Positions 1-49,125 of a stretch of DNA of 49,125 nucleotides are shown piece by piece. Origin of the DNA: Methanosarcina sp. MSH10X1 (GTDB lineage: Archaea > Halobacteriota > Methanosarcinia > Methanosarcinales > Methanosarcinaceae); contig NZ_SCHL01000022.1 in NCBI RefSeq assembly GCF_004099695.1, positions 1 to 49,125 on the forward strand. Reading direction: 5' to 3'. A model generated the notes under the pieces. It saw only the letters and a program-made list of their open reading frames with translations, was not told the origin of the DNA and did no database searches. Within the stretch, counting starts at the first letter, position 1. Each line of letters begins with the position of its first letter. A program made the position numbers and the translations under genes.

Positions 1-17
1 ACTACCAGAACAACCGG

Positions 18-67
18 GCGGGCGGCCCGAAGCATACCCCATCCTTTAGGGTGGGGTGGCCGCCCGC
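18..67. repeat. Nested palindrome resembling an IS200/IS605-type end
   Basis: A perfect 10-bp inverted repeat (18-27 GCGGGCGGCC with 58-67 GGCCGCCCGC) encloses a second stem (37-45 with 48-56, ACCCCATCC-type arm against GGGTGGGG). Subterminal GC-rich hairpins of this kind are typical of IS200/IS605-family ends, and the 3' part of their tnpB genes carries similar structured RNA. No transposase reading frame is visible because the window begins here, so the assignment to an element end is inference. A chromosomal intergenic palindrome is the alternative. Confidence 0.4.
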
Positions 68-83
68 AATTTGATTTGCTGTC

Positions 84-443
84 TTGTTTGTAGCGACACT
101 GACAGCTTCGGCAGTTAGTGCCGATGACGTAGCGGTACGAATAGCTCCAGCAATTGATGACGATGACGTAGCGATACTGACACCTTCACCAGTTAGTGCC
201 AATGGCATAATAATGACACTGACAGATGAGCAGAAAGCTGCTCTCCAAAAGCATTTCAATGAAACTGTGTTATCGCGCCCTCATATAGATGGTCCGTGGC
301 CTCCTATACATGGCCCGTGGCCTCCTATACATGGCCCGTGGTCTCACGTTAATCCGCATGTTGATTATCGTACAGACTTCAATAGAGCAATACAAAGTGG
401 AAACTTTTTAAGAGTCACATCAATGAAACAAAACATAGGTTAA
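84..443 (+). CDS. Repeat-built hypothetical protein (13-aa and 7-aa repeats)
   Basis: No family is recognised. The frame is open for 119 codons from a TTG at 84; the first ATG is at 213 and neither has a convincing ribosome-binding site. Residues 3-41 consist of three 13-residue units encoded by 39-bp tandem DNA repeats (90-128, 129-167, 168-206), acidic at their ends. Residues near 70-90 are a heptad repeat with the core HGPWPPI, encoded by 21-bp repeats near 289-345. Both repeat periods are multiples of three, which favours a translated frame, but a non-coding minisatellite is possible. The gene sits directly beside the palindrome at the window edge, so it may be a fragment created by a mobile element. 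Codon use is not clearly like the core genes. Confidence 0.35.
   Translation: MFVATLTASAVSADDVAVRIAPAIDDDDVAILTPSPVSANGIIMTLTDEQKAALQKHFNETVLSRPHIDGPWPPIHGPWPPIHGPWSHVNPHVDYRTDFNRAIQSGNFLRVTSMKQNIG
90..206. repeat. Three 39-bp degenerate tandem repeats
   Basis: Units start at 90, 129 and 168. The first and third units agree at roughly 31 of 37 positions (GTAGCG..ACTGACA..CTTC..CAGTTAGTGCC); the middle one is more diverged. The period is exactly 13 codons in the frame of the hypothetical protein that spans them. Confidence 0.7.
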
Positions 444-540
444 TAGGTTTTACCTCTAAACCTATTTTCTTCTTTTTAAAATAGAATGTCTTCCTATTAA
501 CTCGTTGATATTTTATTTTTAATTTAGTTTGTTCATCTGT

Positions 541-640
541 ACCCATCCAAACTTATTTGCGTATAAGAAACTGAAATATGATGATTAGCCCGGAACGCAG
601 GTGTGAGAATATTCACCTGGGTCAAAGTTTGGATGTGGGT
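541..640. repeat. Long inverted repeat with nested hairpin in a 540-bp gap
   Basis: The gap 444-983 holds no gene. Within it, 541-554 (ACCCATCCAAACTT) pairs with 625-640 (AAGTTTGGATGTGGGT) apart from a 2-nt bulge. Inside lies a 6-bp hairpin, 598-603 CAGGTG with 614-619 CACCTG. It could be a folded RNA, a small non-autonomous element or a remnant; no open frame or clear promoter points to one of these. The rest of the gap is plain AT-rich sequence up to the promoter near 922. Confidence 0.55.
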
Positions 641-914
641 TATTTGCTTGAGTATATTTTAATTCAGCCTTTCAATCTGCTAATCTTTTGTGTGTAGCTG
701 GCTATAAAAGGCTAGAATTGAAGATCTAAAAACTCTGGAAACTACATCAAAAGTTTAATTTTATTCAATAATTTATACTGATGTTTTATGCACCAGTCAT
801 TCCACGGATACAGGAATACATCGCTTTTGGCCTGTAACCGCGACATTCAACGAAAACATTAAAACCGACTTCTGTTCTGTCCTTTTTCGTTTGAACATTT
901 TGAAAGATTATTCT

Positions 915-929
915 GGCGAAATTATATTT
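915..929 (+). promoter_or_regulatory. Archaeal BRE/TATA promoter for the 984 and 1219 genes
   Basis: GCGAAATTATATTTTT is a good BRE plus TATA match about 60 bases upstream of the start at 984, which predicts transcription from about 950. A 9-codon open frame (ATG 958 to TGA 985-987) overlaps the next start as ATGA, so a translated leader peptide is possible but unproven. Confidence 0.5.
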
Positions 930-983
930 TTTTAGAAAATATTAATAAGGAAAAATCATGGATATAAACAGGGAGGAAAAACT

Positions 984-1193
984 ATGAGACAAAACCCCAT
1001 ACAGAGTTTACGTGTTCCTCTTTCGGATTCATTTGAGGAGGATATGAAAAGGATAAGAGAAGAAAGAGAAAAACTAGTTCAAGAAATATCAGAGAAGTGT
1101 ATTACCGCCAGTGACTTTACAAAAATCTGCCAGGACAACGTATTAAGTGTAAAAAAGAAAGAGGATAATAAGAACAACTGTCAGAAAGAGTGA
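984..1193 (+). CDS. Small charged hypothetical protein, 69 aa
   Basis: No family is recognised. The start is set by a strong GGGAGG ribosome-binding site (971-976) eight bases upstream of ATG. The product is hydrophilic; residues 15-37 are rich in E, K and R in a heptad-compatible spacing (MKRIREEREKLVQEI), so a short coiled coil is likely, and the C-terminus is lysine-rich. It has no signal peptide or membrane segment, and two cysteines (in SEKCIT and KICQ) are the only other notable residues. It precedes the VOC gene by 25 bases on the same strand behind one visible promoter, so the two are probably cotranscribed. Confidence 0.55.
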   Translation: MRQNPIQSLRVPLSDSFEEDMKRIREEREKLVQEISEKCITASDFTKICQDNVLSVKKKEDNKNNCQKE

Positions 1194-1218
1194 CTTTTAG
1201 AAAGCGGAGGAATAAGTG

Positions 1219-1611
1219 ATGTTTACACGTATTGACCACGTGGAGATTCTACCGGGTGATTTCGGCAGATCGATGGCGTTCTATCAGGATGTACTGGAGT
1301 TTCGTCTGGTTTCTCGGATGCCAGTTGAGGCCGGATCGCTGAAAGAAATTGCCTACCTTCAGCTGGGCGACACCGTCATTGAATTACTGCATATGGAAAA
1401 TCCCGCCCCGATGTCTTCTCCGATGTCTGTGGGCTACCGTGCGATTGCCCTTGAGGTTGAATCAATGGAAGCTGCGATCGCTTACTTGCATGATCATGGT
1501 ATTGCGGTCACCTGGGGACCGATAGACCTGGGCGTATCTATCCGCGCCGAGATTACCGATCCAGATGGCTTGACCATAGAATTGCGGGAATGGAAAGACA
1601 AACCCTGGTAA
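1219..1611 (+). CDS. VOC-superfamily (glyoxalase-fold) protein
   Basis: The 130-residue protein begins with the VOC/glyoxalase I signature IDHVEILPGDFGRSMAFYQDVLEF and ends with the second-half motif ITDPDGLTIELREW, so it has the two beta-alpha-beta-beta-beta modules of a single-domain glyoxalase-fold enzyme. Candidate metal ligands are His7, Glu56 (VIELL) and Glu near the C-terminus (IELRE), the pattern of metal-dependent lyases and dioxygenases. The substrate cannot be told; lactoylglutathione lyase is a generic label and archaea of this type usually lack glutathione. ATG 1219 is preferred over GTG 1216 because GGAGG lies at 1206-1210. GC content is higher than in its neighbours, which hints at acquisition by transfer. 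Confidence 0.8.
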   Translation: MFTRIDHVEILPGDFGRSMAFYQDVLEFRLVSRMPVEAGSLKEIAYLQLGDTVIELLHMENPAPMSSPMSVGYRAIALEVESMEAAIAYLHDHGIAVTWGPIDLGVSIRAEITDPDGLTIELREWKDKPW

Positions 1612-1767
1612 ATCTGAGATACGAGCTGGCAGGAAGCCTGATATAAAAAGATTCCCGAGCTCCCGGGAAAACAGCTATAAAGAGATTGAAGCCTGCAGGA
1701 GAGAACAATCTCATACCAGAATATTTCTGCTTACATGGGAAGATTATGGTTCAGGTTTTTCAGAGTA

Positions 1768-1795
1768 AGCACTTTCCGGGAATTCGTGCTTTTTC
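1768..1795 (+). terminator. Hairpin followed by T-run downstream of the VOC gene
   Basis: AGCAC (1768-1772) pairs with GTGCT (1786-1790) and is followed by TTTTT. It lies about 155 bases beyond the VOC stop in the 316-base gap 1612-1927, which otherwise holds no gene. A second small hairpin (TTCCC/GGGAA) sits near 1650-1668. Confidence 0.35.
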
Positions 1796-1927
1796 CGGAG
1801 CAGCCTGACAGGATCGGTTCTAAAATGATAATGAGGATATATTTTCTAATTGTATGATATATTTATAAGAATGAGCAATACTCAAAAATTTAGTTGGGGA
1901 TTTTAATATCCCATATTCTGCTCGTAC

Positions 1928-2218
1928 TTAACCTTTTATCTGATCAATTTTGCTGCAGAAATTCAGTATAGCACCCGTTATCTCACTTTCCGTGTTCAAC
2001 TGGAAAATTCGCATGTTCTTTCCCAGGGGTTTTTCTATGACAATACCTAATGCGATCAGAGGGGTAATAACCCTTGATACGCTGGAATGAGACAATCCAG
2101 TTTCTTCAGCAATCCCTGCAAGGTAGGTTGCTTCATTCGGTCTTTCGATCAGGTTCATAAGTACTTTCATCTGTGCCGTTTTTCCAAATATTCTTTCTAT
2201 TTGATCCATTGATATCAT
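1928..2218 (-). CDS. Winged-helix DNA-binding regulator
   Basis: A 96-residue single-domain protein. Residues 5-45 (IFGKTAQMKVLMNLIERPNEATYLAGIAEETGLSHSSVSRVI) form the first helices of a winged helix, with ETGLSHSSVSRVI as recognition helix; the wing is GIVIEKPLGKNMRIFQL near residues 58-74. This is the architecture of archaeal MarR/ArsR-like repressors without cysteine metal ligands. The start may be the ATG at 2218 or the one at 2209 (MDQIER); there is no good ribosome-binding site for either. It is transcribed away from an AT-rich gap containing a dyad at 2308-2336 that could be its own operator. The ligand and regulon are unknown. Confidence 0.75.
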   Translation of the reverse strand: MISMDQIERIFGKTAQMKVLMNLIERPNEATYLAGIAEETGLSHSSVSRVITPLIALGIVIEKPLGKNMRIFQLNTESEITGAILNFCSKIDQIKG

Positions 2219-2307
2219 CTTATGTGGCTATTCCAGAAAGAATCAAAAACTAATTATTAGAAGATGCTCAAAGAGCTCCTCTCTTTTCTATGTGTAATTC
2301 TTTGCGA

Positions 2308-2336
2308 GAATAACTATTGAATAACAATAGCTATTC
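2308..2336. promoter_or_regulatory. Interrupted palindrome upstream of the winged-helix gene
   Basis: GAATA-A-CTATTG (2308-2319) and CAATAG-C-TATTC (2325-2336) form an 11-bp dyad with one mismatch around a 5-nt centre. It lies about 90 bases upstream of the regulator start. Another hairpin occurs at 2392-2413 (CATCCTT/AAGGATG). The gap 2219-2828 has no convincing gene; 2753-2760 is a TATA-like site for the gene at 2829. Confidence 0.4.
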
Positions 2337-2828
2337 CGGGCATATCCTACTCATCGAGATCCAAGGTTAAGGTGGATGAAGTTGCAGATACCATCCTTGA
2401 TTCTCGAAGGATGCAATTATATCAACCCTGGCTATGCAGATACTCATCGGCTAAGATGATGTACGAGGATCTATTTGTTACTTCTTCCTTATATGGGCTA
2501 TTCTATTGATATATTTTATATATTTTCTATATAACTTAGAGTTTTATTATTTAATAGCTAGCTTTATTATCTATCAATATATTATTGTCATTTTGAAAAA
2601 TTTTTTAATTAGAAAGTCTGCTTTGACTCTGGAAGCCATAGGGCTAAGGGCTCAGGAGAAACTCAAAAAACGGGAGTAGAGGACTCAGAAATATTACCAG
2701 CCTTTGTGCTGAATCCACACAACGGGAATCGCGGGAGATTTTTCTGCTGTAATTATATATTTAAGAGTCATACGGGAAAGAGATAAACTTTTGTCATTGT
2801 CAAGGAGCACTGCCCTGGATGTGAGAAA

Positions 2829-3206
2829 ATGAAGCCTGAAGAAATGCTAACATATGCAACGAAGTTTGAATTCCCGCCAGCGAAAAATTTGAGACTCAGT
2901 ATAGAGAAAAGCCTGTTCCTTGGTGGAGACCGCTGGTTAATCAAAAATATGGGAACTGAAGTCTTTGACCCCATCAAAGGTAAATTTGGATTTGTCCGGT
3001 TTAGTGAATCAACTCCAAAGTACTACTATTTAAGTTTAAAGGATGCTTTCGAGCTTGTTAAATGGATCATACAAAAAGAGGGAGAAGATGAGATAAACAG
3101 CAGGGGAAGATGCCGGCAGTGCGGCAAATTTGTAGGTGAAAATCAATTGAAACAGGCGCTTGGGAGGAACTGGTGTCAAGAATGTTATGATAATCTTCAA
3201 GACTGA
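2829..3206 (+). CDS. Hypothetical protein with C-terminal zinc ribbon, 125 aa
   Basis: No named family is recognised. Residues 1-85 are mixed alpha/beta and contain KFGFVRFSESTPKYYYLSLKDAFELVKWIIQKEG. The C-terminus has a CxxC (CRQCG, about residues 94-97) and a second CxxC (WCQECYDNL, about residues 116-119), a treble-clef or zinc-ribbon pair likely to bind one zinc ion. A TATA-like site at 2753-2760 gives a leader of about 45 bases. It stands alone, with convergent or empty surroundings. A role in nucleic-acid or protein binding is plausible from the ribbon but is inference. Confidence 0.65.
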   Translation: MKPEEMLTYATKFEFPPAKNLRLSIEKSLFLGGDRWLIKNMGTEVFDPIKGKFGFVRFSESTPKYYYLSLKDAFELVKWIIQKEGEDEINSRGRCRQCGKFVGENQLKQALGRNWCQECYDNLQD

Positions 3207-3565
3207 AGATTGTCCTCTGCTAACAGGACTACCTGAGTACTTCTCAGAATATTCGATTCTTAACAGATAACCACCATCAGCAAATATCGAGAACTTTTTA
3301 GGAAAGGTTACCAATAATAAAATCTTAATAAACATTTAAATATTGTTTACTAAAAAAACATTTTATGCGGGGATATTATTCGTCCATAACCAATTTTTCA
3401 TATAATTAATTATAAATAAATTTATGAATTATTATAGCTTGTAAACTGAAGAGAACAGATCAAAGCGAACAGATCAACCTCTACGTGAGTTAAAAAACCA
3501 ATGGATCAACACAAATGGGAACACAAATGGGAAAAGTGACTGGTAGGATATGTGAGCAAAGAAAT

Positions 3566-3665
3566 GCCTGGAAGAAGTTCTAATCCAGACAAATATTGGG
3601 GGATATTTTCCGGGTTACTGTATCAGGGGCTACAGTAAAAAGAACAGGGATCTTCCAGGCTTTTT
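3566..3665 (+). ncRNA. Candidate structured small RNA with terminator-like 3' end
   Basis: In the gene-free gap 3207-4021, GCCTGGAAGA (3566-3575) is a perfect 10-bp complement of TCTTCCAGGC (3651-3660), followed at once by TTTTT. Within the loop an independent perfect 8-bp hairpin, TTACTGTA (3615-3622) with TACAGTAA (3631-3638), adds a second stem. An AT-rich TATA-like stretch near 3418-3427 could drive transcription from about 3450. There is no open reading frame of note. A folded sRNA is the simplest reading, but a remnant of a small element is possible. Confidence 0.35.
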
Positions 3666-4005
3666 CTAATCATTTCAAAGTGCTTTTTTACATGTATTTA
3701 GGTAAGTGATAGTATAGTTCTTCAAAAACTGTTACTTTTTTAGCCATAGAACCTCTAATGCAATGTGAGCATTTTCATCTATTTTTGTTATTTTTGTAGT
3801 ACTTTCCAGAAAAGCCGTATCTGCCAGAATAGCCGAATTCGATAACACGCGCTCAATAGTTTAAGATAATCATAGAAAGAAATCTGACAGAATTCATGGA
3901 AAGAACTCTGAAAAAACCCATGCAAGGAACCCAGCAATATTTTTGAGGTCATCCAGAAAAAGCTAAAATTATCTGGCTTACTTTTTCCCTCTATTCTGTG
4001 TTTGC

Positions 4006-4035
4006 CTCTAAAAACCCGGGTTTAGTTTTTTAGAG
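4006..4035. terminator. Palindrome overlapping the trpF-like stop codon
   Basis: CTCTAAAAA (4006-4014) pairs with TTTTTAGAG (4027-4035) around AACCCGGGTTTA. It overlaps the stop codon of the minus-strand gene and may end its transcript; there is no long T-run after it on that strand. Confidence 0.35.
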
Positions 4036-4702
4036 ATGGATCTCGAACCTTAAAAAATTCATATTTTGCGCTACATATGAAATTAATTAATTTTATTTCA
4101 TCTTTGAAACCATCACAATCTTTAAGCCCGGAGCTGGCGTCTACGCCAAATGGTTTTACAAACCGTATAGCCTCCCCAACATTTTCAGGAGTCAGGCCTC
4201 CTGCCAAGAGAACTGGTTTTGATATCTTTTTAACAATGCTTCTACTAATATTCCAGTCATGGACCAAACCTGTCCCACCTACTTTATCATTGGCTAAATC
4301 AAGAGTATCCAGGATGAAAGCATCTACGACAGATTCAAAGGGTTTCATAGCTTGAATAACTTCAAACCCGTTAACATGAAAGTTTTTGATTATTTTTATG
4401 TGAGGGAGTATTTTACGCAGTGATATGATACTATCAACCGTACAATCAGAGTGTAGCTGGATAGAAGTAACGCCTATTTTATGCGCTAGATTAGAGATTT
4501 CTTCAGCATCATCCAGTTCTGTAACTAGAACTGGAGAAATATAAGGTGGGCATTCTTTCACTATTTTTTGAGCTAAATCTTTGTCAATAAAGTCATCGGA
4601 ATTATGTTTTTGTCCCACTACTAATCCAATCGCATCGGCTCCGCAATATGCAGCCATAATAGCGTCTTCGACTCTTTTAATACCACAAATTTTTATTCTC
4701 AT
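4022..4702 (-). CDS. Divergent phosphoribosylanthranilate isomerase (TrpF) paralogue
   Basis: The 226-residue product is a TIM barrel of the TrpF family: KICGI with catalytic Cys6 at the N-terminus, QLHS, ILDT with the expected catalytic Asp, GGTGLVHDW, LAGGL and GVDASSG for the phosphate sites. TrpF isomerises phosphoribosylanthranilate in tryptophan synthesis in the cytoplasm. Two things are odd. It stands alone with no other trp gene within the window, and the usual SPR(Y) segment after GADAIGF is replaced by GQKHNSDDF, so the arginine that contacts the anthranilate carboxylate in characterised enzymes is absent. It may be a second TrpF with a changed substrate. GGGGAG precedes the ATG by five bases and fixes the start. 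Confidence 0.8.
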   Translation of the reverse strand: MRIKICGIKRVEDAIMAAYCGADAIGLVVGQKHNSDDFIDKDLAQKIVKECPPYISPVLVTELDDAEEISNLAHKIGVTSIQLHSDCTVDSIISLRKILPHIKIIKNFHVNGFEVIQAMKPFESVVDAFILDTLDLANDKVGGTGLVHDWNISRSIVKKISKPVLLAGGLTPENVGEAIRFVKPFGVDASSGLKDCDGFKDEIKLINFICSAKYEFFKVRDPSLKN

Positions 4703-5357
4703 TGTTCTCCCCTGAAAAGTCTTCGTAGGGCTTTAGATATTTTACAGGCTGCCATAATTAAATTCAAAATCGAAAAGAATATTATAGTTCCTTAATCAAT
4801 CGCATTATAAAATTGGTCATCTGATTAAGGGACAGTCCTGCCAAAACAGAAACTTCTTGAAACCAATAAGATATATTTTAATCCCCCTCTGCCTCATCAA
4901 CAAACCAGATTTATCTTTATATTCAGCTTCCAGAATATGTTCATTAAGCGTTTATATATGAACTCGCACAATGCTTTTATAGCTTGAAGGTAATTACGCT
5001 GGATGTTGGCACTTGCGTCAATTGACAGGAGCCAGCTCTATACAATTAGATCGTTTTTCAGTTTGAAGTTTTTCATACTATAAATCGCCTGATCGATTGT
5101 ATATGAATATTTAAATACAGTAATTTATAAATGTATCAACATCCTTCCAGTTTAAACTAAAATCATATTCACCGGCTTATCGGGCTTCAAAGCCCATAGC
5201 ATTAGAGTCCATAAAATCCAGCTACAAAGAATGGAAAGGACCTCCCGAAAGAGAAGAGTTACCTCGTTTCGGGAAAAGCATATTTCTGGCAGCCAGGGGA
5301 GAAGAATCGGCGCTATCTTCCCGGCGCAAAGATAACCTAATTAGGAAAGGTGGCAGC
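4703..5357. other. Divergent intergenic region with rps19e promoter and leader
   Basis: No gene is supported in these 655 bases. A TATA box, ATTTATAAATG (about 5122-5132), lies some 230 bases before rps19e, so the S19e messenger would carry a leader of about 200 bases. That leader contains a perfect 7-bp hairpin, CCCGAAA with TTTCGGG (about 5244-5273). The leader is open in the S19e frame from 5124 but has no ATG, GTG or TTG, so it is taken as untranslated. It may be a site for S19e autoregulation. Confidence 0.45.
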
Positions 5358-5807
5358 ATGACAACAGTATTTGATGTCCCTGCAATGGAACTTATTGAGA
5401 AGGTTGCGGGCATACTTAAAGAAAACGATAATGTCGTTCCCCCTGAGTGGGCAAAGAACGTAAAGACCGGGGTTCACAAGGAGCTTCCTCCGAGCAATGA
5501 CGACTGGTGGTATATCAGAACCGCCGCAGTCCTGAGAAAAATCTATACCGACGGGCCTGTTGGAATTGAAAGGCTCAGATCAGTATATGGTGGAAAGAAG
5601 GACAACGGATCAAAGCCAGGCCACAAAGCAAAAGGCAGCGGTTCGATTGCCAGAAAGGCAGTACAGCAGCTTGAGGCTGCAGGCTACCTGCAAAAAGTAA
5701 AGGACGGAAGAACAGTATCTGCAAAGGGTCGTTCCATGCTTGACAATGCAGCCAATGAGCTCAGGCAGGAACTTCTTGAAAAGATCCCTGAACTTGCAAA
5801 ATACTGA
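5358..5807 (+). CDS. rps19e: 30S ribosomal protein S19e
   Basis: The 149-residue basic protein matches archaeal/eukaryotic S19e over its full length: [17 protein letters not shown] at the start, [51 protein letters not shown] and [22 protein letters not shown]19e binds the head of the small subunit and is needed for late 30S maturation. AGGTGG at 5349-5353 sets the ATG. It is the first gene of a translation-related run, followed by a PDCD5-like gene 105 bases downstream, an order common in archaea. Confidence 0.97.
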
Positions 5808-5912
5808 GAGCCCAATCCGAGGGGAACCTGAAAATTTTCCGGGATTCCCTTACAAATATTATTAAACTTAATCCAGATTGCTCCGGAAAACCGGTTTTTT
5901 TGGGTGATTGCC

Positions 5913-6272
5913 ATGTCTACAATGGATGACGAACTTAACGAAATCCGAAAGAGACGGCTTGCAGAGATCCAGAAACAGCAGGCGCAGAACCAGCCGTCTG
6001 ATATCCAGGCAGCTTACCAGCAGGAACAGGCCAGAGCTGAGATGGAAGCTCAAAAACAGGCCATCCTGAGGCAAATCCTGACTCCTGAAGCCAGAGAACG
6101 CCTTACAACCCTAAAAATGTCAAGGCCGGCTCTTGGAGAACAGCTCGAAATGCAGCTGATCTCGCTTGCTCAGAGTGGAAGGCTACCGTCTCAAATCGAC
6201 GACGAACAGCTTAAAAAACTCCTGATGAAGATGCAGCCTAAAAAGCGTAAGACATCCATAACCCGGGTTTAA
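5913..6272 (+). CDS. PDCD5/TFAR19-family DNA-binding protein
   Basis: A 119-residue, helix-rich, highly charged protein with the family sequence [20 protein letters not shown] at the N-terminus, a Q/E/A-rich helix (residues 20-50) and the conserved core [49 protein letters not shown] followed by a basic tail (KPKKRK-like). Archaeal members are nucleic-acid-binding proteins of uncertain role, homologous to human programmed cell death protein 5. ATG 5913 is preferred over GTG 5904 because GGTGA at 5903-5907 is then at proper distance. It lies between rps19e and a PP-loop gene, five bases from the latter, so the three are probably one operon. Confidence 0.92.
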
Positions 6273-6277
6273 AAACA

Positions 6278-6880
6278 ATGAAAATTTCGGTCCTCTTTAG
6301 CGGAGGCAAGGATAGTTCGCTCTCTGTCCTTTTGATGGAACCGCTTTTTGAGATAGAACTCGTAACCTGCAGCTTCGGCCTGCTCCCCAACGGAGAGCTG
6401 GCTGCAAAGACTGCAAAAGAGCTGGGGTTTCCACACAGGGTTCTCACTCTGGAACGGGAAATCCTTGAAAAGGCTTACGAGAAAGTACTGAAAGACGGTT
6501 TCCCGAAAAGCGCTATTAATTATATTCATGAAAAAGCCGTAGAAACTCTTGCTTCGGACCCCGACGTCAAATTCATTGCTGACGGAACCCGAAGGGATGA
6601 TAGAGTTCCTGTGCTCTCAATCTCACAGATACGAAGTATCGAAGACCGGCTGGGAGTTCAGTATATCTGTCCTTTGAAGGGATATGGCAGAAAAACCGTG
6701 AGTATTCTTGTAGAACGCTATCTGAGAATTGAAGAGGGACCGAGTGAGAGTATTCCGAAAGCGGACTATGAAACCGAGCTCAGGGAGTTAATCAGGCAGA
6801 GAGACGGTGAAGAGAAAATAAAGGAACTGTTCCCTGCCCATATCCAGTCCCATGTGCTTTCCAGGAAAGGACTGCCCTGA
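6278..6880 (+). CDS. PP-loop ATP pyrophosphatase-like protein
   Basis: The 200-residue protein opens with a classic N-type PP-loop, VLFSGGKDSSLS at residues 5-16, which binds ATP to adenylate a substrate. Later conserved pieces include FIADGTRRDDRVP (about residues 99-111), typical of this superfamily (GTxxDD), and a basic segment LKGYGRKTVSIL. Enzymes of this fold act in tRNA thiolation, NAD and GMP synthesis or asparagine formation; the exact substrate here is not recognisable. It starts five bases after the PDCD5-like gene, suggesting translational coupling, and its place in a ribosomal block favours an RNA-related task, which is inference. Confidence 0.8.
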   Translation: MKISVLFSGGKDSSLSVLLMEPLFEIELVTCSFGLLPNGELAAKTAKELGFPHRVLTLEREILEKAYEKVLKDGFPKSAINYIHEKAVETLASDPDVKFIADGTRRDDRVPVLSISQIRSIEDRLGVQYICPLKGYGRKTVSILVERYLRIEEGPSESIPKADYETELRELIRQRDGEEKIKELFPAHIQSHVLSRKGLP

Positions 6881-6909
6881 AGAAGAGATTCCCCGAAATT
6901 GGGAAGTCT

Positions 6910-6931
6910 TCCAGAAGGGGAAAATTCTGGA
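6910..6931 (+). terminator. Hairpin downstream of the PP-loop gene
   Basis: TCCAGAA and TTCTGGA form a 7-bp stem about 30 bases beyond the stop codon. The following 220 bases to rpl39e are AT-rich and include TATA-like sites (for example near 6936-6944), so transcription of the next operon probably restarts here. Confidence 0.35.
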
Positions 6932-7123
6932 ATAAAGATTTATACGATAATCGAGTTATATTCAACCCTTATACTGCTGCAGATTAACCAGAACCCTCAT
7001 AGAATTTACCGGATATGGTTTTAAGAATTGCCATTAAAGCTGGCAGGGTAAAACCTCAATTATGCAAGGGTTACAATTACAATCAGCTAATTATCGGATA
7101 TAACCGGAAGTTAACAGAATTAA

Positions 7124-7309
<186 letters not shown>

Positions 7310-7327
7310 GCGAGGAAGGTGGGAAAA

Positions 7328-7597
7328 ATGGCAGACGACATGGTAAAAGAACAGATTTATACAATCCCTCTCAGGGTTATAAAGACCGTACCTGCATGGA
7401 AAAGAGCAAACAGGGCAATTACTGAAGTGAGAGCTTACCTTGTAAGGCACATGAAAGTTGATTCTTTGCAGGTCAAACTGGACAAATCAATCAATGAGCG
7501 CCTATGGGAAAAAGGCTGTGAGAAGCCTCCTCTCTCCATCAGGGTCAGAGCTGTAAAATTCGCAGATGGCGAGGTACAGGCAGAACTCGCCCAGTAA
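7328..7597 (+). CDS. rpl31e: 50S ribosomal protein L31e
   Basis: The 89-residue protein carries the L31e core [38 protein letters not shown] and the C-terminal part [34 protein letters not shown]31e sits at the rim of the exit tunnel of the large subunit, where it contacts the signal recognition particle and chaperones. ATG 7328 is used rather than GTG 7319, with GGTGGG at 7318-7323 as ribosome-binding site. The stop is 31 bases before the aIF6 start. Confidence 0.97.
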
Positions 7598-7628
7598 GGA
7601 TACCAGAAAACGCGAAGCTTCAAAGAAT

Positions 7629-8288
7629 ATGATTCGAACAGTGGATATCTACGACACCCCGATGATCGGGGTCTTTGCAACCTGCACAGAGGATATTGTT
7701 CTTGTCCCTCCTCAGACAAAGCCTGAAACCTGTGCCATACTTGAGGATTCGCTGGATGTAAGGGTTATTGAGACTCTTGTAAACGGAAGCGTTGTGATCG
7801 GAGCCCTTTCCAGAGGAAACTCAAACGGCTTCCTTTTTTCTCACGGGACCGACACAAGGGAAATGCAGGCACTGACAGGAGTTAAGGCCGAAATCCTTCC
7901 AGGCAGACTGAATGCAGTAGGAAACATTGTGCTTGCAAACGATTTTGCAGCACTTGTCCATCCTGAACTGTCAGACAGGGCTATTGAGACAATAGCCAGT
8001 ACCCTCCAGGTTGAAGTTTACAGAGGAACGATTGCCGGGATAAAGAATGTAGGGATGGCAGGAGTTGTTACTGACAAAGGGCTTCTTGTACACCCCAAAG
8101 TGACAGGTTCAGAAAAAGAGATTCTGGAAAAGATCTTCGAGCTTCCGGTATACATAGGGACTACGAACTTTGGGACTCAGATGCTTGGCTCAGGCCTGCT
8201 TGCAAACTCAAAGAACTATCTGGCAGGTTCAGACACTACAGGACCCGAACTCGGGAGAATCGAGGAAGCCCTCGGATTCATAGAGTGA
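7629..8288 (+). CDS. eif6: Translation initiation factor aIF6
   Basis: The 219-residue protein matches the eIF6 pentein fold with its repeated segments: [28 protein letters not shown] at the start, the strongly conserved [50 protein letters not shown] and [31 protein letters not shown]. aIF6 binds the 50S subunit and prevents its joining to 30S. The frame is open upstream to 7566, but family members start at MIRTVDIYD, so ATG 7629 is chosen; there is no clear ribosome-binding site before it, which suggests coupling to the rpl31e translation. Confidence 0.97.
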
Positions 8289-8340
8289 GACAATCATCCA
8301 TCTGTTCCGGAATAAAGCTACAGCAAGAGTGGTGACCAAG

Positions 8341-8517
8341 ATGAAGAACTTTATTGTAAAAGGCAAATTCAAAGCAGGAAATTCCTGGGAAAAATTCACA
8401 AAGCAGATCGAAAGTCAGAATGAAAAGAACGCAACGGATAAGGTCTATTCTGTCTTCGGAAGCAAGCACGGTATTAAGAGAAGCCAGATCCAGATCGAAA
8501 GCATTGCTGAGGAGTGA
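8341..8517 (+). CDS. rplX: 50S ribosomal protein L18a (LX)
   Basis: A 58-residue protein with [58 protein letters not shown], the length and pattern of archaeal ribosomal protein LX, equivalent to eukaryotic L18a. ATG 8341 is preferred over GTG 8329, as GGTGA (8331-8335) is five bases upstream. It is placed between eif6 and prefoldin alpha exactly as in other archaea. Its stop codon is six bases upstream of pfdA. Confidence 0.93.
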
Positions 8518-8522
8518 AGGAT

Positions 8523-8954
8523 ATGGCAGGAGTCAGTGAAGATATCAGAAATCTGGCAGCCAGGCATCAGGAATTCCAGAGACAGGCAGAAGCCTTAAGG
8601 CAGCAGATGAATATGGTTCAGGCTTCCATTACAAGCTGTGACCAGACAATAATAACCATCAACGAGCTTAAGACCGCTTCAGCGGAAGGGAAGATTGCCG
8701 AAACGATGGTCCCCGTAGGTTTTGGTTCATTCGTTCATGCCGAAATAAAAAATGCAGATAAGGTTATTGTGGACCTTGGATCGGGCTTCAGTGCAGAAAA
8801 AACTGCAGATGAAGCTATTGAAACTCTTAACCGCCGCAAAGAGCAGCTTACGAAAATCCTCGAACAGATGAATACTTCACTGACTAATTATTTACAGGGC
8901 ATGCAGGCCCTGGAAACTGAGGCTGCAAAGCTTCAGCAACCTGGCCAGGCCTGA
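8523..8954 (+). CDS. pfdA: Prefoldin alpha subunit
   Basis: The 143-residue protein has the prefoldin alpha plan: an N-terminal coiled coil (residues about 5-45), a central beta-hairpin region with MVPVGFGSFVHAEIKNADKVIVDLGSGFSAEKTADEAI, and a C-terminal coiled coil (about 100-140, RRKEQLTKILEQMNTSLTNYLQGMQALE). Prefoldin is a hexamer of two alpha and four beta subunits that captures unfolded proteins and passes them to the thermosome. ATG 8523 is chosen with GGAGTG at 8511-8516; the frame is open to 8514 only by a GTG overlapping that site. Confidence 0.95.
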   Translation: MAGVSEDIRNLAARHQEFQRQAEALRQQMNMVQASITSCDQTIITINELKTASAEGKIAETMVPVGFGSFVHAEIKNADKVIVDLGSGFSAEKTADEAIETLNRRKEQLTKILEQMNTSLTNYLQGMQALETEAAKLQQPGQA

Positions 8955-9067
8955 AAAGACCTGGCTCAGACAAAAAGGATAAAACTCAAAATCCCTATTT
9001 GAGAACGAAGCCTTTTATTTCGAATTAACTATCTATTTTTTATTGAATTTCTTTGGGATGGGATCCT

Positions 9068-10336
9068 GTGTTCAACAAATTCAAAGAAAAACTTGGGAAT
9101 TTTAAGAAGGCACTAAGCAGAACCATTGATGACAAAGCGGTAGAAATCGAACCGGTAGTCGAACCTGTGCCTGAGTCCGAAGAGGGCTTTGAAGAGGAGA
9201 TCGAGCCCATTCCAGAGGAAGAAGAGTACGAAACACCCCTGGAAGAGGAGGAAGAGTACGAAATCGAGCCCGCCGAAGACAAACCTGTAAAGACTGCATC
9301 TCCAAAGGTCGGGATCGAAGACTTGAAAAAGGCAGAATACAGGAAAAAACTTGAGGACCGGAAAAAGGTTGCAGAGAGCAAACCTTTGGAAGAAGAAGTG
9401 CCTGAAGAAAAGAAATCCTTCTTTAAAAAATTCTCCTCGAAGGTAGGATTTACACAAAAAGCAAAGGCGCTGGTCTTTAACAGAGAGGTCTATCTGGATA
9501 GTAAAGACCTTGAAGAACCTCTCTGGGAACTTGAAATGGGACTTCTTGAGAGCGACCTTGCCCTTTCGGTTTCCGAGGCAATTGTGGAATCCGTGAAAAA
9601 ACAGCTCACAGGTACCACAAAACGTATCGGAAGCAATACGGGAGAGATTGTAGAGGCAGCCCTGGAAAAAGCTATCTATGACGTGGTTTCCGCCAATACT
9701 TTTGATTTTGACGAGTATGTACGGAACAGGGAAAAGCCTGTACATATTGTCTTTGTTGGAATCAACGGAACAGGGAAAACAACGTCCATTGCAAAAATGA
9801 CGCACAGGCTGCTCAAATCAGATTACTCTGTGGTTCTTGCTGCAGGAGATACCTTCAGGGCAGGTGCAATTGACCAGCTCGGGATTCATGCCGACAGGCT
9901 CGGAGTAAAAATGATTAAGCATCAGCCCGGAGCCGACCCTGCGGCAGTTATTTATGACGCGGTGCAGTATGCAAAAGCCCATAAAATTGATTTCGTGCTT
10001 TCGGATACGGCAGGCCGTATGCATACCAATCTCAACCTTATGTCGCAGATGGAAAAAATCTGCAGGGTAAGCACTCCGGATCTCATAATTTTTGTGGATG
10101 AAGCTGTAGCAGGAAATGATGCCGTTGAGAGGGCTGCGCAGTTCAATGAAGCTGTGCCGATTGATGGGTCTATCCTGACAAAAATAGATGCTGATGCCAA
10201 AGGAGGAGCAGCGATATCCATTGCCTATATCACAGGCAAACCCATTCTCTTTTTCGGGGTAGGTCAGGGTTATGAGGATTTAAAAAAGTTTGATCCCGAG
10301 TGGTTTATAGACCAGCTTTTCAACCAGACCGTTTAA
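9068..10336 (+). CDS. ftsY: Signal recognition particle receptor FtsY
   Basis: The 422-residue protein is the SRP receptor GTPase. A long acidic A-domain (about residues 25-80, many Glu/Pro) precedes a helical N-domain, then the G-domain with the P-loop GINGTGKTTS (about 231-240), AGDTFRAGAIDQL, SDTAGRMHTN (G3) and LTKIDADAKGGAA (G4/G5). FtsY docks ribosome-SRP complexes at the membrane. Start choice: the family begins MFNKFKEKL-like, so GTG 9068 is used, with GGGATGGGAT just upstream; a TTG at 9053 has no ribosome-binding site. It closes the conserved translation and chaperone string, about 110 bases after pfdA. Confidence 0.95.
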   Translation: MFNKFKEKLGNFKKALSRTIDDKAVEIEPVVEPVPESEEGFEEEIEPIPEEEEYETPLEEEEEYEIEPAEDKPVKTASPKVGIEDLKKAEYRKKLEDRKKVAESKPLEEEVPEEKKSFFKKFSSKVGFTQKAKALVFNREVYLDSKDLEEPLWELEMGLLESDLALSVSEAIVESVKKQLTGTTKRIGSNTGEIVEAALEKAIYDVVSANTFDFDEYVRNREKPVHIVFVGINGTGKTTSIAKMTHRLLKSDYSVVLAAGDTFRAGAIDQLGIHADRLGVKMIKHQPGADPAAVIYDAVQYAKAHKIDFVLSDTAGRMHTNLNLMSQMEKICRVSTPDLIIFVDEAVAGNDAVERAAQFNEAVPIDGSILTKIDADAKGGAAISIAYITGKPILFFGVGQGYEDLKKFDPEWFIDQLFNQTV

Positions 10337-10363
10337 GCTTTGAGCTATCAGGGAATAGTAAAT

Positions 10364-10383
10364 CTCCCGAACTCCTTCGGGAG
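10364..10383 (+). terminator. Strong hairpin after ftsY
   Basis: CTCCCGAA (10364-10371) and TTCGGGAG (10376-10383) form a perfect 8-bp stem, with further pairing of AATAGT and ACTATT outside. It lies about 30 bases beyond the ftsY stop and probably ends the operon; a second small hairpin (TCTTAGA/TCTAAGA) follows near 10424-10440. Confidence 0.55.
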
Positions 10384-10482
10384 CACTATTTCGCGAATTC
10401 TGCTGCAGGACTAATATGGAGAATCTTAGATTTCTAAGACTCTGGATTTCCCGGAGGAGAGTTTGGATTTTAACCGAGAATC

Positions 10483-10671
10483 TCAGGGCTCCTCAGGAAT
10501 AATAATCCATGCTATTATATAGGCAACCAGACCGCCTGCTCCCGCGCTCACTATGGAAATAAGCAGCCATAGAAGCCTTATAAGCGTAGGGTCAAGCTTA
10601 AAGTATTCACCAATCCCGCCACATACCCCTGCAATAATCCTGTTCCTCTTCGACCTGTACAACCTATTCAT
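10483..10671 (-). CDS. PspC-domain membrane protein
   Basis: The 62-residue protein is a single PspC domain: LYRSKRNRIIAGVCGGIGEYFKLDPTLIRLLWLLISIVSAGAGGLVAYIIAWIIIPEEP. GVCGGIGEYF and the paired glycines followed by a long hydrophobic segment (about residues 30-57) are diagnostic. In bacteria PspC senses envelope stress; stand-alone archaeal copies are widespread and their role is unknown. It is convergent with ftsY and has no obvious partner gene. Length is normal for minimal PspC proteins. Confidence 0.9.
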   Translation of the reverse strand: MNRLYRSKRNRIIAGVCGGIGEYFKLDPTLIRLLWLLISIVSAGAGGLVAYIIAWIIIPEEP

Positions 10672-10916
10672 TTGACCACCCTTATTATGCTTAAATAAGC
10701 TAATAACAGATTGCTGGCATTCGCGCTGTAAGTCAGTTTTCTATCAATCCTTTTTAAAATGATTGTAATAATAGATTGCTTAGATTCGATTTATAAGTAA
10801 CTCCGGGCTAAAACGTTCATCAGGAGTTCCCTTACACTTGACGGTACAGGCTAATTTTTAAGCTACATTCCTATTCACGATTTCCTTTCACAAAGACATG
10901 GCAGAAAACCAGATTC

Positions 10917-12008
10917 TCAAATTTTGGCCCACTCACTGGTTATATTTTCAGATAAAAAGTTCTCCCCGGATGCCTGCACATATACCCTGAAATTTCCACC
11001 TCCAGGGACCTTAAGCCCATTCGCAGTGTAATTGTAAACGCCTTCAGGCTCAATCGTAACCTGAGAACTTTCGATCTCATCCCAGAGAGAGAGCTCATCT
11101 TCACCCTGAAGGGCCACGTAAACAGTCATATTTTCAGCCCTTTCTGAGCCTACATTAGTTGCAGAAACCCTGACATCGACAACTCCTTCTTTTTTTGAGT
11201 ATTCGCACAGCGCTTTGAAATCAAGATTAATCATTGGTCTTCTATAAACAGGGACAACACGTACAGGCTGGTCTGCATATTCTTCGGGAATTTCTCCTAT
11301 CTGCCAGTCACTACCTGTGGTTTCCAGATAGTAGTAATTGCTACCTTCGTACTCGAAACTCCTGCCTTTCTGCCCAGGATTGCATTTTATCCCCAGAGCC
11401 ATATGTTCAGGTAGTTCCAGAAGGACAGCGTCGCATCCCATTTCCTGGAGAATTGCTACGGAGAGAATTGAGGTATCTTCACAGTCCCCCCCATTCTCAT
11501 AAAGAGTTTCATAAGGAAAACGAGGGTACTGGTCGTAACCTGAACTCTGGAGGTCCGAGGTATAGTTAAAGGACTGAACAAATGAAGCACAAAATTCCGG
11601 GATTTCGCTTTCCTCAAACCCATAAGCTTTCGAAAGGGAAAATAAAGCGTTTGTAATCTCCTTAATTAACAAGTCATCGTATGGGTCCGAGGCGAATAGA
11701 TCATAATCCCTGTTTCGAGTCCTGTCTTTATATGTTTCATATAGTGCATCGTCAAGAGGCAGGGTAAGCTGCCAGCGACGGCCTTCGTATTCCCATGAGT
11801 AAGTTCGGGATGGCATTCCGGCAGTTACTGATCCTTCCGCAATCGAAGCATTGCAAGGCTCGCAGTTTATAATGTTTACTCCTACAGGATTCTCGCCGGC
11901 ATCGCCTATGCCGGAGTATACGGAAGTCTCAGGGCAGGGCCAGGTTAAGAGAAACTCGGCCAGATAAATGAACAGGAAAAGATAAAGCAGAGTGGCTGCG
12001 CTTTTCAT
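10917..12008 (-). CDS. Secreted transglutaminase-like protein
   Basis: A 363-residue protein with an N-terminal signal or anchor segment (residues about 5-23, ATLLYLFLFIYLAEFLLTW). The central region (about 120-230) carries a transglutaminase/cysteine-protease-like triad candidate: GGDCEDTSIL (Cys), ELPEHMALGI (His) and a following acidic residue after YYYLETTG. The last 100 residues look like a beta-sandwich of the CARDB type (VDVRVSATNVGSERAENMTVYVAL ... GVYNYTANGLKVPGGGNFRVYVQASG). It is probably exported and acts on the cell surface; target unknown. Several Asn-x-Ser/Thr sequons fit surface location. The next gene upstream on the strand (DUF523) ends 36 bases before it, so the two may be cotranscribed. 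Confidence 0.75.
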   Translation of the reverse strand: MKSAATLLYLFLFIYLAEFLLTWPCPETSVYSGIGDAGENPVGVNIINCEPCNASIAEGSVTAGMPSRTYSWEYEGRRWQLTLPLDDALYETYKDRTRNRDYDLFASDPYDDLLIKEITNALFSLSKAYGFEESEIPEFCASFVQSFNYTSDLQSSGYDQYPRFPYETLYENGGDCEDTSILSVAILQEMGCDAVLLELPEHMALGIKCNPGQKGRSFEYEGSNYYYLETTGSDWQIGEIPEEYADQPVRVVPVYRRPMINLDFKALCEYSKKEGVVDVRVSATNVGSERAENMTVYVALQGEDELSLWDEIESSQVTIEPEGVYNYTANGLKVPGGGNFRVYVQASGENFLSENITSEWAKI

Positions 12009-12044
12009 AAATTACCCCCCATCCAGAATTGCATAGTCTCTAAC

Positions 12045-13028
12045 TCATTTCCAGAGGTCTTCTCTGAGATGGGAGTCTACATATTCGACTTCCAGCAGGC
12101 CTTCCGGATAGGGCTCAAAAAAGGACTGATCCATAAGGTACTGATCCCCAAAGCGCACAGCCCAGGCTCTGATGGTATTAATTGCAGGGCAAAGTGAGGT
12201 CTTTCCGTCCCTGTATTTCTGGATTAAATCAAAAAATAGCGCTTTTTCCTGAGCCGAGAGCTTCTCTGAGAAATATCCGAAAGCGTGCATGAGCACATTA
12301 ATATTCGCTGTATATTTCGGAGGTTTTGATAGGGCGTTGTAAAGATGCTGCTCGTAATCAAAGATCAGTTCCTGAAAAGTTCTCCCCTCTTTATTTGCAA
12401 CAATATTTCCGAGTTGCCGGAGTTCCGCCTGGCTGTATGCCATGAGAAGGTACTTGTTTTCGGTATGGAATGCAATAAGGTCTCTCATGCGGCCTTCGGA
12501 TTTTATTTTTCGGAAAGCGGCAAGTACAAAGAGCTTGGTCATGAAATGCTCTTTTATGCGGGAATTCCTTAGCCTGCCTTCATCCTCGATGGCAAGATAA
12601 GGAAATCTTCTCAGGACTATTCCCCCGAAAAACCCTGAAGTCTTCCCGATTGCTCCTGACCTGAGTGCTGCAGTTGAGTAAACTTTCACGTCCTTAATGC
12701 CACAGGAAGGAGACCGGTATTTCAGAATAAAACCGTCAATGTCTCCTGCAGAATTTAGGAAATCAGTGCAAAATGCCTCCATAACTTCAGTTAGATCCCT
12801 GCCGCTTGCGGACTGTACAAGCCGCTGTTTCCCATTTTCAAGAATTATCCTTATCGGATTTCTGGGAACACCGAGCCCTATTTCCACTTCCGGACAAACA
12901 GGCAGGAAATCGACATATTCCACAAGGTTTGCCACTATGGGACTGCTTATTACATCCCCGTTATATCTACATCGATCAAACTCAAGGCACCTACTAACCA
13001 CGACCTTTGGCCGAACAAACTCCCTCAT
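12045..13028 (-). CDS. DUF523-DUF1722 protein (TudS-like iron-sulfur plus YbgA domain)
   Basis: Two domains in 327 residues. Residues 1-140 are DUF523, with SRCLEFDRCRYNG, LPVCPEVEIGLGVPRNPIRI and KYRSPSCGIKDVKVY; three cysteines (in SRC, PVC and PSCG) fit a [4Fe-4S] cluster as in thiouracil desulfidase TudS. Residues about 175-320 are DUF1722/YbgA (LIAFHTENKYLLMAYSQAELRQLGNIVANKE ... LCPAINTIRAWAVRFGDQYLMDQSFFEPYPEGL). The fusion is common in bacteria and archaea. Desulfuration of thiolated nucleobases is a reasonable guess for the first domain. GGGGTTTAA lies just before the ATG. Confidence 0.88.
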   Translation of the reverse strand: MREFVRPKVVVSRCLEFDRCRYNGDVISSPIVANLVEYVDFLPVCPEVEIGLGVPRNPIRIILENGKQRLVQSASGRDLTEVMEAFCTDFLNSAGDIDGFILKYRSPSCGIKDVKVYSTAALRSGAIGKTSGFFGGIVLRRFPYLAIEDEGRLRNSRIKEHFMTKLFVLAAFRKIKSEGRMRDLIAFHTENKYLLMAYSQAELRQLGNIVANKEGRTFQELIFDYEQHLYNALSKPPKYTANINVLMHAFGYFSEKLSAQEKALFFDLIQKYRDGKTSLCPAINTIRAWAVRFGDQYLMDQSFFEPYPEGLLEVEYVDSHLREDLWK

Positions 13029-13472
13029 TTAAACCCCATATAAGAAAGGATTTCCAGCATAAATTACTTTCCAGAAGAAGGTCGCAAGAGACTTCTTTTT
13101 TAAAAATAGTAAGTTAGAAAGTAAGGATCTTTCTGAAAAGGTTTTAAATCAGTTATTGCATAAAAATAGTAAGTTAGAAGGAATAAATGGTTTAAAAATA
13201 AATCAAAAATTTAACAAGAATCGCCGCATAACATATGTCCAGGAAGAGAGATTTTTGAAAAAAGTGGCTTTATAAAAGCTAGTTTTTCCATTAATGGAGG
13301 CACCCTTACTTATTCCGGAAATAGATTTATAGTAACAAAAATAATTATAGGATATAACCTATTAAGGGGACCAGGGAAAGGGCAGTGTTTTTAGGGGTTA
13401 AGTTCCCGAAAAATCGAGGTCAGTCTCAAGATCCCAAAAAACGGTGTACTTTAAAAATTATAAGGTGAAGAT
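13029..13472. other. Divergent intergenic region with 19-bp direct repeat and peroxiredoxin promoter
   Basis: No gene is seen in 444 bases. A perfect 19-bp direct repeat (TAAAAATAGTAAGTTAGAA) occurs at 13101-13119 and 13161-13179, exactly 60 bases apart, between the divergent DUF523 and peroxiredoxin genes. A TATA-like GATTTATAG (about 13324-13332) faces the peroxiredoxin. The element at 13404-13431 recurs upstream of the second peroxiredoxin. Confidence 0.5.
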
Positions 13473-14159
13473 ATGGTACAAGCCGAGTATGAACAGATAC
13501 GTATGCCGCTTATAGGAGACGATGCACCCGCGTTTAAAGCCGTGACAACTGAGGGACCAATGAATTTCCCGGATGACTACAAAGGCAAATGGGTCATTCT
13601 CTTCAGCCATCCTGCCGATTTCACACCCGTGTGCACTACCGAATTCATGACTTTTGCCAGCATGCAGGAAGAATTCAGGGAAATGAATACCGAACTTATA
13701 GGACTTTCTATAGACAGTGTATTTTCCCATATTGCCTGGCTTAAGAGGATTGAAGAAAAAATCGAATATAAAGGAATGAAAAATCTCGAGATCAAGTTCC
13801 CGGTAATAGAAGACCTGAAGATGGATGTTGCGAAAAAATATGGTATGATCCAGCCAAAAGCCTCGACTACACAGGCTGTAAGAGCCGTATTTATAATAGA
13901 CCCTGAAGCAAAGATCAGGACAATACTTTACTATCCGCAGTCAACCGGAAGGAATATGCAGGAGATTAAGAGGATAGTTATCGCCCTTCAGAAAAATGCA
14001 GCTGAAAAAGTTGCAACACCAGCTAACTGGCAGCCTGGAGAGGATGTCATTATTCCGGCTCCAAGTTCGATGAAAGCCGTAAAAGAAAGACTTGGCACGC
14101 CCGAAGAGAACACGTACTGTCTTGACTGGTATTTATGCCTGAAAAAAGACAGCAAATAA
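13473..14159 (+). CDS. Peroxiredoxin, archaeal Prx6-like, copy 1
   Basis: The 228-residue thiol peroxidase reduces hydrogen peroxide and organic peroxides in the cytoplasm. Peroxidatic Cys54 is in HPADFTPVCTTE, the conserved Arg lies in QAVRAVFIIDPE, and the C-terminal arm ends YCLDWYLC with Cys216 and Cys222 as resolving candidates, the C-x5-C arrangement of archaeal Prx6-type enzymes such as that of Aeropyrum. AAGGTGA precedes the ATG. It is followed by a terminator and a close paralogue, so the pair arose by tandem duplication. Electron donor is likely a thioredoxin or glutaredoxin-like protein, not visible here. Confidence 0.95.
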   Translation: MVQAEYEQIRMPLIGDDAPAFKAVTTEGPMNFPDDYKGKWVILFSHPADFTPVCTTEFMTFASMQEEFREMNTELIGLSIDSVFSHIAWLKRIEEKIEYKGMKNLEIKFPVIEDLKMDVAKKYGMIQPKASTTQAVRAVFIIDPEAKIRTILYYPQSTGRNMQEIKRIVIALQKNAAEKVATPANWQPGEDVIIPAPSSMKAVKERLGTPEENTYCLDWYLCLKKDSK

Positions 14160-14245
14160 GATAATATACAGGGATAAATACACAGATGAGTATAAAGATT
14201 TTTAAAAACTTTATACAACCTTTTTTGCTTTGTTAATAGAGAAAA

Positions 14246-14275
14246 CTCCTGGGAAACTGACCCAGGAGCCTGATT
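14246..14275 (+). terminator. Terminator between the peroxiredoxin genes
   Basis: CTCCTGGG (14246-14253) and CCCAGGAG (14261-14268) make a perfect 8-bp stem with a 7-nt loop, followed by a T-rich tract (14273-14277). TATA-like ATATATATAAAA (about 14398-14409) then serves the second gene, so each peroxiredoxin has its own transcript. Confidence 0.65.
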
Positions 14276-14517
14276 TTTAACCGGGGCGGTCTTCATCTTT
14301 TTTAATGCCGGGTACTGTCGAATTAAAGATGAGATTTTGAAACTCCCGGTGGGGGAAGCTTTTATTCGGCGTTTGAGAAGGGATTTATAAGAATGAAAAT
14401 ATATATAAAATTGCTTTTGGGGGCGGGGGAAAAGTAGAATTTTTAATGTTCACTCCCGGTAACTCGAAGTCAGTTTCCATATACAGGAACTCCTGAAGCG
14501 AAAGTGCAGGTGAGAGT

Positions 14518-15207
14518 ATGGTAGAAACCGAGTACGAGAAAATATATATACCATTAATTGGGGAAGGTGCCCCCTCATTTGAAGCCGTGACGACTCAGGG
14601 ACCAATCAACTTCCCTGAAGATTATAAAGGCAAATGGGTTATTCTCTTCAGCCATCCTGCCGATTTCACACCCGTGTGCACTACCGAATTTATGACGTTT
14701 GCCAGCATGCAGGAAGAATTCAAAGAAATGAATACAGAGCTCATTGGGATTTCTATAGATAGCATTTTTTCCCATATTGCATGGCTTAAGAGAATTGAGG
14801 AGAAGATCGAGTATAAAGGAATGAAAAATGTAAAGGTCGGTTTCCCCGTAATAGCTGACCTGAAAATGGATGTTGCCAAAAAGTACGGCATGGTTCAGTT
14901 AAAGGGTTCAAGAATCCAGACTGCAAGAGCGACATTTGTTATAGATCCCGAGTCAAAAATCAGGGCAATGATCTACTATCCTGTGCCAAATGGCAGGAAC
15001 ATGCAGGAATTCAAGAGGCTAATTACTGCCATGCAGAAGAACTACGCCGAAGGGGTATCGACTCCGGCAAACTGGCAGCCAGGTGATGACGTTATAATTC
15101 GTCCGCCCCGCTCAATGAAGGAGGTAGAGGAGAGGCTTGAAGAAGCCGATGATGGGGTTTACTGCCTTGATTGGTTTATATGCCTCAAGAAACAAAGCAA
15201 AAAATAA
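14518..15207 (+). CDS. Peroxiredoxin, archaeal Prx6-like, copy 2
   Basis: This 229-residue protein matches the preceding peroxiredoxin over the full length, with Cys54 in the same HPADFTPVCTTE motif and Cys216/Cys222 in YCLDWFIC. Long blocks (for example residues 40-60) are identical, while the middle region VGFPVIADL...QLKGSRIQTARATFVIDPE differs. AGGTGA lies before the ATG. The upstream 30-base element near 14453-14480 resembles the one before copy 1, so the duplication included the leader. Divergence in the middle segment may reflect different peroxide preference or partner. Confidence 0.95.
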   Translation: MVETEYEKIYIPLIGEGAPSFEAVTTQGPINFPEDYKGKWVILFSHPADFTPVCTTEFMTFASMQEEFKEMNTELIGISIDSIFSHIAWLKRIEEKIEYKGMKNVKVGFPVIADLKMDVAKKYGMVQLKGSRIQTARATFVIDPESKIRAMIYYPVPNGRNMQEFKRLITAMQKNYAEGVSTPANWQPGDDVIIRPPRSMKEVEERLEEADDGVYCLDWFICLKKQSKK

Positions 15208-15298
15208 TCCTGAAAACCTGAATTAAAGAGCTTCCAGAGGTTGGGAGCGGATACGGCAGGTTAGTGAGAGGAATTAATTCAAAATTATGGTAGTAAGG

Positions 15299-15327
15299 GA
15301 GGATCTCTTACGGGGAAAGAGATCCTC
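15299..15327 (+). terminator. Terminator hairpin after peroxiredoxin copy 2
   Basis: GAGGATCTCTT (15299-15309) pairs perfectly over 11 bp with AAGAGATCCTC (15317-15327). It lies about 90 bases past the stop codon. The rest of the gap 15208-15581 is AT-rich and shows no gene. Confidence 0.6.
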
Positions 15328-15581
15328 TGGTGAATCGAAGAAGGTCTAAAACTCCGTTTCACCCGAATTCATCGTAAGAAGAGATGTAAAAGTTAAAGGG
15401 TTGAAATAAAAGCTGAAAAGGTTAAATAATGACCCCCTATACCTCCTTTTTTGTGTGGTCGAGTTAATAATGCTCAAAATAATATACGAAGAACTGCTAT
15501 ATAAAATTTACTCATATTTGTAATAAATGATCATTAAATATAGGAAAAGGAAAAAGAAAATAATAAATGTAGTAGAAAAAT

Positions 15582-16400
15582 TTACTTCTTTCCGAGTTCT
15601 TTTGAGCGTTCGCTTGCCTTTATAACTGCATTCATGAATGCAGCTCTGATTCCTGCTTCTTCAAGGGCATGAACACCCTGAATGGTAGTCCCGGCAGGAG
15701 AGGTAACCATATCCTTGAGTTCTCCGGGATGCAGACCTGTTTCCAGCACCATTCGTGCAGCTCCAAGTACAGTCTGGGCTGCGAGTGTGAGGGCGCTTTT
15801 CCGGTCCATTCCTTCAAGCACAGCCCCATCAGCCATTGCTTCGATCACCGGGAAGATAAATGCAGGTCCGCTGCCGGAAAGGCCTGTGACGGCGTCCATA
15901 AGGGACTCAGGCAGCTGAACTGCAGTGCCGACCGCAGAAAAAATCTCAAGCGCAGCTTTCAGGTCTTCGGAGGTAGCACTTTTGCCGGGAGAAATTCCTG
16001 AGGCGGCTTCGGAAACTGTGGCTGCAATATTTGGCATCACCCGGACAACTCTCGTACCTTCAGGAAGAATGTTTTCGTAAGTGGCAAGAGGCACACCGGC
16101 TGCAATTGAGATGATAAGTTTATCGTTACTTATGTAAGGTTTAAGGTTTTCGAGCACAAAACTCAAGGTTTGAGGTTTCACCGCAAGGATAAGAATATCA
16201 GATTCCCGGGCAATAACAGCATTGTCTGTTGATACGTTGATGCCAAGCTGTGCATTCAGTTCATTCAAAAAAGGTTCGTATACATCGCTTGCGCCAAGAT
16301 TTTCAGGTTTTACAATTTCAGCCTTTATGATTCCCTGCATGAGAGCAGAGCCCATCTTTCCTGCTCCGATAAATCCTATCTTTCGGTTCTGAACTGTCAT
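15582..16400 (-). CDS. proC: Pyrroline-5-carboxylate reductase
   Basis: The 272-residue enzyme reduces pyrroline-5-carboxylate to proline with NAD(P)H. It has the Rossmann motif IGFIGAGKMGSALMQG (residues 8-23), ILAVKPQTL, the region RVVRVMPNIAATVSEAASG, and the C-terminal signature GLSGSGPAFIFPVIEAMADGAVLEGM followed by VTSPAGTTIQGVHALEEAGIRAAFMNAV. All are typical ProC. It lies downstream of proB on the same strand but separated by 303 bases, so it likely has its own promoter. Confidence 0.97.
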   Translation of the reverse strand: MTVQNRKIGFIGAGKMGSALMQGIIKAEIVKPENLGASDVYEPFLNELNAQLGINVSTDNAVIARESDILILAVKPQTLSFVLENLKPYISNDKLIISIAAGVPLATYENILPEGTRVVRVMPNIAATVSEAASGISPGKSATSEDLKAALEIFSAVGTAVQLPESLMDAVTGLSGSGPAFIFPVIEAMADGAVLEGMDRKSALTLAAQTVLGAARMVLETGLHPGELKDMVTSPAGTTIQGVHALEEAGIRAAFMNAVIKASERSKELGKK

Positions 16401-16498
16401 ATGTTATTTCTCCTATTTTCGAGATAAATGTAAACATTGAGGCGATTGTCTTAAAACTTACGTACAGTTAATATTGAGTAATCTCAAGAGTTCAGTAG

Positions 16499-16618
16499 TT
16501 TAAAGGAACCTGGTAATCTCAATCAGCCCAATAATTTACAGGAACTTAGTATTTAAAGGAATTTAGTATTAAGAACTTAGTATTTAAAAGAATTTAGTAT
16601 TTAAAGGAACTTAATAGA
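16499..16618. repeat. Degenerate tandem repeats between proB and proC
   Basis: About five imperfect copies of a 16-18-base unit (GAACTTAGTATTTAAAG and variants) fill 16530-16618, within the 303-base gap 16401-16703. No gene or terminator is visible in the gap. Their function is unknown; slippage-generated intergenic repeats are the simplest explanation. Confidence 0.6.
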
Positions 16619-16703
16619 CTGATAAGGACTCCAGACCGGAAGAAATTAATTTAAGCCTTAGAACTCCGGAAAATCCATTTTAATCCTCTGTATTACCGTA
16701 AAT

Positions 16704-17861
16704 TCAATTTAATTCTTCCAGTATGCCGATATTTTCTTTTTTTATGACGTTGCTGTAATTATTATATCCCAGAATACCCTCAATTTCATCGGTGTGGGCT
16801 CCTTTAATTTTAGTAAGTTCCTGAGAGGTGTAATCCGTGATTCCTTTCGCAAAAATCCTGCCTTCACACTCGAGTCTCACCACATCTCCCCGGTCAAAAG
16901 TTCCTTCGACTTCCACAATTCCTGCCGGAAGGAGGCTGTTTTTCCCCAGAACTGCAGCTTTTGCCCCTGCGTCCACGCGGACAGTGCCTGAAGCCCTTGC
17001 AAGAATGATCCAGCGGGCGCGGTTCTTCTGGATGTGCCTTTCAGCCAGGAAAAGGGTTCCTATTTCTTCCCCGGAAAGAGCTTTGAGAAGCACATCATTA
17101 ATTTCACTACTGGCAATCAGGACATAACAGCCTGCCATGCTGCAGATCTTTGCAGCTTTTATCTTGGTTCTCATCCCTCCTACACCCTTAAAGCTTGTAG
17201 GGTCGCCCCCATAACTTTCGATTTCAGGTGTAATTTTTTCCACAAGAGGAATGAGTCTGGCGTCACTGTGTGTCTTGGGATTCCTGTCAAAAAGACCGTC
17301 GATATCCGAAAGGATAATGAGGAGATCAGCATCAATTTTGCTTGCGACCATTGCGGAGAGCTTGTCATTATCTCCAAAGATGGCTTCAATCTCATTCGTA
17401 CACGTACAGTCGTTTTCGTTTATTATGGGAACTACCCCATATTCCAGAAGTGTAGATATACTGTTCCTCAGGTTCAGGTAGGATACCCGGTCAGAATAGA
17501 ATTCATAAGTAAGAAGGATCTGAGCGACTTTTATCCCATACTTTGAAAAGGCTTCGCTCCAGTACTGCATCAGGATACTCTGTCCCACAGCTGCCGCTGC
17601 CTGCCTTATGGGGATTTCACGAGGTTTTGGGGCAATGCCCAGTTCATAGAGCCCTACACCTATTGCCCCTGAACTTACCACAATTACTTCTTTTCCACGC
17701 CTTCGAAGCTCGGAGACCTGGGCTGCAATATTTTCCATAAAGGTAGGATCAATACTGCAATTTTCTTTTTTACTATCACAGTTTTGTTTTGTAATTGAGG
17801 AAGTACCGATTTTGATAACGATTTTATTAACTTCATTGAGAAATTCGTTTCTGTCTGTCAA
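16704..17861 (-). CDS. proB: Glutamate 5-kinase with PUA domain
   Basis: The 385-residue enzyme phosphorylates glutamate, the first step of proline synthesis. The amino-acid-kinase domain (residues 10-275) shows VIKIGTSSIT, VIVVSSGAIGVG, INENDCTCTNEIEAIFGDNDKLSAMVAS and SDIDGLFDRNPKTH; the C-terminal 80 residues (ARASGTVRVDAGAKAAVLGKNSLLPAGI ... GDVVRLECEGRIFAKGITDYTSQELTKIKG) are a PUA domain. Feedback inhibition by proline is known for the family. It follows proA on the same strand after a 137-base gap. Confidence 0.97.
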   Translation of the reverse strand: MTDRNEFLNEVNKIVIKIGTSSITKQNCDSKKENCSIDPTFMENIAAQVSELRRRGKEVIVVSSGAIGVGLYELGIAPKPREIPIRQAAAAVGQSILMQYWSEAFSKYGIKVAQILLTYEFYSDRVSYLNLRNSISTLLEYGVVPIINENDCTCTNEIEAIFGDNDKLSAMVASKIDADLLIILSDIDGLFDRNPKTHSDARLIPLVEKITPEIESYGGDPTSFKGVGGMRTKIKAAKICSMAGCYVLIASSEINDVLLKALSGEEIGTLFLAERHIQKNRARWIILARASGTVRVDAGAKAAVLGKNSLLPAGIVEVEGTFDRGDVVRLECEGRIFAKGITDYTSQELTKIKGAHTDEIEGILGYNNYSNVIKKENIGILEELN

Positions 17862-17998
17862 TCACAAGGCCTCATAAAGTATTTTGGAAGTTCAGCTGGA
17901 ATAAGCCGCAGCCGCAATCCGAACTTCCATCGCTTGCACTCAATTTGCGCTGGTATCTCAGTTTAGATATATAAATATATCACAAATGTCAACAGGTT

Positions 17999-19342
17999 TT
18001 AGTTTACATCTTCAAATTTAAGGTCAAGTTTCCTGTGCGTATAGGGCTTTGCATTCTCTCCTGCATAGTCTGCAACGACCTGCCCTTTCCCGAGCAAGAC
18101 ATATTTGTAGATCAGGAGGCCCTCCATGCCTACAGGCCCGCGGGAATGAATTTTGTTTGTGCTGATTCCGACCTCAGCCCCTTTCCCGTAACGATAACCG
18201 TCTGCAAAACGGGTTGAGGCGTTTACCATAACACTCGAAGAATCAACAAGCCCTGTGAATTCTTTTCTTCTTGAGGCATCCTCGGTTATTATCCCATCGG
18301 TATGGTGAGAACCGAAGGTGTTTATGTGGTCAATGGCTTCCTTTATAGTATCAACAAACTTCATCGAAAGAACGAGATCATTATATTCAAGGCTCCAGTC
18401 CTCTTCCTTAGCCTTTAAAAGAGGAGAAAGTCCTTCTTTTTTAAGCAGGGCATAACTGTCCTGATCACAGCGCAGTTCAACCCCTGCCCCAAGATACATT
18501 TCTGCCATCCTCGGAAGGAAGGATTCAGCAAGCTTACGGTTTACCAGAAGGGTTTCAATGGCATTGCAGACTGCAGGATACTGAACCTTGGCATCGAAGC
18601 AAACCTTCCAGGCTGTATTGAGGTCTGCATACTCATCCACGTAGATATGGCAGATTCCGCTTGTGTGCCCGAGTACCGGAATTTTCGTATTTTCCTGAAT
18701 AAACTTGACAAACTCATTTGAACCCCTGGGGATGAGGAGGTCTACGTAGGCGTCAAGGCTTAAAAGATCCATTATTTCCTCTCTGGTCTCCATAAGCTGG
18801 AATGCGCCTGCTGGCATGCCGTCTGTAGATTCTATGGCTTTTACAAGAATCTGGAAAATAGTGCGGTTGGACTCCCTGGCTTCGCTTCCGCCTTTGAAAA
18901 TGGTCGCGTTTCCGCTCTTAAGGCACAGAGACATAACCTGAGGCACCACATCAGGCCTGGATTCAAAGATAACCCCTATAAGCCCTATTGGGCAGCTCAC
19001 CTGGTAAAGGATGAGGTCTTTGTCCAGTTCAAGAGTTGATAGGGTATCCCCTACCGGGTCCTGGAGCTTAATTACATCTCTGATCCCTGTGATCATCCCA
19101 TCAATCTTTGAGTCATTTACTTTAAGCCGGTCTACAAGGGCTTGAGTTAGCTTTCCTTTATTTTTCAGTTCCGCTGCATATTCAAGATCTTTTGAGTTCG
19201 CATCCAGAATAGTTTTCCTTTCATCATCCAGAGCCTGAGCCATGGCTTCAAGCGCTCGGTTTTTTACTTCGGTACTTACACTGGAAAGTTCAATTGACGC
19301 TTTTTTTGCTTGAATTACTTTGGTTTTGATATCTTCAGCCAT
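17999..19342 (-). CDS. proA: Gamma-glutamyl phosphate reductase
   Basis: The 447-residue protein belongs to the aldehyde dehydrogenase superfamily and reduces gamma-glutamyl phosphate to glutamate semialdehyde. Landmarks are IGVIFESRPDVVPQVMSLCLKSGNATIFKGGSEA, DLLIPRGSNEFV, the catalytic Cys in KVQYPAVCNAIETLLV, and FGSHHTDGIITEDASRRKEF. With proB and proC in the same orientation it completes proline synthesis from glutamate in the order proA, proB, proC. Confidence 0.97.
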   Translation of the reverse strand: MAEDIKTKVIQAKKASIELSSVSTEVKNRALEAMAQALDDERKTILDANSKDLEYAAELKNKGKLTQALVDRLKVNDSKIDGMITGIRDVIKLQDPVGDTLSTLELDKDLILYQVSCPIGLIGVIFESRPDVVPQVMSLCLKSGNATIFKGGSEARESNRTIFQILVKAIESTDGMPAGAFQLMETREEIMDLLSLDAYVDLLIPRGSNEFVKFIQENTKIPVLGHTSGICHIYVDEYADLNTAWKVCFDAKVQYPAVCNAIETLLVNRKLAESFLPRMAEMYLGAGVELRCDQDSYALLKKEGLSPLLKAKEEDWSLEYNDLVLSMKFVDTIKEAIDHINTFGSHHTDGIITEDASRRKEFTGLVDSSSVMVNASTRFADGYRYGKGAEVGISTNKIHSRGPVGMEGLLIYKYVLLGKGQVVADYAGENAKPYTHRKLDLKFEDVN

Positions 19343-20231
19343 ATGATCACCGTCTGATATGACGACTTTTGAATGCCACGGTTTGATAACCGGGCAGCCA
19401 AATTGTTAGTTATGCCAAAATTTGCAGAGAGGATTCAACATTTAAATAGGGAGATTCAGTATTATTTGATACCGTATATAAGTAATGAAGCTCGTTATTA
19501 AATTGCGGGTAATGGATCTTACTATTGAATTATAATAATCCTATTATTGAATTATAATAATCCTACTATTGAATGATAATAATCCTATTATTGAATTATA
19601 ATAATCCTACTATTGAATGATAATAATCCTATTATTGAATGATAAGTATTGGGTCAGGTATTGGAGGATTAAGTACTGAATTTAGACTGAATTTGAATTA
19701 AACTAAAGCTAATTTTTTCATTTAACCTTGAGGGTACATTCATAATTTAAAGATGAATTAATTCTTCCCGCTGCACCAGAAATAAGCATGAAAGAAAAGA
19801 AGGAAAACATCTCTTAATATTTTTTAATAACTTTCTGTACACTGCTTCGATATAAGATAAAGTCAGGTTCTAAATAAAAGATACCGTCTTATCAAGTAAC
19901 TGGTAGTTACGTTACTAATAACTGAGAAGGTTTAATCGCAAATTTTTATCTAATGATTTATTCATGAAGCGTAATTTATAGAATGTTTTTATCAGGTTAT
20001 GTAAAAAATGGTCTTAGCTTATTAAATCTTAGATTTAACCATATAAAAAATACACATTAACTTTTATTGGCCCAATATACTGGATAAAGTTAGTCTTACA
20101 TTAATTTTGTTGGAGCGGGAAACTAATGATGCCATCTTACAGAATTCACTCCTCCAGTTTATGTTAAAAGGAGAACAGAATTTGTAAAAAGCCCGGCAAA
20201 AGTGAGACTCAAAAAGCTTTCTTAATGATAG
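19343..20231. other. Long AT-rich gap upstream of proA
   Basis: About 890 bases with no supportable gene. It contains the 22-bp tandem array at 19523-19654 and runs of A/T. The proA promoter should lie near its left end, but no single TATA box stands out. Two short open stretches near 20130-20220 lack starts and conserved features. Confidence 0.4.
19523..19654. repeat. 22-bp tandem repeat array, six copies
   Basis: Units begin at 19523, 19545, 19567, 19589, 19611 and 19633, an exact 22-bp period. The unit reads TATTGAATTATAATAATCCTAT with T/G at one site and A/T at another, and the variants alternate (T, T, G, T, G, G types). It lies about 180 bases upstream of proA. The near-perfect periodicity, two helical turns, could place identical protein sites on one DNA face, but a simple minisatellite is equally possible. 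Confidence 0.85.
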
Positions 20232-20558
20232 ATATTATTTCAAAACGAATATATATACGATGAATATAACTATAGAATACGCGATTCTATTATCTGGAAG
20301 CGCATACTACATCTGAAAAAAGAAATTGCAGAGCACCCTTATAATTTTTTAAGTTCTCTTGCAGAAGAGAGATCAGATTTTGCAGTCCAGGGGCCAAAGC
20401 ATTTACAGCGCCTTAAAAGTGATTAAAAGGCCGTAAGAGACAGGAAATACCCGAAAAGCCTGGCTGTTCAGCATCTCTCATACACAAAGATTATTATAGG
20501 GGTACATCTATATCGAAATGGGGATAACTTCAGTATATTGGTGGTGTGTAAAAAATGA
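20232..20558 (+). pseudogene. Possible decayed gene upstream of DUF356
   Basis: One frame is open over 109 codons except for a single TAA at 20424-20426. The first part reads RIRDSIIWKRILHLKKEIAEHPYNFLSSLAEERSD-like sequence, the second part has VRDRKYPKSLAVQHLSYTK and ends with TGA overlapping the ATG of DUF356 as ATGA, a usual operon junction. There is no ATG, GTG or TTG start in the first part. A strong BRE/TATA (CGAATATATATAC, 20246-20258) lies inside the frame, so transcription would begin near 20283. No family is recognised; chance openness is an alternative. Confidence 0.3.
20246..20258 (+). promoter_or_regulatory. Strong BRE/TATA for the DUF356 transcript
   Basis: AAAACGAATATATATAC is a close match to the archaeal BRE and TATA consensus. 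It predicts a transcript start near 20283 and so a leader of about 270 bases before the DUF356 ATG. Confidence 0.5.
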
Positions 20559-20971
20559 AATCATTCGCATTAGTCCGGGCAGACGACTCGGATAAAGTAA
20601 AAATAGTCTTACATGATTTAGAACGATACGGACATATTCAATTTTCAGCTACTCCAAAATGCATAGAACCAAACTATGCTGATGAGCTTCTTGTTAGTGT
20701 AATGGGCGTATCCCTCAAGTCAAAATGTAACTCTGCGGCACTGGTGGAGCTGAATAATCATGCAGGGGCAGCAATTAGCAGGCTGAAGAAAATCCATCCT
20801 CCTGCCCATATAATCATTATCAGTCCAAGACACAAAATGTTTGAAGAACTGGCTGGCAAGTTTCCAAAATATCCGGAATTTGACCGAACATTTAACCATC
20901 AGAAGGGTCCACAAAATATGGAGATTATTCAGGAGAAAGGAGAACCTTCCAATCCGATGCATAAAGAGTGA
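20555..20971 (+). CDS. DUF356 protein of methanogens
   Basis: The 138-residue protein begins MKSFALVRADDSDKVKIVLHDLERYGHIQFSATPKCIEPNYADELLVSVMGVSLKSKC, the pattern of the DUF356 family found in methanogenic archaea. A C-terminal region after residue 100 (RTFNHQKGPQNMEIIQEKGEPSNPMHKE) is polar and variable. No enzymatic motif is visible and the family function is unknown. GGTGGTG lies just upstream of the ATG. It has no same-strand partner; the genes to its right are on the other strand. Confidence 0.8.
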   Translation: MKSFALVRADDSDKVKIVLHDLERYGHIQFSATPKCIEPNYADELLVSVMGVSLKSKCNSAALVELNNHAGAAISRLKKIHPPAHIIIISPRHKMFEELAGKFPKYPEFDRTFNHQKGPQNMEIIQEKGEPSNPMHKE

Positions 20972-21077
20972 AAGCAACTTTGCCAATTATCAATAATAAC
21001 TTTGAGAGGAATATCTATTTTTGTTTTTAAAGTTAACCTTCAAAGTTAACCTTAAAACTTTTTTTAATACAGGTTTA

Positions 21078-21506
21078 TTAAAAATCCTGCTTTGAGCAGG
21101 AACCGGTCTTTAATCTAAGTCTCGAAACATAGGTATACAGGCTTTCTACATCTTTAATTTCTTTCTGAGAGATCAGCCTGAGTTTGTTTCGGATCTCAAG
21201 CTCGGGCTTCAGACCAAAACTCTCGAAATATCCTGAAAGCTTTACAGCCAGCAGGTCGCCCCGTCGGTCCCAGTCAGTTAATATAACTACCTCGCAGCCA
21301 AGCTGGGAAATCCTCTCTGAGAAATTGAAAAGAGAATGCCGGGTTGCAAGTTCAAAATTGCCTTCAATTCCAAGCCTTTTCAGTGAAAGAACATCTCTTT
21401 TTCCTTCAACAATGATAATTGCTCCTCTTAATGAATATTCAGAGAGCTCGGAGAGCAGTTCTTCAATTCTTTCAAGCCTTTTTCTGTAGATTTCAATATC
21501 AGTCAC
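21078..21506 (-). CDS. Small Toprim-domain protein (UPF0292-like)
   Basis: A 142-residue archaeal protein built around a Toprim fold: [26 protein letters not shown] contains the conserved Glu, and [18 protein letters not shown] the DxD pair, with a C-terminal [16 protein letters not shown]. Toprim domains coordinate Mg2+ in primases, topoisomerases and RNase M5-type nucleases, so a nuclease or nucleotidyl-transfer role is likely. GTG 21506 (start [17 protein letters not shown]) matches the family better than GTG 21551, which would add 15 unusual residues; neither has a strong ribosome-binding site. It follows the DUF167 gene on the same strand. Confidence 0.85.
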
Positions 21507-21657
21507 GTTGTCTGCAACCCTGTTATTAATTTGGATTTTAAAGAACTGCACTTTTGGAAAAACTGCAGTTTACCTTTCAGGAGAGGAAAAATTTACTTTT
21601 AAAATCCGGTTCTTACTCAAATCCTTTATTAAAATTCTGGGTACTTAAATTCCTGTT

Positions 21658-21975
21658 TTATTTCTTTAAACGGGCTCCAAAAATTGAAATCGCCTGTTGA
21701 TATGAGACTCCTTTTAACAACAATGATTTCTTACTGTTCGTTGCCCCGCTATTTATAAGAATATCAGAACTGCTAATTCCGAAGAGTTCGGCAAGGCATT
21801 CAACCAACTGCTCGTTTGCCTTTCCTTTCTGGGCATTTTTTGTTAGTTTTACTTCAATTCTTTTGCGCCATTCGTTATAACCGCTCGGAACCGAGACTGA
21901 CCTGGAACCGGGAGTGACTTCGATATCAATAATTATACCAGAACCCAGATCTTTGATTGCCTCTTCAAAAGACAT
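21658..21975 (-). CDS. DUF167/YggU-family protein (UPF0235)
   Basis: The 105-residue protein shows the DUF167 plan: a strand pair IIIDIEVTPGSRSVSVPSGYNEWRKRIEVKLT, the conserved AQKGKANEQLVECLAELFGISSSDILINSGATNSKKSLLLKGV. Family members are small alpha/beta proteins of unknown function conserved in all domains. AAGGT lies eight bases before ATG. It is the first gene of a likely two-gene unit with the Toprim protein 150 bases downstream. Confidence 0.92.
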   Translation of the reverse strand: MSFEEAIKDLGSGIIIDIEVTPGSRSVSVPSGYNEWRKRIEVKLTKNAQKGKANEQLVECLAELFGISSSDILINSGATNSKKSLLLKGVSYQQAISIFGARLKK

Positions 21976-22155
21976 ATGTTTTACCTTTCTGGAAGTATTC
22001 TATAAATCAATAACTAATCGACCTGCAAAAGCAAAGAATAGGAAATGAGAAGTTTATAAGATGGAATAAAAAATTTCCAATAGGATTTAAGACAAAATAT
22101 AGATTAATTGTTCAAAGAATATGTAAACAAGAGTTTTAAAATCAGCAGAGAATAG

Positions 22156-22330
22156 TGCTGTAGCCCGGGCGCACTAACTCCGAAAGTTCATCCTCTGGTT
22201 ATCCGCAGTCACTTTCAGTTACCCTCGTGCCGGGCAGTATCACACTATTGATGTACCGCATTGGGGTTGTCTATACACTCACAGTCAGGATTTTCCATTA
22301 TCTCGTGCAAGGACCTATACAATGCGACGA
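22156..22330 (-). ncRNA. Candidate two-hairpin H/ACA guide RNA
   Basis: On the minus strand hairpin 1 begins with a 9-bp lower stem, GTCGCATTG (22328-22320) with CAATGCGGT (22263-22255), counting two G-T wobbles, directly followed by ACA (22254-22252). The 3' guide AACCC lies exactly 14 nt from ACA, the archaeal H/ACA rule, and UGA-rich internal loops fit a kink-turn. Hairpin 2 has GCCCGG/CCGGGC at its base, TAACT/AGTTA and GAAAGT/ACTTTC above, a UGA...GAUGA kink-turn-like loop, and ends C-T-ACA-GCA (ACA 22161-22159). A TATA box sits at the right distance to start the RNA at about 22330. H/ACA RNAs guide uridine to pseudouridine conversion with Cbf5, Nop10, Gar1 and L7Ae. Confidence 0.65.
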
Positions 22331-22352
22331 AGCCATATTATATACATACTAA

Positions 22353-22368
22353 TATATAAAAATATCGG
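22353..22368 (-). promoter_or_regulatory. BRE/TATA promoter for the H/ACA-like RNA
   Basis: Minus-strand CCGATATTTTTATATA gives a BRE followed by TTTATATA (22360-22353). The expected start is 24-28 bases downstream, about 22330, within two or three bases of the first paired base of hairpin 1. There is no reading frame to explain a promoter here. Confidence 0.6.
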
Positions 22369-22659
22369 AGAGCAATAGATTCACTCTACTGCATAAATAA
22401 TTATAAGATACATTTATAGTAAAAACTCATTTCTCTTAAGAAAAAATGATTTCTACTGTAACCGCAATAGATACGGCATGGGAGTACGGAAAGGTGACCT
22501 GGAGAAAATACAGGGCTGATTGCAAAATTACAGAATCTGTTGCTCATTCATTAAAAAGGATTCAAAAATGAAAAAATGCCTCAGTAATCTTATCTTCAAA
22601 AAGACTACATCTTCAAACAAATTGTTTAAATAATAAAATCTGAAGGAAAACTTAAAAAC

Positions 22660-22667
22660 TTATATAC
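22660..22667 (+). promoter_or_regulatory. TATA box for the amidohydrolase operon
   Basis: ACTTATATACT lies about 70 bases upstream of the ATG at 22733, predicting a transcript start near 22687 and a short leader. The stretch 22370-22650 shows no supported gene. Confidence 0.5.
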
Positions 22668-22732
22668 TATGTTTATGTTTGCTCTTCCGCAAACTGAGCA
22701 CAGGCATTTAGCGAATACCAGAGGTGCGTATT

Positions 22733-23842
22733 ATGTACGGCACTGAACAGATAATTTCCGGGACAATTATCGCAGGCTCCGAGCTGGAACCTGTCGAAGG
22801 TTATGTATGCATAAAGAGAGGAGTAATTACGGAGGTTGGAGAGGAGCGTACACATTCTACCAACATAATAGCTCCCTGTTTTGTCAATGCTCACACCCAC
22901 CTCGGAGATTCGGTATTCAAGGATCCTCCTCTGGGAAAAGTTTCCGGATATCGGACTCAAAGAGACCTGGATGCACTTGTAAAACCTCCTGATGGATTAA
23001 AGCACAGAATTCTAAGAGAAACGCCATACAAAACCCTGATAGAATGCATGAGAAGGTCTCTACTGGATATGATAGAAACCGGAACTTGTGCCTTTGCGGA
23101 TTTCAGGGAAGGGGGGGTTGTGGGAGTAGCAGCCCTGAATAAAGCTCTTGAAGGACTTAAACTTCATTCCATGGTACTGGGTAGACCTGCTGAGCCTGAA
23201 CTGCCTCTTCAGGTAGTACTGGCTGAAGTAAGAAGAACTCTTCTGCATTCAAATGGACTCGGAATGAGCGGGACGAACGACCTTGATCTCGGACTACTGG
23301 AAAATATTGCTGCCTGCACACGGCAGTATAAAAAATTCTTCGCAATACATGCCGGAGAAAAAGATACTAGCGATATAGAAAAAGCATTATCGCTCAAACC
23401 TGATCTCCTGATTCATTTGACAAATGCTACGAAAAGGGATCTTGAGTACGTGGCTGATGCAAAGATTCCGGTTGTTGTCTGTCCCAGATCTAACCTTATT
23501 ACAGGAGCCGGAATGCCGCCTATTGCCGAGATGCTGGAAACCGGAATAAGAGTTGCGGCAGGCACGGATAATGTAATGTTAAATTCTGTAAATATGTTTG
23601 CTGAAATGGAATTTATGTCAAAGATTTTCTCTATTGATGATAGGCAAGTATTTAAAATTTGCACACTTAATGGTTCTTTTGTAATGGGGCCTGATTCTAC
23701 TGGTTCGATACAAAAGGGGAATAAAGCTAATATCATGATCCTGAATGGAAATTCAAATAATCTTGCAGGGATAAAGAACCCCATAAGTGGAATCACAAGG
23801 CGGGCAAGACCCGATGATATACTATCGGTACTTCATTCGTAA
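22733..23842 (+). CDS. Amidohydrolase-family deaminase (TrzN/SAH-deaminase-like)
   Basis: The 369-residue metal-dependent hydrolase has the metal-binding motif NAHTHLGD, a conserved His in FAIHAGE, another metal His region LIHLTNAT, VVVCPRSN and the late Asp in AAGTDNVMLN; the C-terminal strand is TGSIQKGNKANIMILNG. This is the chlorohydrolase/guanine- and adenosine-deaminase branch of the superfamily. It lacks a clear marker for one substrate; a purine or aminohydrolase role is inferred. ATG 22733 is chosen because GAGGTG lies at 22721-22726. The UspA gene starts 18 bases after its stop, suggesting one operon. Confidence 0.85.
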   Translation: MYGTEQIISGTIIAGSELEPVEGYVCIKRGVITEVGEERTHSTNIIAPCFVNAHTHLGDSVFKDPPLGKVSGYRTQRDLDALVKPPDGLKHRILRETPYKTLIECMRRSLLDMIETGTCAFADFREGGVVGVAALNKALEGLKLHSMVLGRPAEPELPLQVVLAEVRRTLLHSNGLGMSGTNDLDLGLLENIAACTRQYKKFFAIHAGEKDTSDIEKALSLKPDLLIHLTNATKRDLEYVADAKIPVVVCPRSNLITGAGMPPIAEMLETGIRVAAGTDNVMLNSVNMFAEMEFMSKIFSIDDRQVFKICTLNGSFVMGPDSTGSIQKGNKANIMILNGNSNNLAGIKNPISGITRRARPDDILSVLHS

Positions 23843-23860
23843 AGCAAATGGAGAACAAAT

Positions 23861-24313
23861 ATGGTGAGCGAATTTTACCGGAATATAGTGATTGCAACAG
23901 ACGGATCCGAGAACAGCCAGAGAGCTGTATCTTACGGTATTGAGATTGCTAAACTCAGCGGAGCCACGGTTCACGCTCTTTACGTAGTAGATACAACTTC
24001 TTTTTCCTCAATACCTATGGATGCGGGCTGGGAAGCAATGTATGAAACCCTGAGAAGGGAGGGGGAGAAAGCCATCTCCGAGGTTAAGAAACGCGGAGAG
24101 GTCTCAGGGGTTGAAGTAAGAGAAGTTCTACTGGAAGGCCATCCAAGCAATGAGATTACAGATTTTGCAGAGAACAATAGTGCTGACCTGATAGTTGTAG
24201 GCACCCTCGGTAAAACAGGGCTCGACAGATTTCTGATGGGAAGCGTTGCAGAGAAAGTAGTAAGAGGCTCAAAAGTCCCGGTCCTGGTAGTCCGGAGTGA
24301 AAAACAGAGTTAA
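23861..24313 (+). CDS. Universal stress protein, UspA family
   Basis: The 150-residue protein has the Usp alpha/beta fold: NIVIATDGSENSQRAVSYGIEIA at the start and the ATP-binding motif VVGTLGKTGLDRFLMGSVAEKVVRGSKVPVLVVR (G-x2-G-x9-G-S/T) near the end, so it probably binds ATP. A short helical insert (DAGWEAMYETLRREGEKAISEVKK) is normal. GGAG lies a few bases upstream. It lies between the amidohydrolase and a four-CBS protein, another adenine-nucleotide-binding family. Confidence 0.95.
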   Translation: MVSEFYRNIVIATDGSENSQRAVSYGIEIAKLSGATVHALYVVDTTSFSSIPMDAGWEAMYETLRREGEKAISEVKKRGEVSGVEVREVLLEGHPSNEITDFAENNSADLIVVGTLGKTGLDRFLMGSVAEKVVRGSKVPVLVVRSEKQS

Positions 24314-24398
24314 GACTTTCTGTCAACTGGAAGCCTTTTGAGAATAGAGATATAGAGAAAGAAAACCAGGATTCAGAATATACAAAGGTGTAGATAGC

Positions 24399-25253
24399 AT
24401 GCCAAAAAACATCTTTATTGAAGATATCATGGTAAGGGACGTAGCAAGTGCAACCCTTCCAGGTTCAAGGGACGAGGTTCTTAAAATTCTTAAGAACAAA
24501 CACATCTCAGGAGTTCCGGTACTTAAAGATTCCAAAGTAGTAGGAATCGTAACCAGGACAAACCTCTTACAGAACCCTGAAGAAGAACAACTGGCTCTTC
24601 TAATGACACGGGATCCGATAACAATATCTTCCGGATCGGATTTGCAAACCGCAGCAAGACTGCTTCTTGAACACGGCATCAGAAGGCTTCCTGTAGTAGA
24701 TGACGGAAAGCTTGTAGGGCTTGTTACCGTGGCAGATGTTGTGGGCACGATCGCAGACATGAACATCGATATTCCGATAAAGGACTATGTAGAGAAGGAA
24801 GTCGTTGCGATTTACAGTGAGACCCCCCTGCCTGTTGTCGCCAGGATTATGGAGCTTTCAGCCGTCAAAGCTGTCCCTGTACTTGATGCGGGCCTTGAGC
24901 TCGTAGGAATAATCTCGGATAGAGACGTTATAGCTGCTAGCATAATTGAAGACAGTGTAGAGATGTCAGACATGTCTTCAGGTCTGGATGACGATGCCTG
25001 GACCTGGGAATCAATGCGAGACACCATGAGCATCTATTACAGTGTGTCAAGGATAAAGGTTCCCAACCTGATCGGAAGCGATATAATGATCCGAGAGCCA
25101 ATCACAGCCACATATATTGCATCTGTCAGTGACTGTGCACGAAAGATGAAGCGAAACAGGATTGATCAGATTCCAATTATCAACTCAAACCGCAAGCTTC
25201 AGGGGCTTTTGAGGGATCATGATCTTCTTAAACCTCTGATAGAAATCGAGTAA
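24399..25253 (+). CDS. Four-CBS-domain protein
   Basis: The 284-residue protein consists only of CBS motifs, at about residues 8-58 (VRDVASATLPGS... GVPVL...VVGIVT), 66-118 (MTRDPITISSGS...RRLPVVDDGKLVGLVTVADV), 127-181 (EVVAIYSETPLP...VPVLDAG-LVGIISDRDV) and 225-281 (MIREPITATYI...QIPIINSNRKLQGLLRDHDLL). Pairs of CBS motifs form adenine-nucleotide or S-adenosylmethionine-binding modules. A 40-residue linker with acidic residues and tryptophan separates domains 3 and 4. No effector domain is attached, so it probably regulates a partner. AGGTG precedes ATG. Confidence 0.93.
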   Translation: MPKNIFIEDIMVRDVASATLPGSRDEVLKILKNKHISGVPVLKDSKVVGIVTRTNLLQNPEEEQLALLMTRDPITISSGSDLQTAARLLLEHGIRRLPVVDDGKLVGLVTVADVVGTIADMNIDIPIKDYVEKEVVAIYSETPLPVVARIMELSAVKAVPVLDAGLELVGIISDRDVIAASIIEDSVEMSDMSSGLDDDAWTWESMRDTMSIYYSVSRIKVPNLIGSDIMIREPITATYIASVSDCARKMKRNRIDQIPIINSNRKLQGLLRDHDLLKPLIEIE

Positions 25254-25284
25254 ACTCAATTTAACAACCCGCTTCTGAAAAATT

Positions 25285-25320
25285 GTTAAATCTTTTAACG
25301 TAACCGTTAAACCTTTTAAC
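25285..25320. promoter_or_regulatory. Two tandem palindromes, operator-like
   Basis: GTTAAATCTTTTAAC (25285-25299) and GTTAAACCTTTTAAC (25306-25320) are each perfect 15-bp palindromes around a 3-base centre, spaced 21 bp, two helical turns apart. They lie about 110 bases upstream of the riboflavin-pathway reductase and 30 bases after the CBS stop. Their form suggests two dimer sites of one DNA-binding protein. Confidence 0.5.
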
Positions 25321-25373
25321 ATAAGCGAAAAAGGAATTAAGAGACATTAAATTTCTCAGAAATTTTTCCTTCA

Positions 25374-25400
25374 GGAGGCACTCTCCCGAAAAATGCCTCC
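25374..25400 (+). terminator. Hairpin just upstream of the riboflavin reductase gene
   Basis: GGAGGCA (25374-25380) pairs with TGCCTCC (25394-25400), followed nine bases later by a T-run (25410-25415). It may end the CBS transcript or act in the leader: CTCC in the right arm could also pair with the downstream ribosome-binding site AAGGAG (25415-25420). Confidence 0.4.
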
Positions 25401-25429
25401 AATAAATACTTTTTTAAGGAGCCAGAAAA

Positions 25430-26119
25430 ATGGACAGGCCATTTATTTTTATTAATTCTGCTATGTCAGCCGACGGCAAACTTTCAACAAAGGAAAGGAA
25501 ACAGGTCAGGATCTCCGGAAAACTTGATTTTGAGAGAGTAGATGAGCTCCGAGCCCGATCAGATGCAATTATGGTAGGGATAGGGACTGTCCTCTCAGAC
25601 GACCCAAGCTTAACCGTAAAGTCTCCTGAGAGAAAGGCAGCCAGGAAAGCCGCCGGAAAAACCGAGAACCCGGCAAGAGTTATTGTGGACAGTTCAGCAA
25701 GGACTCCGCTGGATGCTGATGTTTTTAAAAAAGGGGAAGGAATAAGAATTATTGCGGTTTCAAAATCTGCGCCTGCCGAAAAAGTAGAGAAGCTGGAACG
25801 AAAAGCTGTTGTTATCAGGACAGGCACCGAGAAAGTTGACCTTCCGGAGCTTGTAAGAAAATTAAAGGAAATGGGCATAAACACGCTCATGGTAGAAGGA
25901 GGGGCAACCCTCAACTGGGGTATGCTCTCCGCAGATCTTGTTGATGAGATCTATACTTTTGTAGGAAATCTTATTATAGGCGGCGCTATATCCCCAACTT
26001 TTGCTGACGGGGAAGGATTCTCGGAGGCTGATATCCTCAAACTTGAACTGTTCTCGGCCGAAAAAATTGAAGATGGAGTACTTCTTAAATGGAAGGTCAG
26101 AGACGAAAAAACAAGATAA
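25430..26119 (+). CDS. 2,5-diamino-6-ribosylamino-pyrimidinone 5'-phosphate reductase
   Basis: The 229-residue reductase belongs to the RibD-C / dihydrofolate-reductase-like family (archaeal RIB7 type). Signatures are FIFINSAMSADGKLST at the start, SDAIMVGIGTVLSDDPSLTVK, NPARVIVDSSARTPLDADVF, and TLMVEGGATLNWGMLSADLVDEIYTFVGNLIIGG. It reduces the ribosyl side chain of the GTP-derived pyrimidine in riboflavin and so F420/FAD precursor synthesis, using NADPH. AAGGAG lies ten bases before ATG. No other rib gene is within the window. Confidence 0.93.
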   Translation: MDRPFIFINSAMSADGKLSTKERKQVRISGKLDFERVDELRARSDAIMVGIGTVLSDDPSLTVKSPERKAARKAAGKTENPARVIVDSSARTPLDADVFKKGEGIRIIAVSKSAPAEKVEKLERKAVVIRTGTEKVDLPELVRKLKEMGINTLMVEGGATLNWGMLSADLVDEIYTFVGNLIIGGAISPTFADGEGFSEADILKLELFSAEKIEDGVLLKWKVRDEKTR

Positions 26120-26196
26120 AAAACTAAACGGCCGTTCGTATTTCCTTTTTCCGTAAACAGCTGACCCAATCTTTACTTTTCCTGATTTTTACTTTT

Positions 26197-26285
26197 ACTT
26201 ATTGTTACTTTTAATCAATTTTACCATACTTATTGTTACTTTTACTTATTGTTACTTTTACTTATTGTTACTTTTACTTATTTTT
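26197..26285. repeat. 16-bp tandem repeats between convergent genes
   Basis: The unit ACTTATTGTTACTTTT occurs perfectly at 26228-26243, 26244-26259 and 26260-26275, with one separate copy at 26197-26212 and a partial copy from 26276. It fills the space between the riboflavin reductase and the convergent Cys-cluster gene. Plus-strand T-richness may help stop transcription. Confidence 0.8.
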
Positions 26286-26339
26286 ATTTTTTCCGATTTT
26301 ATCGCTTTATAGGATTGCCAGTCGGATTTGACCGCATTG

Positions 26340-27056
26340 TTAATCGGCATCGGGCTTGAGAGTACATTTTTCAAATCCACCTTGATAATATACAAGGATT
26401 TCGAGTTCGCACTTGCCTTTAAGGAACTCCCGCATCTTGCGGTCATATATACTCTGGACATGTTTCAGGCTGTTTTTTCTGAAGTGAGCCTTTACACCTT
26501 CAAAAAAACCTATCATCTGCGTAAGGTAAGCCTCTTCGTAAGCTCGGGTTTCCCGCGCAACTGCTTCACATTCAGAATTGTCAAGTTTGGAATTGTAACT
26601 ACCATGCTCATTTAAGCCGCTAATCTGGCGCCAGTCAACCCTGCCAGAATCGTCGGCTTCCCTATGGAGCATATGAGGGTAGACCCTGCAGATTGAAGGG
26701 CGGCTGCCATAAATTTTGCAGCGCTTATTCTCAAGGAAAACACAGGAACCGTCAGGCTTTGTTTTCAGGGCGTAGCCTGAAACATAAAACCTGCCCTTCT
26801 GATCGCAGAACTCGTAGTAGGGAGCCGGAGTAATCGAGTCCGGATCTATCTCCCTTATAATGTCCAGGTCTGCATCTAGCAGGAAAACGTGGTCGTTAAA
26901 CTCTTTAGTGCAGCAACGTGCACACATTTCACACCTGAACCCCAGTTCCTTAATTATACCTGCGAATTCAGGATTCGGAAATCTCTTTACGCCCGCAAGT
27001 TCTTCTCTTGCGTCTGCGAGTTTTGCTTCAATATTATCCTTTTTTACGCTAATCAC
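26340..27056 (-). CDS. YkgJ-family cysteine-cluster protein
   Basis: The 238-residue protein has the cluster CEMCARCCTKEF (CxxCxxCC) at about residues 42-49 and further cysteines in PDGSCVFLENKRCKIYGSRPSICRVYPHML, the YkgJ pattern for a zinc or iron-sulfur site. The C-terminal part (residues 150-238) is helical. Family members are widespread in methanogens and poorly understood; links to protein modification or flagellin methylation have been suggested for some. Start is GTG at 27056 within the sequence AAAAGGTGATTAGC; no better ATG exists, so the exact start is uncertain. Confidence 0.85.
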   Translation of the reverse strand: MISVKKDNIEAKLADAREELAGVKRFPNPEFAGIIKELGFRCEMCARCCTKEFNDHVFLLDADLDIIREIDPDSITPAPYYEFCDQKGRFYVSGYALKTKPDGSCVFLENKRCKIYGSRPSICRVYPHMLHREADDSGRVDWRQISGLNEHGSYNSKLDNSECEAVARETRAYEEAYLTQMIGFFEGVKAHFRKNSLKHVQSIYDRKMREFLKGKCELEILVYYQGGFEKCTLKPDAD

Positions 27057-27369
27057 CTTTTAAGAAACAAGCCTTTCACAAACCTTTTTAAAAGAGGGCT
27101 TGACCGCAACCTTTCCGACGGAAAGCTTGACCAAAGCCTCTATCAGGCATGATAAGACGGCGAATGGTTTAATTACAACTTTCGTCTTATTCTAATCCAA
27201 TGTCCGTAACATTTAACTACTAGCATTTCTCTTTATGATAAACCCAAGGCTTGATGACATTTATAATTTCGCACGTTCAGGCTTCAAGGAATATCAGATA
27301 TTTATCAATATCATCGAGAATTATAGATTAAACCTTAACGAGTAAGGGAATTCCTGTTTGAATACCTGT

Positions 27370-27428
27370 TTATTGGGATGCTGCCGGGGAGAGAAAAATC
27401 CGCGGCAACCGGCAGTATCCAGCAATAA
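27370..27428. repeat. 18-bp near-perfect stem-loop in a 459-base gap
   Basis: TTATTG-GGATGCTGCCGG (27370-27387) pairs with CCGGCAGTATCC-AG-CAATAA (27409-27428): 12 continuous pairs (one G-T), a 2-nt bulge and six more pairs around a 21-nt loop. It sits about 90 bases before the 57-aa gene at 27516. The remainder of 27057-27515 shows no gene. It may be a folded leader, a small RNA or an element remnant. Confidence 0.55.
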
Positions 27429-27503
27429 GCGAATACTTGGATATACCACGTGATAAATCAGAAATAAATTCAGAGAAAAATTAAAATTAAAATTAAAACT
27501 TAA

Positions 27504-27705
<202 letters not shown>

Positions 27706-27866
27706 ATTAACTTTTTTAATCTATTTTTAAGTAATCAGAAATCTATTTTTAACTTTGATTTCATCCGTCAGACAGCCATTTTTGAACATGGTTTCTTCTT
27801 TCAGGCATTCTTTTAGATACGGCTTACCGTGCATACTCAGGGATTCCCTAGCGAGTCAGGGCGGTT

Positions 27867-28223
27867 TCAAGCCCGTAAATTCAGGGCAAGATATGCAATG
27901 CTTATCCCTGCCAGGCAGAGTGCAACATTTAGGAAGATATTCAGGAAAAAGTGGAGGTTCTGGCCTTCCTCAAGCAATTTGAAGGTTTCATATGCAAAGG
28001 TAGAGAACGTGGTAAAGGAGCCTAAAATTCCTATATTTACCAGATAAATCAAGGATTCGGGCTCAGAAGAAAAAGTAAGAAGGGCAAGTGCAACAGTCCC
28101 TAAAAGGTTTACCGTAAGCGTGCCTGCTGGGATACTTTTAATTCTGGGAACCCGGCTTGAAACCGTATACCTGAGGCATGCCCCTATAAAACCGCCTGCA
28201 CCTATCAAAAAGAGTTTTCCCAT
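27867..28223 (-). CDS. crcB: CrcB/Fluc fluoride channel subunit
   Basis: The 118-residue protein has four hydrophobic helices and the Fluc motifs [15 protein letters not shown] near the start, [15 protein letters not shown] (with the conserved Asn) and [16 protein letters not shown] (the phenylalanine and threonine ladder of the pore). Fluc channels export fluoride as dimers of antiparallel subunits. It follows another crcB gene on the same strand 21 bases away, the usual arrangement when the dual-topology dimer is made of two different proteins. Confidence 0.95.
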
Positions 28224-28244
28224 ATCCGGAAAAGGAAATATCGT

Positions 28245-28604
28245 TTATTCCTCCTTATCTGAAAGGGCCTTTATTACACTCCTGCCCATAAACACGCCGA
28301 CCAGGGTAAGAAACAGGTTGGCACTGATATTTCCCAGGGCAGGGAAAAGCGGCATGGTGAAAGACTGGACTGCAAATGTCGAAAATGTTGTAAATGCTCC
28401 CATAAATCCGGTTCCGAATGCGAGCTTTCCTTTTGGGCCTATAAATCCGAGGTATTCAGTATCGTACATTATCAGCCCGAGCATAAAACTCCCAAGCACA
28501 TTTACCGAGAGAGTGCCGAGATGCGCTTCCAGAGGCTCACAGAGTAAAAACCGGGAAATAGCTCCCAGGAACCCACCGGCTCCTATGAGAAAGATTTTGT
28601 CCAT
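28245..28604 (-). CDS. crcB: CrcB/Fluc fluoride channel subunit, second copy
   Basis: The 119-residue protein (from [21 protein letters not shown]) has the same Fluc motifs, GTLSVNVLGSFMLGL and [17 protein letters not shown]. It can be extended upstream to GTG 28634, but the family begins MDKIFLIGAGG and a similar CCGGATAT segment precedes both crcB starts. With the downstream gene it should form a heteromeric fluoride channel. A TATA-like TATAATTTTATA (28732-28721 on the minus strand) lies upstream. I looked for a crcB-type fluoride riboswitch in the leader and did not see one. Confidence 0.93.
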   Translation of the reverse strand: MDKIFLIGAGGFLGAISRFLLCEPLEAHLGTLSVNVLGSFMLGLIMYDTEYLGFIGPKGKLAFGTGFMGAFTTFSTFAVQSFTMPLFPALGNISANLFLTLVGVFMGRSVIKALSDKEE

Positions 28605-28889
28605 ATCGTTATATCCGGAAGGCATTGTTTTCACTTTGAGATCAATTTAAAATTTATATGATTTTGGAGTTTATTATTAAGAATTTAGCTCTGGGTTCTC
28701 AACCTGATTAGCTCTCGAAGTATAAAATTATATCTCATAAGGTGGGAAGACATCTTCCTCGATTCCGGAGGATACAGAAGGATAGCATTTACCCCCTGCT
28801 CGCTTAAAAGAAGTAAAATAAGCTTACTGCAGCATTTTTTAGTTAAAAATATGTTTAAAAAAAAGGCATTTTGGGAGAATATGGGACTG

Positions 28890-30083
28890 TCATTCTATTA
28901 AGAAGACATCCACCTCTTCTCCTTCATCATACCCTTCAATATCTTCGGGCACAAGCACATACCCGTCAGCCTTTGCAACCGAACTAAGTACCCCTGCTCC
29001 GGCTCCTGTAAGTGGGCGAACTTTATCCCCCTCAAAAACTACACGGATAAAATTAATGTATCCTATCTTCGAACTGATCTTCGCAGCCAATCGCCTTTTA
29101 AGAATAAGTTCGGGAATTTCCGGAGTTGCCGCCAGTTTCCTGATTCCGGGCCGGACAAAGAAATAGAGAGCAACGAGTCCGGCAACAGGGTAGCCGGGCA
29201 GGCAGACGACAGGAATGTGATTTATAATCCCAAGGGCTGCCGGTTTTCCGGGACTGGCTCCTATACCGTGTACGAGCAGTTTTCCCAGGGTTGCCACGAC
29301 CTCAGGGGCATGGTCCCTTTTTCCTACCGAAGTTCCGCCTGAAAGAAGGATCATATCGGCGTCCAGATTTGTTTCTACGGCATTTTTGATGCTTTCAGGA
29401 TTATCGGGTACGATTTCAGTACATCGGGGAATCCCACCCCATTTATTCACATAAAGAGCCGTCATCAGCCCATTGGTTTCAAGCACTTTGCCCGGAGGAG
29501 GTACGTCCGCGCTTTTCTTACGGCTTACAAGCTCGTCTCCTGTAGGAATAACTGCAACAACAGGCTTTTTGAAAACTCTCACGCTGCCAGACCCGAGGGA
29601 TGCCAGTACGGCTGCATCGCACGGGCGAAGCAGGTGACCTTTTTCAAAAACAAGATCTCCTTTTCTTATGTCCTCTCCGACCTGTCCAACATTCCTGCTC
29701 GGGTAGACCTGAGCCCTGATCTCAACAAAATTTCCTGCAGTAGCTGTATCCTCGACCATTACGACAGCATCGGCTTCTTCCGGCACCGCGGCTCCGGTGT
29801 GGACCCAGCCCGAGCTCCCTTCCTCTATCCGGTCAGACAGCTGCAGCATTACGGGATTCGCAGGGGAAGCTCCCAGAGTATCAGAGGCCCTTACCGCATA
29901 CCCGTCCATAGCAGCACGCCGGTAGTGAGGCACATCCCTTTCCGAAGTTACAGCCTCTGCCAGCACTCTGCCTGCGCAGGCTTCGAGTGGGATTTCCTCT
30001 GTTTTCTTCAGAGTGGAAATATTCTCAAGAAAAAGTCTTAAAGCTTCATCGACCGGAGTTCGCTCTTTGAATATTCTGCCCAT
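28890..30083 (-). CDS. moeA: Molybdopterin molybdenumtransferase MoeA
   Basis: The 397-residue enzyme inserts molybdenum (or tungsten) into adenylated molybdopterin. It shows PLEACAGRVLAEAVTSERDVPHYRRAAMDGYAVRASDT, IPTGDELV, LSGGTSVGKRDHAPEV with the active-site Asp region, and ASPGKPAALGIINHIPVVCLPGYPVAGLVALYFF. GGAAGGTAG precedes the ATG. A moaD-like gene lies 23 bases upstream, so the two form a molybdopterin-related operon useful for formylmethanofuran dehydrogenase. Confidence 0.96.
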   Translation of the reverse strand: MGRIFKERTPVDEALRLFLENISTLKKTEEIPLEACAGRVLAEAVTSERDVPHYRRAAMDGYAVRASDTLGASPANPVMLQLSDRIEEGSSGWVHTGAAVPEEADAVVMVEDTATAGNFVEIRAQVYPSRNVGQVGEDIRKGDLVFEKGHLLRPCDAAVLASLGSGSVRVFKKPVVAVIPTGDELVSRKKSADVPPPGKVLETNGLMTALYVNKWGGIPRCTEIVPDNPESIKNAVETNLDADMILLSGGTSVGKRDHAPEVVATLGKLLVHGIGASPGKPAALGIINHIPVVCLPGYPVAGLVALYFFVRPGIRKLAATPEIPELILKRRLAAKISSKIGYINFIRVVFEGDKVRPLTGAGAGVLSSVAKADGYVLVPEDIEGYDEGEEVDVFLIE

Positions 30084-30106
30084 TGTCTACCTTCCTGAAA
30101 AGAGAA

Positions 30107-30397
30107 TTATCCTCCTGAAACAGGAGGTAGGACTGCAAGCTCATCGGTATCCGAAAGAAGCGTATCAAGTCCCTCAAGATGCCGGACATTGTTTCCGTTT
30201 ATAAGAACATTAATTGAGCTGCACATAACAGGAGTTTCACTTTCTTCAGGTTTCTCAAAAATAAGAGACTTTAAATCGGGATATTTTTCAGTAAGGGATA
30301 AAAGAGCATCAAGAACATTTTCTCCCGATAATTGCAGTTCCGAGATGCCTGCCTTTTCACGCAAATTTGCAAATAACTTGATTTTTACCTCAGCCAT
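30107..30397 (-). CDS. moaD: MoaD/ThiS-family sulfur carrier protein
   Basis: The 96-residue ubiquitin-fold protein begins AEVKIKLFANLREKAGISELQL and ends TDELAVLPPVSGG; the terminal Gly-Gly is the site that is adenylated and thiocarboxylated. The middle includes SINVLINGNNVRHLEGLDTLL. Its position just before moeA favours the small subunit of molybdopterin synthase; a SAMP-like or other sulfur carrier is possible. The 80-base spacer to the divergent Agl23 gene probably carries both promoters. Confidence 0.9.
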   Translation of the reverse strand: MAEVKIKLFANLREKAGISELQLSGENVLDALLSLTEKYPDLKSLIFEKPEESETPVMCSSINVLINGNNVRHLEGLDTLLSDTDELAVLPPVSGG

Positions 30398-30477
30398 GAG
30401 AGAGAGTATTTCATCCTATTCCTTAAATATACCTATGCCTTATTAAGAAACAGCTATGCTGGAAGGTTTGGGGAATA

Positions 30478-32106
30478 ATGCAGCAGGTTCAGGATTACAC
30501 TATAGAAAACTCACCAGGGCTTTCTGAGAAAAAATATAAGACATCAGGAATTCTGATTATTCTTTTTGCCCTCTTAATAAGACTGTTTGACCTGGGAGAA
30601 CGAGTTTTTCATCATGACGAAAGCGTGCATGCCAGTTTCACTCTAAGGCTTCTGGAAGCCGGGGAATACAGGTATAATCCAGCTTATCACGGCCCTTTTC
30701 TTTTCCACTCTACGGCTGCGGTCTTTCACTTCCTGGGAATAAACGACACTACTGCACGCCTGATTCCTGTCTTCTTCGGAGTAGCCACAATCCTGCTGGT
30801 CTTTTTGCTCAAGAAGGAGCTCGGGAAAAGAGGTGTACTCTGGACGGCGTTCTTGCTTGCTTTTTCTCCGAGCATGGTATATTTCTCAAGATTTTTCAGG
30901 AATGATCTGATCATTGTTTTCTGTACCCTGGCTGCCGTTATAGGGGTGATCCGCTACCATGAGAACCTCCACAGCCCAAAGAGATATCCTTATCTTATCC
31001 TTGCTGCTTCCTCCCTTGCCCTTGCCGTATCCTCGAAAGAAAATGCCTATCTTATCATTCTCATGTTCGGAGCCTATGCAGGGTTTTACTCTCTATACAG
31101 ACTTTATTCCAGCTGGAAAAGAGAAAGACTGAGCCTTAAGAAGACTCTCTCACTTAAAGTCGCGGCTATTTCTCCGTTTCTTCCCGAAGTACTGCTATCA
31201 GGCTTACTTTTTATTTTTATTGTAATGCTATTCTACACAAGCTTTTTCAGGTTCCAGGAAACCCCTTTTTCAATTGTAGAGAGAGCTTTCTCACACTGGA
31301 TGGCTATGCACAGAACTGAACGCATTGGGGGTCCTTTTTATTTTTATATTCCTATCCTTCTTGTGTATGAAAGCCCTGTTCTGATCTTTGGGACTGCAGG
31401 TATTGTCCATTTCCTTAGAAAGAAAGGCAAAAATTTTTCCTTTTTCCTGTTTGTCTCCTACTGGGCGATTGCAAGTTTGCTGCTCTATTCCTATCTTCAA
31501 GAAAAAGTCCCCTGGCTTGTTGTGCACATTATCCTGCCTTTCGGAATTCTGGCAGGGGCTTATCTAGGGAATTTTCTCTCCAGATCATCTGGCAGAGAAC
31601 AGGAGAATTCTCCTGGAGCGGGAGATGTGAGCTTCGAAACCGAGAGAAAATCCGTTTCCGGGATGAGACGTTCCAGTACCCATACCCTTGTAACGGGGAT
31701 TCTGGCACTTACCCTGATAATATCGCTGGCTCAGTGCATTTCCATAAACTTTTACAGGAGCATGGAACATGACGAATTGATGACGTATTCGCAGTCTCCT
31801 CAGGATATCAGGGAACTTATGGAGAAAATAGATGGATTCGATCACGACTCTGAAAACCTGAGAATAGCGGTTGTAGACCCCGAAAATCTTTACTGGCCCC
31901 TGCCGTGGTACTTCAGGGACTATGAAAAAGCAGAATACTATATATCTCCTCCCGGGAACGAGAAATACGACGCAATAATCGTGCCTGCGGCGTACCGGAT
32001 GTATAATGCAATTCCGGAGGAACGGTACGCCTCATATAATTTTTCCCTGCGTCCCGGAAAGAAGCTTACCCTTTATTACGACAAAACCCTTGAAAAAGGC
32101 GAGTGA
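30478..32106 (+). CDS. Agl23-type membrane protein (TIGR03663)
   Basis: The 542-residue integral membrane protein has about 9-10 hydrophobic helices and a GT-C-like N-terminal motif RVFHHDESVHASFTLRLLEAGEYRYNPAYHGPFLFHSTAAVFHFLG, in which the acidic pair HDES faces outside. It matches archaeal TIGR03663, known as flippase activity-associated protein Agl23 in protein N-glycosylation. The C-terminal 130 residues are soluble and include YWPLPWYFRDYEKAEYYISPP. It may transfer or translocate lipid-linked sugars. TTAAATATACC (about 30422-30432) could be its TATA box. Confidence 0.88.
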   Translation: MQQVQDYTIENSPGLSEKKYKTSGILIILFALLIRLFDLGERVFHHDESVHASFTLRLLEAGEYRYNPAYHGPFLFHSTAAVFHFLGINDTTARLIPVFFGVATILLVFLLKKELGKRGVLWTAFLLAFSPSMVYFSRFFRNDLIIVFCTLAAVIGVIRYHENLHSPKRYPYLILAASSLALAVSSKENAYLIILMFGAYAGFYSLYRLYSSWKRERLSLKKTLSLKVAAISPFLPEVLLSGLLFIFIVMLFYTSFFRFQETPFSIVERAFSHWMAMHRTERIGGPFYFYIPILLVYESPVLIFGTAGIVHFLRKKGKNFSFFLFVSYWAIASLLLYSYLQEKVPWLVVHIILPFGILAGAYLGNFLSRSSGREQENSPGAGDVSFETERKSVSGMRRSSTHTLVTGILALTLIISLAQCISINFYRSMEHDELMTYSQSPQDIRELMEKIDGFDHDSENLRIAVVDPENLYWPLPWYFRDYEKAEYYISPPGNEKYDAIIVPAAYRMYNAIPEERYASYNFSLRPGKKLTLYYDKTLEKGE

Positions 32107-32185
32107 TAAGCCGGGAAAGGGATCCGCATTTTAATACCAGGGAAATAATAGTATGTAAAGGGAGTAATTTTTAAGTGGAATTTAT

Positions 32186-32731
32186 ATGGACAGAATGATA
32201 GGAAAACGGTCTGGCAAGTACCAGGATTCTCCCGAATCCGGTCCTCCTTCCGAACCAGGAGATGATAGACCTGAGACGTGTCTCTGGATGACAATTGACG
32301 AACTCATGACCAGAGATGTCGTAACAGTGCAGGAGAACACACCTGTAGAGGAAGTTTTTTCGCTCTATGGCAAATATCACTTTTATACCCTGCCTGTAGT
32401 GGATAGCAAAAACAAGCTTGTGGGTATTATCGATCTCGACATTGTTCTTGAAATACTGCTTTTGTGCCTGGTACCCAGGGAAAAATATACCCCGCTTACT
32501 GCAATCCGGTCGCTTGGATCAACTGCAAGAGAGATTATGATTCCCCATCCCGTAACAATCTCTCTGAACGCCACACTTAAAGATGCTTCTGACCTCATGA
32601 TGAAGTACAGGCTTGACCATATATGTGTTATTGAAAATGGAAAACTGGCAGGAACAGTATCCAAAAGAGACCTGGTAGAAGAAATTTGCAGAAGAAGAAA
32701 GAAGGAAAAACTGAAAGAAAAAACCGATTAA
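32186..32731 (+). CDS. Two-CBS-domain protein
   Basis: The 181-residue protein carries two CBS motifs, at about residues 37-100 (MTRDVVTVQENTPVEEVFSLYGKYHFYTLPVVDSKNKLVGIIDLDIV) and 113-168 (MIPHPVTISLNATLKDASDLMMKYRLDHICVIENGKLAGTVSKRDLVEEI). The N-terminal 35 residues are polar and proline-rich; the C-terminus is lysine-rich. Its gene stands 68 bases before the CPA2 antiporter, so it may be the nucleotide-sensing regulator of that transporter, as CBS modules are in other ion channels and antiporters; this is inference. Confidence 0.88.
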   Translation: MDRMIGKRSGKYQDSPESGPPSEPGDDRPETCLWMTIDELMTRDVVTVQENTPVEEVFSLYGKYHFYTLPVVDSKNKLVGIIDLDIVLEILLLCLVPREKYTPLTAIRSLGSTAREIMIPHPVTISLNATLKDASDLMMKYRLDHICVIENGKLAGTVSKRDLVEEICRRRKKEKLKEKTD

Positions 32732-32799
32732 AATCCGGGTTGTCCTGTAAAACAGGAACTGAGCTGTAACTTTCCGGGAAAAAGAGTATTAAAAAGCAA

Positions 32800-33987
32800 A
32801 TGTGGGGGCTAGCAGTAGTGAGTGCTTTACTTCAGCTACTGTTCTTGATATTTAGTGTCAAGATTCTCGGGGAAGCCGCAGAACGAATCGGTATTCCCTC
32901 AGTTATGGGAGAAATCCTGGCTGGGGCTTCACTCATAGTATTTTTTCATGATTTAGAAACCGACATAATAATCTTCTTTGCCGAGCTGGGATCGATTTTC
33001 CTGCTATTCACTGCCGGATATAAAGATGTGAGCCTCAGGAGTCTCAAGTCCGAATCGATTCCCGCACTTATTCCCACACTCTCCCAGATAGCATTTGCTT
33101 TTGCCTTCGGTTTCGCGCTTGGAAGAATTTTCGAATTTAGTATTCTTCAAAGCCTTTTCATGGGGGTAGCATTCAGCCCCACAGGCATCGGAGTGGTGCT
33201 CAGAACCCTCATAGACCTTAATTACCTATCCAGCAGGCCCGGAACGGCAATGCTCTCGTCTGCGGTTCTTGATGACATTATAGCGCTCTTTCTCCTTTCC
33301 GTCGTCGTTACTTTTGCCCGTTTTAACCGTATCCCCCCGGCTCAGACAATTCTGATTATCGCAGGAAAAATTTTGCTTTTTTTGCTGATAATGTACGTTT
33401 CTGGAAAGTATCTGTTTCCGAAACTTTTTACTTATGCCGAAAAAATGCATACAAAAGAAGCCGTATTTTCCCTGGTAGTTGTAATAGCTCTCCTCTCAGC
33501 TTATCTTGCGGAGAGATTCGAACTGCATTCGACAATAGGGGCATTTGCTGGAGGCGTACTGGTTTCGGAAATCCCTCTTGCCAAGCTCCCGGATATCCAG
33601 AGCAAAGTCAATGGGCTGGCTAACGGAATTTTGATTCCCCTTTTTTTCGCATTTATAGGATTTTTAATTGATCCGTATGCGCTGAGAAACGCAGGCAGTT
33701 TTACTCTCCTGGTTATCCTTGCAGCGCTTTCAGGAAAATTAGCAGGAGGCTTTGTCGGATCAAGAGCTATAGGCTTTGACTTTTACGAAAGCCTGATCTT
33801 TGGCTTAGGGGTTATGCCAAGGGCAGGGATCGAACTTGTGATACTTACTATAGGAAGGGAACTGCAGATAATCAACCAGGAGATATTTTCGGCAATGGTC
33901 TTGATGGTGGTTATATCTATCCTTATTTCACCCGCATGTATGAAATGGGCTATTCAGGTAAGGCAACGAAAGGCTGGGAGGCAGTGA
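32800..33987 (+). CDS. CPA2-family cation:proton antiporter (Kef type)
   Basis: The 395-residue protein is nearly all hydrophobic with about 12-13 helices and has the CPA2 features: ESIPALIPTLSQIAFAFAFGFALGRIFE, FSPTGIGVVLRTLIDLNYLSSRPGTAMLSSAVLDDIIALFLL with the paired acidic VLDD of the ion site, and HSTIGAFAGGVLVSEIPL. No RCK/TrkA-N regulatory domain follows. It probably exchanges K+ or Na+ for protons across the cytoplasmic membrane. It follows the CBS protein and converges with the Ca2+ ATPase gene. Confidence 0.92.
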   Translation: MWGLAVVSALLQLLFLIFSVKILGEAAERIGIPSVMGEILAGASLIVFFHDLETDIIIFFAELGSIFLLFTAGYKDVSLRSLKSESIPALIPTLSQIAFAFAFGFALGRIFEFSILQSLFMGVAFSPTGIGVVLRTLIDLNYLSSRPGTAMLSSAVLDDIIALFLLSVVVTFARFNRIPPAQTILIIAGKILLFLLIMYVSGKYLFPKLFTYAEKMHTKEAVFSLVVVIALLSAYLAERFELHSTIGAFAGGVLVSEIPLAKLPDIQSKVNGLANGILIPLFFAFIGFLIDPYALRNAGSFTLLVILAALSGKLAGGFVGSRAIGFDFYESLIFGLGVMPRAGIELVILTIGRELQIINQEIFSAMVLMVVISILISPACMKWAIQVRQRKAGRQ

Positions 33988-34043
33988 TGGGTCCGGGAAT
34001 TAAAAATAGATCAGAAAATTAAACCTGTCTTAAAACCCTTAAC

Positions 34044-36803
34044 TCAGCCAGAATTTATTTTTCCGTAACCTTTTTTCTTGTGACTTCTCCCTGAGAAATA
34101 TTTTACAAGCTCCATGGAGATAAGCGTTGTCGAAGCAAGCGCCAGTACTACTCCCCATTCCGAAAGAGAAAGCGGGACGGTCCTGAATGCAGTCTGGAAA
34201 AGAGGGACATAAATTACTATCAATTGCAGGATTATCGTTGTCAGGACTGCATAAACCAGGGGTTTGTTTGTAAAGAGCCCCAGGGAAAAGATCGAGTACC
34301 TGTCAGAACGCCAGTTGAAGGCATTGAACATTTCTGAGAATACCACTAACGTAAAAATGAGAGTCTGCAATTTCTCAATGGAGAAGCCTCTATCAAGAGC
34401 CCAGGTTAAAATAATGAGAGCCTGAAGAGCAATCAGCCCTCCTATTCCAAGCCCGGCTGCAATTTCCCTGCGGGTGACGATTCCTTCCTCGACATTTCTT
34501 GGCTTCTGCCTCATGACACCGCTGTCAGGGGGCTCGACTGACAGGGCCATTGGAGGAAGCCCGTCTGTAATCAGGTTAATCCAGAGGATTTGAACCGCAA
34601 GAAGAGGCAGGATTCGCCATCCCAGGATCGCAATAAGGACTATGAGTACCTCGCCGATATGAGCTGAGAGCCCGTAAGTGATAAAGTTTCTAATGTTTTT
34701 GAATATATTTCTCCCTTCTTCAACCGCTGCAACAATGGACGCAAAATTATCATCCGTGAGAATCATGCTTGAGGCTTCTTTGCTGACATCCGTGCCTGTG
34801 ATTCCCATAGCTATTCCCATATCTGCAGCTTTGAGGGCAGGGGCGTCATTTACCCCGTCACCGGTCATTGCCACGACATAGCCCTTTTTCTTAAAAGCAT
34901 CTATTACCCTCAATTTATGGATAGGATAGACCCTGGCATAAACCGAAATCCTTTCAACCTTATCTTCAAACTCCGCATCTCCAAGGCTATCAAGTTCCGA
35001 TCCTGTAAGAGTGAGATCATTTTCCTTTAAAATCCCCAGTTCCTTTGCAATTGCAGACGCCGTAATCTTATGATCCCCTGTTATCATTACGGTTTTAATA
35101 CCTGCATCTGCACACTTCTGAATTGCAGTTTTTACTTCTTCCCTGGGTGGATCTCTCATGCCCATTAAGCCTGAAAAAACCATATCTTCCTCAATTTCCT
35201 CTGCAGGGCGCCCTCCGGAAGAGACTTTTTCAGGGGAGATATCCTCAGCCAGGGAGCGGAATGAAAGGGCTATGACCCTCAGAGCCTGGTCAGCCATTTC
35301 CCTCACTTTCCCTGAAATCAACTGTTTTATTTCAGGGGATAAAGTTTTTATTTCACCGTCAAGAAAAATTTTCGTACACGAGCCGAGAATAACTTCAGGG
35401 GCGCCTTTTGAGAAAGCAACGAGTCCATTTAAAGGAAAGTTGTCGGCATCAGCTTCCACTTTGTTGAGGGTAGTCATTCTTTTTCTTTCAGAGGAGAAGG
35501 GGATTTCCGCAAGCCGTGGATACTCTTTATCAAGCTCGGTTTTATGAAGTCCTGCCTTTGCGGCAGCAACCATAAGAGCTGCCTCGGTAGGGTCTCCTTT
35601 AATCTCCCATTTCTCATCCTCTTTAAAAATACCAGCATCGTTGCAGAGCACCGCCCCCAGCAGGAGAGCCTGAAGATGAACATCGTCGACCGAAACTTTT
35701 GTTTCTCCTTTAAAAAAATTTCCTTCAGGGGAATATCCAACCCCCGTAACTTTTAAAACCTGTTCATTGACACAGAGTTTCTCAACCGTCATTTTATTCT
35801 GCGTAAGTGTGCCTGTTTTGTCCGAACAGATAACGTTTGTGACTCCAAGAGTTTCTACGGATGGCAGTTTTCTTACCAGGGCATGTCTCTTGACCATACG
35901 TCTTACCCCAAGCCCAAGCCCTACTGTAACAACTGCGGGAAGGGCTTCAGGAATGGCAGCGACTGCAAGGGCTACTCCCCAGAGGAACATATCGAAAAGA
36001 GGAAAGCCATAAAGAACCCCAAGCATTGCGACAAAAGCCACGATTATAAGAGTTGCAATCCCAATCCATCGGCCGAATTTATCAAGACTTTCCTGCAGGG
36101 GAGTTCTGGATCTCTCTATCGTTCCGAGGAGCCCTGCAAGTTCTCCAAAAGCCGTTTCCATTCCGGTTGCCGTGACAACGGCACAGCCTCTTCCATAAGC
36201 AACTGCAGTTCCTGTATAGACCATGTTCGTCCTGTCAGCCTCAGGAGTCTCGGAGGGCAGGGCTTCGGAGCTTTTCTTAACAGGAAGAGATTCTCCTGTA
36301 AGGGAAGACTCGTCAGTTTTGAGATTGAATTCTTTAATAATCCTGGCATCGGCAGGAATACGGTCTCCTGTCTGGATAAGAATAAGGTCTCCTGGGACGA
36401 GCTCTTTTGAGGGAATTTTTTTTTCGGCTCCTTCCCTTATAACAGTAGCTTCCGGTGAGGTAAGGGATCTTAGAAGTTCAATTGCTTTTTCGGCTCGGTA
36501 TTCCTGCACAAAACTCAGAACACCTGCAAGAAAAACCGTAAAAAGAATCACTGCCGCATCAATCAGCTCCCCGAGCAGGGCTGAAATAATAGAGGCGGTT
36601 ATCAGGATGAGAATCAATACACTTCTAAACTGTGAGACAAAGAGCCGAAGAGCGGAGGCTTTTTCTTTTTCTTTAAGTTCGTTTACGCCATACTCTTTAA
36701 GTCTCTTTTCAGCTTCCTCAGAGCTTAAACCCGCTTCTGACACCCCAAGCTCTTTAAAAACGGAGTTAATTTCCTGGTCGTAATACACCCCTGTATCCCT
36801 CAA
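34044..36803 (-). CDS. P2-type ATPase, Ca2+ transporting
   Basis: The 919-residue pump has the full P-type layout: N-terminal cation ATPase domain (residues 1-70), TGES in the actuator (about 168-171), helix M4 with IPEALPAVVTV (284-294), phosphorylation motif CSDKTGTLTQNKMTV with Asp328, KGAPE in the nucleotide-binding domain, TGDGVNDAPALKAADMGIAMG hinge, and C-terminal helices with NLITDGLPPMALSVEPPD. The M4 and M6 residues match SERCA/PMR1-type Ca2+ or Mn2+ pumps. ITYGLSAHIGEVLIVL retains the M5 Glu. The gene is isolated on the minus strand. Confidence 0.94.
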   Translation of the reverse strand: MRDTGVYYDQEINSVFKELGVSEAGLSSEEAEKRLKEYGVNELKEKEKASALRLFVSQFRSVLILILITASIISALLGELIDAAVILFTVFLAGVLSFVQEYRAEKAIELLRSLTSPEATVIREGAEKKIPSKELVPGDLILIQTGDRIPADARIIKEFNLKTDESSLTGESLPVKKSSEALPSETPEADRTNMVYTGTAVAYGRGCAVVTATGMETAFGELAGLLGTIERSRTPLQESLDKFGRWIGIATLIIVAFVAMLGVLYGFPLFDMFLWGVALAVAAIPEALPAVVTVGLGLGVRRMVKRHALVRKLPSVETLGVTNVICSDKTGTLTQNKMTVEKLCVNEQVLKVTGVGYSPEGNFFKGETKVSVDDVHLQALLLGAVLCNDAGIFKEDEKWEIKGDPTEAALMVAAAKAGLHKTELDKEYPRLAEIPFSSERKRMTTLNKVEADADNFPLNGLVAFSKGAPEVILGSCTKIFLDGEIKTLSPEIKQLISGKVREMADQALRVIALSFRSLAEDISPEKVSSGGRPAEEIEEDMVFSGLMGMRDPPREEVKTAIQKCADAGIKTVMITGDHKITASAIAKELGILKENDLTLTGSELDSLGDAEFEDKVERISVYARVYPIHKLRVIDAFKKKGYVVAMTGDGVNDAPALKAADMGIAMGITGTDVSKEASSMILTDDNFASIVAAVEEGRNIFKNIRNFITYGLSAHIGEVLIVLIAILGWRILPLLAVQILWINLITDGLPPMALSVEPPDSGVMRQKPRNVEEGIVTRREIAAGLGIGGLIALQALIILTWALDRGFSIEKLQTLIFTLVVFSEMFNAFNWRSDRYSIFSLGLFTNKPLVYAVLTTIILQLIVIYVPLFQTAFRTVPLSLSEWGVVLALASTTLISMELVKYFSGRSHKKKGYGKINSG

Positions 36804-37024
36804 TTAATATATTCGCTTCTCCAATATAAGTTAGTTCAAGGCATGTGTAATGCAGTCAGCAAACCGATATGTCAGGAGATTTTGAGGATATCGATTATAT
36901 AACGTACCTTTGTGGAAAAAGAGATATAAGACTTAAGCTTTTTTTATATCAAGATCGGGGTTTGAAATATTAAGGGGTAATAAGCTTCTGATTAAAAACT
37001 AAAACAGGTAAGGGAAAATTGGGT
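36804..37024. promoter_or_regulatory. Divergent promoter region
   Basis: These 220 bases separate the Ca2+ ATPase and the flavoprotein. TTTTTTTATATCAA (about 36938-36951) is a TATA-like site for the plus-strand gene; GATTATATAACG (36893-36904) may serve either strand. No gene is visible. Confidence 0.35.
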
Positions 37025-38359
37025 ATGAAAATCATAATAATAGGAAGTGGGGTTGCAGGACTTACAGCCGGATATAAGCTCTGCAAATCAAATGAGATCG
37101 TTATTTTTGAAAAAGATCCGGAAATAGGGGGAATGGCTGCAAGTTATTGCCAGGACTGTGACGGAAAGAAGTATTTTATAGAAAAGTATTACCACCATAT
37201 ATTCAGGAGTGATTCGGAACTTCTTGACCTGATAGGGGAGCTGGGGCTTGAAGATCGGATGCTGTGGCTTAAGGGAAAAAATGCCTATTTCGTAGAGGGT
37301 AAAAACTATCCTATGAATACTCCTGCAGAAATTCTAAGGTTTGATCCGCTTTCTTTTACGGACCTGGTAAAACTTGGGCTGCTGGTGTTCAGAATTAAGC
37401 TGATAAACGATACGACTTCCTATGACAGAATAAAAGCGAAAGACTGGATTCTTGATACTGCTGGAAAATCCGTGTATGAAAACTTTTTTGCTCCTCTCAT
37501 GAAAAGCAAATTCGGTGAGAATGCCGAAAATGTTTCTGCAGCCTGGCTTATAGGGCGTGTGAAAATAAGATCAGATAGAGGAAAAGAAGGGGAGAAACTG
37601 GGGTACCTGAGAGGAGGGTTCAACTCCCTGATAGAGGCTCTGGCAAGAGAAATCACTGCACAGGGAGGCAGGATCCTGCAAAATAAAGCGATAACGGAAA
37701 TCGTAATTGAAGATAACGCAGTACAGGGAGTGGTTGCTGACGGGGAATTTATACCCTGTGATGCCGTGATTTCAACTATTGAGCCCAGGGAACTGGATAC
37801 ACTCACTAAAGGCAAGCTTGGAGCTCTTCACGAGACCCTTCGAAGCATCCGTTACCAGGGGACAGCATGTGCTCTGATAGGGCTTAAAAAAAGGCTTATG
37901 GAAGATGGGAACTACTGGCTGAATATAAAAGCTGAAGTGCCTTTTGGGGCTGTAATTGAGCACACCAATTTCATGCCTTTCGAGGATTACGGAGAACACC
38001 TGGTTTATATAACTTCTTATTTTCAGAATGAAAATGATTCCCGCTGGGTGAAAAAGGAAGAAGAAGTCCTGGATTCTTACCTGAAGGGTCTGGAAAAGAT
38101 GTTTCCTGATTTCAAAAGGACCGATATACGCTGGGCGAAACTCTTCCGCAGAATGGATACTGCGCCTGTGTATGAACAGGGGTATCTTCAAAAGGTTCTG
38201 CCGTTTGCTCCGGGCCCGTCGGGACTTTACCTGGCAGGAATGTTTTCCTCAACCAATTACCCGGAAAGAAGCATGAACGGCTCTGTAAAAGCCGGGTTTG
38301 AATCTGCAGATTTTTTCACGAAAAAAGAAGAAAAATGTGATGTCTGCTGGCTCGACTGA
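37025..38359 (+). CDS. FAD-dependent oxidoreductase, UDP-galactopyranose-mutase-like
   Basis: The 444-residue flavoprotein opens with the dinucleotide-binding motif KIIIIGSGVAGLTAGYKLC and EIVIFEKDPEIGGMAASY, followed by YFIEKYYHHIFRSDSELLDLIGELGLEDRMLW, typical of the amine-oxidase/UDP-galactopyranose mutase and phytoene-desaturase clan. The conserved C-terminal FAD segment is GLYLAGMFSSTNYPERSMNGSVKAGFESADF. Similar proteins accompany surface-glycan genes in archaea, and here it is near Agl23, DUF2298 and a GT2 enzyme, so nucleotide-sugar or lipid-linked sugar chemistry is the best guess. ATG 37025 is preferred over the TTG at 37019. Confidence 0.85.
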   Translation: MKIIIIGSGVAGLTAGYKLCKSNEIVIFEKDPEIGGMAASYCQDCDGKKYFIEKYYHHIFRSDSELLDLIGELGLEDRMLWLKGKNAYFVEGKNYPMNTPAEILRFDPLSFTDLVKLGLLVFRIKLINDTTSYDRIKAKDWILDTAGKSVYENFFAPLMKSKFGENAENVSAAWLIGRVKIRSDRGKEGEKLGYLRGGFNSLIEALAREITAQGGRILQNKAITEIVIEDNAVQGVVADGEFIPCDAVISTIEPRELDTLTKGKLGALHETLRSIRYQGTACALIGLKKRLMEDGNYWLNIKAEVPFGAVIEHTNFMPFEDYGEHLVYITSYFQNENDSRWVKKEEEVLDSYLKGLEKMFPDFKRTDIRWAKLFRRMDTAPVYEQGYLQKVLPFAPGPSGLYLAGMFSSTNYPERSMNGSVKAGFESADFFTKKEEKCDVCWLD

Positions 38360-38440
38360 GAAAACCGTATCCTGTATTTTCATTAAAGTTTTTGTACACC
38401 TGAAGAAGTTACCTGACTTAATATAGTCTTTCAGGACGAA

Positions 38441-38506
38441 CTATTATATAGCCTAAGGGATGATAATATACTGTCTGTAGCTACATGCAGAAATAAGTTC
38501 TGCATG
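38441..38506 (+). promoter_or_regulatory. TATA box and leader hairpin before the pseudogene
   Basis: CTATTATATAGCC (38441-38453) is a TATA-like site predicting a start near 38472. Just downstream CATGCAGAA (38484-38492) pairs perfectly with TTCTGCATG (38498-38506) around ATAAG, so the transcript would begin with a 9-bp stem. This promoter may now serve the DUF3303 gene through the decayed frame. Confidence 0.45.
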
Positions 38507-38548
38507 ATACCTGTCCTTCCGGATTTCTCATTCATGGGGATTTTAGCA

Positions 38549-38778
38549 ATGATGAAAAAGGAAGAGATAGTGAAAATCTAAAAAATCTGGACTTCTGCCG
38601 TTAGTCGGCATTTTGGGGGCATGCTGGTCAAACCCGCATCTGCGGAGATGATAGCTGAGGATAGATATGTTTTCCCTTAAGGCTTGACCCTCAAAAAGAG
38701 ATCCCGGATGCTCTTAAAAAAGCTGCCCTGGCTTCCGGGAAGGGGTGTTGGCAGCGTAGAAATAAAGAGGAGTGGTAA
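38549..38778 (+). pseudogene. Decayed small gene with early stop and one-base deletion
   Basis: Reading starts at ATG 38549 with GGGGAT eight bases upstream. It gives MMKKEEIVKI, a TAA (38579), then KIWTSAVSRHFGGMLVKPAS and AEMIAEDRYVFP to a second TAA (38678). Restoring one T in CCTTAAGG shifts to an open frame, LRLDPQKEIPDALKKAALA then SGKGCWQRRNKEEW, ending at TAA 38776-38778, three bases before DUF3303. The first stop may stem from a 9-bp near-repeat (AAAATCTAA/AAAATCTGG). The rebuilt product has about 76 residues; the family is not recognised. Confidence 0.6.
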
Positions 38779-38781
38779 AAG

Positions 38782-39057
38782 ATGTTATTCATGGATGTTA
38801 GTACCTGGGACCCTTCGAACCGCGATAGAATCCTTGAGCATTTTAAGAAACTGGAGATTCCAGACGGGATCGATGTCATTAACCAGTGGGTTGATCTTTC
38901 AGGAAACCGCTATTATATCCTTTATGAAGCCGAAAGTGCCGAAGCCTACGGAGCTTTCAATCTGCCCTGGTCGGATGTCTGCGTAATTGACAGCGTGCCA
39001 GTTATGGAAGCTTCCGAATTCATGCAGCTTCTGCCGAAATATCAAAAGAAGGTCTGA
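38782..39057 (+). CDS. DUF3303-family small protein
   Basis: The 91-residue protein MLFMDVSTWDPSNRDRILEHFKKLEIPDGIDVINQWVDLSGNRYYILYEAESAEAYGAF has the ferredoxin-like alpha/beta pattern of DUF3303, a small family frequent in Methanosarcina and halophiles, with unknown function. GGAGTGG precedes the ATG. It follows the decayed gene directly and a terminator follows it. Full length for the family. Confidence 0.8.
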   Translation: MLFMDVSTWDPSNRDRILEHFKKLEIPDGIDVINQWVDLSGNRYYILYEAESAEAYGAFNLPWSDVCVIDSVPVMEASEFMQLLPKYQKKV

Positions 39058-39085
39058 ACTATCTGCAAGGCATTATAAAAACTGC

Positions 39086-39120
39086 CGATGAGCTGCAAAT
39101 TAACTGGCTCATCGAAAAAT
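39086..39120. terminator. Terminator between convergent genes
   Basis: CGATGAGC (39086-39093) pairs perfectly with GCTCATCG (39107-39114), then AAAAATCTTTATTTTA. It lies between DUF3303 and the convergent aldehyde dehydrogenase and may stop both. Confidence 0.55.
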
Positions 39121-39179
39121 CTTTATTTTATCATTCTTAAATCTCAGGGATTTCCCATACCTTATTTTTACTCAGTGCA

Positions 39180-40610
39180 TCAGGTTTTTATCATTACTGT
39201 TTTCAGATCAAGATATTCGGAAAGAGCATCAGGTCCGTTCTCCCTTCCGATTCCGCTTTCCCCTGTACCGCCGAAAGGAACCTCAGGAGCGACCTTAAGA
39301 TGCTGGTTTAGCCATATAATTCCTGCGTTTAGCTGCTCGAACCCTATACGCGCCCTGTCAATACTGTTTGTCCAGATAGATGCTCCGAGGCCATAACAGG
39401 TATTGTTTGCTTCTTCGATTGCTTCATCAAGATCTTTTACCCTGACAACAGGCAGCACCGGACCAAATACTTCTTCTTTCAAAAGCCTGGACTCTTCTGG
39501 TACATCTGCAACAAGCGTGGGCTCGAAGAAATATCCCCTGCTACAGGCGCTACCCTCTGGAACTCTGCCCCCTGTAACTATCTTTCCTTCCTCCTTTTCT
39601 TCAATGCCTGCGATAAGCTCTTTTATATACTCCCATTGCCTGCGGTTGTTAAGTGGTCCCATATCAATATTTTCATGCATTCCGTTTCCAACTCTTAAGT
39701 TCCGTACTCTTGCTTCAAGTTTTTTTATGAACTCTTCAGCTATAGATTCAAAAACAAGTAGCCTTTTTACGGCAGTACAGGTCTGTCCGCAATTGTAAAA
39801 TCTTCCTCTAAGGGCTCCTGCAACTGCGGCTTCAAGGTTAGCATCATCACAGACCAGCATAGGATCACTTCCTCCAAGCTCAAGGGTTACTTTTTTCATC
39901 CCGCTGGCTGCAAGTTCCGCTACCCGCTTCCCGGTCCCGGCTTCTCCGGTAAAGGAAATCCTTTTTACCTTAGAGTTTTTAACCAGCGATTCCCCCACAA
40001 TCTCACCAGGGCCTGTGACGATATTGAGCGTACCCGCAGGCAGACCTGCATCACTCAGGACAGAAGCTAGAGTTAAATTAGTAAGGGGAGTACTGCTTGC
40101 AGGTTTCAGAACGAGCGTGTTTCCGGAGACCAGGGCAGGCCCTATCTTCCATGCCATAATAAGAGCGGGCATGTTCCAGGGAATTATGGCTGTGCAGACT
40201 CCTAGCGGTTTTTTTATAGTAAAAGCGTATCCGTTCTGAGGGACCGGAATGAAATCTCCGTGGAAACTGCTCGCAAGCCCGCAATAATATTCAAGGACAT
40301 TTGCAAAACCTTCTATCTCATTTTTAGCCTCGGTAAGAGGTTTCCCCTGCTCCCTGGTCAGCAAGACAGCAAGCTCATCCTTTTTCTGCCTTACAGTCCC
40401 CGCAGCCCTGTAAAGAATCCCGGCTCTCCGCTGGGGAGATGTGGCTGCCCAGCCACTAAAGGCTGACGATGCAGCTTCAACGGCCATTGCCGCATCATCC
40501 TCAGTCCCTCTTGGAACCCTGTCAATAAGCTCACCTGTTGCCGGGTTTATAATATCGGAAAACTCACCACTGCATGCATCCACAGCTTTTCCGCCAATCT
40601 GCATTTTCAT
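39180..40610 (-). CDS. NAD(P)-dependent aldehyde dehydrogenase
   Basis: The 476-residue enzyme has the ALDH landmarks: GVCTAIIPWNMPALIMAWKIGPALVSGNTLVLKPAS, SFTGEAGTGKRV, catalytic Glu244 in TLELGGSDP, catalytic Cys278 in FYNCGQTCTAV, and EEVFGPVLPVVRV near the end. It oxidises an aldehyde to the acid; close relatives include succinate-semialdehyde and lactaldehyde dehydrogenases, the latter needed for coenzyme F420 in methanogens, but the substrate cannot be fixed. ATG 40610 (MKMQIGGKAVDA) is preferred over the TTG at 40628. No pathway partner lies next to it. Confidence 0.88.
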   Translation of the reverse strand: MKMQIGGKAVDACSGEFSDIINPATGELIDRVPRGTEDDAAMAVEAASSAFSGWAATSPQRRAGILYRAAGTVRQKKDELAVLLTREQGKPLTEAKNEIEGFANVLEYYCGLASSFHGDFIPVPQNGYAFTIKKPLGVCTAIIPWNMPALIMAWKIGPALVSGNTLVLKPASSTPLTNLTLASVLSDAGLPAGTLNIVTGPGEIVGESLVKNSKVKRISFTGEAGTGKRVAELAASGMKKVTLELGGSDPMLVCDDANLEAAVAGALRGRFYNCGQTCTAVKRLLVFESIAEEFIKKLEARVRNLRVGNGMHENIDMGPLNNRRQWEYIKELIAGIEEKEEGKIVTGGRVPEGSACSRGYFFEPTLVADVPEESRLLKEEVFGPVLPVVRVKDLDEAIEEANNTCYGLGASIWTNSIDRARIGFEQLNAGIIWLNQHLKVAPEVPFGGTGESGIGRENGPDALSEYLDLKTVMIKT

Positions 40611-40988
40611 ATTTATCACTATCTGCAAAGCTCTATTTTAAGATAACAAGCCAATGCCCTGGAAACAATAATCTAAAATTCAGTGAAAGGTGAAATGAAA
40701 GTGAGAGTGAAGTAATTTTTTCATACGATAAAAATATAAACGTATTTACAAAATACATATTATCGATACTTCTGTCAGCCAAATAAAAATTGAGGTCGCA
40801 GGAGTGCTGGCTGCGGGGAATTTTCGAAGGAGTTTAATAACCTTCAGGAACCAGCAGGAACCGTCGTAACCTTTCGGAATTATAAAACCTGGCTCCGAGT
40901 ACAGGTTTTATGCATAGAAAGTACACTTCAAGAGAGCGGGGCTCTGGAATGTGCTTATTAAATAATCGATTTTGAAGGGAAGAGAGCT
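40611..40988. other. Divergent intergenic region
   Basis: These 378 bases separate the aldehyde dehydrogenase and DUF2298 genes. CGTTTATATTTTTATCG (minus strand, about 40742-40726) is a good TATA candidate for the dehydrogenase. No strong promoter is seen for DUF2298; GAAGGGAAGAG before 40989 is its ribosome-binding site. No other feature is visible. Confidence 0.35.
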
Positions 40989-43154
40989 GTGTTAGAGTAT
41001 CTTCACGTGATTTTCTGGTTTGCTTTTATCGAAATTCTGGGCTTGATCTCCATTCCTCTTGCCGGAATAGCTGGAAACAAGCTTGTTGACAGAGGGTATT
41101 CTGCAGCCAGGTCTCTGGGAATAGTGCTTATTACCTACATGGCCTGGCTTTTTTCATACATATGGGGTTTTAGCCGGAGCACAGTCCTGCTTTCAGTACT
41201 CATGCTTTGCCTTATTTCGGGAATCGTCTATCGAAAACAAAGGATTTTACCAGAAAAAAAGGTCCTGCTATCAAACGAGCTCGTATTCGCGGCAGGATTT
41301 TTTTTCTTCCTGTTTATACGCATGTATCTCCCTGAGATCTACGGGCATGAGAAATTTATGGACTTTGCTTTTCTAAACGCGGTGATGGGGACTTCTTCTT
41401 TTCCCCCGGCAGATCCCTGGTTTGCGGGTGGGTCCCTTGACTTTTATTATTATTTGGGCTATTTTTCTGTGGGAGTTCCCGGAAAATTATTTTCTGTCGA
41501 GCCTTCAATGCTTTTCAATCTGGCCATTGCACTCACTTTTGCACTTTCAGTCAATCTTCTTTTCGGATTCGGATATAATCTTACTCATGGAAAAGCCAGG
41601 TACGGAATTCTGACTGCCCTGTCCGTGATCCTGCTCGGAAACTTGCAGGGACTTAGAGAGTTCATATCCGTATATTTCATCAACGAGACGGTTTCAAGGG
41701 GATACTACTGGAGCAGTTCGAGAGTCATCCCCTATACAATAAATGAATTTCCTTATTTCAGTTTCATACACGGGGACCTGCATTCCCATGTGCTTGCAAT
41801 TCCGTTCCAGCTACTGGTACTTACCTTGTTGCTAAATATATATTTAAGGAAAGACAGCAAACGGGTCTTTGAAAGTGTACCTGAACTTCTGATATTTTCA
41901 GTATCATTCGGCTTTTTATTCCCTTTGAATTCCTGGGATTTCCCGGTGTATCTCAGCCTGACGTTTGCGGTTGTTTTTGCTTTTTACTACGGGCATTATA
42001 TCCGCAATAAGAGCGTACCTGGCTCCGTTACAGGCTTTTTGGGAACAATTTTTCTGGTTTCCATTCTCAGCCTTCTTCCGTATTTGCCCTTCTACTTATC
42101 ATTTAAACCGCAAGCAGCTGGTGGATTTGACTTTGTTCCGCCGGAAATACGGACAACAATTAAGGAATTCTTGATCCTGTTCAGCCTTTTTCTCTTTCTT
42201 ACCTTTTCGTTCCTTATGACCCGGCTGGAATCCAGACGAAAAATACAATATTTTATTCTGTGGATAGGAATCTCTGCATTCCTCGCCAGAGAATGGTCAA
42301 TTCCCCTACTTGTAATCCTTCTCCCCTTACTTGCCCTTTCACTTTATTCATTCCTGAAAGACCTTCCGGAAAGGAGCAGTGCAGGATTCGTATCTCTTCT
42401 TATAACAGCCGCTGTAGTTGCAGCACTTCTCTGTGAAGTTATCTTCCTTGATGATCCCATTTCAGGGAATTTTGCCCGTATGAATACGGTTTTCAAATTT
42501 TACATGCATTTATGGGTTTTCCTGGCTATTGCAGCTTCCTATTCATACTCTCAGCTCTACCACCGTTACGGGGCTCGGTCAGTGAGTCACTTTCCTTCGA
42601 ACAGGGGTTATGGGAAAAAATTCTGGATGGTCGCGCTTTTACTCCTGGTTCTCTCGTGCAGCGTTTTTCCTGTAGTAGCAACCTTTACGAGAATTGAGGA
42701 TATGAATGCGAAACCTGCTCTTGACGGCATGGAATACATGAAAGGACTGGATAGGGGAGATTACGATGCCATAAGGTGGATTCAGAAAAATATCAAAGGG
42801 ACTCCGGTAATTCTTGAAGCTTCCTCAGATGACAGCAGTTATAGCTATATCTCGCGTGTCTCGGCAAATACCGGGCTTCCAACGGTTGTTGGGTGGGCAA
42901 GGCATGAAAGGTTCTGGGGAAGGGATCATGAAGAAATTATGACGAGACTTGAAGACGTAAATTCTATATACAGTACCGGCAGTAAAAAAAAAGCTCTTGA
43001 GCTCATGAATAAATATAACGTAAGCTATGTTTATATCGGTCAACTTGAAAGGCAGATGTACTATATAAAGACGGATAAGTTCGAGGACGAAACTTATTTT
43101 GAACCGGTTTACCAGGGCTCAGTCCGGATTTATAAAGTAAAAAATGAATTCTGA
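40989..43154 (+). CDS. DUF2298 membrane protein (Chlor_Arch_YYY, TIGR03662)
   Basis: The 721-residue protein has some 14-16 hydrophobic helices and the family opening LEYLHVIFWFAFIEILGLISIPLAGIAGNKLVDRGYSAARSLGIVL, then GHEKFMDFAFLNAVMGTSSFPPADPWFAGGSLDFYYYLGYF and FIHGDLHSHVLAIPFQLL, the conserved external loops with acidic and histidine residues of a GT-C-like enzyme. The C-terminal 120 residues are soluble (RWIQKNIKGTPVILEASSDDSSYSYISR). DUF2298 proteins co-occur with Agl23 and are thought to act in surface glycoconjugate synthesis. GTG 40989 is the start. It precedes a GT2 gene by 110 bases. Confidence 0.88.
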   Translation: MLEYLHVIFWFAFIEILGLISIPLAGIAGNKLVDRGYSAARSLGIVLITYMAWLFSYIWGFSRSTVLLSVLMLCLISGIVYRKQRILPEKKVLLSNELVFAAGFFFFLFIRMYLPEIYGHEKFMDFAFLNAVMGTSSFPPADPWFAGGSLDFYYYLGYFSVGVPGKLFSVEPSMLFNLAIALTFALSVNLLFGFGYNLTHGKARYGILTALSVILLGNLQGLREFISVYFINETVSRGYYWSSSRVIPYTINEFPYFSFIHGDLHSHVLAIPFQLLVLTLLLNIYLRKDSKRVFESVPELLIFSVSFGFLFPLNSWDFPVYLSLTFAVVFAFYYGHYIRNKSVPGSVTGFLGTIFLVSILSLLPYLPFYLSFKPQAAGGFDFVPPEIRTTIKEFLILFSLFLFLTFSFLMTRLESRRKIQYFILWIGISAFLAREWSIPLLVILLPLLALSLYSFLKDLPERSSAGFVSLLITAAVVAALLCEVIFLDDPISGNFARMNTVFKFYMHLWVFLAIAASYSYSQLYHRYGARSVSHFPSNRGYGKKFWMVALLLLVLSCSVFPVVATFTRIEDMNAKPALDGMEYMKGLDRGDYDAIRWIQKNIKGTPVILEASSDDSSYSYISRVSANTGLPTVVGWARHERFWGRDHEEIMTRLEDVNSIYSTGSKKKALELMNKYNVSYVYIGQLERQMYYIKTDKFEDETYFEPVYQGSVRIYKVKNEF

Positions 43155-43264
43155 GGGTTTTCGGTTTTTAGGGGGGACCTTAAACTCGGATTCGTATAAA
43201 ACTCAATTTATAAAAATCGTAAATTCGCTCCTAATACTGGAATGAAGATTGAGGGGTTTTATCC

Positions 43265-45004
43265 ATTACCAGCGTTTCGGTGGTTTTACCAGCTTATAAT
43301 GAGGCAGCGAATCTCGAAAAAGCTGTCTTTGTCACAGCGGAAACACTTTATAAAATAACTGACCATTTCGAGATAATTATAGCAGAAGATGGCAGCACGG
43401 ACGGTACAGACCGGATAGCTTCCAGGCTCTCGGAACAGTATGCTTATGTTGTTCACATGCATTCGGATAAAAGGCAGGGCAGGGGAAAAGCTCTAAGCAG
43501 GGCTTTTAAATCTGCCTCAGGAGAAGTCCTCTGCTATATTGATGTGGATCTCGCAACGGATATGAAATATCTGGAAAAACTGGTCAGGGCTGTGAGCACT
43601 GAGGGCTATGATTTTGCCACAGGCTCGAGAATGATGTGTGAGAGCGATGCAAAAAGACCTTTCAAGCGGGAATTCGCAAGCAGGGGATATAATTTTCTGG
43701 TGAGGCTTTTTTTGCGTTCAAAGCTCTGTGATCATCAGTGCGGTTTTAAGGCTTTCAGAAGAGAAGCTCTTTTTGAACTTCTCGACGAGATAGAAAACGA
43801 GCACTGGTTCTGGGATACTGAAGTACTAGTAAGAGCCCAGCACAGAGGATACAAAGTTATAGAGTTTCCGGTTTACTGGAGGCATGGGGGATCAAGCAAG
43901 GTTAATCTGGCAAAAGATGTTAAAGGAATGGGGTCAGAAATATTCCGGCTCTGGAGGGAACTTTCATTTCCTCTTTTTGTTTCAGGAAGAGGGAAAATCT
44001 TTTTCACAACCGGACTTGCAATCCTGATCCTTGCATTTGTTGCAACCTTCCTTGGTACATCCGACATTCTGGAAAATATAAAGCATGCGTCCTTCAGGAC
44101 TCTGGTGCTTGCTTCTCTGGTGTACTGTATTTCCTGGCCTTTGAGGGGAATGCGCTTCCAGCAGATCCTTAAAAGACTCGGAAACCAGTACGGGCTCGGA
44201 TTTCTTACAGGCAGTATCTTTATCAGCCAGTCTGCAAATGTAATCCTTCCGGCACGCATAGGAGATCTGAGCAGGATGTATATCCTGAAAAAAAGCAAAG
44301 ACCTTTCCCTTACAACGAGTTTCTCCTCGCTGACCGTAGAAAGGGTCTTTGATATAGTTGCAATTACTTCCATAGCAATACTTGCATCTTCAGGCGCAGC
44401 TTCCCATTTTGAGCTTGCTCCCTGGATGGATTCTCTGATAAAGCTGTCCGGACTTGCAGTAGTGCTTTTCTTCTCAATTCTGTTTATTGCATCGCTCCGG
44501 GAGAGCCACACTAAAACAACACTGGAAAGAGAAAAACTCCAAAACGGGCTCTCTGGCAAGATAAAAGGCTTCACATCCACATTTCTCCACCAGATGAGCG
44601 TTGTTGCCGTACGTCCGAGCTCATTTCTGGCCGTGACCGCATCTTCTCTTCTTATATGGGGAATAGATATTTTCACCTGCTTCCTGGTCCTTAAATCATT
44701 TCAGGCAGTAGGGGTAAGTCTCTCATCCACGTATATGATATCCCTGATTTTCCTGGCTGTAGCTCTCGGAAATATTGCAAAAATCTTTCCTGTAACGCCT
44801 GGAGCCATAGGAACATATGAAGTTGCCCTTACTGCAGTCTTCGCACTTGGGGGAATCGAACCGGAGATAGGGTTTACGGTTGCAGTGCTTGATCATATTA
44901 TAAAAAACTCAATTACTTTAATCGGAGGCGGCTTTGCCCTTTCAGGTCTCGGATTAAGGTGGAAGGAAGTACTTTGCACGGATAAGGATATTTTGAAAGG
45001 ATAA
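43265..45004 (+). CDS. GT2 glycosyltransferase fused to a flippase-like membrane domain
   Basis: About 579 residues. The first 230 are a family-2 glycosyltransferase, SVVLPAYNEAANLEKAV, IIIAEDGSTDGT, CYIDVDLATD (DxD), ATGSRMM, CGFKAFRREALFELL and HWFWDTEVL, of the dolichol-phosphate-sugar type. Residues 240-575 are an LPG-synthase-TM/UPF0104 membrane domain (ILPARIGDLSRMYILKK ... GAIGTYEVALTAVFALGG). It may make and move a polyprenyl-linked sugar. The start is unusual: GAGGGG (43251-43256) lies eight bases before ATT 43265 (MTSVSVVLPAYNEA-like), while the first standard start, GTG 43280, is 23 bases away and cuts off the first strand. Confidence 0.88.
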   Translation: MTSVSVVLPAYNEAANLEKAVFVTAETLYKITDHFEIIIAEDGSTDGTDRIASRLSEQYAYVVHMHSDKRQGRGKALSRAFKSASGEVLCYIDVDLATDMKYLEKLVRAVSTEGYDFATGSRMMCESDAKRPFKREFASRGYNFLVRLFLRSKLCDHQCGFKAFRREALFELLDEIENEHWFWDTEVLVRAQHRGYKVIEFPVYWRHGGSSKVNLAKDVKGMGSEIFRLWRELSFPLFVSGRGKIFFTTGLAILILAFVATFLGTSDILENIKHASFRTLVLASLVYCISWPLRGMRFQQILKRLGNQYGLGFLTGSIFISQSANVILPARIGDLSRMYILKKSKDLSLTTSFSSLTVERVFDIVAITSIAILASSGAASHFELAPWMDSLIKLSGLAVVLFFSILFIASLRESHTKTTLEREKLQNGLSGKIKGFTSTFLHQMSVVAVRPSSFLAVTASSLLIWGIDIFTCFLVLKSFQAVGVSLSSTYMISLIFLAVALGNIAKIFPVTPGAIGTYEVALTAVFALGGIEPEIGFTVAVLDHIIKNSITLIGGGFALSGLGLRWKEVLCTDKDILKG

Positions 45005-45122
45005 TCCAGAATAATAGAAATTAAGGCTGAGATTCTTAGACCGGGAATTCGAAAGATAACTGGAAACTTTAACGCAAAGAATTAAAGTAATAACTACATG
45101 CTTTATTCGAACTGGTGGTCAA

Positions 45123-45488
45123 GTGGAAGAAATATCTGAGAAAAAAATAATAGAGGTAAAGGATGCATATTGTCTTCCGGAAGATGTGCTTGAGTCCGTT
45201 AATACGGCAATGAAGGAAGATGTGGAAGAAATTGTCAGCCTGTTCAAGGTGCTTGCAGATCCTACCAGGCTCAGGATTCTCAAAGCTTTAGAAGTCCAGA
45301 GCCTCTGCGTCTGTGTCCTTGTAGAATGCACGGATCAGAAGCACTCAGCTCTTTCATATCATCTTAAGCTGTTAAAAGAAGCAAGTCTGGTAGACTCGAG
45401 AAGAGAGCGCAGTTTCCAGATTTACTACCTCACGGAGTTCGGGAGTTTACTCCTGAGGCATATTGAAAATCACTTTGAAAAAACTTAA
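45123..45488 (+). CDS. ArsR-family transcriptional regulator
   Basis: The 121-residue winged-helix repressor has the ArsR/SmtB core EEIVSLFKVLADPTRLRILKALEVQSLCVCVLVECTDQKHSALSYHLKLLKEASLVDSRREGRSFQ-like sequence. The motif LCVCVLVE in the alpha-3 helix (Cys, Cys) is the usual arsenite or metal site position, so a soft metal or thiol sensor is likely. The wing is RRERSFQIYYLTEFG. GTG 45123 is preceded by GGTGG. An N-terminal 35-residue charged extension precedes the domain. It converges with nikR; the regulated genes are unknown. Confidence 0.92.
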   Translation: MEEISEKKIIEVKDAYCLPEDVLESVNTAMKEDVEEIVSLFKVLADPTRLRILKALEVQSLCVCVLVECTDQKHSALSYHLKLLKEASLVDSRRERSFQIYYLTEFGSLLLRHIENHFEKT

Positions 45489-45500
45489 ATCCAGGAAAAT

Positions 45501-45538
45501 GGGGAAGTTTTTTCTCTCTTTGAGATTCTTTCCCCTTT
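45501..45538. terminator. Inverted repeat between convergent regulators
   Basis: GGGGAA and TTCCCC flank a T-rich loop shortly after the ArsR stop (about 45501-45538). It may stop the ArsR transcript. The space up to nikR has no gene. Confidence 0.4.
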
Positions 45539-45618
45539 AGAACTCTATCCTCTCCGGAAAGCTTCTTTTATCCAGTTTGATTTCCTTTACTTTCTTAAGT
45601 TAGCCCTGCAGGGGAAGA

Positions 45619-46041
45619 TCAGATTCTTTCGTTTGAGGCTACAGTGGTTAGCTTTGAGAATTTTACCCCTTTGAGCGCCATTATAGCTTCGGCAAGTTCC
45701 TTAATCTCTTCGCCGTCTCCATCCAGAACGACTACTTCAAAGCAGTTGTCGTGATCAAGGTGGATATGCACTGAAGACTTTATCAGGTGAGAATAGTGGT
45801 GCTGGATATCTGCAAGGGCATTTGAAAGTCCTCTTTTCGTATGGTCATAAATGACTGCGACTGTTCCCACACGGTGGCCTTTAATGTCACCCATCCATTC
45901 GTAATAGGAAATATAACTCCTGATGGCGTCCCTTATGCCTTCCGAACGGGAAGAATAACCTCTTTTTTCAATAATCTCATCAAATTTACCCAGAAGGGTA
46001 TCGGGAAGGGAAACCCCTATCCTCATAAGTTCTGTTTCCAT
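45619..46041 (-). CDS. nikR: Nickel-responsive regulator NikR
   Basis: The 140-residue protein joins a ribbon-helix-helix (residues 5-48, [38 protein letters not shown]) to an ACT-like metal domain. The four square-planar nickel ligands of NikR are present at His81, His92, His94 and Cys100 in [23 protein letters not shown], numbered five above E. coli. It senses nickel and represses nickel uptake; methanogens need nickel for F430, hydrogenase and CODH. A dyad at 46123-46151 upstream has NikR-operator geometry. Confidence 0.95.
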
Positions 46042-46442
46042 CGTATCACCAGGTAATCTTGGATTTATCTACAAGATAATACTTTAGCTTATTGTAAGTA
46101 GCACTATATATGTTTTTTTCACTTAACCACTAATATAAAAGAGTTGGTTAACAAATAATTATTCTTCAGTAATATTAATCTTTGTGAATGATTTACACTT
46201 GCCATAAGGAAAATGAATGGATTCTCTCATTGGGAAGAAATAATATAAAAATATAGAAAAGGTGAAAAGAAAGGCTTAACAGGCTTTTTTTTAAACAAGA
46301 CTTTTCCAAAATTGTACTGAACACACGTTCCTGACACGTGTATATTTCGCAGCATAGACGCAATTTTTGGACTTATACGAGGTCTCCATTGAGAATATAA
46401 TCCAGACACGGAAATAGTCCTGTACATGGTGTCGTTGCGCTG
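46042..46442. other. Spacer upstream of nikR with a 66-codon open stretch
   Basis: The right part of this 400-base gap has an open stretch on the minus strand (46227-46427) with no ribosome-binding site and no recognisable family; it is not called a gene. An inverted repeat ACACGT/ACGTGT (about 46322-46341) and a T-run (46284-46293) occur. The left part holds the nikR promoter and dyad. Confidence 0.35.
46104..46151 (-). promoter_or_regulatory. nikR promoter with NikR-operator-like dyad
   Basis: The minus-strand TATA ACATATATAG is at about 46112-46104. Immediately upstream, TTAACCA (46123-46129) and TGGTTAA (46145-46151) form a perfect 7-bp dyad separated by 15 bases. Half-site centres are 22 bp apart, the same spacing as in the E. 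coli NikR operator (GTATGA-N16-TCATAC). Autoregulation by NikR is the inferred role. Confidence 0.5.
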
Positions 46443-47801
46443 TTATCGCCTGTCTACAAGCCTTTTAGGCCTGCCCTTTATCCTGTGCAACTCGAGCCCC
46501 ATAGGGCCTGTGAAGTTGAATAAGATTTTGAAAGTGCCTTCTCCATGAGCCCTGGAAAGTGGAGGCTTATACCGCAGAAAAGCCCGGATAAAGTTTTCTT
46601 TTATAAGATCCCGGTCGCACGTATCAGGATTTATGCATTCCATACTGACCCTGAGTATGGTCTCTCCCTCGTCCTCCTCGCCATAAAGGAAAGCCTCATA
46701 TTCTCCTGTCAGGTAGTCCATATTTTCACGCTGGAAAACACCCTTTTCAACATCTACGCGGTTAAAGGGAGCTCCTTCCACCCATACCGTTTCAGCTTCC
46801 CGCTGAGGAGTCATAATTTTCATGTGAGTTCTTCCGCAGGGGCATTGTTTACGTGTTAGCACTACAGTGGTGTCTTCGGTATCATAGTTTAATAAAAGGT
46901 TTCCTGCTTTTGCCCCAACAGGCAGCAGCGTACTCAGGATAACCCTTCCGCATTCTCCCTCAGGTACATAATTCTCTATGTGAGGATCATAAACGTCAAG
47001 ATGGACAAAATCTTCAGGCACGTGCAACCCGGAGATCTCATTACATTCCCCGCACATAGTGCCTTCCGTGCTCCCATAAGTGTTGTACACGGGACAGCCC
47101 CAGATTTCAGAAAGGTAATTCCTGGACTCTTCAGCAAAGGCTTCGCCTCCTACGACCAGTTTATTTATGCCTGATTCCTGTGGGTCAGAACCTTCGGCTC
47201 GTATCCTTCTGGCAAGGTTCAGGAGCTTGAAGACACTGCCTACTATGCCTGTAGGCCTGTAGGCTTCGATAACACGCAGGGGAAATGTGCATTTTCCTTC
47301 AGGAATAATGCTCATACCAAGCTGCCTGGCCGCAAGGGTCATAGTATTTGCCCCTACATTCATCCCGTAAGAAGCACAGACAACAACCCTGTCTCCCTGG
47401 CCGAAACCCTGTGACCTGAAAATCCGGGCGTATTTTTCAGAGTATCGTTCCCAGTCTTCCCACGTAAGGAAAAAGCTTTTAGGAGTTCCGCTGGTTCCGC
47501 TGGTTTCATGAACTGTGAAAACATTCTCCCAGGCAACACTACGGAACATAAATTCCTTCATCTCCGGAGGCTGATTTTCGCGAATAGTGTTACCCGAAAT
47601 TATGGGAAGATCCAGAAGATCTTCATGGTTTTTTATCTCAGCCGGGTCGACGCCCTGTTTCTCAAACCATTTTCTGTAGAAGGGAGAATTTTCTGCCGCA
47701 TATTTTACCGTATACCGCACCCGCTCCTCTATCAGAGCATCAAGTTCTCCCCTGTCCATAGTTTCTATTTCCGGGTTAAAATAGGTTCCTGAGTTGTCCA
47801 T
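46443..47801 (-). CDS. Coenzyme F390 synthetase (adenylate-forming)
   Basis: The 452-residue protein is in the phenylacetate-CoA-ligase branch of AMP-forming enzymes: VHETSGTSGTPKSFFLTWEDW (phosphate-binding loop), VVGGEAFAEESRNYLSEIWGCPVYNTYGSTEGTMCGEC, NYDTEDTTVVL and a basic C-terminus RIKGRPKRLVDRR. Methanogen members adenylate coenzyme F420 to F390 when oxygen appears, a redox signal. Cysteines in CGECNE and CPCGRTH may bind a metal. ATG 47801 is used, with GGTG six bases upstream, rather than GTG 47810. It is divergent from DUF134. Confidence 0.85.
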   Translation of the reverse strand: MDNSGTYFNPEIETMDRGELDALIEERVRYTVKYAAENSPFYRKWFEKQGVDPAEIKNHEDLLDLPIISGNTIRENQPPEMKEFMFRSVAWENVFTVHETSGTSGTPKSFFLTWEDWERYSEKYARIFRSQGFGQGDRVVVCASYGMNVGANTMTLAARQLGMSIIPEGKCTFPLRVIEAYRPTGIVGSVFKLLNLARRIRAEGSDPQESGINKLVVGGEAFAEESRNYLSEIWGCPVYNTYGSTEGTMCGECNEISGLHVPEDFVHLDVYDPHIENYVPEGECGRVILSTLLPVGAKAGNLLLNYDTEDTTVVLTRKQCPCGRTHMKIMTPQREAETVWVEGAPFNRVDVEKGVFQRENMDYLTGEYEAFLYGEEDEGETILRVSMECINPDTCDRDLIKENFIRAFLRYKPPLSRAHGEGTFKILFNFTGPMGLELHRIKGRPKRLVDRR

Positions 47802-48037
47802 ATGAAACACCGCCGCCTAGAGTATTAAGACATACCAAAAGCCTGTTATCTATTGATTTTAAACATGAAACGTTTTTGGGAAAATCGTGATTTTCAACCT
47901 TTTTCCGGCATAAGAAGGAGCAATATCATAGCCAGGGTTTTCCATCTAAGTATTTGTCAGGAACTTGACCAGCATTAGTGTGAAAATATCTCATATCCTG
48001 TATGCAGAATTAACAAGCTATATATAATATATCTCAT

Positions 48038-48442
48038 ATGTGTAATTTAATTACTGGTCACAGAGTTAAGCGCAGGGTATCGTGCCTCCCAGAAGCCACA
48101 TATTACAAGCCCAGGGAGGTTCCTCTTTGTGACCTTGAAATTATTGACTTGTCCGTAGAAGAGCTTGAGGCTATCCGCCTTTGCGATCTCCTTTGTGTTG
48201 AGCAGGACGAGGCCGCAGATATGATGGGCATTTCCAGAGAAACCTTCTGGAACGACCTGCAAAAAACCCGACAGAAAGTGGTTAGTGCCCCTGTCAACGG
48301 CAAAGGAATCAAGATCTCCGCAGGAGAATATTTGAATAGCGGTGAGTGTAGAGTTGGGTTCCATTGTAAAGGATGCGAGCATTCGTTGGGAATTACAACA
48401 CAACGAGTAAAGCCCCACCAGCTGTCCGATATGCGATTATGA
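48038..48442 (+). CDS. DUF134 (UPF0251) helix-turn-helix protein, frameshifted at the C-terminus
   Basis: The frame gives 134 residues with the DUF134 pattern: RRVSCLPEATYYKPREVPLCDLEIIDLSVEELEAIRLCDLLCVEQDEAADMMGISRETFWNDLQKTRQKVV, an HTH resembling sigma-70 region 4. The C-terminal zinc site starts with FHCKGCEHS and should end with CPxC. In this frame it runs into a stop at 48442, but one base over, after GTAAAGCCCC (48404-48413 region), another frame encodes TSCPICDYEAIYRIGNGGRG to TAG 48477-48479. So the gene carries a +1 frameshift. TATA-like CTATATATAATAT (48017-48029) is so close that the messenger is probably leaderless. Confidence 0.8.
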   Translation: MCNLITGHRVKRRVSCLPEATYYKPREVPLCDLEIIDLSVEELEAIRLCDLLCVEQDEAADMMGISRETFWNDLQKTRQKVVSAPVNGKGIKISAGEYLNSGECRVGFHCKGCEHSLGITTQRVKPHQLSDMRL

Positions 48443-48559
48443 GGCAATTTACCGAATCGGCAATGGCGGGAGAGGATAGAGGCTCATCGAGAACAATTAC
48501 TGCTGCCCCAAAAGCAAGGGAAAAGCGGCACTAAAACCCTGAAGCAGGACGTGTAGAAA
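48443..48559. other. Gap after DUF134 holding its out-of-frame tail
   Basis: 48417-48479 in the +1 frame reads as the lost DUF134 zinc-knuckle tail. The remaining 80 bases to the NifX-like start show no separate gene or terminator. Confidence 0.5.
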
Positions 48560-48934
48560 GTGACAAAAATTGCTATACCATCAATGAATAACAGTGGACT
48601 GGAATCCGATGTTTGTTTTCACTTTGGCTCATGCGAATATTTTACCATTGTAGACATACAGGAAAAAACTATTGCAGGCGTTAAGGCGATAAGCAACCTA
48701 TCACCTGACGGCGAGCATAACTGCACTGCACCTTCGATAATTCTTAAATCACATAATGTTGATACTGTTCTCGTTTCAGGCATCGGGGGAAGACCATTAA
48801 TATCACTGGTGGAAAAGGAGATAAAGGTATTTGCAGGCGCTACGGGTAAGGTATCCGATGCGGTTCAGGATTACAACAGCGGGTTGCTGCAGCAGTTATC
48901 TACTAACGGGACTTGCAGCTGCTCTCATCACTGA
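48560..48934 (+). CDS. NifX/NifB-type dinitrogenase iron-molybdenum cofactor domain protein
   Basis: The 124-residue protein is a single NifX-like domain (Fe-Mo-cofactor-binding superfamily): KIAIPSMNNSGLESDVCFHFGSCEYFTIVDI, a His and Cys pair near the start, DTVLVSGIGGRPLISLVEKEIKVFAGATGKVSDAVQDY, and a C-terminal CSCSHH. Such small proteins bind metal clusters or sit next to DUF134 genes in methanogens; the exact cargo is not known. Start is GTG 48560. It follows DUF134 and precedes DUF169, a usual association. Confidence 0.88.
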   Translation: MTKIAIPSMNNSGLESDVCFHFGSCEYFTIVDIQEKTIAGVKAISNLSPDGEHNCTAPSIILKSHNVDTVLVSGIGGRPLISLVEKEIKVFAGATGKVSDAVQDYNSGLLQQLSTNGTCSCSHH

Positions 48935-48967
48935 AGTGAGTGATAATTGAGAACTGGAGTTGATAAT

Positions 48968-49125
48968 ATGGATATAAAAGAGATAAACAAATATGGACAG
49001 GAAATAGTAGAGTGCCTTAAACTCACGACTTCTCCGGTTGCAGTAAAGCTGATTCCTAAAGGAGGAGAAATTCCGGAAGGGATTAACAGGGTAGATGAGG
49101 CTATGAGACACTGCCAGCTGGTTGA
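48968..49125 (+). CDS. DUF169-family protein, 5' part
   Basis: The first 52 residues (MDIKEINKYGQEIVECLKLTTSPVAVKLIPKGGEIPEGINRVDEAMRHCQLV) fit the N-terminus of DUF169, whose SPVAVKL and RHCQL motifs are conserved; the window ends inside it. GGAG at 48956-48959 sets the ATG. DUF169 proteins are common in methanogens and have no firm function. The spacing of 33 bases from the NifX-like gene suggests one operon. Confidence 0.85.
   Translation, partial: MDIKEINKYGQEIVECLKLTTSPVAVKLIPKGGEIPEGINRVDEAMRHCQLV

Follow-up and report, generated by a model that had tools for sequence, protein, structure and literature searches.

A probable two-hairpin H/ACA guide RNA gene of the HgcG lineage in Methanosarcina, predicted to target U2586 and helix 69 of 23S rRNA

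The window analysed here is the whole 49,125-nt stretch of contig NZ_SCHL01000022.1 from Methanosarcina sp. MSH10X1. It contains an AT-rich gap in which no gene is annotated; the neighbours of the gap are a DUF167 gene (21658–21975, minus strand) and an amidohydrolase gene (22724–23842, plus strand). Within the gap, the minus strand from 22328 to 22159 codes for a probable two-hairpin archaeal H/ACA guide RNA, over which the GC content is ~0.5, compared with ~0.22 on both flanks. A putative promoter element, a TATA box with BRE-like purines, ends ~25 nt upstream of hairpin 1; the TATA box is the only feature upstream of the RNA that can still be recognised throughout Methanosarcina. On the strand of the RNA and downstream of it, the interval 21078–21975 holds the DUF167/YggU gene together with a small Toprim-domain gene. 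Just upstream of the promoter lies an AT-rich hairpin (22408–22467, minus strand), which may be a terminator or nothing; a mir-232 match to the same interval in an Rfam scan of the window was far under the cut-off and was treated as a chance match. A TruB/Cbf5-family gene is present in the genome.

The features of the locus are listed below, where R1 denotes a covariance model derived from 34 relatives and A2 an alignment of 34 sequences.

22353–22368, minus strand: putative promoter, TATA box with BRE-like purines (CCGATATTTTTATATA), kept across Methanosarcina while the flanks diverge
22159–22328, minus strand: conserved core of the two-hairpin H/ACA guide RNA (putative transcript ends), assigned by R1 score, conservation and covariation
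22255–22328, minus strand: hairpin 1, with lower stem 22328–22320/22263–22255 and upper stem 22311–22305/22278–22271, followed by ACA
22312–22315, minus strand: hairpin 1 5′ guide GGUC, pairing with 23S GACC (exact match at own 23S 2608)
22264–22268, minus strand: hairpin 1 3′ guide AACCC, pairing with 23S GGGUU (exact match at own 23S 2608)
22279–22304, minus strand: hairpin 1 K-turn, with GA 22304–22303, closing G-C 22302/22284, bulge UGU 22283–22281 and GA 22280–22279
22252–22254, minus strand: hairpin 1 ACA box, read directly from the DNA; its first and third A do not vary in A2
22162–22235, minus strand: hairpin 2, with lower stem GCCCGG-CAC/GUG-(CGC bulge)-CCGGGC and upper stem 22218–22211/22187–22180
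22219–22226, minus strand: hairpin 2 5′ guide GAGGGUAA, pairing with helix 69 UGACCCUC with one G.A mismatch, for U1915
22175–22179, minus strand: hairpin 2 3′ guide AGUUA, its GUUA pairing with helix 69 UAAC
22188–22210, minus strand: hairpin 2 K-turn, with GA 22210–22209, closing C-G 22208/22193, bulge GAU 22192–22190 and GA 22189–22188
22159–22161, minus strand: terminal ACA box, ACA in all 34 sequences of A2

A sequence-only reading of this DNA had proposed most of this layout, and its coordinates hold: the minus-strand BRE/TATA element, the location in a gap without annotated genes, the 9-bp lower stem of hairpin 1 abutting ACA, the 14-nt distance from pocket to ACA in that hairpin (counted from the start of the 3′ guide at 22268), and the C-T-ACA-GCA end of hairpin 2 are all found. 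The kink-turn-like UGA loops that it described are also present, although they are fuller than was claimed, both apices carrying true K-turn signatures (GA ... NNU-GA). In both hairpins the order of elements is lower helix and GA on the 5′ strand, and upper helix, NNU, GA and lower helix on the 3′ strand. In the 34 sequences, GAG and C..UGA of the hairpin 1 K-turn and GAC and UGA of the hairpin 2 K-turn are invariant.

Published spacing rules for H/ACA RNAs give an ACA distance of 14–16 nt, a GA stem of 8–11 layers and a lower stem of 7–9 bp (PMC4652768). Counted from the sequence, the GA stems have 9 and 10 layers in the two hairpins. The lower stem has 9 bp in hairpin 1 and 6 + 3 bp in hairpin 2, where CAC/GUG extends the 6-bp stem beyond a 3-nt bulge. 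In hairpin 1, ACA lies 16 nt from the C18-G58 pair that closes the upper stem; in hairpin 2 the distance is 18 nt raw and 15 nt when the bulge is left out, so that the 14–16-nt rule requires the bulge to be discounted. CAC/GUG becomes UGC/GCA in five relatives, and some relatives have an unbroken hairpin 2 lower stem of 9–10 bp. Because this replacement places CAC/GUG in the lower stem, the hairpin 2 pocket is GAGGGUAA/AGUUA. The hairpin 1 5′ guide retains GUC in nearly all homologues; in the free fold of hairpin 1 this GUC pairs with GAC, and it must open for target binding. Other boundaries for the upper stems were discarded: with GUC/GAC included in the hairpin 1 upper stem, the resulting 5′ guide UAUAG reaches 3+3 pairs at none of the rRNA sites, and the pairing is lost where GAC becomes GCC, while AAC/GUU in the hairpin 2 upper stem is lost in UUAC variants. 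A few distant relatives have AUA or AAG in place of the terminal ACA.

The RNA is conserved in 51 of 60 relatives in a DNA search, and in other genera the matches run from no more than a few bases away from where hairpin 1 begins to just beyond the terminal ACA. Against R1 the window scores 198 bits, and the model detects the RNA in 80 of the 147 genomes of a phylum-wide sample. A pattern match in Anaerovibrio (L064) was taken as a chance match. Genome G060 has two R1 matches of similar score (C9:181884-182052 and C24:65095-65261), unlike nearly all others, and a second copy of hairpin 2 after an N run in G006 (L025:1813-1898) is probably an assembly artefact. One family, f10 (G063, G072, G086, G104, G108, G113, G133, G138, G143, G148), has weak R1 matches of 86–117 nt, which are possibly single-hairpin forms of the RNA.

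Because the minimum free energy of the whole RNA carries no signal, being no better than that of shuffles (190 nt, z = 0.23), comparison across genomes was needed; folded singly, hairpin 1 gives z = −2.7 and hairpin 2 gives z = −1.6. In A2, 92.4% of pairs are standard and 18 of 35 pairs change on both sides; with the partners slid, the values are 26–43% and 3–7 pairs. A3 is a model-based structural alignment that takes in 32 wide-ranging matches; here 32 of 35 pairs change on both sides and 90.2% of cells are paired, versus 31–44% when slid; the covariation score is 0.579 versus 0.222 for shuffled alignments, and none of 500 shuffles reaches any of five measures. The A2 count is the more independent of the two, since A3 was fitted to R1. 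The hairpin 2 lower stem had been one column off in some rows of the alignment that preceded A3 and is right in A3. Specifically, both-side changes in A3 occur in 8 of 9 pairs of helix 1 (93.5% paired), 6 of 7 pairs of helix 2 (82% paired), and 5 of 6 and 8 of 8 pairs of helices 4 and 5 in hairpin 2. Covariance of both stems, proposed earlier as a check, is therefore strong and far above the shuffled and slid controls.

We scanned the genome's own 23S rRNA (L031) and, since no 16S rRNA was found in the assembly, the 16S rRNA of a close relative (L058). Alignment to the E. coli 23S gene equates own positions 2608, 1947, 1949 and 2518 with E. coli 2586, 1915, 1917 and 2496. The guides AACCC and GGTC had been assigned to U2586, and the hairpin 1 pocket indeed matches own U2608 exactly, with 5+4 bp around the unpaired U-A (GGGUU-UA-GACC), so that the predicted target segment is present in the native 23S rRNA. 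In the geometry of the sequence-only reading, U2608 is the sole site with at least 3+3 pairs among the 885 uridines scanned. Shuffled guides equal its score in 2.1% of cases anywhere and in 0.1% at any of three known archaeal sites. The 2586 target is present in all 29 of the 23S stretches long enough to contain the segment. The equivalent residue 2621 of Haloarcula marismortui is pseudouridine, and a Haloferax guide has been proposed for it (PMC2584109).

The target of hairpin 2, which had been left open, is very probably U1915 in helix 69, judging by complementarity. With the canonical pocket, the top rRNA site is own U1947 (E. coli U1915), which scores 25 against 16 for the next site and pairs as UAAC-UA-UGACCCUC, 4 bp on one side and 7 of 8 on the other, the exception being one G.A mismatch. 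Shuffles reach this score in 0.35% of cases anywhere and in 0.15% at known sites, for a pocket chosen after the lower stems of relatives had been viewed. Of 27 genomes checked, 25 contain the helix 69 target, and the target segments of both hairpins are almost identical throughout the phylum. Guide position 109 is A in Methanosarcinaceae; many lineages have C or U there, bases able to pair with G1950 of the target (own numbering), and in lineage f5 the guide has U and the target A. A two-base slide of the same pocket (UAGU + GAGGGU against ACUA-UG-ACCCUC, 15 nt to ACA) addresses U1917, which is possibly a further target in this alternative register. Together with the covarying stems, K-turns, ACA boxes, spacing and conserved promoter, the target complementarity of both pockets bears out the archaeal H/ACA plan proposed from the sequence. 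Hairpin 2 is strongly rebuilt at loci L158, L161, L162 and L164 (e.g. guides CGCAUGGGUU and CGCAAGGGUU).

An RNA of this lineage is already known, which the sequence-only reading overlooked. In Haloferax, HP1 is predicted to guide Haloarcula 2621 (E. coli 2586) and HP2 to guide 1956 and 1958 (E. coli 1915 and 1917) by alternative pairing; these positions are pseudouridine in Haloarcula marismortui, and HP1 and HP2 have been called homologues of stems II and III of Pf7/Pab40 (Grosjean et al. 2008, PMC2584109). The Methanosarcina RNA, with two hairpins and predicted targets at 2586 and 1915/1917, agrees with Haloferax volcanii HP1/HP2, as known from the published description, in both targets and hairpin numbering. 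Haloarchaea have a long spacer between the hairpins, whereas Methanosarcina has ~16 nt from the first ACA to hairpin 2; GC-rich genomes with longer spacers (L165–L168) match R1. Through HP1/HP2 (PMC2584109), hairpins 1 and 2 correspond to stems II and III of the Thermococcales H/ACA RNA HgcG/Pab40/Pf7, Pab40 being Rfam HgcG, RF00064 (PMC4652768). At its gathering score RF00064 has no match in the window, and its best matches in the same genome lie elsewhere, with E > 2. In four of eight relatives tested (G181, G120, G065 and G049), however, RF00064 matches the loci found by R1 or the DNA search, at the same coordinates; the match in G181 (98 bits) is the sole one of the four over the cut-off. 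This coincidence ties the Methanosarcina RNA to HgcG/Pab40 stems II and III by a chain of homology. A further likeness, drawn from published description, is to Afu-4 of Archaeoglobus fulgidus, which reportedly serves in vitro as the guide for the counterpart of E. coli Ψ1915, the predicted hairpin 2 target (PMC2584109).

Pf7 has three hairpins and the RNA in the window two. In several families a further H/ACA unit, stem I (CGAGGAC-UGAUG...CAUCGG-UGCAAA), stands directly upstream of hairpin 1, with guides that fit CUUGC-UA-CCUCG at E. coli 2496 (own 2518). Stem I precedes the R1 match at L037, L039, L040, L041, L045, L130 and L136, and also at L150, L152–L155, L157 and L159. R2, a model of stem I that is weak in structure (7 pairs), gives significant matches only beside R1 loci and no match among the Methanosarcinaceae searched. 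Read most simply, the ancestral RNA had three hairpins, like Pf7, and one of them was lost in Methanosarcinaceae, in haloarchaea and in some other lineages. From spacing, we infer that P. abyssi site 2588 (PMC6138745) is E. coli 2496. At five loci (L047, L049, L050, L051, L118), a small conserved hairpin with a ACUACGAA or CCUACGAAA loop and stems CCAGA..UCUGG and GUCUGA..UCAGAC stands just upstream of hairpin 1; it may be a vestige of stem I.

We consider it highly probable that the locus encodes an archaeal H/ACA RNA of ~170–180 nt with two hairpins and its own TATA promoter, guiding U2586 and helix 69 U1915 (and possibly U1917 by sliding). From the conservation, covariation, motif geometry and target complementarity observed, transcription, protein binding and modification are predicted as follows. 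An RNA of ~170–180 nt would be transcribed leftward from its TATA promoter; by analogy with known archaeal H/ACA particles, L7Ae would bind each K-turn, and in each hairpin Cbf5-Nop10-Gar1 would bind the lower stem together with its ACA box. The hairpin 1 pocket (GGUC + AACCC) would pair with GGGUU-UA-GACC of 23S rRNA, and Cbf5 would isomerise U2586 in the peptidyl-transferase ring. The hairpin 2 pocket (GAGGGUAA + GUUA) would pair with UAAC-UA-UGACCCUC and position U1915 in the active site, while the two-base slide would position U1917 there instead.

An H/ACA-shaped RNA whose hairpin 2 guides a site other than helix 69 is improbable. The best candidate, at index 1268 of the relative's 16S rRNA (GUAAC-UC-GCCCUCGUG), has 4+9 bp of complementarity, tops a looser scan over 25 geometries that is not significant alone (32% of shuffles), and has the GUUA register in common with U1915. 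Yet it requires 17 nt to ACA, and the guide CAC that it uses is better explained as lower stem by the compensatory UGC/GCA change. In addition, relatives differ in this 16S segment (CCCUCAUG, UCCUCGUG, CCCACAUG) without matching changes in the hairpin 2 guide, whereas the helix 69 target is near-invariant across the phylum. We thus ruled out this 16S target, as the site is not conserved; the scan of both rRNAs, an earlier suggestion, leads with canonical pockets to U2586 for hairpin 1 and U1915 for hairpin 2.

The DUF167 gene lies on the same strand with the RNA ~180 nt upstream of it, as would be expected of a cis-acting leader or regulatory structure of that gene rather than a guide RNA; the presence of two whole H/ACA units, each with a fitting rRNA target, the homology to HgcG loci, and conservation that stops shortly past the terminal ACA make this very unlikely. 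A chance structure or decaying pseudogene would agree with the unremarkable folding energy of the whole RNA, but it is already refuted by covariation, and with guides, K-turns and ACA invariant over the phylum it deserves almost no credence. By sequence comparison, the RNA is a genuine, ancient, unannotated and diverged member of a known lineage.

We judge it about evenly balanced whether the RNA belongs, as a form with two hairpins, to an HgcG-type family that spans the phylum and is far larger than Rfam shows. On that proposal the ancestors had three hairpins, and stem I, with its predicted target 2496, disappeared from Methanosarcinaceae, haloarchaea and other lineages; Ψ2496 would then be absent from those lineages, while 2586 and 1915/1917 were kept and hairpin 2 serves both helix 69 positions by sliding. 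The comparison brings the separate reports on Pab40/HgcG and on Haloferax HP1/HP2 together as one family that can be followed across the phylum; the Rfam model misses much of this family. Helix 69 is the subunit bridge helix, and with the peptide-forming centre it makes up the ribosome's two most important spots. In Methanosarcina, the RNA probably guides the formation of three pseudouridines at functionally central positions of 23S rRNA (2586 in the peptidyl-transferase centre, and 1915 and 1917 in helix 69). Methanosarcina is a genus with workable genetics, and these modifications should therefore be removable by deleting one small locus.
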